From the NCBI GenBank assembly GCA_017474515.1, contig JAFVHN010000008.1, forward strand, positions 1-33,748: DNA of 33,748 bases, read 5' to 3'. The notes under the pieces are model-generated. The model ran no database searches. It saw only the letters and a program-made list of their open reading frames with translations, and had not been told where the DNA came from. The translations under genes and the position numbers were made by a program. Shown here piece by piece: positions 1-33,748 of the stretch (position 1 is its first letter; each line of letters starts with the position of its first letter). This stretch comes from Prevotella sp. (GTDB taxonomy: Bacteria > Bacteroidota > Bacteroidia > Bacteroidales > Bacteroidaceae).

Positions 1-14
1 GCGAAGCGCAATCA

Positions 15-222
15 TTTTTGTCAAGATTTTTCATGGTTTTTTAGTTCCCTCAATAAGTTTGACCGCAAATTTCGGGGAGAGATTTGGCAGTTTGAGGGAA
101 GAGATTTTGAAGTTTGAGACCCGAAATTTGCGGTCAAACTTTGGCCGTTTTAAAACCTGTTGATTATCAATATGTTATAAAATAGCCGGAATTTTAAGAA
201 TTTTGTCAAATATTTTTACCAA
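15..222 (+). repeat. Dispersed palindromic element, copy 1
   Basis: The core at 57-139 is 83 nt. It begins GTTTGACCGCAAATTTCGGG and ends with the exact reverse complement, giving 20-bp perfect arms. A box TTTTGTCAAGATTTTTCATG starts at 16, 41 nt before the core, and a related box TTTTGTCAAATATTTTTACC starts at 201, 62 nt after the core end. Both box-to-core distances recur exactly in the copies near 17806 and 30470. The interior holds two 22-nt near-repeats (79-100 and 101-122) of the type AGAGATTTtGaAGTTTGAG. The rest of 1-481 holds no gene that I can support. Confidence 0.85.
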
Positions 223-393
223 TTTTACCCCATGTCGATATCCATCCCGAAATGAGGAAAACGGGGAAAATCTCTCAAAATCCGAAGGGCCGCAGAGCCT
301 TTCGAAAGGATGAAAACGACGGGGATTGGAGGCTAAAATGGCATGAAAACGCATAATTTTATACAATCATGCTAACAAATCATATATTTTTAC

Positions 394-402
394 TACCTTT
401 GC
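394..402 (+). promoter_or_regulatory. -7 box of the M16 peptidase gene
   Basis: TACCTTTGC matches the Bacteroidota -7 consensus TAnnTTTG. It implies a transcription start near 405 and a 5' leader of about 77 nt. No clear TTTG box lies 20 nt upstream, so only the -7 element is well supported. Confidence 0.6.
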
Positions 403-481
403 ACTGACAAATTTCAATGTGCCACTCATAAAGCTTTGAATATCAAGCCTGGAAAGACAATTATAAATCAACAAATACATT

Positions 482-3385
482 ATGAACATCAAAACCACAT
501 TAACAAAAACGGCTGTGCTGGTCGTGGGATTATGCCTCGCCAACCCGCTTGCAGCACAGTTGCCTAAACAACTGGAAGTGAAGGAACTGCAGTTGAGCAA
601 CGGCATGAAGGTATGGCTCAACGAGGACCATTCGCAGCCCAAAGTGTTCGGAGCCGTGGTGGTGAACGCCGGTGCGAAAGACTGCCCCAACACGGGCATT
701 GCCCACTACTTTGAGCACATCATGTTTAAAGGCACCGACCAGATTGGCACCATCGACTATGGCCGCGAAAAGCCCTGGCTCGACAGCATTGCCGCGGCTT
801 ACGACCGCCTGGCCGCCACCACCGATGCCACACAGCGCGAGGCCATACAAAAAGACATCAACCGCCTGAGCCACAAGGCCGGAGAGTATGCCATCCCCAA
901 CGAGTTCAACAACCTTACTTCATTCTATGGGGGCAGCAGGCTCAATGCCGGAACGTCCTACGACTTCACGTTCTATCACAACTTGTTCACACCACAGTTC
1001 ATGGAGCAATGGTGCCAGCTAAATAGCGACAGGCTGATCAACCCCGTTTTCCGTATGTTCCAAGGCGAGCTTGAAACGGTTTACGAGGAAAAGAACAGGT
1101 CGTCGGACAACATGATAAACGGACTGCGCGAGGCCCTCATGTCGGAACTTTTCGGCACCCAGCCCTACGCCTACCCCATCATCGGCAGCACGGAGAACCT
1201 GAAGAACCCGAAACTCTCGGACATGAAAAAGTTCTACGAGAAGTACTATGTAGGAAGCAACATGGGGCTTTTGCTTTGCGGCGACTTCCAGGCCGACAAC
1301 ATCATGCCCCTGCTGGAACGCACCTTCGGACGCATTCCCAAGGGTGTTGCTCCCAAACGCAACTCTTCGACCATGCCCGACATCACCGCAGAGCGCACCG
1401 TAGAGGTGAAAATGCCCATCCCCCTCATCAGCATGGAAATGCTGGCTTATAAGGCTCCCACGGAATTTGAAAAAGACGCCAATGCGCTCGATGTGGCATG
1501 CAACATCCTGTATGATGGCAATGCGGGTATGCTCGACTCGCTGGCCAACGAAAGGGTGCTCATGGTTGCCGCCCTGTCGGCATCAAGTCTGAACGATGCC
1601 GGAATAGGCATGCTGATACTTGTTCCCAGGCCCCTGGCCAAGACCGAAAAGGCCGAGGCTGCCTGCCGTGAACAAATGAAGAGGCTATGGGAAGGCAACT
1701 TCAGCCAGCAGGTTTTTGAAGTGCAGAAACAGTTGACCTACAGAGAGGCGATGAAAGAACTGGAAACCATTGAGGCCAGGGCCGAGAAAATGGTCACCGT
1801 CATGGCATCGGGACACAGCTGGCAAGATTATATAAATAAGGTGAACGCCATCAATAAGATTACCAAGGCTGACGTGATGGCGGCGGCAAAACGATATCTC
1901 GACGCACCATTCATAAGATTGAAGAAGAAATTCGGCCATCAGGAAAAGGACAAGATGTCGCAACCCGGCTACACTCCCGTGAAACCCAAGAACGTTGATG
2001 CAGAGTCGGATTACGCCCGCAAACTGGCTGCCATTCCCGTTCAAGACATTGAGCCGAGGCTCATTGACTTTGAACGCGACGCCACCACCACGAAACTTTC
2101 ACCCCACGCCACACTTTACACGGTGGAGAATCCCATGAACGACCTCTTCCAGCTCACCGTGGAATACAACTATGGCGCCATGGCCGACACGAAGATGCCA
2201 GCAACGGTTGCCATGCTCAACTCTGCGGGCACCGACTCGCTCACCCGTCAGCAGTTCGGGGCCGCACTACAGGCCCTCGGTGCCGACATCACCTTCGAAA
2301 GCGATGAAAAAACGTTGACTATGACCATCTCTGGTGTCGATAAGAACTTCATGCCGACCATGGAGCTGGCAGGCCACATCGTGAAACGCCTTTTGCCCGA
2401 CGACAAGGCGATGGACAATGTAAGAGACGAGATAAAGACTGAGGAAAAGTCGCTCGCCTCAGAGAATAGCGACGTCATGACGGCCTTGATGAGGAAAGTC
2501 ATGTACGGCAACAAATCCCCTTATTTACAAAGGATTACGTCAAAGGAAGCCAAGAAAATGACGGGCGAGGAACTGGCCGAGGTGTTCAAGAAAGCCCTGA
2601 CAAGCACCTCCACTTATGTCTATAGCGGTACGCTCAAGGCCAAAGAAGTGGAAGAAGCCATCAGGAAAACGCTGCCCGTGGAGCTCAGTAAGCAGCCATT
2701 TGTCAGCTACGGAAACGACTTCGAAGGCTATGACCGGCCCCTGGTATATGTCTTCGACATGCCCAAATCGCGCCAGACGCTCTTCTTTACATACGACCAG
2801 ATGAAAGCAGAGCCCTCTGCCGAGGAGCGCATACCCGCCGAACTCCTGAGGCAGTATTTCGGAGGAGGCATGTCGTCGGTGCTCTTCCAGGAGGTGCGCG
2901 AATTTCGTTCCATGGCCTATACCACATCATGTATGATGGGAAGCCGTTCCTTCAAGTTGCACCCCACGTCGCCGATGGCATTGCTTACCGTTACGGGAAC
3001 ACAGGCCGACAAGACCATGAGTGCCGTCGCATTGGTTGACTCACTGCTACAAGACATGCCCCGCCATGATAAGAATTTCCGTTCCGCACGTCAGGATCTT
3101 ATCAATAAACTTAGCAGCGACTTTCCGTCGTTCCGCGAAATGGGTTCCACCATCGCCTCGCAAAAGCAGAATGGTTTCACCCAAGACATCAACACCGGAA
3201 AAGCCGATCTTCTAAAGAAAGCCACCTTCGCCGACATGGAGAAGTTCTATAAAGAAAACATCAAGAACAACCGCCAACACCGCGTCTTCGGCATTGTGGG
3301 CAACAAGAAGAAGCTCAACCTCAAGGAACTGGAGAAATACGGAACAGTCGTCTTCGTAAAGGAAAAAGACCTGTTCAGGAAATAA
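482..3385 (+). CDS. Secreted M16 family zinc metallopeptidase, two M16 halves
   Basis: This is a 967-residue pitrilysin/insulinase-like peptidase. Residues 1-26 form a signal peptide ending LAAQ, so it acts in the periplasm or at the outer membrane. The inverted zinc motif HYFEH is at residues 75-79. The expected distal glutamate lies in ETVYEEKNR near 198-204, but about 45 residues further along than in typical M16 enzymes, because a charged insertion of about 50 residues (roughly 92-140) separates them. The second half (about 500-967) repeats the M16 fold without HxxEH, as expected for a structural half. Family knowledge predicts cleavage of peptides inside a closed chamber; the substrate is not visible. 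The gene stands alone, with its own -7 box and a strong terminator shared with the convergent serA. The start is set by the signal peptide and an A-rich leader. Confidence 0.9.
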   Translation: MNIKTTLTKTAVLVVGLCLANPLAAQLPKQLEVKELQLSNGMKVWLNEDHSQPKVFGAVVVNAGAKDCPNTGIAHYFEHIMFKGTDQIGTIDYGREKPWLDSIAAAYDRLAATTDATQREAIQKDINRLSHKAGEYAIPNEFNNLTSFYGGSRLNAGTSYDFTFYHNLFTPQFMEQWCQLNSDRLINPVFRMFQGELETVYEEKNRSSDNMINGLREALMSELFGTQPYAYPIIGSTENLKNPKLSDMKKFYEKYYVGSNMGLLLCGDFQADNIMPLLERTFGRIPKGVAPKRNSSTMPDITAERTVEVKMPIPLISMEMLAYKAPTEFEKDANALDVACNILYDGNAGMLDSLANERVLMVAALSASSLNDAGIGMLILVPRPLAKTEKAEAACREQMKRLWEGNFSQQVFEVQKQLTYREAMKELETIEARAEKMVTVMASGHSWQDYINKVNAINKITKADVMAAAKRYLDAPFIRLKKKFGHQEKDKMSQPGYTPVKPKNVDAESDYARKLAAIPVQDIEPRLIDFERDATTTKLSPHATLYTVENPMNDLFQLTVEYNYGAMADTKMPATVAMLNSAGTDSLTRQQFGAALQALGADITFESDEKTLTMTISGVDKNFMPTMELAGHIVKRLLPDDKAMDNVRDEIKTEEKSLASENSDVMTALMRKVMYGNKSPYLQRITSKEAKKMTGEELAEVFKKALTSTSTYVYSGTLKAKEVEEAIRKTLPVELSKQPFVSYGNDFEGYDRPLVYVFDMPKSRQTLFFTYDQMKAEPSAEERIPAELLRQYFGGGMSSVLFQEVREFRSMAYTTSCMMGSRSFKLHPTSPMALLTVTGTQADKTMSAVALVDSLLQDMPRHDKNFRSARQDLINKLSSDFPSFREMGSTIASQKQNGFTQDINTGKADLLKKATFADMEKFYKENIKNNRQHRVFGIVGNKKKLNLKELEKYGTVVFVKEKDLFRK

Positions 3386-3392
3386 CGAACTA

Positions 3393-3430
3393 AAAATGAG
3401 GATGTGTCAAAAAAAACACATCCTCATTTT
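3393..3430. terminator. Bidirectional terminator between the M16 peptidase and serA
   Basis: A 15-bp perfect stem (3393-3407 with 3416-3430) encloses an A-rich loop. The stem starts with AAAA and ends with TTTT, so it can terminate transcription in both directions. It lies between two convergent genes. Confidence 0.85.
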
Positions 3431-3470
3431 GTATATTACCAAGTCCCGGCATCTCAAGTCGGGGCTTTGC

Positions 3471-4388
3471 TTATTTGTTCACCTGGAACTTTGTGTCACC
3501 ATTCTCGAAAAAAGCGTTGATCTGCCTTGCGGCGGCAATGCCGGCATTGATATTGGCCTCTGCCGTCTGGGCACCCATTTTCTTGGGTGTTGAGAAGTAG
3601 CGTCCTTCAAATTTGGCGAATTCATCGTGCATATCGGGCTTGATGTCGGTGACGAACTTCAGGTCTTCGCGCTCAGCAAGGAGCTGTAGAAGTTGAGGTT
3701 CGTCGATGACCTCCTTGCGTGCGGTGTTCACCAAGATGCCGCCTTTCTTCATCTTGCCCACCAATTCGCGGTTGATGCTTTGGCGGGTTTCGGGCGTTGC
3801 CGGAATGTGAAGCGACACGATGTCGCACTTTTCAAACAGCTCGTCTTGGCAAGCCACGGCCTTTACACCGGCCTTTTCTATCACCTCAGCGGGGCAATAG
3901 GCGTCGTAGGCATACACTTCCATGCCGAATCCTTTGGCGATGCGAGCCACGTTGCGCCCTACATTTCCGAAGGCCAAAATGCCAAGTTTCTTGCCCAAAA
4001 GTTCCGTTCCGCTCTTTCCATTATAGAAACCGCGCACGGCCATGACGAGGAGTCCGAACACCAGTTCTGCCACGGCATTGGCGTTCTGTCCCGGAGTGTT
4101 CTCGGCCACCACCTTATGAGCCGTAGCCGAGGCAAGGTCGATGTTGTCGTAGCCGGCACCTGCCCTCACCACGATTTTCAGTTTTTTGGCGGCGTCAAGC
4201 ACTTCCTCATCCACCTTGTCTGAGCGGATAATCATGGCATCGGCATCGGCCACGGCCTGCAAGAGCTGAGCCTTTTCGGTATATTTCTCAAGAAGCACCA
4301 GTTCATTTCCGGCAGCTTCCACTTCCTTGCGTATGCCCTCTACGGCGGCAGATGCAAAAGGTTTCTCTGTTGCTACTAATATCTTCAT
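3471..4388 (-). CDS. serA: D-3-phosphoglycerate dehydrogenase, short ACT-less type
   Basis: Oxidises 3-phosphoglycerate to 3-phosphohydroxypyruvate, the first step of serine synthesis. At 305 residues it is the short class without ACT or intervening regulatory domains, so classical serine feedback through ACT is not expected. The Rossmann loop reads AFGNVG at 139-144, with Ala in place of the first Gly of GxGxxG. The conserved catalytic Arg is R224 (NTAR). The usual catalytic His in TPHxGxxT is replaced by Lys269 (TPKKMGAQT). A Lys at this site is known in the Entamoeba/Bacteroidales class of these enzymes, so I regard the gene as functional. It lies 17 nt downstream of serC in the same operon and ends at a terminator shared with the M16 gene. 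Confidence 0.93.
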   Translation of the reverse strand: MKILVATEKPFASAAVEGIRKEVEAAGNELVLLEKYTEKAQLLQAVADADAMIIRSDKVDEEVLDAAKKLKIVVRAGAGYDNIDLASATAHKVVAENTPGQNANAVAELVFGLLVMAVRGFYNGKSGTELLGKKLGILAFGNVGRNVARIAKGFGMEVYAYDAYCPAEVIEKAGVKAVACQDELFEKCDIVSLHIPATPETRQSINRELVGKMKKGGILVNTARKEVIDEPQLLQLLAEREDLKFVTDIKPDMHDEFAKFEGRYFSTPKKMGAQTAEANINAGIAAARQINAFFENGDTKFQVNK

Positions 4389-4405
4389 TTCGGCAATTTT
4401 TCCAA

Positions 4406-5473
4406 TTAGTTGTTTTTCTCAAATTCCTGCATGGCATCGATGAGCGCCTGCACACCCTCAATGGTCTGAGCATTGTAGCAGCTTGCCCTGAATCCGCCCA
4501 CCGAGCGGTGTCCCTTGATGCCCACCATGCCTTTTGCGGTGGCAAATTCAAAGAACGGCTTCTCCAACTCGGCATATTCCTCGTTCATCACGAAGCAGAT
4601 GTTCATCACCGAACGGTCTTCCTCGGCCACGGTTCCTTTGAAGAGCTTGTTGCGGTCAATCTCGCCATAGAGCATCTCTGCCCTTTGCAAAGCGAGTTTG
4701 TCCATGGCTTCCACACCGCCCTGTGCCTTAATCCAGCGGAGGTTTTCCAAAGCCGTGTAGATGGGCACCACGGGAGGCGTGTTGAACATAGAACCTTTTT
4801 CCACATGTGTGCGATAGTCGAGCATGGTGGGAATGGGGCGCGGGGCACGGCCCAGGGCATCGTTCTTCAGGATGACGATGGTGACGCCGGCCATCGAAAG
4901 GTTCTTTTGTGCACCGGCATAGATGCAGTCATACTTGGCCACGTCAACGGGACGGCTGAAGATGTCCGACGACATATCGGCAATCAATCTTACGGGCACG
5001 TCGAGGTCCTTGCGCATCTCGGTGCCGTAGATGGTGTTGTTCGACGTGATGTGCAGATAGTCCACATCGGCCGGCACTTCCCATCCCTTGGGAATGAAAG
5101 TATAATTTGCATCGGCAGAAGATGCCACTTCCACCACCTCGCCGAACAGCTTGGCCTCTTTCATGGCTTTCTTTGCCCATGTGCCGGTGTTCAGATAGGC
5201 GGCCTTCTTTATCAAGAAGTTGTAGGGAACCATGCAGAATTCGAGCGACGCGCCGCCTCCGAGGAAGATGACAGAATAGCCCTCGGGCACCGCGAGCAAC
5301 TCTTTCACGAGTGCCTCTGCCTCGTCAACCACAGGCTGGAAATCCTTGGCGCGATGACTGATTTCGGCCAATGACAAACCACTACCGTTGAAATCCAAAA
5401 TCTGCTTTGCCGTATTTTCTATCACCTCGCGCGGAAGCATAGAAGGTCCGGCATTAAAATTATACTTTTTCAT
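4406..5473 (-). CDS. serC: Phosphoserine aminotransferase
   Basis: PLP-dependent transamination of 3-phosphohydroxypyruvate with glutamate to give phosphoserine; the same family also serves pyridoxine synthesis in some bacteria. The 355-residue length is normal. The N-terminus [13 protein letters not shown], the GGGASLEF loop (72-79) and the Schiff-base lysine K190 in AGAQKN are all present. It is the first gene of a serC-serA operon. A phosphoserine phosphatase is not in this window. The start sits 34 nt downstream of an excellent -33/-7 promoter, which supports it. Confidence 0.96.
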
Positions 5474-5507
5474 TATACTAAATGGGTTAAAAATGTTATA
5501 ATTTCAT

Positions 5508-5540
5508 GCAAAAATACGTATATTAAGCGACACGGCCAAA
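5508..5540 (-). promoter_or_regulatory. serC-serA promoter
   Basis: On the minus strand, TATTTTTGC (5516 down to 5508) matches TAnnTTTG, and TTTG (5540 down to 5537) lies exactly 20 nt upstream. This is the full Bacteroidota -33/-7 pair. Confidence 0.75.
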
Positions 5541-5572
5541 TATTTTCTTATAAATCAGCCTTTTTTCGTTGC

Positions 5573-6901
5573 TTAGACGGTCGTTTTGACAAGTTCAAAT
5601 AGCGTTTTAAGACCTTTCAGGCGCTCCCCTTGTATTTTTTTGAGCACTTCCTGATACTTATCACTGCTGACGGCGGCATAGGCGTAGCGGTCCATCACGT
5701 CAATCCGTCCGATGTCCTTCATGTCGAGTCCGCCTTTTTTGCAAAGGAAGCCCACGATGTCGCCCTTTGAGACCTTGTCGCCCTTGCCTTTGCCGAAGTA
5801 GAGCGTCACCATTCGCGGGCGTGGCGGCATTCTGCGAATGTCGGGAGCTTCGGGCAACACGAACGGTTCCACCTCGTCTTCCACATAGTCGGGCAGTTGT
5901 TCGCGGCTGTTCAAGAGAAAGAAAGCGCGCCCCGACTTGTCCCAACGGGCCGTACGCCCTATGCGGTGGGTATATGCCTCGCGCGTTTCGGGCAGGTGAT
6001 AGTGTACGATGTTCTCAATGTCGGGAATGTCGAGTCCGCGCGAAGCCAGGTCGGTACACACGAGCACGCTGGCCGAACCGTTGGAGAAAAGGTAGAGTGC
6101 GCGCTCGCGTTGCTTCTGGTCGAGCCCGCCATGATACATGCTGACCACATAGCCCTCATTCACGAGGAACGCCGCCACCCGCTCCACGCTCTCGCGGTAG
6201 TTGAGGAAAACCACGGTACTCCCCTGCCCTGCCTGGTCGAGAAACCTTAACAGTTCGGGCAGCTTGTCGGTTTGCGGACAATCGATGCGGAAAACGGCGG
6301 TGCGTTTCTCCTCACTTTTCCTATAGTCAACCACGCGCGCCTTGTCCATGTTGACAAAGGCTGGCATGGCATCGGCGGCCGTGGCCGAGAGCAATACTCG
6401 GCGCACACGGTGCGGCAAGGCTTCGAGGGCGCGAGTCATTTCCTGCTCAAAGCCCATGCTGAGACATTTGTCAAACTCGTCGATGACAGCCCATTTCACC
6501 TTGTCGGTCAGCAAGTTGCCCTTATCTACATGGTCGTTGAAACGTCCCGGAGTGACAAACACCACATGAGGTTTCAGCTCGCGCAAAGCCCGGTGTTCCT
6601 CCATGGTGGGCCGCCCTCCATAGAGAGCAGCCGACCGCACTCCGCACCGCGCATCCTTCAACACGGTGTGCGATTGAAGGGCCAGTTCCCTTCCAGGCAC
6701 GATTACCACGGCTTGCAAGTCATCGCTCGACGTGTCGATGCGTTGCACAAGGGGCAACAGATAGGCCAGTGTCTTGCCCGAACCCGTGGGCGACAACACA
6801 ATTACGTTGCAAGTACGCGTCAGCAACGTGTCAACCACGTCGCGCTGCATGTCGCTCAACGACTCAACCTTGAACTTCGCTAATAGTTCTTCCGTATTCA
6901 T
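5573..6901 (-). CDS. dbpA: DEAD-box family RNA helicase, DbpA-like
   Basis: ATP-dependent RNA helicase, probably acting in large-subunit ribosome assembly. Residues 37-44 SPTGSGKT form motif I, followed by PGRELA (Ia), TPGR (117-120), SAT (172-174) and HRIGRTAR (312-319). Motif II reads DEFD (141-144) rather than DEAD, a known natural variant. Residues about 363-442 (YFGKGKGDKVSKGDIVGFL and onward) match the DbpA C-terminal RNA-binding domain, which in E. coli binds hairpin 92 of 23S rRNA. The length (442) is close to E. coli DbpA. The gene stands alone: serC lies 99 nt downstream with its own promoter, and the 278-nt gap upstream holds a decayed repeat element. I could not identify its -7 box. 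Confidence 0.88.
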   Translation of the reverse strand: MNTEELLAKFKVESLSDMQRDVVDTLLTRTCNVIVLSPTGSGKTLAYLLPLVQRIDTSSDDLQAVVIVPGRELALQSHTVLKDARCGVRSAALYGGRPTMEEHRALRELKPHVVFVTPGRFNDHVDKGNLLTDKVKWAVIDEFDKCLSMGFEQEMTRALEALPHRVRRVLLSATAADAMPAFVNMDKARVVDYRKSEEKRTAVFRIDCPQTDKLPELLRFLDQAGQGSTVVFLNYRESVERVAAFLVNEGYVVSMYHGGLDQKQRERALYLFSNGSASVLVCTDLASRGLDIPDIENIVHYHLPETREAYTHRIGRTARWDKSGRAFFLLNSREQLPDYVEDEVEPFVLPEAPDIRRMPPRPRMVTLYFGKGKGDKVSKGDIVGFLCKKGGLDMKDIGRIDVMDRYAYAAVSSDKYQEVLKKIQGERLKGLKTLFELVKTTV

Positions 6902-6964
6902 ATTTTATCTTGTTTTTATCAAAATTTGTCAATATTTATTACCACAAATCAACACCCTTGGCGT

Positions 6965-7144
6965 TTGAAAAATCTTTACAAAACAACGAATTTCTATATC
7001 ACTGATTATCAACGGTTTAAAAACGCACCGAGAAAAACGCCAAATTTCGAGGACTTTGACCGCAAATCTCTCCTCGAAAAGTGCCATTTTTCTCCATGAA
7101 AATTGACGTCAAACCATCCGGATGATAAAACATATTTACAAAAC
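6965..7144 (-). repeat. Dispersed palindromic element, decayed copy 4
   Basis: A box TTGAAAAATCTTTACAAAAC (6965-6984) differs at four positions from the box flanking copy 3. CTTTGACCGCAAAT (7054-7067) and the inverted partner CGTCAAAC (7107-7114) are the remains of the core, shortened to 61 nt. GATTATCAA (7003-7011), also found in the flank of copies 1 and 3, lies between box and core. A very weak second box ends near 7144. The orientation is that of copy 3. Another box-like string in the opposite direction lies near 6925-6945. This element fills the gap between dbpA and tilS; no gene is visible there. Confidence 0.6.
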
Positions 7145-7179
7145 GGATGGAAACAAAGGGAAAGATTGTCAAAATAAAG

Positions 7180-8586
7180 TCACACGCCATGGCTCTTCCT
7201 TTCTGATAATTGAATCACGAAAAACGACCGCGTTTCAGGGGTTATCTTGTAATGGTCGTCAACGCGCCTGTTCACCATCCAGACAATGCGCCCCTTGGCA
7301 TCGACCACAACGAGTTGCCGACGCTTCTCAAAGCGGTTGACATGCAAGTCGGTGAGATAGTCGCTCACCAGCCTGTGGCCCTTCATTCCGTAAGGGGTGA
7401 ACGTGTCGCCGTTCTCAATGGGTCTGAGCATGAGGGGAAAAGCCACCTTCTCTGCATCGACACAGGCCAGCTGAGGCTCTCGGAGATGGTCGCGCAGGAA
7501 AAGGGCATCGGCGACGGTGTCCTTTTTACTTATAAATAAGGTGTGGTTTTCGTCCATCACATAATTGCCAGGCTCGGGAATTATAAGGCGAACCAGGGGC
7601 GCGTTGCCTTTGGGTTCCACCAAGAACCGACCACGGTCAATGAGCAGCTCATGAGTGGATGAGCCGAAGAGAAGTCCGATGCCGGAATGTCGATTTTTCC
7701 AGATTTCATCGAGCTGAAGAGATGAAAAATGGCCGTCGCGCAATAAAAAATGCAGCACATATTGAGGGGCCGGCAAGCCTTCGAATAGTGAAAAATCGAT
7801 GGAAAAGCCGTGGGGTTCATCTTTCATGCAGCGGCTTGCCACGTCGCCGAGGAAGAAATCGAGCAGCTGGGAAGCCTGCGACAGGTGGTCGGACATGCGG
7901 GCAATGTTGGCGCTGGCCGACGGATTGGCCTGGCTCATGAGCGGCAATAGTCTGAGTCGGATGAAATTGCGGGTGGCCTCATCGGGCTGGAAGTTGGTGC
8001 TGTCGTCAACCCAGGGCTGGCAAGCGGCCTGTAAAGCGCCCTTCATTTCCTCATGGGTGAGGCAGAGCAAAGGGCGAATCACCTGTAAAACAGGCATTTG
8101 CGCGGTCAGCTTCATCTCAACTTTCGGCGCAATGCCTGTCAGTCCGCGCAACCCAGTTCCCCGAATCATGTTGAGCAACGACGTTTCCACGGAGTCGTCG
8201 CGGTGGTGGCCCACACACAGGCCGTCGGCATGTAAGTCGGCGGCCAGCTGCGCAAAATAGTGGTAACGCAAGTGGCGGGCAGCCAGCTCAATGCTTTGCC
8301 CGTGGAGCTGCGCATAGGAACGTGTGTCGAAATGAGCCAGATGGAGGGGGACGTGTTGTTGTTCGCAAAGGGTGCGACAAAACAACTCGTCGCGTTCAGA
8401 CTCCTCTCCCCTGAGTCTGAAATTGCAATGAACTGCTTCAACCACAAACGACAACTCCTTCATTATCAACAACAAGAAAACACTGTCGGCACCGCCGGAA
8501 AGTGCCACCAAATACTTTCCACCAGCAGTCATCAACTGGTGTCGGGAGATATAGGCGGCCACTTTTTTGGTCAGGTCAGCGTTCAT
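7180..8586 (-). CDS. tilS: tRNA(Ile)-lysidine synthetase
   Basis: Converts cytidine 34 of the CAU-anticodon tRNA-Ile to lysidine, so that it reads AUA and is charged with Ile rather than Met; essential in most bacteria. The PP-loop SGGADS is at 30-35 and the family motif HHRDDSVET at 127-135. The central substrate-binding region and a C-terminal TilS_C domain (about 370-468) are present. The length of 468 is typical of the long form. It is the last gene of a three-gene minus-strand operon, starting 26 nt after the rlmI-like stop. Confidence 0.95.
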   Translation of the reverse strand: MNADLTKKVAAYISRHQLMTAGGKYLVALSGGADSVFLLLIMKELSFVVEAVHCNFRLRGEESERDELFCRTLCEQQHVPLHLAHFDTRSYAQLHGQSIELAARHLRYHYFAQLAADLHADGLCVGHHRDDSVETSLLNMIRGTGLRGLTGIAPKVEMKLTAQMPVLQVIRPLLCLTHEEMKGALQAACQPWVDDSTNFQPDEATRNFIRLRLLPLMSQANPSASANIARMSDHLSQASQLLDFFLGDVASRCMKDEPHGFSIDFSLFEGLPAPQYVLHFLLRDGHFSSLQLDEIWKNRHSGIGLLFGSSTHELLIDRGRFLVEPKGNAPLVRLIIPEPGNYVMDENHTLFISKKDTVADALFLRDHLREPQLACVDAEKVAFPLMLRPIENGDTFTPYGMKGHRLVSDYLTDLHVNRFEKRRQLVVVDAKGRIVWMVNRRVDDHYKITPETRSFFVIQLSERKSHGV

Positions 8587-8612
8587 GAAGCAGTTATCCT
8601 TGGAGTCGTTAG

Positions 8613-9797
8613 CTATTCAACGTAAAGCACGAGGCCCTTGAGATATTCGCCCTCGGGATGATAAATGTTGACGGGATGGTCGGCCGGCTGGTGCAACTGG
8701 TGCAAAATGCGCACCTTACGCCCAGCCAGGGCCGCCGCTGTGAACACGGCATTTCGGAAATGGTCTTTTGTCACCACCTGCGAGCAGCTGAAGGTGAACA
8801 GAATGCCGTTGGGGGCTATTTGCTCGAAGGCTTTCTGATTAAGCCGAGTATATCCTTTCAATGCGTTGTGAAGGGCGGCACGGTGCTTGGCAAAAGCCGG
8901 CGGGTCGAGGATGACAAGGTTGTACTGGCGGGTGGAATTGTCGAGGAACTTGAACGCATCGTCGCAAAAAGCCTGGTGGCGGGCGTCGCCGGGGAAATTC
9001 AGCTCTACGTTGGCGTCGGTCAGCTTGATGGCCTTCTCGCTACTGTCAACGGAATGTACCAGCAGGGCTTGTCCGCGCATGGCATAGACCGAGAATCCGC
9101 CCGTATAGCAAAACATATTGAGCACGTTGCGGTTACGGGCATATTGTTCAAGCAATTTGCGGTTTTCGCGCTGGTCGATGAAGAAGCCCGTTTTTTGTCC
9201 TTTCAGCCAGTCGATGTGAAAGCTGAGGCCGTTTTCCACGGCAATGTCGTCGCCGCTCTTGCCATAGAGGAACCCGCTTTCGTTGTCGAGCTGCGCCTTA
9301 TAAGGCAAGGTGGTTTCGCTCTTGTAGTAGATGTTCTCGATGCGCCCTTCCATCACCGTTGCCAGTTGTCGGGCAATGTCGTTGCGCGACAGGTGCATGC
9401 CCACGCTGTGGGCCTGCATGACGGCCGTTGAACCATAGCAGTCGATGACCAGGCCCGGCAGGTTGTCGCCCTCGCCATGCACTAGTCGGAAGGTGTTGTT
9501 GTGGCTGGTGTCAAGGAGCCCTGCCGTGCGCCTCACCTCAAGGGCGGCAGTTAGTCGCGAATGCCAAAACTGGTCGTCGATGTCAATGTCGCGGAACGAC
9601 AGCACACGCACGGCAATAGACCCCACCTGGAAATGCCCTACGGCGATGAATTGACGGTCGTGAGTGAACACTTTCACGATGTCGCCGTCGGCCACATCGT
9701 CGTCCATCCGCTCCAACGCGCCGGAGAACACCCACGGATGGAAGCGGCGCAAACTGTCTTCCTTACCTTTCTTCAGGTAAACTGTCTTGTATTTCAT
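8613..9797 (-). CDS. rlmI: RlmI-like 23S rRNA (cytosine-5) methyltransferase
   Basis: An S-adenosylmethionine-dependent RNA methyltransferase of the RlmI/COG1092 family. The N-terminal PUA-like domain (1-75) contains RRFHPWVFSGAL. The Rossmann methyltransferase domain follows: motif I NMFCYTGGFS (227-236), motif IV DPPAFAK (298-304), and the putative catalytic cysteine C338 in SCSQ. The E. coli homologue makes m5C1962 of 23S rRNA; that exact site is inferred from the family. The gene overlaps the 3' end of the upstream exonuclease gene by 35 nt and is followed by tilS, so the three are probably co-transcribed as an RNA-modification and processing unit. Confidence 0.87.
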   Translation of the reverse strand: MKYKTVYLKKGKEDSLRRFHPWVFSGALERMDDDVADGDIVKVFTHDRQFIAVGHFQVGSIAVRVLSFRDIDIDDQFWHSRLTAALEVRRTAGLLDTSHNNTFRLVHGEGDNLPGLVIDCYGSTAVMQAHSVGMHLSRNDIARQLATVMEGRIENIYYKSETTLPYKAQLDNESGFLYGKSGDDIAVENGLSFHIDWLKGQKTGFFIDQRENRKLLEQYARNRNVLNMFCYTGGFSVYAMRGQALLVHSVDSSEKAIKLTDANVELNFPGDARHQAFCDDAFKFLDNSTRQYNLVILDPPAFAKHRAALHNALKGYTRLNQKAFEQIAPNGILFTFSCSQVVTKDHFRNAVFTAAALAGRKVRILHQLHQPADHPVNIYHPEGEYLKGLVLYVE

Positions 9798-10422
9798 AAG
9801 TATTATTATCTATAAGTTCATAGTCGCCAGATGCTTTCAGCCTCATCAACTCATCATATATCTTTATGCACGCCCACGCATCGGTGGCGGCATAGAGTTT
9901 CTGCTTGTCGGTGAGTACTTGGTTCTCCCAGTTGGAAAGTTGTTCTTTCTTGGTGATTTTCTGCCCGAAGAGGTTGGCGAAAATCTTCTGAAGGCTCAGG
10001 TCCTCGATGCCGATTTCGCCCACATGTTCCTGCAAATCGATGAACAGGCCTGGGGTGAAATCGCAACGTTTCTTCAGCGAAAGTACGTCGTCGTGCCACG
10101 ACAGCCCTATCTTGGGAACGGTGGTGTCCTCAAGAAAACGGATGATGTCGGGGGTCATCCCGATAAAATTGAGGCGGAAAAGGAAACATACCTCGCGCGA
10201 AGACACCTGCAACAACGACACGGTATGCTGATACCCCTTCTTGAACGACGGGCGCGTCTCGGTGTCAACGCCCAGGATGCCTTGCGAAAGGAGATAGTTG
10301 ACGGCAAGACGGGTTTCGCCAGGTGAAAAAACAGTGACAATACGCCCCGGGAAAGACACCACAGGGAGCGTGCTGATGAGCTTCTTGTCGTATTGTTTAT
10401 AGATGATTTTTGTCATTGACAT
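9763..10422 (-). CDS. DEDDy-type 3'-5' exonuclease domain protein
   Basis: A single-domain exonuclease of the RNase D/WRN exonuclease superfamily. The motifs are DTE in GVDTETRPSF (Exo I), WHDD in GLSWHDDVLSL (Exo II) and YAATDA (Exo III with the Tyr of the DEDDy class). There is no HRDC domain, unlike full RNase D. The open frame extends to 10437, but the visible -7 box covers 10434-10442, so that start would lie upstream of transcription. I place the start at 10422 (Met-Ser-Met), with 10416 equally possible. Either leaves a leader of only about 8-14 nt. It is the first gene of the operon with rlmI and tilS. Confidence 0.85.
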   Translation of the reverse strand: MSMTKIIYKQYDKKLISTLPVVSFPGRIVTVFSPGETRLAVNYLLSQGILGVDTETRPSFKKGYQHTVSLLQVSSREVCFLFRLNFIGMTPDIIRFLEDTTVPKIGLSWHDDVLSLKKRCDFTPGLFIDLQEHVGEIGIEDLSLQKIFANLFGQKITKKEQLSNWENQVLTDKQKLYAATDAWACIKIYDELMRLKASGDYELIDNNTYEIQDSLPEER

Positions 10423-10485
10423 GTTTTGAAAGTGCAAAATTATAAAAAAAATACGATTTTATGGGCAGAATATGACAAAAATCAT
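10403..10485. repeat. 14-bp inverted repeat across the exonuclease/ftsK divergent promoters
   Basis: ATGATTTTTGTCAT at 10403-10416 and its exact reverse complement ATGACAAAAATCAT at 10472-10485 are separated by 55 nt. The left arm covers the first codons of the exonuclease; the right arm lies immediately upstream of the ftsK -7 box. The arms explain why both open frames appear to start Met-Thr-Lys-Ile-Ile. Confidence 0.6.
10434..10442 (-). promoter_or_regulatory. -7 box of the exonuclease-rlmI-tilS operon
   Basis: On the minus strand TAATTTTGC matches TAnnTTTG and implies a start of transcription near 10430. No convincing -33 box is seen. Confidence 0.55.
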
Positions 10486-10486
10486 T

Positions 10487-10495
10487 TACTTTTGC
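10487..10495 (+). promoter_or_regulatory. -7 box of ftsK
   Basis: TACTTTTGC matches TAnnTTTG and implies a transcription start near 10498, with a 22-nt leader to the chosen ATG at 10520. It lies inside the longest open frame, which therefore cannot all be translated from this promoter. Confidence 0.65.
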
Positions 10496-10519
10496 AGATT
10501 ATTAGCAATTAAAGAGAAA

Positions 10520-12967
10520 ATGGCAAAGAAAAAACGTAAGGAAAAAACGGCATCGTTCACAGAGGCGATTGGCATAAAAAATATATTTCAGAATGACTTT
10601 TTCAACTTCATCTTCGGGTTTGTGCTCATTCTACTGGCCATCTACATGGCCATTGCTTTCGTGTCGTATCTGTTCACGGGGCAGGCAGACCAGAGCTTTG
10701 TGCTCGACATGAAACCGGGCGACTGGCTGAACACCCAGAAAGAATTTCAAAATTCATGCGGTTCCATGGGCGCGCTGCTCTCGCATTTCTTCATCTGCGA
10801 GTGCTTCGGACTGCCGGCTTTTGTCATTCCCGTGCTCATCGGACTGGTGGGGCTGCGCATGATGCACGTTTACAATGGCATCAACCTGCTGAAATGGTTC
10901 ATGGGACTTGTCATCCTGATGCTGTGGTGCTCGGTGACATTCGCCAAATTCCTCACACCCATCATGGGCGACCAAGTCTATAACCCCGGCGGCGATCATG
11001 GAAAGATGTGCTGCCAGTTCCTCGAAAATGTCATCGGCGCACCGGGACTGACCGCCATTCTTGCACTGGTGGCCATCCTGTTTCTCACCTACATCAGCAA
11101 CGAAACCATCAATGTGGTGAGAAAGATGCTCAACCCCATCGGATATATCAACAGGAAAGTGAAATTCGTCATTACAAACGAGCAGAAAAAAGACGAAAAA
11201 ACGCCGGAGGTGCCCACTCCCGAACAAGAAGAACCCAAAGAGCCCGTCATCACCATGGAAGTTGAGGAACAAGAGGTGAAAGAACATGAACCCGACCTGG
11301 TAATGAACGTGGAAGATGCTCAAAACCAGGCAAAAGAGGCCAAAGGAAAGAGACCCATTGAGATTGAGGTGACCGCAGGAAAAGGCGACGAAAAGGCCAA
11401 CGGGAAAACCATGATCGACGACAGCAAGGATTCCCTTCAACCCATCAATCCGAAGGAGCCCTGGACAAAATACCAATATCCCACCATCGACTTGCTGAAG
11501 AAATACGACACCAGTGAGAAACCCACCATCGACAAGGAGGAGCAACAGGCCAACATGAACCGCATCCTGAAGGTGCTCAACGACTTCGGCGTGCAGATAC
11601 GGTCCATCCATGCCACGGTTGGACCGACCATCACTCTTTATGAAATCACACCGGCAGAGGGCGTGCGCATCTCAAGAATCAAAAATCTTGAGGACGACAT
11701 CGCCTTAAGCCTCTCGGCACTGGGCATACGTATCATTGCGCCCATTCCAGGAAAGGGAACCATCGGTATTGAGGTGCCCAATGCTAATCCGCAAATCGTG
11801 TCCATGGAAACCGTCATCAACTCAAAACGGTTCAAGGAAACAAACATGGACCTGCCCCTGGCGCTCGGAAAGACCATCACCAACGAGGTGTTCATGGTTG
11901 ACCTGGCAAAGATTCCGCACCTTCTGGTGGCAGGTGCCACCGGTCAGGGAAAATCGGTGGGACTGAATGCCATCATCACATCTTTGCTCTACAAAAAGCA
12001 CCCCAACGAACTGAAATTCGTGCTCATCGACCCGAAGAAGGTTGAGTTTTCGGTCTATACGCCCATTGTCAACCATTTCATGGCGCAAATCCCCACTCTC
12101 GACGAGAACGAGGAAGCCATCATCACCGACGTGACAAAGGTTATCAAGACGCTCAACTCGCTCTGCAAACTAATGGACCACCGCTACGACCTGCTGAAAG
12201 CCGCCGGCGCGCGTACCGTAAAAGAATATAACAAGAAATTCCTGGACCGCAAGCTGAGACTAAGCGACGGGCACGACTTCATGCCCTACATTGTGGTCAT
12301 CATCGATGAATTCGGCGATTTGATCCTGACGGCAGGAAAAGAAATTGAACTGCCCATCGCCCGTATTGCACAGCTGGCCCGCGCCGTGGGCATCCACATG
12401 GTGATTGCCACTCAACGTCCTACAACAAAAATCATCACCGGAAACATCAAAGCCAATTTCCCGGGACGCATTGCCTTCAAGACCAGTGCCCGCATTGACT
12501 CCATGACCATTCTCGACCGTACCGGTGCCAACCAGCTGGTGGGACGCGGCGACATGCTCTACCTGAACGGGGGCGAACCCGTCAGGGTGCAGTGCGCCTT
12601 CGTTGACACGCCTGAAGTGGAGAAAATCAACGATTTCATCGAGAATCAGCCCGGTCCATTAGAACCTATGGAGCTGCCCGAACCCACAACTGACGAGGAA
12701 GATGGCGGAGGAGCAGCAGCCATCGACATGCACAACATTGATGCACTCTTCGAGGAGGCAGCCCGCCTTATCGTCACTACTCAGCAAGGTTCCACCAGCA
12801 TGATACAACGAAAGTTCGGCATTGGCTACAACAGGGCCGGACGACTGATGGACTCGCTCGAAAAAGCTGGTATCGTAGGCCAGGCAATGGGAAGCAAGCC
12901 CAGGGACGTGCTCATTGCCGACCCCATGAGCCTTGAAAGCAAGTTGGCAAGCATAAGGGGCAAATAG
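10520..12967 (+). CDS. ftsK: DNA translocase FtsK
   Basis: A septum-anchored DNA pump that clears chromosome termini and promotes dimer resolution at dif. The N-terminus carries four predicted membrane helices within about residues 30-195. A charged, Glu/Lys-rich linker follows (about 215-320). The RecA-like motor has Walker A GATGQGKS (472-479) and Walker B VVIIDEFGD (D596-E597). The C-terminal gamma winged helix (about 735-815) contains QRKFGIGYNRAGRLMD, which in the family reads the KOPS signal. The protein is 815 residues from the ATG at 10520; the upstream frame to 10472 is rejected because the -7 box lies inside it. The linker is short compared with E. coli FtsK. The ftsK-lolA order is conserved widely. 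Confidence 0.95.
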   Translation: MAKKKRKEKTASFTEAIGIKNIFQNDFFNFIFGFVLILLAIYMAIAFVSYLFTGQADQSFVLDMKPGDWLNTQKEFQNSCGSMGALLSHFFICECFGLPAFVIPVLIGLVGLRMMHVYNGINLLKWFMGLVILMLWCSVTFAKFLTPIMGDQVYNPGGDHGKMCCQFLENVIGAPGLTAILALVAILFLTYISNETINVVRKMLNPIGYINRKVKFVITNEQKKDEKTPEVPTPEQEEPKEPVITMEVEEQEVKEHEPDLVMNVEDAQNQAKEAKGKRPIEIEVTAGKGDEKANGKTMIDDSKDSLQPINPKEPWTKYQYPTIDLLKKYDTSEKPTIDKEEQQANMNRILKVLNDFGVQIRSIHATVGPTITLYEITPAEGVRISRIKNLEDDIALSLSALGIRIIAPIPGKGTIGIEVPNANPQIVSMETVINSKRFKETNMDLPLALGKTITNEVFMVDLAKIPHLLVAGATGQGKSVGLNAIITSLLYKKHPNELKFVLIDPKKVEFSVYTPIVNHFMAQIPTLDENEEAIITDVTKVIKTLNSLCKLMDHRYDLLKAAGARTVKEYNKKFLDRKLRLSDGHDFMPYIVVIIDEFGDLILTAGKEIELPIARIAQLARAVGIHMVIATQRPTTKIITGNIKANFPGRIAFKTSARIDSMTILDRTGANQLVGRGDMLYLNGGEPVRVQCAFVDTPEVEKINDFIENQPGPLEPMELPEPTTDEEDGGGAAAIDMHNIDALFEEAARLIVTTQQGSTSMIQRKFGIGYNRAGRLMDSLEKAGIVGQAMGSKPRDVLIADPMSLESKLASIRGK

Positions 12968-13105
12968 CGGCCATAACACTGCAAATCGCTTGATTTATTA
13001 ACAAATGACCACCAACGACAACACTTGTTAAGCATCCTGCCGTTAAACCAAAAACGCCGAGGGGCATCAAAATAAGCAGAATGTATCATTAAAACCATTA
13101 AGAAA

Positions 13106-13714
13106 ATGAAGAAAATAATGTTTTTCACGATAGCCATGCTACTGGTTGTGGCAGGCACGAAGGCTCAGACCAATGCACAAAAGGCCCGCACCATCCTCGA
13201 CAAGGCCGCCGCGGTGGTAAGCAACAAAGACGGCGCACAGGCCAACTACACTATGAGCGGGAAATTGGGGAGTGCATCGGGAAAGATTTTGGTAAAGGGG
13301 AACATGTTCTGTGCAGAATCCCAACAATTCATCATCTGGTACGACGGAAAAACACAATGGACCTATAACAAACAGGCCGAAGAAGTGAACGTGAGCACTC
13401 CCAACAGCGCCCAGCAACAGACGATGAATCCGTACAATTTCATACATATATATAAAAATGGTTATAAACTGAGCCACACGGCCACCGCCGGCGGAAACGT
13501 TGTAAGGCTTGTTGCCAGCGATGCCAAAAAGAGCATCAAGGAAATGAAAATAACCGTCAGCAAGCAATATGTTCCCACGAAAGTGGAAATGCGCACCGAC
13601 AAGGGCTGGTCAACTATCACGCTGTCGCAATTCAAGAGCCGCAAGCTGGCCGACAGCACCTTTAAATTCAGTTCCAAAGATTATCCGAACGCAGAAGTGA
13701 TCGATTTAAGATAA
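13106..13714 (+). CDS. lolA: LolA-like outer-membrane lipoprotein carrier
   Basis: A 202-residue periplasmic protein with a signal peptide (1-20, ending TKAQ). It has the LolA/LolB-like layout: an N-terminal helix with ARTILDKAAAVV, then a half-barrel of beta strands with WYDGKTQWTYN (about 76-86), and a C-terminal FKSRKLADSTFKFSSKDYPNAEVIDLR-type end, broken here into FKSRKLADSTFKF and DYPNAEVIDLR. In the family it shuttles lipoproteins from LolCDE to the outer membrane. Its position after ftsK, as in E. coli, supports the call. No -7 box is visible in the 138-nt gap after ftsK, so read-through is possible. The next gene starts 9 nt after its stop. Confidence 0.83.
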   Translation: MKKIMFFTIAMLLVVAGTKAQTNAQKARTILDKAAAVVSNKDGAQANYTMSGKLGSASGKILVKGNMFCAESQQFIIWYDGKTQWTYNKQAEEVNVSTPNSAQQQTMNPYNFIHIYKNGYKLSHTATAGGNVVRLVASDAKKSIKEMKITVSKQYVPTKVEMRTDKGWSTITLSQFKSRKLADSTFKFSSKDYPNAEVIDLR

Positions 13715-13723
13715 GAAACTAAT

Positions 13724-15226
13724 ATGAACCGCATTGAAATTTTCAAAACACTCCGCCGCCACATCAAACTCAGTGAGAAGCGGAGTGCTGTTTATGAACA
13801 AAACAAGACCTCGAAAATCATTATTTACGTCCTGGCGGGCTTCATGATTTTGTACATGATATTCCTTGCCGTGATGTTTGCATTCATCGCCAACACGTCA
13901 AGGACCTCCACTCCCGCAGAATTCTTTTTCGGCCTTCTGCCTTTCATTCTTGTCATCGACTTCCTATTTCGTTTTATGGGGCAGCGCACGCCTGCACAGC
14001 TTTTCAAGCCTTACCAGTTGCTCCCCCTTCCCCGTTACGCCTGCGTAGAGACGTTTATCCTTTCGAGCATCGTTTCTGAAAACAATCTCGTTTGGCTTGC
14101 GGTGACCATTCCCTACGCTTTTCTCACCCTGTTTTTCAGTAGCGGTTTCTTTGCCACCCTCGGTTTCATCATTGTTTTCCAGCTTATTATAATCCTTAAC
14201 AGCCAGAACTATATGTTGTGGCGCACGCTCATCACCCGCAGCGCCCTGTCATGGATTGGTCCCGTGCTGATTTACGGCGCCTTGTTCCTGCCGTGGGTGA
14301 TAAAGGATTTCGACACGATGTTCGACGCTTTCGGAGCCATTGGTGAGGCTGCCGTCAACTGGAGTCCCCTTGTCTTCATCGGCATCTTTGCACTTTTGGC
14401 CGTCTATTTCTTCATCAACCGGAAATTGCAATACAAATTCACATGGCAAGAAAGCAACGAGTCGGAGTCGGGCAAACAATTAAATAAGGTATGGCAATTT
14501 GGACAGCTAGACCGCTTCGGAATCATCGGTGAATATATCAAGCTTGAAATAAAGAGCATCATCCGCAACAAGAACATGCGGTATCCTTTCATCTATTCCA
14601 CCGTGTTCACGGTTTTCCTCAGCGTCATCATTTCCTACACTGACATTTATGACGGTGCCTTCGTTTCCAAGTTCTTCATCGTCTATGTGTTCATCATCAA
14701 CGGCGGCATGCTGCTTATCAAGATAATGGGTGCCGAGGGCAACTACATCGATGCGCTGATGGTGCATAAGGAGAACATCCTCAACCTGATGAAGGGCAAG
14801 TATTTCTTCTATTGCGCCCTCCTGCTTGTTCCTTTCGTCATCATGATTCCAACCATTTTCATGGGCAAATACACGCTTCTCATGCTCATTTCACTGGCAG
14901 CGTTCACCGCCGGACCGGTGTTCTTCATGTTCATGCAAATGGCCGTTTGGAACAAGCAGACCATTCCCCTGAACTCCAAGCTGGTGGCGAAGGGCAATGT
15001 GGAAACCAACTGGTTTGCCGTCATTGCCGAGATGCTGGCAATGTTTGCGCCCGTCATCATCATCAGCGTGCTGAGCGTCTTCTTTAGCGAAACCACCACT
15101 TTCATCATTCTCCTTCTCATTGGCCTTGCTTTCATCTGCCTGAACCATGTATGGATGAAAAACATCTACAACCGGTTCATGAAGCGCAGATACGAGAACA
15201 TGGAGAGCTTCAGGGCGACAAGATAA
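13724..15226 (+). CDS. Polytopic membrane protein, DUF5687-like, ABC permease-like
   Basis: A 500-residue integral membrane protein with roughly ten to twelve hydrophobic helices (for example about 30-57, 67-84, 108-175, 180-196, 207-225, 285-305, 315-332, 358-405, 420-485). The charged N-terminus and the whole layout resemble DUF5687 proteins of Bacteroidota, which are usually paired with an ABC ATPase and thought to be export permeases. No ATPase gene is adjacent; lolA lies 9 nt upstream and a tRNA gene downstream. Its transport role is therefore inference. It is most likely co-transcribed with lolA. I cannot name a substrate. Confidence 0.65.
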   Translation: MNRIEIFKTLRRHIKLSEKRSAVYEQNKTSKIIIYVLAGFMILYMIFLAVMFAFIANTSRTSTPAEFFFGLLPFILVIDFLFRFMGQRTPAQLFKPYQLLPLPRYACVETFILSSIVSENNLVWLAVTIPYAFLTLFFSSGFFATLGFIIVFQLIIILNSQNYMLWRTLITRSALSWIGPVLIYGALFLPWVIKDFDTMFDAFGAIGEAAVNWSPLVFIGIFALLAVYFFINRKLQYKFTWQESNESESGKQLNKVWQFGQLDRFGIIGEYIKLEIKSIIRNKNMRYPFIYSTVFTVFLSVIISYTDIYDGAFVSKFFIVYVFIINGGMLLIKIMGAEGNYIDALMVHKENILNLMKGKYFFYCALLLVPFVIMIPTIFMGKYTLLMLISLAAFTAGPVFFMFMQMAVWNKQTIPLNSKLVAKGNVETNWFAVIAEMLAMFAPVIIISVLSVFFSETTTFIILLLIGLAFICLNHVWMKNIYNRFMKRRYENMESFRATR

Positions 15227-15308
15227 CCCTCTTTGGCTTGACAAATATCAAAATACAAGCCCCGAAAAGGCATAATAACGCTTTTTCAAGAAAAAAAAGA
15301 AGGAAATA

Positions 15309-15341
15309 TTTGGTGGATAAAAGAAAAGTTTCTACCTTTGC
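15309..15341 (+). promoter_or_regulatory. tRNA-Lys promoter
   Basis: TTTG (15309-15312), exactly 20 nt, then TACCTTTGC (15333-15341): a full Bacteroidota promoter about 35 nt upstream of the mature tRNA end. Confidence 0.75.
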
Positions 15342-15382
15342 AGTCGCAATTACGAAAACAGGTTGATTGCACCAACAAGGAT

Positions 15383-15455
15383 GCGCTTGTAGCTCAGTTG
15401 GTAGAGCACCTGACTCTTAATCAGGGTGTCCAGGGTTCGAGCCCCTGCAGGCGTA
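15383..15455 (+). tRNA. tRNA-Lys(CTT)
   Basis: A 73-nt cloverleaf. The acceptor GCGCTTG (15383-15389) pairs with CAGGCGT (15448-15454), with G-U at 1-72. The D arm is GCTCAGTTGGTAGAGC. The anticodon arm CCTGA-CTCTTAA-TCAGG carries anticodon CTT (Lys, codon AAG). The T arm is CAGGG-TTCGAGC-CCCTG and the discriminator is A. The 3' CCA is not encoded, since the next bases are CAAA. A strong terminator follows directly. Confidence 0.95.
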
Positions 15456-15456
15456 C

Positions 15457-15488
15457 AAAAAAGAACTGACCGCGGTCAGTTCTTTTTT
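15457..15488 (+). terminator. Terminator of tRNA-Lys
   Basis: A perfect 20-nt palindrome GAACTGACCGCGGTCAGTTC (15463-15482) is flanked by A6 and T8 tracts, so the whole forms one long hairpin followed by U's. It starts 2 nt after the tRNA. Confidence 0.85.
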
Positions 15489-15775
15489 TTGTGCCCATCG
15501 AATACAGCCAGGGGGGTGCCGCGGATTTTTTGAAACTGCCATGCCCGAAACATGTTAACACGGCAACATCGCCGAAATTCTTCCCCACCCGTCTTTTCCA
15601 AATTCCATGTAAGAGCATTGCAATTATTAAAACCAAAGAGAAATGCCATTATTGGAATACTCCAAAGTCCTCAGATTGCGTATAATGGGAAGGCTGAACG
15701 GATATGCGTCGGATGCAGAGGGGACATGTTCATTCCGTATGGCTCTCAGGAAGATGTTCTGACCGTCTATTTTCA
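15489..15775. other. Gene-free interval after tRNA-Lys
   Basis: 287 nt without a supportable gene. Short open frames cross it on both strands, but none has a promoter or recognisable product, and one of them reads through the tRNA. No repeat or hairpin beyond the tRNA terminator was seen. Confidence 0.5.
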
Positions 15776-16267
15776 TTACAATAATACTCTTGCAATCCAA
15801 GCGCAGGCCTCTGCGTCGGCAAGAGCATGGTGATGGTTTTTCAGCAGATAGCCACACTCGGCAGCCACGGTGTGCAGCTGATGGTTGGGCAGATAGCGTA
15901 AAGCCCGGCGCGAGGCGGCGAGCGTGTCGTAGAACTCGTAGTCGGGATAATCCATTTGATAGACTCGGAAGACGGCTTTCAGACAGCCCTCGTCGAAAGG
16001 CTTGTTGTGGGCGACGAGCGGCAGGCCTTCAATCAGAGGCTCAATCTTTGCCCATACTTTGGGGAACACCGGGGCATCGTCGGTATCTTGGTGACAAAGG
16101 CCATGCACCTGAGAGCACCAATAGTTATAATAGTTCGGCTCGGGCTGGATGAGGGAGTAGAACGTATCTACAATCTCCCCATCACGCACAATAACAAGTC
16201 CTACGGAACAGACGCTGCTTCGCTCATTGTTGGCCGTTTCAAAATCTATGGCTGCAAAATCTCGCAT
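15776..16267 (-). CDS. DnaQ-like DEDDh 3'-5' exonuclease
   Basis: A 163-residue stand-alone exonuclease of the DNA polymerase III epsilon superfamily. D8 and E10 in AAIDFETAN form Exo I, D92 in AHNKPFDEGCL forms Exo II, and HHALADAEA with H146 and D151 forms Exo III of the DEDDh class. No BRCT or polymerase-binding extension is seen, so it is more likely a repair or RNA-trimming enzyme than the replicative proofreader; that assignment is inference. It lies 53 nt downstream of the LysR regulator on the same strand without a visible promoter, so co-transcription is plausible. Confidence 0.87.
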   Translation of the reverse strand: MRDFAAIDFETANNERSSVCSVGLVIVRDGEIVDTFYSLIQPEPNYYNYWCSQVHGLCHQDTDDAPVFPKVWAKIEPLIEGLPLVAHNKPFDEGCLKAVFRVYQMDYPDYEFYDTLAASRRALRYLPNHQLHTVAAECGYLLKNHHHALADAEACAWIARVLL

Positions 16268-16320
16268 TTATTCTCCTTTAAATCGGTGATATTTGTAATT
16301 CGTGAGTTCAGGAGTTCAAA

Positions 16321-17232
16321 CTATTGGTCGGCGAGCGAGCACCGCTGCATGGCATGGCTTTCGCCGAGCATTTTCATAAATTCCTTGGTGGCATTTTTCT
16401 CATAAACGTTTTTCAGTACATGTATGCCGCCTTGCATGCCGTTCTCGGGCGTGTCGGTGTCGGTGATGGGAATGGCCCGCAGCCCCGGCTCACTGATGAC
16501 CGTGCTTTCACTGAGTATGGTGACATAGTTCGACTCGCGCACCAGCTTGAACAAGAGGAAAACGGTATTCATTTCCACCTTTATCTTATATTGGTAGGCA
16601 GTGCCGCTTATGCTCCGCTCAAAAGCGTTGCGGGCCTGGGTGCCTTTCCTCAGCACGGCCAGGTCATAGCGTTGCAGTTCGTCGAGGGTAATGCTCTTCC
16701 GTGACGCCAATGGGTGGTGCTCGTTCACAATGGCCGCCAGGCGATGATGAAAGAGCACGTGGCTCTCGATGCGCGGGTCGGCACGCAGGGGTTTGAAAGC
16801 CAACACGAAATCGAGCTCATGGCGCAGTAATTGTTCCATGAGTTCCGACATGGTGGATTGTGTAACATTCATCTTGATGTGGGGATAGCGTCGAAGGAAC
16901 GCAGTAAGCGTTTCGGAAATGATGCTGACGAAAGAAAACGTCACGCCGATGTTCAGTTCGCCGGTGGCAAGGTTTTTCAGCTCGTCCATCCTTATCTTGC
17001 AGTTGTCGGCGGCTCGTATGGCTTCGCGTGCCAGTGGCAGGAGCATGTGGCCGGCCTCGGTAAGCGTCACTTCATGGCTGTTCCTGAGGAAAAGGGGCTG
17101 GTCGAGTTCATGCTCCATCTGAAGAATTTGTTGCGACAACGTGCTCTGGGTGATGAACAGTTCCTTTGCGGCCATCGAGAAATTGAGCGTTTCGGCCACT
17201 TTCATGAAGTATTTCAACTGACGTAGTTCCAT
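16321..17232 (-). CDS. LysR-family transcriptional regulator
   Basis: 303 residues. The N-terminal winged helix-turn-helix (1-60) contains LNFSMAAKELFITQSTLSQQI, the LysR signature. The linker helix and a periplasmic-binding-like effector domain (about 90-295) follow. It has only two cysteines, one in the linker (ADNCK) and one near the C-terminus, and lacks the paired redox cysteines of OxyR, so I do not call it OxyR. The start at 17232 (MELRQLKYF) is preferred over the longer frame to 17316, because the -7 box at 17313-17321 would leave that ATG untranscribed. It is divergent from a 35-residue miniprotein gene. Three dyads lie between the two promoters, so it probably controls that gene and itself. 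Confidence 0.88.
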   Translation of the reverse strand: MELRQLKYFMKVAETLNFSMAAKELFITQSTLSQQILQMEHELDQPLFLRNSHEVTLTEAGHMLLPLAREAIRAADNCKIRMDELKNLATGELNIGVTFSFVSIISETLTAFLRRYPHIKMNVTQSTMSELMEQLLRHELDFVLAFKPLRADPRIESHVLFHHRLAAIVNEHHPLASRKSITLDELQRYDLAVLRKGTQARNAFERSISGTAYQYKIKVEMNTVFLLFKLVRESNYVTILSESTVISEPGLRAIPITDTDTPENGMQGGIHVLKNVYEKNATKEFMKMLGESHAMQRCSLADQ

Positions 17233-17312
17233 AAAACTTGTATTATAAATGGTTGTCCCTACCCTTTCGGGCCATGCTTTCGGGCTTTTGGGCACGGGGT
17301 TGATTAACGACT

Positions 17313-17321
17313 GCAAATATA
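17313..17321 (-). promoter_or_regulatory. -7 box of the LysR gene
   Basis: On the minus strand TATATTTGC matches TAnnTTTG. It implies a start near 17310 and a leader of about 78 nt to the ATG at 17232. Confidence 0.55.
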
Positions 17322-17381
17322 CGTCTTTTTTGCCAATCAGCCATCATTGCCGACAAGAAAACTGCATGCCGACGACATTAT

Positions 17382-17460
17382 TATCGGTTTTTTCGATAGC
17401 AGCAATCGCGATTTGGCGTTGTGCCACATGTGTTTCTTTCCATCATCAAAGATTGCGCAA
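17382..17460. promoter_or_regulatory. Candidate LysR operator dyads
   Basis: There are three palindromes. TATCG-N7-CGATA (17382-17398) contains the LysR-type T-N11-A pattern (T17384, A17396). AATCGCGATT is at 17404-17413. TTGCGCAA (17453-17460) overlaps the -33 box of the miniprotein promoter. The placement suits activation by the LysR protein from the upstream site and repression at the proximal one, which is inference. Confidence 0.5.
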
Positions 17461-17484
17461 AGGCAAAAAAGGCAGTACCTTTGC
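17453..17484 (+). promoter_or_regulatory. Promoter of the miniprotein gene
   Basis: TTG (17453-17455), exactly 20 nt, then TACCTTTGC (17476-17484), one of the best -33/-7 matches in the window. Transcription would start near 17487, 35 nt before the ATG. Confidence 0.75.
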
Positions 17485-17521
17485 ACACGAAATAAGTAAT
17501 CACCATTAAAAATTTAAGATT

Positions 17522-17629
17522 ATGTTCAACATTTCAATGATTAGCATGATGGCCCTGGCAGCCATGTTCGTGGTAGGTAACGCATTTACTTTCTGGTATG
17601 CACGTCACGAAAACCTGGAAGTGAGATAA
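17522..17629 (+). CDS. 35-residue single-pass membrane miniprotein
   Basis: The protein begins MFNISMISMMALAAMFVVGN and continues AFTFWYARHENLEVR. One hydrophobic stretch (about 5-25) is followed by an aromatic belt (FTFWY) and a charged tail (ARHENLEVR), as in small inner-membrane proteins with an inside or periplasmic basic end. It has its own full -33/-7 promoter, an A-rich leader (ATTAAAAATTTAAG) and an intrinsic terminator 32 nt after the stop, so it is a complete one-gene transcription unit. I do not recognise the family. The divergent LysR gene suggests stress- or effector-controlled expression. Small partners of respiratory or transport complexes (of the CydX or KdpF kind) are possible analogues by size only. 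It is not in the computed gene set because of its length. Confidence 0.7.
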   Translation: MFNISMISMMALAAMFVVGNAFTFWYARHENLEVR

Positions 17630-17660
17630 AAGATTCTCTCTTTCTTTTGAAGCGACATCA

Positions 17661-17701
17661 GTCGGAATCATAAATGATGATGGTTCCGGCTTGTTTTTTT
17701 A
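17661..17701 (+). terminator. Terminator of the miniprotein gene
   Basis: An 11-bp stem (17661-17671 with 17680-17690, including two G-U pairs) and an 8-nt loop are followed by a T-rich tract with eight consecutive T's (17694-17701). Confidence 0.8.
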
Positions 17702-17805
17702 TTGGGGGGAAAACGTTGCGATGACACGGCAACATGCGGAACGGACGAACTGTGCCTTATTTTACCTATTTGGGTTTATCATTTAGCTCGGCGCCGGAAT
17801 CCCCA

Positions 17806-18013
17806 TTTTTGTCAAGATTTTTCATGGTTTTTTTGTCACCTCAAGAGGTTTGACCGCAAATTTCGGGGAGAGATCTTCAAGATTTCTCCTCTCAATCTTC
17901 AAGATCTCTCCCCGAAATTTGCGGTCAAACCAAGGGCGATTTACAAACCACTGAAATTCAACGAATTACAAAGGCCATGCAAAAACACTTATTTTGTCAA
18001 AAATTTTTACCAA
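17806..18013 (+). repeat. Dispersed palindromic element, copy 2 (best palindrome)
   Basis: The core at 17848-17930 is 83 nt. Arms extend to 38 bp (17847-17884 with 17894-17931) with a single mismatch and a 9-nt loop, much longer than in copies 1 and 3. The box TTTTGTCAAGATTTTTCATG starts at 17807, 41 nt before the core. TTTTGTCAAAAATTTTTACC starts at 17992, 62 nt after the core end. The geometry is the same as copy 1. The rest of 17702-18097 shows no gene. Confidence 0.88.
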
Positions 18014-18097
18014 TTTTTATCCTATCCGCTATCCGTCGCAGGATAAAGAAAAAAACAAATCGGTCATAACATGTACCATAATCCACGGCCTGGATTT

Positions 18098-18559
18098 CTA
18101 ATGACCGATTGGGGTTAAAATGAACTTTGCGGGGATTTTCTGCCATTTTCCCTTCACGGGGAATTTGAGGACGCTGCCCTCAAGATGGCGGAAGGTGTAA
18201 GTGCCATCGTCGTTGAGCGTAAGCGTGGCCGTGAAATCCTCACTTCCATAGTTGTTGATGAAGTCGAGCGTTGCTATACGTCCGTCAATCTCAGAAGCCA
18301 CCACTGGCCACACCGTTTCGGATTGTTCGGAGCCCATATAGCCGTCGAGTTCGCCAAACACTTCCTGCCCCGGCACGGTAACGGCCTTGCCGAGGAGGTC
18401 TATCTCAAGGAAAATCTTGAATTCCTCGTTGTGGAGTTTCTTTATGAAGCAGCAGTCTTGTCCGGTGTGCTTTTCCTGCACCTCCGGAGCCTGTTGTGCC
18501 CTGAGAAAAGAAGTGGTGGCGAGGGCAAAACAGAGAAGTAAAAAACACTTTTTCATCAT
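18098..18559 (-). CDS. Secreted protein of unknown function
   Basis: 153 residues. The N-terminus MMKKCFLLLCFALATTSFLRAQ is a signal peptide, so the mature protein of about 131 residues is periplasmic or secreted. A start one codon later is equally good. The mature part is beta-rich (for example FTATLTLNDDGTYTFRHLEG) with an adjacent Cys pair (DCCFIKK) near its start. I recognise no family. It resembles small lipocalin-like or META-like beta proteins only in general texture, which I do not treat as a call. It is transcribed alone from a -7 box near 18640, divergent from the glycogen operon. Confidence 0.75.
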   Translation of the reverse strand: MMKKCFLLLCFALATTSFLRAQQAPEVQEKHTGQDCCFIKKLHNEEFKIFLEIDLLGKAVTVPGQEVFGELDGYMGSEQSETVWPVVASEIDGRIATLDFINNYGSEDFTATLTLNDDGTYTFRHLEGSVLKFPVKGKWQKIPAKFILTPIGH

Positions 18560-18636
18560 ATCTCAAAAAAGCCATTAACCATGCTTTATGCGGCCTGCAA
18601 ATGTCCGTACATGAGCGAATTATATAAATTGAGCGC

Positions 18637-18645
18637 GCAAAGATA
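18637..18645 (-). promoter_or_regulatory. -7 box of the secreted unknown protein gene
   Basis: On the minus strand TATCTTTGC matches TAnnTTTG. The leader to the ATG at 18559 would be about 75 nt. No -33 box is clear. Confidence 0.5.
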
Positions 18646-18697
18646 GATAATATTTATCAAGAAATGAAACGTTTTGCAGAAAAAATGCATAAGAAAG

Positions 18698-18729
18698 TTG
18701 TTGATAAACATTTTTTATACTAACTTTGC
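18698..18729 (+). promoter_or_regulatory. Promoter of the glycogen operon
   Basis: TTG (18698-18700), exactly 20 nt, then TAACTTTGC (18721-18729). Transcription would start near 18732, 17 nt before the chosen ATG at 18749. Confidence 0.7.
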
Positions 18730-18748
18730 CGAAAATTTCGCGAAAAAG

Positions 18749-20410
18749 ATGACAAAAGACATGATGCTCCCCGACTATATCTTTGAGGCCAGTTGGGAAG
18801 TGTGCAATAAAGTTGGAGGTATATATACCGTATTGTCCACAAGAGCAAAAACGCTACAGGAACAGTTTGCTGATCATATCATTTTTATCGGTCCCGATTG
18901 TTGGACCAAGAAGGAATGTCCCTATTTCATTGCCGACGACACCCTGTTTGAAGGCTGGAAAGACGAAGCCCTGAAAGACGGGCTGAAGCTCCGCATAGGA
19001 CGATGGGACGTGCCGGGAAAACCGATTGCCATCCTGGTGGACTTTCAACCCTACTTTGAGAAGAAAAACGACATCTACACCTGGTTGTGGGAAAACTACA
19101 AGGTTGACTCGCTCCATGCCTACGGCGACTACGACGAGGCCTCGATGTTTTCCTACGCCGCCGCACTGGTGGTGGAAAGTTTCTACAAGAAATTTCTCAA
19201 CAAGAGCCACAAAGTGGTTTTCCACGGCAACGAATGGATGACCGGACTGGGGCTATTATATATTAATAAGGTGTTGCCCGAGGTGGCCACTCTGTTCACC
19301 ACCCATGCCACCAGCATCGGCCGAAGCATTGCAGGCAACAACAAGCCCCTCTACGATTACCTGTTTGCCTATAACGGCGACCAGATGTCGGAGGAACTGA
19401 ACATACAGAGCAAGCACTCCATAGAGAAGCAGACGGCACACCATGTGGACTGCTTCACCACGGTGAGCGACATCACCGCCAATGAATGTCTGGAACTGCT
19501 CGACAAGCCGGTGGACTTCGTGTTGCCCAACGGGTTCGACAACAGCTTCGTGCCAAAGGGTGCCACCTTCACACGAAAGCGGAAGGCCGCAAGGAAACGG
19601 CTGCTCGACGTGGCCAACGCCCTGCTGGGCACCGACCTTGACGACGACACGCTCATTGTTTCCACCAGTGGAAGATATGAATTTCGCAACAAAGGCGTGG
19701 ATGTCTATATAGAGGCCATGAACCGACTGCTGCGCGATAAGGAACTGAAGAAGAAGGTGTTGGCTTTCATAGAAGTGCCGGGATGGGTGGGAGAACCACG
19801 CACCGACCTGGTGGAACGACTGAACAGCGGCAAAAAATACGACACGCCGTTGGAGGTTCCCGAAATCACCCACTGGCTTCATAACATGAGCCACGACAAC
19901 GTGCTGGGCATGTTGAAATTCCTCGACATGCACAACAGTGCCGACGACAACGTGAAATTGATTTTCCTGCCATGTTATCTGACCGGCAACGACGGGGTGC
20001 TGAACATGCCCTATTATGACTTGGTTCTGGGCAACGACATTTGCATCTATCCCTCTTATTATGAACCCTGGGGATACACACCTCTGGAGGCCATCGCCTT
20101 CAAAGTGCCCTGCATCACCACCGACCTGGCAGGTTTCGGACTGTGGGCAAACTCAGAAAAAGGTGCATACAGCGAGATTGAAGACGGCGTGAAGGTCATT
20201 CACCGCACCGACTATAACTATTCTGAGGTGGCCGACGTCATCAAGGACACCGTGGCCCTCTATTCGGGATTTACCGAGAAAGAGATAAAGAAAAGCCGGG
20301 ACAATGCCGAGAAACTCTCGAAAAAGGCCCTTTGGTCTAAATTCATCATTTACTATATGCAGGCGTATGACTTCGCCCTGCAAAAAGCAGAAACAAGAAA
20401 AAGGATATAA
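18749..20410 (+). CDS. Glycogen synthase, GT3 family (eukaryote-like)
   Basis: Extends alpha-1,4-glucan chains from a sugar nucleotide. The 553-residue protein follows the animal/fungal GT3 pattern, not the bacterial GT5 GlgA. The nucleotide-binding KVGGIYTVLS is at 21-30, HGNEWMTG in the middle, VSDITANE and LPNGFD before the second Rossmann fold, and the E-x7-E pair is E439/E447 in YEPWGYTPLE. GT3 enzymes commonly use UDP-glucose, and some bacterial ones also ADP-glucose; the donor here cannot be read from sequence. The start at 18749 is chosen because the longer frame (from 18674) starts upstream of the -7 box at 18721. The phosphorylase gene begins 21 nt downstream, so synthesis and breakdown are co-transcribed. 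Confidence 0.9.
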   Translation: MTKDMMLPDYIFEASWEVCNKVGGIYTVLSTRAKTLQEQFADHIIFIGPDCWTKKECPYFIADDTLFEGWKDEALKDGLKLRIGRWDVPGKPIAILVDFQPYFEKKNDIYTWLWENYKVDSLHAYGDYDEASMFSYAAALVVESFYKKFLNKSHKVVFHGNEWMTGLGLLYINKVLPEVATLFTTHATSIGRSIAGNNKPLYDYLFAYNGDQMSEELNIQSKHSIEKQTAHHVDCFTTVSDITANECLELLDKPVDFVLPNGFDNSFVPKGATFTRKRKAARKRLLDVANALLGTDLDDDTLIVSTSGRYEFRNKGVDVYIEAMNRLLRDKELKKKVLAFIEVPGWVGEPRTDLVERLNSGKKYDTPLEVPEITHWLHNMSHDNVLGMLKFLDMHNSADDNVKLIFLPCYLTGNDGVLNMPYYDLVLGNDICIYPSYYEPWGYTPLEAIAFKVPCITTDLAGFGLWANSEKGAYSEIEDGVKVIHRTDYNYSEVADVIKDTVALYSGFTEKEIKKSRDNAEKLSKKALWSKFIIYYMQAYDFALQKAETRKRI

Positions 20411-20431
20411 AAATACTAAAACATTAAAATT

Positions 20432-22993
20432 ATGAAGATTAAAGCCGATTATTCCAACGACCCTCAGTGGAAAGAACTTACCGTGAAATCGAACCTTCCG
20501 GAAGAGCTGAAGTGTCTTGACGAACTGGCTCATAACTTATGGTGGGCATGGAACTACGAAGCCCGCGAGATGTGGCGCAGCCTTGACGAGGACCTTTACG
20601 AAGAAGTGAACCACAATCCGGTGCTCCTGCTGGAACGCCTGAGCTATCACCGCAAGGAAGAGATTGTACAGGACAAGGAAATCATGAAGAATGTGAAAAA
20701 CGTCTATAAGCTCTTCCGCAAGTATATGGACGTGAAACCCAATTCTGAGCGCCCCTCCGTGGCATATTTCTGCATGGAATATGGCCTGAACCAGGTGCTC
20801 AAGATTTATTCGGGAGGTCTAGGAATGTTGGCTGGCGACTACCTGAAAGAAGCTTCCGACAGCAATGTTGACATGTGCGCCGTGGGCTTCCTCTACCGTT
20901 TCGGATACTTCACCCAGAGCCTCAGCATGGACGGCCAGCAGGTGGCCAACTATGAAGCCCAGAACTTCAATTCACTGCCAATAGAACGTCAACTCGATGC
21001 CGACGGCAATCCGCTGGTCGTTGACGTGCCTTACATGAATTATCAGGTGCATGCCTACGTTTGGCGCGTGAATGTGGGGCGCATTTCGCTCTACCTGCTC
21101 GACACCGACAACGACATGAACTCCGAATTTGACAAGCCCATCACCCACGCCCTCTACGGCGGCGACTGGGAAAACAGGCTGAAACAAGAAATCCTGTTGG
21201 GCATCGGCGGCATGCTGACCTTGAAGAAACTCGGCATTAAGAAAGACATTTACCACTGCAATGAAGGCCACGCAGCCCTCTGCAACCTGCAGCGCCTGTG
21301 CGACTACATCAGGGAAGGACTGACCTTCAACCAGGCACTTGAACTGGTTCGTGCCAGCGGACTTTATACTTGCCACACACCCGTTCCGGCTGGTCACGAC
21401 TATTTCGATGCCGGACTGTTCGGAAAATACATGGGCGGCTATCCCGAAATGCTGGGCATCACCTGGGATGAGTTCATCGGAATGGGAAGAACCAATCCGA
21501 ACGACGTGAACGAAAAGTTCTCGATGTCAACATTCGCCATCAACACCTGCCAGGAGGTCAATGGCGTGAGCAAATTGCACGGATGGGTGAGCCAGAAAAT
21601 GTTCGCTCCCATCTGGAAAGGCTATTTCCCCGAAGAGAACCACGTGGGATATGTCACCAACGGCGTTCACTTCCCCTCATGGGCAGCATCGGAGTGGAGG
21701 CAGCTATATGCCAGGCACTTCGACAAGAACCACCTCAAGGACCAGAGCAATGAGAAAATCTGGCATGCCATCTACAATGTTGACGACGAGGAAATCTGGG
21801 CAACACGCATGGCTTTGAAAAACAAGCTCACCAACTACATCCGCACCAAGTTCCGCGAAAACTGGTTGAAGAACCAGGGAGACCCGTCGCGTGTGCTCTC
21901 ACTGCTTGAGAAAATCAATCCCAATGCGCTGATGATCGGCTTCTGCCGCCGCTTTGCCACCTATAAGCGTGCACACCTGCTGTTCACCGACCTTGACCGC
22001 CTCTCCAAGATTGTCAACAACCCGGAGCGCCCCGTGCAGTTCCTCTTTGCCGGAAAAGCACATCCCGCCGACGGTGCCGGACAGGGTCTTATCAAGAAAA
22101 TCTACGATATTTCGCAACGCCCCGAGTTCCTCGGAAAGATTATCTTCCTCGAGGACTATGACTTCCGTCTTGCCCGCCGCCTCGTGTCGGGTGTTGACAT
22201 CTGGATGAACACTCCCACCCGTCCGCTTGAGGCATCGGGAACTTCTGGCGAAAAAGCTGAGATGAACGGCGTTGTCAACCTTTCCGTGCTCGACGGATGG
22301 TGGCTCGAAGGCTACCGCGAAGGTGCAGGATGGGCACTGACGGAGAAGAGGACCTACCAGAACCAGGCTTATCAGGACCAGCTCGACGCTGCCACCATCT
22401 ATGGACTGCTCGAGAACGAGATTGTGCCGCTCTATTATGACAAGAACGAGAAAGGTTTCAGCACCGGCTGGATAAAGGTCATTAAGAACTCCATCGCCAC
22501 GATTGCGCCCCACTACACCATGAAGCGCCAGCTCGACGACTACTACGAGAAGTTCTACAACAAGGAAGCCAAGCGCTTCAAGATGCTCGCTGCCAACGAC
22601 TACCGCGTCGCCAAGGACATTGCGCTGTGGAAAGAAACGGTGGCCGAGCGTTGGGATGCCATCCACATGGTCAGCAAGGAAAGCGACCTGCCGCAGGAAG
22701 GCCCTGTCAGCGGCGTGACTTATACACTCCGCTTTGTCATTGACGAGCAGGGACTCGACGATGCCATCGGACTTGAACTCGTAACAATAAGGAAAGACGC
22801 CAACGGCGAAGAGCGCATCGGTGCCATCCGTCCCTTCGAAGTGATTAAGCGCGAAGGCAACCTCTACACCTTCGAGGCAAAGTTCCAGTCGGCACATGCC
22901 GGAACCTTCAAAGCTGCCGTGCGCATGTATCCCAAGAACGACAAACTGCCCCACCGCCAAGACTTCGCCTACGTCAGGTGGCTGGAGTATTGA
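20432..22993 (+). CDS. glgP: Alpha-glucan (glycogen) phosphorylase, GT35
   Basis: Releases glucose 1-phosphate from alpha-1,4-glucan ends. The 853-residue protein has an N-terminal DUF3417 region (about 15-110, with HNLWWAWN), then the GT35 catalytic fold with YFCMEYGLN and [18 protein letters not shown]. The PLP lysine is K608 in [11 protein letters not shown]. This is the archaeal/Thermotoga/mycobacterial branch of glycogen phosphorylases, not the E. coli GlgP/MalP branch, in which the lysine motif reads GTGNMKF. A C-terminal region (about 745-853) looks like an added beta domain. It is the second gene of the operon and ends at a long hairpin. No branching enzyme or debranching enzyme lies in this window. 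Confidence 0.92.
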
Positions 22994-23002
22994 TACATTA
23001 CC

Positions 23003-23056
23003 ATATATACAAAAACAAGGAGCACGTTTTCTCGTGCTCCTTGTTTTTGTATATAT
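23003..23056. terminator. Terminator hairpin after glgP
   Basis: A 24-bp perfect stem (23003-23026 with 23033-23056) closes a 6-nt loop. It contains A5 and T5 runs inside the arms, so it can act on both the glycogen operon and the convergent tlpA transcript. Confidence 0.85.
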
Positions 23057-23104
23057 CCTTGAAATAAGAACTTGAGGTACAAGTACTTATTTCCCGTAGA
23101 AATG

Positions 23105-23653
23105 TTACTCTGATAGTTTTTGGCTGATGAACTCCTTTAGCTGTTCGCCCCTCAGATTGAAGGCGAGCAGGTGTCCCTCTTTGTTGACGATGAGGGTGAA
23201 CGGAATACTTTCAATGCCGAACAACTTGGCGGCTTCACAGTCCCAGCCCTTCAGGTCTGACACCTGCAGCCAGTTCATGTTCATTTCCTTCACGGCTGTT
23301 TTCCACGCTTCGGCGTTATTATCGAGCGACACGCCGATGATGCCCAGACCTTTGTCCTTGTTGGCCTCATAGAGTGCCACCACGTTGGGCATCTCTGCCC
23401 TGCACGGCCCGCACCAACTTGCCCAAAAGTCGATGATGGTGATTTTGTTCTTGGCCACATACTCCATGGCAGAAGTGGGATTGCCATTCATGTCGGGCAG
23501 AGAGAAATCGGGCATGGGCGTTGACCGCACATCGTTATTTTCCACCTGTTCTGTTTTTTTCTCATCCTGCCGGGGTTGTTTCTTCGCCTCGTCATGACAT
23601 GCGGTCAGCAGGCATGCGGACAGCAAAAAGATGTAAATGCTGTTCTTTTTCAT
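23105..23653 (-). CDS. TlpA/ResA-like thioredoxin lipoprotein
   Basis: 182 residues. The lipobox LLTAC puts the lipidated Cys at 19, so it is anchored to a membrane on the periplasmic side. A charged linker (20-45) precedes the thioredoxin fold with WCGPC (80-84; C81, C84), the cis-Pro in SIPFTL and the fold end GEQLKEFI. In this family such proteins reduce disulfides, for example in cytochrome c maturation or oxidative defence; the partner here is unknown. It starts 18 nt after the stop of the PRPP synthetase gene on the same strand, so the two are probably co-transcribed, which I read as convenience rather than shared function. Confidence 0.88.
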   Translation of the reverse strand: MKKNSIYIFLLSACLLTACHDEAKKQPRQDEKKTEQVENNDVRSTPMPDFSLPDMNGNPTSAMEYVAKNKITIIDFWASWCGPCRAEMPNVVALYEANKDKGLGIIGVSLDNNAEAWKTAVKEMNMNWLQVSDLKGWDCEAAKLFGIESIPFTLIVNKEGHLLAFNLRGEQLKEFISQKLSE

Positions 23654-23671
23654 AATTCCAGAGAAAATGAA

Positions 23672-24613
23672 CTAAATAAGATATTGATCGCTGATACTCT
23701 TGTTTTCAAGGAGGAGTTTAATGGTCTTGGCAAACATGTCGGCCACGCTGAGCTGCTTCACCTTTGTGCATCTGTGGGTGTAAGGAATGGAGTCTGTAAA
23801 TACGATTTCCTCGAGGGCCGATTCCTGCACGCGCTCATTGGCGGGCCCGCTCATCACACAGTGGCTGGCACACGCCCTGACGCTTTTTGCCCCGGCCGCT
23901 TTCATGATGTCGGCAGCCTTAGTGATGGTTCCGGCTGTGTCCACCATGTCATCAATGATGACCACATTCTTGTCTTTCACGTCGCCGATGATTTGCATCG
24001 TTGCCACCACATTGGCCCTCGACCGCGTCTTGTTGCAGAGCACCAGGGGCACACCAAGGTATTTGGCGTAGGTGTTGGCACGCTTCGAGCCGCCCACGTC
24101 GGGCGAGGCAATCACCATGTCGTCGAGTTTCAGCTGCTGCAAATAGGGCAAGATAACTCCCGAAGCATACAGGTGATCGACGGGAACATTGAAAAAGCCC
24201 TGTATCTGGTCGGCGTGCAGGTCCATGGTGATTACGCGGTCCACACCGGCCACACTGAGCAGGTCGGCCACTAATTTGGCACCTATCGACACCCTCGGCT
24301 TGTCCTTCCTGTCCTGTCGTGCCCATCCGAAATATGGCATGACGGCAATGATGCTCTTGGCCGACGCACGTTTGGCAGCGTCGATCATGAGCAACAGCTC
24401 CATGAGATTGTCGGATGTCGGGAAAGTGCTCTGCACCAGAAACACGTCACGGCCTCGGATAGACTGTTCGTATGAGACGGAGAATTCACCGTCGGAAAAC
24501 CGTGTCATAACGAGTTTTCCTAGCGGGCAGTTCAGGCTCTGGCAAATTTTCTCGGCCAGATATTTGGTGGCCGTTCCCGAGAAAACCATAAAAGAATTTG
24601 AATCGATCATCAT
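23672..24613 (-). CDS. prs: Ribose-phosphate pyrophosphokinase (PRPP synthetase)
   Basis: Makes 5-phosphoribosyl 1-pyrophosphate from ribose 5-phosphate and ATP, feeding purine, pyrimidine, histidine, tryptophan and NAD synthesis. At 313 residues it has the class I length. YFGWARQDRKDKPR carries the flexible catalytic loop (94-107), MDLHADQIQGFF (130-141) binds metal and substrate, NKTRS (194-198) holds the catalytic Lys, and IDDMVDTAGT (220-229) is the PRPP-binding loop. Two adjacent ATGs are possible starts. No TAnnTTTG box is visible in the 77-nt gap from the upstream ThiE-like gene, so read-through from that promoter is possible. Confidence 0.95.
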   Translation of the reverse strand: MMIDSNSFMVFSGTATKYLAEKICQSLNCPLGKLVMTRFSDGEFSVSYEQSIRGRDVFLVQSTFPTSDNLMELLLMIDAAKRASAKSIIAVMPYFGWARQDRKDKPRVSIGAKLVADLLSVAGVDRVITMDLHADQIQGFFNVPVDHLYASGVILPYLQQLKLDDMVIASPDVGGSKRANTYAKYLGVPLVLCNKTRSRANVVATMQIIGDVKDKNVVIIDDMVDTAGTITKAADIMKAAGAKSVRACASHCVMSGPANERVQESALEEIVFTDSIPYTHRCTKVKQLSVADMFAKTIKLLLENKSISDQYLI

Positions 24614-24690
24614 GTTGTTTATGATTATTGTAGATGAGTTATATTGCCTTTTTTTGATTTCCCGATTGTTTTATAAATAAAAGAAGGGGC

Positions 24691-25299
24691 TCAACCGGCC
24701 ACTTTCCTCAGTTTCTCGAAGTGCCTGATGAGCTCCTTGTAATCTTGTTCGTTGTGGATGTCGAAGCGGTTCCACAAGTCGCCGCATACGACCACGCCGC
24801 CAAATCCCAGGTCTTTCATCTCGCGGATGTTGTCAAGATTGATGCCGCCCAGGGCATGCACATGCCTGTCAATAAGCCCCCGGCGCGACGCTTCTTTCAG
24901 CTCGGCATCGGTGAATGTGGCATCGGCGTCGCGCTCGCTCTGGCTGTGACGGATGTATTTCAGGAAGACGTATTCGGCTTTTTTCTTTGCGGCCTTCAGC
25001 AGCTCAAGGTCCATGCAAGTGCGGCTGAACTTTCCCTTATAGCCAATGGGCAGGGGTGCTTCGGCCGACTCAAGGTGAATGCCGCCAAGCCCATATTCTT
25101 CTTTCAAGTAATAGTGGTCGTGAACAAAGATTCGGCGATAGCAGTCCTCAGGCAACAGGGTGAGAAGTCGTTCTGCATACATGGGGGCCTGACCGGGCTT
25201 ATAAAGGTGAAGATAATCAAGGCCTTCGTCAAACAACGACGACAAAATCTTATCTTCTTCCACAAAGTATGTGGGTTTGGTCATTAGAATGAGTTTCAT
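24691..25299 (-). CDS. ThiE/TenI-like thiamine phosphate synthase family protein
   Basis: 202 residues with the TIM-barrel layout of thiamine phosphate synthase. HLYKPG is the second strand, IFVHDHYYLKEEYGLGGIHLES corresponds to the NDR-GADGVHLGQ region, and HALGGINLDN and GFGGVVVCG form the phosphate grip. The canonical VHLGQ Gln/Asp are replaced (IHLES) and the pyrophosphate-binding Thr/Lys segment is not recognisable, so it may be a TenI-like or repurposed member rather than the pathway enzyme. No thi genes or TPP riboswitch are adjacent. The start at 25299 follows from the promoter; the longer frame (to 25353) begins upstream of the -7 box. Confidence 0.7.
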   Translation of the reverse strand: MKLILMTKPTYFVEEDKILSSLFDEGLDYLHLYKPGQAPMYAERLLTLLPEDCYRRIFVHDHYYLKEEYGLGGIHLESAEAPLPIGYKGKFSRTCMDLELLKAAKKKAEYVFLKYIRHSQSERDADATFTDAELKEASRRGLIDRHVHALGGINLDNIREMKDLGFGGVVVCGDLWNRFDIHNEQDYKELIRHFEKLRKVAG

Positions 25300-25321
25300 C
25301 TGACTTCTTTCCTTTTCTTTT

Positions 25322-25353
25322 GCAAAAGTAAAAAAAAAAGGTGAAACTTGCAA
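25322..25353 (-). promoter_or_regulatory. Promoter of the ThiE-like gene
   Basis: On the minus strand TTG (25353-25351), exactly 20 nt, then TACTTTTGC (25330-25322). It implies a leader of about 20 nt to the ATG at 25299. Confidence 0.7.
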
Positions 25354-25425
25354 GAATATGGCCTTTATTTATTTTGAATAATGCGAAAATGACCTGTGCA
25401 ATGAGTTGCAATCGTTGACGGGTTG

Positions 25426-25459
25426 AAAAAAAGAGATGCACGCGGGATGTGGCATCTCT
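25426..25459 (-). terminator. Terminator of the endonuclease-metallopeptidase unit
   Basis: On the minus strand AGAGATGC pairs with GCATCTCT (25459-25452 with 25439-25432) around a 12-nt loop, followed by seven T's. It lies 61 nt after the metallopeptidase stop. Confidence 0.75.
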
Positions 25460-25519
25460 ATTTTATATTTCAATTTCGGTAAGATGTGGTAGTTTCTGAA
25501 CTACAAATACCCAAGAGAA

Positions 25520-26401
25520 TTACAGGTCGTCGTAGTCGCCGGTGAACGTGGTGGTTCTCATGTCACCGGTCTGCAGTCCACGCTTCAGCCACCTCATGCG
25601 CTGTGCCGAGGTGCCGTGGGTGAAGCTTTCGGGCGACGAATAGCCTTGCGACCTTTCCTGCAAGTAGTTGTCACCAATCACCTTGGCAGTTTCAATGGCC
25701 TCTTCGAGGTCGCTCTCGTCGATGGACTGGAACGTTTCGTTCTCATAGTGCCCCCACACGCCGGCATAGTAGTCGGCCAGCAGTTCCAGCCTCACACTGA
25801 TTTGGTTGGCCTGCGTCTTGTTGGTGCTGTTCATCTGCTGGTGGGCCTTGCCCAGGGTGCCGAGAAGATATTCCACGTGGTGGCCCACTTCATGGGCGAT
25901 GACGTAGGCAAAAGCGAAGTCGAGGTCTCCCTTGTTCTTGATACCGAGGCTCTTGCGCATGGTCTGGAAGAACGACAGGTCGATATACAGTGTCTGGTCG
26001 CCCGAGCAATAGAACGGACCCACGGAAGCCGTGCCCTGTCCGCAAGCCGTCTGCACGGCGTTGGTGTAGAGCACCATCTTCGGGTTCTTGTAGGTTTTGC
26101 CCATGCTTTTGAACACTTCTGCCCAGATATCCTCGGTGGAAGCAAGCACCTGGCTCGAGAACTGTGCCAGTTTCTGCTCTTCCTCCGTAAATTCGCGCTG
26201 TCCCTCCACGGTTCCCACGTTCTGGCTCTGGGCCATCTGCGTTCCCACGTTAGAGATGACATCGCCGAGGTTGCCTCCCCCAAGGAAGGTAAACAATGCA
26301 ATCATGATGATGCCGCCGATACCCAGTCCGGCCACTGTGCCGCCGCTCATTCCACGGCGGTCATCCACGTTGCTGCTTTCTCTTCTGCCGTCTAATTTCA
26401 T
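25520..26401 (-). CDS. YpfJ-type neutral zinc metallopeptidase
   Basis: 293 residues. A short basic N-terminus (RRESSNVDDRRGMSGG) precedes one membrane helix (about 22-40), so the catalytic part is probably periplasmic. The zinc motif HEVGH is at 170-174, and the likely third ligand is E206 in RLELLADYYAG. The Gly-rich membrane segment plus QTACGQ and SVGPFYCSGDQTLYIDLSFF (about 117-146) are typical of the YpfJ/PF04228 family. Substrates are not known for the family. The gene starts 12 nt after the stop of the endonuclease I gene and shares its promoter and terminator unit. Confidence 0.9.
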   Translation of the reverse strand: MKLDGRRESSNVDDRRGMSGGTVAGLGIGGIIMIALFTFLGGGNLGDVISNVGTQMAQSQNVGTVEGQREFTEEEQKLAQFSSQVLASTEDIWAEVFKSMGKTYKNPKMVLYTNAVQTACGQGTASVGPFYCSGDQTLYIDLSFFQTMRKSLGIKNKGDLDFAFAYVIAHEVGHHVEYLLGTLGKAHQQMNSTNKTQANQISVRLELLADYYAGVWGHYENETFQSIDESDLEEAIETAKVIGDNYLQERSQGYSSPESFTHGTSAQRMRWLKRGLQTGDMRTTTFTGDYDDL

Positions 26402-26413
26402 AGCTGAAAATGT

Positions 26414-28042
26414 TTATTTGATGATAATTTTTTTATTATTGATAATATAGATGCCCTTTTTCAGATGAGGCATGCCGTTGGCGGTGGTGCCCATCACGCG
26501 GCCCTGCAGGTCATAGATGATGGTGTTGCGGCCGGCTTGCTCCACGGGATAGGCGGCGATGGTGGTTTCTCCGGGTTCTTCCACAGGCTGGCGCTTGTAG
26601 AGTTGTACAGGTTGCTGGCTGGAAGTATAACAAACAAAGCGCGGTGACTGTTTGTTGTACTGAAGGGAGTAACTGGAATTTCTGGTATTTTTAATAATGG
26701 CGTCAAGTCCGCTGAACGTAATGGTCCATTGTGCGCCCGAAGCGGTTGGACTTGTGACTGTATGTATTTTATTCGCGTTTGTGGTGTGGGCAACATAAAC
26801 CTCGGCGGTAGCATCATAGAAAGTATAATTGTTTCCCTCAATACCCAAAATCATTTCGTAGGGCTTGTCTGTTTTGTTCACCTCTGTTGCGACCATGCCT
26901 TCAGATGTGGTGAGACTAACAGAAAGACGGATAGATTGGTTAAAGTCATGTTCTCCCATGGCTTTATTTTGGTCTTCGCACACAATGATATAACCTGCTC
27001 CTTCTTCCAGTTCATCTGTCGAAGTAATGCGGGCATAGACAAATTCTCCATCGGAAGGTGTTGGCGGGTCATCAGGTCCGGGACCAGGTCCAGGTCCGGG
27101 GTCGGAGCCATTATCGGGAGCATCTTCAGGTATGTCAAAAGTATATCCTTCAGGAATTTGGTAATTATCATAACTGAACTCTACATCGGTCATGCTTCCC
27201 CATATATATTCTTCCAGTCCAGGGTAATCGATGAATGGATTGCGGTTATGCTGAATGAGACACACGGCTTCATTACGATTGACCTCTTTGCTGGTTAACT
27301 GGTCGTTGTACGCCCACTCCATCAGCATGTTGAGAGCCCATTCCTTGAAACCGGGATAAGTGTTTTTTGCGCCAGAAGAAGTGGTTGCAGTCATGTTTTC
27401 CATCATTTTTGCTCCGTCTGAGGCTTGGGTGAAATTCTTGTCTTCGTAACAAGTCACCATATAAAAATAGGTACGCGCCAAATCACCTTTGTAATGGTCG
27501 TTGGGTTCAAACACCTTACCTGTAACACCCGGAGTTCCGCTTTCTCCCCAAATACTGAAGTTATTTTCTGAATGGCCTGACATCGAACCAACTTTTGCGT
27601 ATGGCAAAGCACTTCTATTTGTGTTCACCCAGGCATCAACAGGATACAAATGGAAAAGATCACTGTACATCGGTTCTGACTTAACAGCCCCAAACCAACT
27701 TTTAGGAAGACTATGCTCTTTGTTCCATCCGTCACCTTCTTTGCCACTTGAGATAGCGTCATTGACTGTATATGCTTTCTTCACACTATAAATATCCCAA
27801 ATTTTGTTTTGAGGAGTATAGTCTGTTTGGGCATAGTATGGATTCAAATTGGAGCCATAACTCTCCACATCGAACTGCTGGTTTTTATACTTTCCCCTTA
27901 AAATTCCGCAGAGAGCCGTCTTCAGTTCTGCGCCCTTCTTTCCATCGGCCGCCTGGTAATAGGTGCCAGTGCTATTGGGGCCTTGCGCCCATGCACAAAC
28001 GGCAATGGTCGCCATGCACATTAGTAGTAATTTTCTTTTCAT
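26414..28042 (-). CDS. Secreted endonuclease I with C-terminal T9SS-like sorting tail
   Basis: 542 residues. The signal peptide is 1-19 (AVCAWAQ). The endonuclease I domain (about 30-290) has WNKEHSLPKSWF (106-117), DLFHLYP (128-134) and NTNRSALPY (140-148), the beta-beta-alpha metal nuclease core that cuts DNA and RNA non-specifically. A Gly-Pro linker (PGPGPGPGP, about 315-323) leads to a beta-rich domain (about 332-490) that I do not recognise. The end, IYDLQGRVMG followed by LKKGIYIINNKKIIIK, resembles the type IX secretion sorting domain of Bacteroidota, suggesting export to the surface or medium. Base composition from about 26,700 to 28,000 looks more AT-rich than neighbouring genes. 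A complete -33/-7 promoter lies 27 nt upstream. Confidence 0.87.
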   Translation of the reverse strand: MKRKLLLMCMATIAVCAWAQGPNSTGTYYQAADGKKGAELKTALCGILRGKYKNQQFDVESYGSNLNPYYAQTDYTPQNKIWDIYSVKKAYTVNDAISSGKEGDGWNKEHSLPKSWFGAVKSEPMYSDLFHLYPVDAWVNTNRSALPYAKVGSMSGHSENNFSIWGESGTPGVTGKVFEPNDHYKGDLARTYFYMVTCYEDKNFTQASDGAKMMENMTATTSSGAKNTYPGFKEWALNMLMEWAYNDQLTSKEVNRNEAVCLIQHNRNPFIDYPGLEEYIWGSMTDVEFSYDNYQIPEGYTFDIPEDAPDNGSDPGPGPGPGPDDPPTPSDGEFVYARITSTDELEEGAGYIIVCEDQNKAMGEHDFNQSIRLSVSLTTSEGMVATEVNKTDKPYEMILGIEGNNYTFYDATAEVYVAHTTNANKIHTVTSPTASGAQWTITFSGLDAIIKNTRNSSYSLQYNKQSPRFVCYTSSQQPVQLYKRQPVEEPGETTIAAYPVEQAGRNTIIYDLQGRVMGTTANGMPHLKKGIYIINNKKIIIK

Positions 28043-28068
28043 GATTAAGTGTATTTAGAATTTGCTTA

Positions 28069-28100
28069 CAAAAATAGGTGAAATTCTTGAATACTGCAAA
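28069..28100 (-). promoter_or_regulatory. Promoter of the endonuclease I gene
   Basis: On the minus strand TTTG (28100-28097), exactly 20 nt, then TATTTTTG (28076-28069). Confidence 0.7.
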
Positions 28101-28107
28101 CTTTTTT

Positions 28108-28139
28108 TTTGATATTTCAATTATTCGCCGTATTTTTGC
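28108..28139 (+). promoter_or_regulatory. Promoter of the GYF_2-PrsW gene
   Basis: TTTG (28108-28111), 19 nt, then TATTTTTGC (28131-28139). It is back to back with the endonuclease promoter, with 7 nt between the two -33 boxes. The leader to the ATG at 28187 is about 45 nt and contains AGGCTTATAAGGCCT, a small dyad. Confidence 0.65.
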
Positions 28140-28186
28140 CCAGTCAAAGGCTTATAAGGCCTGTTTTTCAGTAAAAAACGTACACC

Positions 28187-29212
28187 ATGCTTATCATTAC
28201 ACGCAATGACAAGGACTATGGTCCTTACGACGAAATGACTGTCGCACGGTTTGTTGAAGAGGGCAAACTGCTGCTCAACGACAAGGCCCGCGACACCAAC
28301 GGCGGTGCCCAGGACACCATCAAGACTTATCTGGACCGTGCCGGCATCCACCCGAACATCAAGCACCACGGCTCCATCACCCAGCAGCTCGGGCACATTG
28401 GCAGCGCGTTTATCTTCCCGAAAGAGGAAATCAGCCGAAGCCGCCTGCTCGACGACACGCGCCTGCTCATTCTGGCCATTGTAGGACTGTCGCTGTCGGT
28501 CATCATGCTGCTCCCCATTGGAGGGTGGCTGGTATTCTATATCGTTTCGCTCTATTTCGCCACCATCTGGGGACTCTTTTTCTTCCATTTCTTCCGCACG
28601 CGGCAGGTGAAAGTGAAAACCACCGTCACGCTGTTCTTCATGACGCAACTGGCCGTGTTCATCATCTTCTCGGGACTGAACAGCTTCAACTTCTTCTACA
28701 TCTTCACCCAATCGCCCTTTCCCGTCAATATCATCGGTTTCATCGCAGGAGTGGGGCTTACGGAGGAGTTTGCCAAGATGATTCCGCTGCTCATCCTGGC
28801 CCGCCGAAGCAAGGAACCGCTATTGCCGCAGACACTGGTCTATTACGGACTGATGTCGGGCATCGCCTTCGGCGTGTTCGAGGGCGTGCAATACCAGACA
28901 ACGGTCAACATTCAAGCCGATTACACCACGGCCTTTGTGCTGAACATCGCCCGTTTGACTTCCCTGCCCTTCCTCCATGCCCTTTTCAGCGGCATTTGCG
29001 GATATTTCACGGCTTTTGCCCGGCTCTACCCGCGCTACCGCAAGTCGCTATATACGCTTGCCATTGCCGTGCCGGCCATTCTTCACGGCCTCTACGACTC
29101 GTTTGCCGGAGTGTTCTACCCTGCGGCACTGGCCATCGCATTCCTGTGCGTCCTCCTGCTAATGGCTTATCTCAGAAAGAGTTCCAATTTCCAGGCCCAC
29201 CTGCGCAATTAG
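28187..29212 (+). CDS. GYF_2 domain fused to a PrsW-family intramembrane protease
   Basis: 341 residues. Residues 1-50 (ITRNDKDYGPYDEMTVARF and on to EGKLLLNDKARD) match the GYF_2 fold, a small cytoplasmic domain often found on bacterial membrane proteins. After a linker, seven or eight membrane helices (about 92-335) carry the PrsW signature: EEFAK (193-197), GIAFGVFEGVQY with E232, H264 in HALFSG, and HGLYDSFAG with H300 and D304. PrsW in Bacillus performs site-1 cleavage of the anti-sigma factor RsiW. No sigma or anti-sigma gene is adjacent here, so the substrate is unknown. It is transcribed alone, divergent from the nuclease gene, and followed by a tandem repeat array. Confidence 0.87.
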   Translation: MLIITRNDKDYGPYDEMTVARFVEEGKLLLNDKARDTNGGAQDTIKTYLDRAGIHPNIKHHGSITQQLGHIGSAFIFPKEEISRSRLLDDTRLLILAIVGLSLSVIMLLPIGGWLVFYIVSLYFATIWGLFFFHFFRTRQVKVKTTVTLFFMTQLAVFIIFSGLNSFNFFYIFTQSPFPVNIIGFIAGVGLTEEFAKMIPLLILARRSKEPLLPQTLVYYGLMSGIAFGVFEGVQYQTTVNIQADYTTAFVLNIARLTSLPFLHALFSGICGYFTAFARLYPRYRKSLYTLAIAVPAILHGLYDSFAGVFYPAALAIAFLCVLLLMAYLRKSSNFQAHLRN

Positions 29213-29218
29213 TTTTCT

Positions 29219-29640
29219 AAGGAGTTCGTAATTCCCCTCTACTTCCCTACTCCATGGTATTATTATTTCCAAGGAGTAAGGGAGTCAAGGAATATGTGCC
29301 TCTCCTCTACTCCACTACTCCATAGAAATCAAAAGTCTAAGGAGTAAGGGAGTCAAGCAATATGAGTTTCACCTCTACTCCACTACTCCGTGGAAATCAA
29401 AAGTCTAAGGAGTAAGGGAGCCAAGCAATATGCGCTTCTCCTCCACTCCACTACTCCGTGGAAACTAAAAGTCTAAGGAGTAAGGGAGCCAAGGAGTATG
29501 TGCTTTTCCTCTACCCCCCTACTCCTTTGAGAAAAAAGATTAAGGAACCCACGGATTAATCAGTCCTCCTTTACTCCCCAACTCCTTAGAAATAAAAAAA
29601 GAATTGAGGAACCCGTGGATTATAATCTAATCCAAAACTC
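29219..29640. repeat. 68-bp tandem repeat array between PrsW and trmO
   Basis: AAGGAGTAAGGGAG starts at 29271, 29339, 29407 and 29475, an exact 68-bp period. Diverged units begin at 29219 (shortened), 29542 and 29606. Each unit carries GGAGTAAGGGAG near its start and CTCTACTCCACTACTCC near its end, which pair imperfectly, so each unit can fold as a hairpin. Units 2 to 4 differ at only a few positions. It fills the interval between two convergent genes; no gene is seen in it. Confidence 0.9.
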
Positions 29641-29659
29641 CTTGGAAAAAAAAAGAAAT

Positions 29660-30322
29660 CTATACAAGGTAAACTTTGTCGCCGTCAACGCGGAAATGGA
29701 TATTCCGCCCATCGAACATCAGCCCGTAAATGCGGTCTGCATCATCAATATATTGCGGACGTGGGTCAAGCTCCAGCAGGTTGATAAGCGTCTGCAACTG
29801 GCTCTCGCTGAGCCCATCCTTCATTTCCTCGGGCACCTCCACATGCAGCCGTTGCCAATGCGTCTCGTCAGTGAAACCGCCCCGGGCATCGACATGTGCC
29901 TCCACGGAGGGCAGGTAGGGCTTGATGTCATAGACGGGCGTGCCATCCATGAGGTCACCTCCCAACACATGAAGAACGGGGCCATTGGGCGTCTCCCACT
30001 CGATGAAATCGAGCTTTACGCACGACAGGCCAAGGTTATTGGGGCGAAAAGGCGACCGCGTGGCAAACACCCCCATGCGCCGATTGCCGCCGAGCAGGGG
30101 CGGGCGTACCGTCGGCGACTTAACAGCATGTTCGTGGGCAGAAAAACCCCATATCAGCCAAAGATAGTCGAAGCCGTCGATACCTCGGATGGCCTCCGCC
30201 TTCTGCCATTCCTTAACAAAGGTTATTTCTCCCTTCAGCCCCGACACAAGGCCGCTCTGCCGCGGAATGCCGAATTTATGGCATAAGGGGGAATGGAAAT
30301 ATGCAACTGGTTCAATAGTCAT
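29660..30322 (-). CDS. trmO: TrmO-like tRNA (m6t6A37) methyltransferase
   Basis: 220 residues of the TsaA/UPF0066 family, which methylates N6 of t6A37 in tRNA-Thr(GGU) using S-adenosylmethionine. The beta-barrel core reads PVAYFHSPL (5-13), GFDYLWLIWGFSAH (50-63) and the signature RRMGVFATRSPFRPNNLGLS (81-100). The C-terminal part (about 150-220), with DPRPQYIDD, is the usual small second domain. The frame runs up to 30385, but a full -33/-7 promoter (30382-30413) places that ATG upstream of transcription, so the start is MTIEPVAYF at 30322. It is a single-gene unit, convergent with the PrsW gene. Confidence 0.9.
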   Translation of the reverse strand: MTIEPVAYFHSPLCHKFGIPRQSGLVSGLKGEITFVKEWQKAEAIRGIDGFDYLWLIWGFSAHEHAVKSPTVRPPLLGGNRRMGVFATRSPFRPNNLGLSCVKLDFIEWETPNGPVLHVLGGDLMDGTPVYDIKPYLPSVEAHVDARGGFTDETHWQRLHVEVPEEMKDGLSESQLQTLINLLELDPRPQYIDDADRIYGLMFDGRNIHFRVDGDKVYLV

Positions 30323-30381
30323 TACACTTTGATTTTCAATAATATAAAATAAAGTGTTCAATACATGAATGAACATTCCAT

Positions 30382-30413
30382 GCAAAGGTAATGAAATATT
30401 TGTAATTATGCAA
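30382..30413 (-). promoter_or_regulatory. trmO promoter
   Basis: On the minus strand TTG (30413-30411), exactly 20 nt, then TACCTTTGC (30390-30382). The leader is about 57 nt. Confidence 0.75.
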
Positions 30414-30469
30414 GAAATCTGACGATGAAAATCAGCTTTTGAAAGGAGTATTCCGGTGGATAGTTTTTA

Positions 30470-30674
30470 ATGAAAAATCTTGACAAAATCAGCAAAATTG
30501 AGACAATTTTATAACTTATTGATAATCAAGCACTTTAAACAACGGGAAAGTTTGACCGCAAATTTCGGGGAGAAATCTTGAAGATTGAGAGGAGAGATCT
30601 TGAAGTTTGAGGAGGGAAATTTGCGGTCAAACTTCTTGGCAGATGAAAATTTCCATGAAAAATCTTGACAAAAT
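30470..30674 (-). repeat. Dispersed palindromic element, copy 3 (inverted)
   Basis: The 83-nt core at 30550-30632 begins GTTTGACCGCAAATTTCGGG and ends AAATTTGCGGTCAAAC (16-bp perfect outer arms). Two identical 20-nt boxes ATGAAAAATCTTGACAAAAT at 30470-30489 and 30655-30674 bracket it in direct orientation. Read on the minus strand, the spacings (41 nt box to core, 62 nt core to box) equal those of copies 1 and 2, and the flank shares GATTATCAATAaGTTATAAAAT with copy 1. It fills the space between the trmO and lysozyme promoters. Confidence 0.88.
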
Positions 30675-30796
30675 TTCATCCAAACACGGTCCCGTCTTTA
30701 CCGAGGTTGAAGAGAACGGAAAACCATATTTTGCAACCTTTTATCATTCAACGGTTTTTAGGCTGCCATTTCATGTTTTTCTTCAATATCACCCCA

Positions 30797-30821
30797 TTTC
30801 ATCGGAAAAGAGCCGATGAAA
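30797..30821. other. Small hairpin between element copy 3 and the lysozyme gene
   Basis: TTTCATCGG (30797-30805) pairs with CCGATGAAA (30813-30821) around a 7-nt loop. No T-tract follows on the plus strand. The remaining bases of 30675-30890 show no supportable gene; a 70-codon frame there runs out of the repeat element. Confidence 0.4.
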
Positions 30822-30891
30822 AAGGGAATTGTTAATCAAATAAAAAACTTCGGAAAAATGGTGCATTTTGACACATTATGACCAAAAATGA

Positions 30892-30924
30892 TTTGGCATT
30901 TCAAATTATTTTGCTTACCTTTGC
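30892..30924 (+). promoter_or_regulatory. Promoter of the GH25 lysozyme gene
   Basis: TTTG (30892-30895), exactly 20 nt, then TACCTTTGC (30916-30924). The ATG at 30930 follows after only 5 nt, so the message would be leaderless or nearly so. Confidence 0.75.
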
Positions 30925-30929
30925 AAAAT

Positions 30930-31631
30930 ATGAGAACCATCAAGACCGTCATACTTGCTACACTCTGCCTCGTGGCCTCCGGCGCACGGGCACAGAGAAG
31001 TTATATAGAATGTGAAGACACCTGCCGCCACATCCACGGCATCGACATCAGCCACTACCAGGGGCAAATCTTCTGGGAGACAGTTGGACAGAACAGTCGC
31101 ATGGCATTTGTGTATATCAAGTGCAGCGAAGGCGACCAAAGGGTGGATGAAAAGTTTGAGCAAAACATAGAACAGGCTCACCGTCACGGACTTAAAGTGG
31201 GCTCCTATCACTTCTTCCGGCCACGTATCAACCTGCAGCTGCAACTCGACAACTTCAAGTCGCAGTGCCGACCGGGAGAACAGGACCTCATTCCGATGGT
31301 GGACATCGAAACCAACAGCAACATGTCAACGCAGGCCTTCTGCGACTCGGTGGTAAAGTTTCTGGCCATGGTGGAAAAAGCCTATCACCAAAAGCCGCTG
31401 GTATATACTTATCAGAATTTCTACAACAAATATTTACAAAACAAAGTTGACGGATATCCCCTCTTCATCGCCAAATACACCGACTCGCCGCCTGAGCTGA
31501 AAGACGGCCGCGACTACGTGTTGTGGCAATACACCGGAAAAGGACGGCTCAACGGCATCAACACCCTGGTGGACAAGAGCCGGTTCATGGGGCGCCACAG
31601 CATGAGGGAGATAAGATTCCGACATTGGTAG
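30930..31631 (+). CDS. Secreted GH25 lysozyme (N,O-diacetylmuramidase family)
   Basis: 233 residues. The signal peptide is 1-22 (ending GARAQ), so the enzyme acts on peptidoglycan in the periplasm or outside. The GH25 motifs are in order: GIDISHYQG with D39, FVYIKCSEG (60-68), GSYHFFRP, the catalytic DIE at 125-127, PLVYTYQNFY, and the closing WQYTGKGRLNGI. The start at 30930 is fixed by the signal peptide and by the promoter, which lies inside the longer frame from 30888. The next gene, a zinc-ribbon membrane protein, begins 55 nt after the stop without a visible promoter, so the two may form one unit. Confidence 0.9.
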   Translation: MRTIKTVILATLCLVASGARAQRSYIECEDTCRHIHGIDISHYQGQIFWETVGQNSRMAFVYIKCSEGDQRVDEKFEQNIEQAHRHGLKVGSYHFFRPRINLQLQLDNFKSQCRPGEQDLIPMVDIETNSNMSTQAFCDSVVKFLAMVEKAYHQKPLVYTYQNFYNKYLQNKVDGYPLFIAKYTDSPPELKDGRDYVLWQYTGKGRLNGINTLVDKSRFMGRHSMREIRFRHW

Positions 31632-31686
31632 CAAGCCCTCTTCATTAACTTCTGATACTACATATTATATTATAACAACGTAAAAG

Positions 31687-33063
31687 ATGATAATAAAATG
31701 TCCTGAGTGCGGTCATCAAATCAGTGACAGAGCACCAACTTGTCCCAGCTGCGGGGTAGAAATCGCAGGAAAAGTCACCAGGTGTCCCGATTGCGGTGAG
31801 GTATATTTTTCCGACGAAGACGTCTGTCCTCGTTGCCATCGTCCCACCCACGAGCATTCACAAGTCAGCCAGCCCGCCGAACCGCCACACCCCCTGGTTG
31901 CTCCGGTATTGCCACAAAAGGGAAAAGAGGCGGCACCTGAACCGGCACCCGTGGCTCCGAAAGAGTTCTATGAGCGCAATAAAAAGGAGGATGAGCCAAA
32001 GCCGCCAACGCCCAAGCCCAAGAAGAAAAGCAACAAAACGGCGCTCATCGTGAGCATCATCATAGCACTGCTGGTGTGCGGAGTCATCTTCTACCTGCAC
32101 AAACAGGCTGAGGACCAAAAGGAAATGGAGGAGTACAAGATAGCACTCAACAATGAGGAGCCGCTCATCCTGCAACAATACCTCGACACCTTTGGCAACA
32201 CGGCACCGCAAGAGCACCTCGACAGCATTCAGGCAAGGCTTGAAAAACTGAAGTCGAACGACAAGGAATGGGAAAATACCTTGGCAAGCAATTCCAGGGA
32301 TGCCTTCAAGACCTTCCTAAGCAGATTTCCCAACAGCCCGCATAAGTCGGTGGCGTTGAACAAAATAGACAGCATTGACTGGGCTCACTACAGCAGCCTG
32401 AAAACCGAAGAGGCTTACAAGGCTTACATGAGCGAACACCCCGACGGTGAGTTCTATGCCGACGCCGAAGATGCCGTGAGGAAGTTGAAAGTGAACGTGG
32501 TGAGCGATGAGGAAAAAGCCATCGTGTCGAACGTGCTGCACAATTTCTTCGTAAGCATCAACGGGCGCGACGAGTCGAGGATTGTCTCCACCGTGGCCGT
32601 CAACCTTACCCTGCTGGACAAGCAGAACGCCACAAATGCCGATGTCATCGAGATGATGAACAAGCAATACAAGGAGGGCACAACGGCCGTAACATGGCGA
32701 CTGCCGGGAAAATATGACATCAAGAAGCGCGAAATAGGCGACGCCAAGTATGAATACACCACTTCTTTCACCGCAACAAAAGACGTTGAAAGCAGCGATG
32801 CCTCACAAAAAGGCACCAAGCAATATCGCGTGACAGCAAAGGTGAACCCCGACGGGAAAATTTCTCTCTTGAAACTCAGCCAGGTCACAGACCAGCCAAA
32901 AACCGAGGAAACACAGGCTGAGAAGCCAAAGGCCGACAAGCCCAAAGCGGAAGAAAAGCCCAAGGCAACCGAGAAACCCAAGACAACCACGGAGAAACCC
33001 AAGACCGAAAAGACGGAGAAACCGGCAGAAAAGAAAGAACCGGCTCCGGAAAAGAAACAATAA
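31687..33063 (+). CDS. Double zinc-ribbon, single-pass membrane protein with Lys-Pro-rich tail
   Basis: 458 residues of mixed architecture. Two four-Cys zinc ribbons come first: C5/C8/C19/C22 (CPECG, CPSCG) and C33/C36/C47/C50 (CPDCG, CPRCH). A Pro/Lys-rich cytoplasmic linker (60-115) and one membrane helix (118-137) follow. A charged helical part (140-275) contains two tetratricopeptide-like segments (DAFKTFLSRFPNSPH, EAYKAYMSEHPDGEF), then an alpha/beta domain (about 275-400) like NTF2/DUF4878 immunity-type folds, and finally a low-complexity tail of KPK and EKP repeats (about 405-458). The topology suggests a sensor or scaffold with cytoplasmic zinc ribbons and a periplasmic tail. No function can be assigned. 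It probably follows the lysozyme gene in one transcript and has its own terminator. Confidence 0.8.
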   Translation: MIIKCPECGHQISDRAPTCPSCGVEIAGKVTRCPDCGEVYFSDEDVCPRCHRPTHEHSQVSQPAEPPHPLVAPVLPQKGKEAAPEPAPVAPKEFYERNKKEDEPKPPTPKPKKKSNKTALIVSIIIALLVCGVIFYLHKQAEDQKEMEEYKIALNNEEPLILQQYLDTFGNTAPQEHLDSIQARLEKLKSNDKEWENTLASNSRDAFKTFLSRFPNSPHKSVALNKIDSIDWAHYSSLKTEEAYKAYMSEHPDGEFYADAEDAVRKLKVNVVSDEEKAIVSNVLHNFFVSINGRDESRIVSTVAVNLTLLDKQNATNADVIEMMNKQYKEGTTAVTWRLPGKYDIKKREIGDAKYEYTTSFTATKDVESSDASQKGTKQYRVTAKVNPDGKISLLKLSQVTDQPKTEETQAEKPKADKPKAEEKPKATEKPKTTTEKPKTEKTEKPAEKKEPAPEKKQ

Positions 33064-33077
33064 GATAATTCAAACAG

Positions 33078-33107
33078 TCCGGCTGCCCATTGGTAGCCGG
33101 ATTTTTT
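33078..33107 (+). terminator. Terminator after the zinc-ribbon gene
   Basis: TCCGGCT (33078-33084) pairs with AGCCGGA (33095-33101) around a 10-nt loop, followed by six T's. Confidence 0.85.
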
Positions 33108-33160
33108 CGCTATTGTTAATACTATGTAGTTCTGTAGTTAAGACGTCACTCCAGCAATCA

Positions 33161-33208
33161 TAGGAGCCGACACTTGTAGGAGCCGACGTCTGTAGGAGCC
33201 GACGCTTC
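33161..33208. repeat. Three 16-bp tandem units TAGGAGCCGACnnnTG
   Basis: TAGGAGCCGAC starts at 33161, 33177 and 33193, an exact 16-bp period. The third unit runs on into a hairpin, CCGACGCTTccAAGCGTCGG. This is the head of the 77-bp array. Confidence 0.85.
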
Positions 33209-33463
33209 CAAGCGTCGGAACTGCCTCAATTCAATTATTCGATATATTTTTAATTACTCCGACGCTCGGAGGCGTCGGCTCCTACAAAAGCGACAGGACC
33301 GCATCAATTCAATTATCCAGTATAATTTAATTACTCCGACGCTCGGAGGCGTCGGCTCCTACAAAAGAGACAGGACCGCCTCAATTCAATTATTCAGTAT
33401 AGTTTAATTACTCCGACGCTCGGAGGCGTCGGCTCCTAAAAAAGCGACAGGACCGCCTCAAAT
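33192..33463. repeat. 77-bp tandem array of REP-like hairpins
   Basis: CCGACGCTCGGAGGCGTCGG starts at 33259, 33336 and 33413, an exact 77-bp period. The spacer has the common string TCAATTCAATTATnCnnTAT followed by TTTAATTACT. Each hairpin is CCGACGC-TCGGAG-GCGTCGG. A fourth, leading hairpin at 33192-33219 (GTAGGAGCCGACGCTTCC and on) is in the opposite orientation, while the spacer after it keeps the common orientation. The last unit is cut off after GACCGCCTCAA at 33462. The interval 33108-33160 shows nothing else. Confidence 0.88.
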
Positions 33464-33748
33464 ACCGGCGATGACAAGATTGTGGCCATCAGGAACACCT
33501 CTGACAAAGCAGAGAACCTGACATTCTCGCTGAACGGATGGATTCTGAAAAAAGTCGCCGTGTCGGTGGACAGGAAGAAAATCGGTAAGACCGGCTACAC
33601 CACAGAGAGCCGCGACAGGGTCATCGACCACCGCCTGACAAGCTTCTTCACCGCCAAGCCCGTCAAGGCTTACATCGGAACGGTCAACGACGACCACACG
33701 CTCATGTCGCTCACGGAGATTGACATCATGGCCGAGGACGTCAACGAC
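33440..33748 (+). pseudogene. Headless reading frame at the window edge, beta-rich protein fragment
   Basis: An open frame runs from just after TAA (33437-33439) in the last repeat unit to the window end. From 33464 it reads TGDDKIVAIRNTSDKAENL, then FSLNGW, GYTTESRDRVIDH and PVKAYIGTVNDDH, with the codon use of a real gene. The first in-frame ATG is at 33703, deep inside the frame; a GTG at 33482 is the only earlier alternative. There is no -7 box or leader: the sequence passes directly from a truncated repeat unit into coding sequence. Either the 5' end was removed by recombination at the repeat, or the assembly joined two places here. The beta-strand pattern suggests a domain of a secreted or cell-surface protein; I do not recognise the family. 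Confidence 0.6.

Follow-up and report, generated by a model that had tools for sequence, protein, structure and literature searches.

A dispersed intergenic element, organized around a palindromic core with two direct boxes at set distances from it, forms a real and species-restricted family in the genome of Prevotella sp. (assembly GCA_017474515.1). Four copies lie in the 33,748-nt stretch of DNA analysed here (contig JAFVHN010000008.1, positions 1 to 33,748; hereafter, the window), and many more are found in the rest of the draft genome (3.51 Mb in 118 contigs, 88 per cent complete). The family is very probably mobile in origin. On balance, we lean toward reading it as a species-restricted, non-autonomous mobile element of REPIN- or MITE-like kind, with copies that have lasted as DNA sites, intact and spaced apart.

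Within the window, copy B (17807–18037, plus strand; 213.9 bits in nhmmer, ends placed by motif) is a unit of 231 nt. It runs from the 5′ box TTTTGTCAAGATTTTT (17807–17822) through an 83-nt palindromic core (17848–17930) and the 3′ box TTTTGTCAAAAATTTT, which points in the same direction (17992–18007), to the terminal motif YTATCCRYC (18029–18037), 37 nt from the start of the 3′ box. Copy A (16–246, plus strand; 195.1 bits) has its core at 57–139 and its boxes at 16–31 and 201–216. Copy C (30455–30673, minus strand; 166.2 bits), a short-tail form as read by eye, has its core at 30550–30632 and its boxes at 30658–30673 and 30473–30488. Re-measurement of arms, boxes, and core lengths agreed with the earlier note on this DNA: in all three copies the first box starts 41 nt 5′ of the core, the second starts 62 nt past the last base of the core (61 nt between), and the arms match without mismatch (57–72/124–139, 17848–17863/17915–17930, and 30550–30565/30617–30632). 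A decayed fourth copy (6965–7132, minus strand; 48.6 bits, E-value = 1.2e-13) also has an 83-nt core by eye, with an inner arm-type unit. With up to two mismatches, the arm 16-mer has seven matches in the window where 0.04 would be expected, which excludes chance. Other repeats in the window include a tandem array at 29271–29525 (68-nt unit, 3.8 copies, 88 per cent matches) and, near the contig end at 33161–33479, a 77-nt tandem repeat (3.1 copies) with an adjoining 16-nt repeat and GC-rich inverted repeats. A perfect inverted repeat with 24-bp arms around a 6-nt loop (23003–23056), directly 3′ of a long open frame, is probably a terminator.

Across the family, the parts follow one order: 5′ box, a fixed 41 nt, the core, 61–62 nt, the second direct box, a tail, and YTATCCRYC. 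The earlier note had described an element of about 205 bp; a discrete unit does exist, but it continues past the second box and measures ~218–232 nt from TTTTGTCAAGATTTTTCA through to YTATCCRYC. With one mismatch allowed, the terminal motif is recognisable in 56 of 68 copies and missing from 12, and it lies 36 or 37 nt from the start of the 3′ box in 48 copies and 24 or 25 nt from it in eight. The unit ends, by reading, are 5′ TTTTGTC... and 3′ ...TATCCRYC, and we saw no terminal inverted repeats there; as the earlier note had it, the boxes are direct. No sequence common to most copies precedes the first box. In 18 of 72 copies a TTTAGCGNAGCGC-like stretch does (10–22 nt before it in 15 and 39–41 nt before it in three), and both of its occurrences in a 428-kb sample (up to one mismatch) adjoin a copy.

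The core is itself composite, being made of units of 22, 22, 22, and 17 nt, and Tandem Repeats Finder independently called the 22-nt period in copies A (74–118) and C (30569–30620). The 22-nt units are exchangeable within the core: an arm-type unit replaces the third unit at two loci (L060 and L070) and in the decayed copy at 6965, and the core length is still 83 nt. Both middle units contain odd dyads, ATCTTSAAGAT or ATTTGSCAAAT. Among 69 distinct gap-free cores the dyad halves vary in concert (core pair 30–32 is T-A in 51/69 and G-C in 15/69), and dyad positions also covary between the two middle units.

Genome-wide, we found 188 cores when each arm was allowed up to three mismatches and the length was set at 83 nt, and 54 cores with exact arms in a search permitting 62–92 nt. 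Fifty of these 54 were examined, and the core measured 83 nt in every one; the first box stood exactly at −41 in 47/50 (L029 and L056 have no box, and that of L032 is at −31), and the second followed after 61 or 62 nt in 49/50. In a wider set, 72 of 76 cores were 83 nt long, and the other four were not measurable. The 49-nt core interior has no gap in 3,528 alignment cells across the 72 copies scoring above 100 bits, though 23 per cent of its sites differ from the consensus. Counts at conserved sites are restricted to copies above that score (72/76, or 48/53 in the layout sample described below). One alignment left out L029, L047, and L056 and so comprised 47 of the 50 copies with exact arms; a second comprised 44 of the 72. 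The claim that spacing is conserved despite differing interiors thus holds well beyond the three copies that prompted it, as does the expectation that intergenic copies would be numerous and keep the 41/62 spacing; the whole-genome search turned up neither an absence of further copies nor random box distances, the two outcomes named beforehand as telling against it.

Searches of other genomes of the genus had a divided outcome: the 22-nt unit recurs in one of them (G079), but the exact box pair was found in 0/397. The core with up to three mismatches was found in 0/59 other genomes, and a covariance model run under strict filters on 120 genomes picked up G079 with four weak matches and left 118 others without any. 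A 17-mer of the unit, GTTTGACSGCAWWWTTC, occurs at 236 places in its own genome and at 55 in G079. Among 398 genomes, it has one further match in each of G073, G222, and G315; by eye these lie in unique or coding sequence, and we took them as chance rather than as family members. In G079 the 22-nt units stand in tandem or inverted within an element that, by reading, is longer and of another kind. Four loci there (L202, L204, L209, and L214) carry what looks like this longer, modular intergenic element, with several kinds of 22-nt unit, among them the GTTTGACGGCATAATTC unit that it shares with the present family. The exact core had no match in the GTDB set of 84,980 species or in viral contigs, and copy B had none among plasmids and phages, in searches that may leave out the window's own record. 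The arm 16-mer was not found in a text search of the literature. The portions of the literature retrieved on palindromes of Prevotella and the rumen, Bacteroidales MITEs, Bacteroidetes REPINs, and evenly spaced repeats gave no account of the element, nor did those on MITEs with target immunity describe it; Prevotella is not mentioned in the text of PMC12306157.

The mobile origin that the earlier note had put forward as one option gains support from an empty site and from the limits of similarity between copies. At one locus, between a GH95 and a GH43 gene, the intergenic gap of 253 nt consists of 4 nt, the 218-nt element, and 31 nt. In the four relatives with both genes adjacent among the matches listed (G224, G349, G197, and G354), the gap measures 15, 19, 19, and 96 nt, respectively, and the unit is absent from all four, so that the element is an insertion there; the exact junction is not definable, as the relatives are too divergent. 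Similarity of close pairs stops at the unit ends (e.g. L007 and L053, 88.6 per cent over −1 to 236). A scan of 54 copies for target-site duplications, made with ends that are not base-exact, found none: whatever the offset or length, the signal did not clearly exceed that of control pairs. Synteny is broken in relatives at the site of copy B, 5′ of a glycogen synthase gene, where several of them carry what we take to be 5S rRNA. Young copy pairs may break the assembly: two contigs, C102 (window positions 1–15) and C78 (L047), end in near-identical copies (96 per cent over 246 nt). A third, C84, seems to end within a copy.

No mobilising enzyme for the element was found in the 88-per-cent-complete genome, and one may be missing because the genome is incomplete. 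The DDE_Tnp_1 profile had no match in it, and neither its one IS110-type match (contig C76) nor its two reverse transcriptases showed a link to the element. A reverse transcriptase on contig C5 (L200:1117–2442, minus strand), which matches the defence-candidate class RT_UG26 with 532 bits, lies 864 bp from a copy; as a partner of the element we set it aside, a single adjacency among so many copies not being counted as evidence.

Selection may have acted on copies after insertion. Across 72 copies, the boxes match the consensus at 97 and 88 per cent of sites and the arms, partly selected by the search, at 97 per cent, against 53–62 per cent for the stretches between. In an unselected 767-kb sample (48 copies above 100 bits), the first box and arms are off consensus at 4.4–5.7 per cent of sites and free sites at 34.2 per cent. 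In 48 nearest-neighbour pairs, from which pairs <2 per cent apart were omitted as likely the same copy, divergence has a median of 30.5 per cent at free sites and a mean of 6.2 per cent at boxes and arms. Neutral copies should show motif decay matching that of free sites. The same pattern could arise without constraint on single copies, were old ones to vanish quickly and all survivors to be young. Against this stands the finding that only four of 71 copies (two pairs), a part of all copies, have a relative >90 per cent identical outside the core. Identities outside the motifs are near star-like (mean 0.543, standard deviation 0.069 vs 0.044 when columns are shuffled; 71 copies), and most of the copies compared therefore have long separate histories. 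Profile detection favours copies with intact motifs; only 5/53 copies in the 767 kb score below 100 bits, along with two more weak hits, one at a contig end.

Two further ideas about these motifs were rejected. Boxes do not seem to act as solitary binding sites, to judge by a 428-kb sample, with 38 boxes inside elements and two outside (one at a contig end). Nor is core inversion an active switch: interiors divide into 41 purine and 30 pyrimidine forms, and their orientation is partly inherited, since it is common to 41/62 nearest-neighbour pairs where 51 per cent is expected.

The copies also keep their distance from one another, a rule based on 767 kb of draft genome (8 contigs, 53 copies, our own codon-based gene calls). 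The 45 gaps between neighbours average 14.5 kb, with a coefficient of variation (CV) of 0.555 and a minimum of 4.87 kb. None is shorter than 4.5 kb, where random intergenic placement would give 14.9 (CV 1.03); 0/2,000 such simulations were equally even. With simulations that respected intergenic class and length and used each gap at most once, the CV was 0.84 with 9.9 gaps <4.5 kb, and 1/3,000 was as even and 0/3,000 lacked a short gap. Hard-core exclusion of 4.8–6 kb reproduces the observed evenness (simulated CV 0.624–0.564). Five of five decayed copies have their nearest neighbour 6.9–33 kb away, and neighbouring copies have no preferred relative orientation (21 same, 24 opposite). Either target immunity or selection favouring distance between sites would account for a minimum spacing, and the candidate role as a protein-bound nucleoid site, one of the options in the earlier note, is strengthened by it.

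With respect to genes, 0/53 copies lie wholly within called ones. Of the 48 that could be placed, 23 are in divergent, 21 in tandem, and four in convergent gaps, against expectations of 13.2, 29.7, and 5.1 (divergent, P-value = 0.003). When only gaps of 100 free bp or more are counted, 24/51 divergent, 19/185 tandem, and 3/31 convergent ones are occupied; four more copies sit in smaller gaps. The data do not show that copies shun convergent gaps, because an earlier mixed set of 60 copies held 13 convergent cases beside 26 divergent and 21 tandem ones. Orientation relative to genes shows no clear bias in the 21 tandem cases (12 same, 9 opposite). The motif TAnnTTTG, which we take to be the promoter-like Bacteroidetes −7 box, occurs between element and facing gene in 63/68 cases vs 71/113 control gaps (Fisher P-value = 4e-6), in a comparison made rough by control stretches trimmed at 300 bp. 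The gene-nearest occurrence comes no closer than 54 nt to the element.

A structured RNA of riboswitch or small-RNA type, an option in the earlier note, now seems extremely unlikely. The predicted fold of copy B is very stable (−83.2 kcal/mol, z = −11.8), but the consensus fold with covariation analysis suggested as a check gained nearly nothing (−0.25 kcal/mol), inner pairs of the long hairpin (1029/1656) fell below shuffles (1112.5), and Rfam at gathering score found only tRNA in the window. The unbiased gene orientation, the placement among genes, and the position upstream of promoter-like motifs speak against it as well. The core dyads would fit DNA sites at which proteins bind with dyad symmetry better than they would the stem of an RNA. 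Also very unlikely, if a little less so, is a REPIN mobilised by the RAYT of its own genome. It has in its favour the layout of inverted, near-invariant 16-mers that enclose a spacer of variable sequence and fixed length, like that of the SBW25 GI REPIN, in which two invariant inverted 16-mers lie 71 bp apart and the spacer is less conserved but its length appears to matter (as described in excerpts of PMC3116915). The genome has one Y1/RAYT-like gene (C24:23184; L093, region C24:23184–23495), but it is flanked by a different, GTAG-tagged REP (GTAGGGACATAC...), and its 3.3-kb locus holds no copy of the element. REPs of RAYT systems have a GTAG (or CGTC) tag at the palindrome foot and copies flanking the RAYT gene (parts of PMC3733652 and PMC6006769), whereas 50/50 element cores begin GTTTGACC, and GTAG or GTGG lies within 8 nt outside the core foot in 1/50 cores and CGTC in 3/50. 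The 3.3-kb loci of both Y1 genes of G079 lack the 22-nt unit. The element prefers divergent gaps, but REPs lie mainly in convergent and unidirectional ones (the same parts of PMC3733652). Some link is possible, given that the GTAG REP sits ~30 nt 5′ of the first box at L001, L002, L005, and L063, as if both repeats had co-travelled, and that the genome is 88 per cent complete.

A plain MITE-like, non-autonomous transposon with no host role is a more serious contender, though still on the unlikely side. Its geometry would reflect what the transposase needs and its spacing target immunity, a property of Mu, Tn3, and Tn7. The empty sites and sharp unit ends, the fit to hard-core exclusion, and the absence of copies wholly within genes, as purged insertions would give, all suit it. 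It sits less well with motif sites that, in nearest pairs, diverge about a fifth as much as free sites, with the scarcity of weak copies, and with the lack of visible terminal inverted repeats and target duplication. We keep to the mobile element that persists as intact sites. In this reading, a discrete intergenic unit of fixed geometry, missing from the same place in relatives at the one locus compared, would have been moved during the history of the lineage by a trans-acting enzyme that recognised the palindromic core and direct boxes, much as REPINs are recognised by RAYTs. Host or element proteins would then have kept binding the boxes and 22-nt dyads as a nucleoprotein complex. Such continued binding may be why motifs and spacing are kept at single copies, and the same complex, through target immunity or spacing selection, may be why no two copies were seen within ~5 kb. 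A bolder and rather doubtful extension, drawn from sequence patterns, is that the formerly mobile element now provides genome-wide, evenly spaced nucleoprotein sites upstream of promoters, ~14.5 kb apart and never <~5 kb, that might insulate transcription units or fix topological domains; the dyads and direct boxes would be where proteins bind, and a version of its own might exist in at least one further species of the genus.

Known systems resemble the element in part. Dispersed protein-bound chromosome sites of the matS type are likewise many, short, constrained, and intergenic, but the element is a large, inserted site seen in a single species. Palindrome-ended elements derived from IS200/IS605 have non-inverted ends and an internal hairpin, as does the element, in which neither IS605 ends nor guide sequences were recognised by eye; we know of no fixed direct boxes in that group. 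Of the usual traits of MITEs, the element is short, non-coding, multi-copy, and missing from empty sites (one locus), and it shows neither terminal inverted repeats nor target duplications. The nearest Bacteroidales analogue that we found is the BrickBuilt MITE of Porphyromonas gingivalis, which, in the sections of PMC4596501 available, is also intergenic, of narrow host range, and built on a short unit (23 nt; 22 nt in the element). BrickBuilt differs in having IS5-type terminal inverted repeats, a variable tandem number of its 23-nt unit, and 19 copies (same sections), whereas in the element the number of units is fixed, copies are about ten times as many, no terminal inverted repeats were seen, and there are no IS5-type ends or variable 23-nt array. 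With the REPIN of Pseudomonas fluorescens SBW25, as far as it is described in excerpts of PMC3116915, the element shares inverted, near-invariant 16-mers, a variable spacer of fixed length, hairpin formation, intergenic position, and high copy number. Inverted ends and a fixed spacer are thus present, but the tag, the flanking of a RAYT, and the gap class are not those of REPs, some families of which are likewise species-specific (parts of PMC3733652): the core has no GTAG tag, the local RAYT has another REP, and the element extends well past the hairpin, to direct boxes and a tail motif that stand at set distances. It also occupies divergent gaps and is spaced apart rather than random. Found in one species of a large genus, it thereby offers a testable case of either a small mobile repeat with target immunity or one recruited for chromosome organisation. 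Unlike REP doublets, for which a random distribution across extragenic space is described (excerpts of PMC3116915), its copies keep both their internal geometry and a minimum mutual distance.
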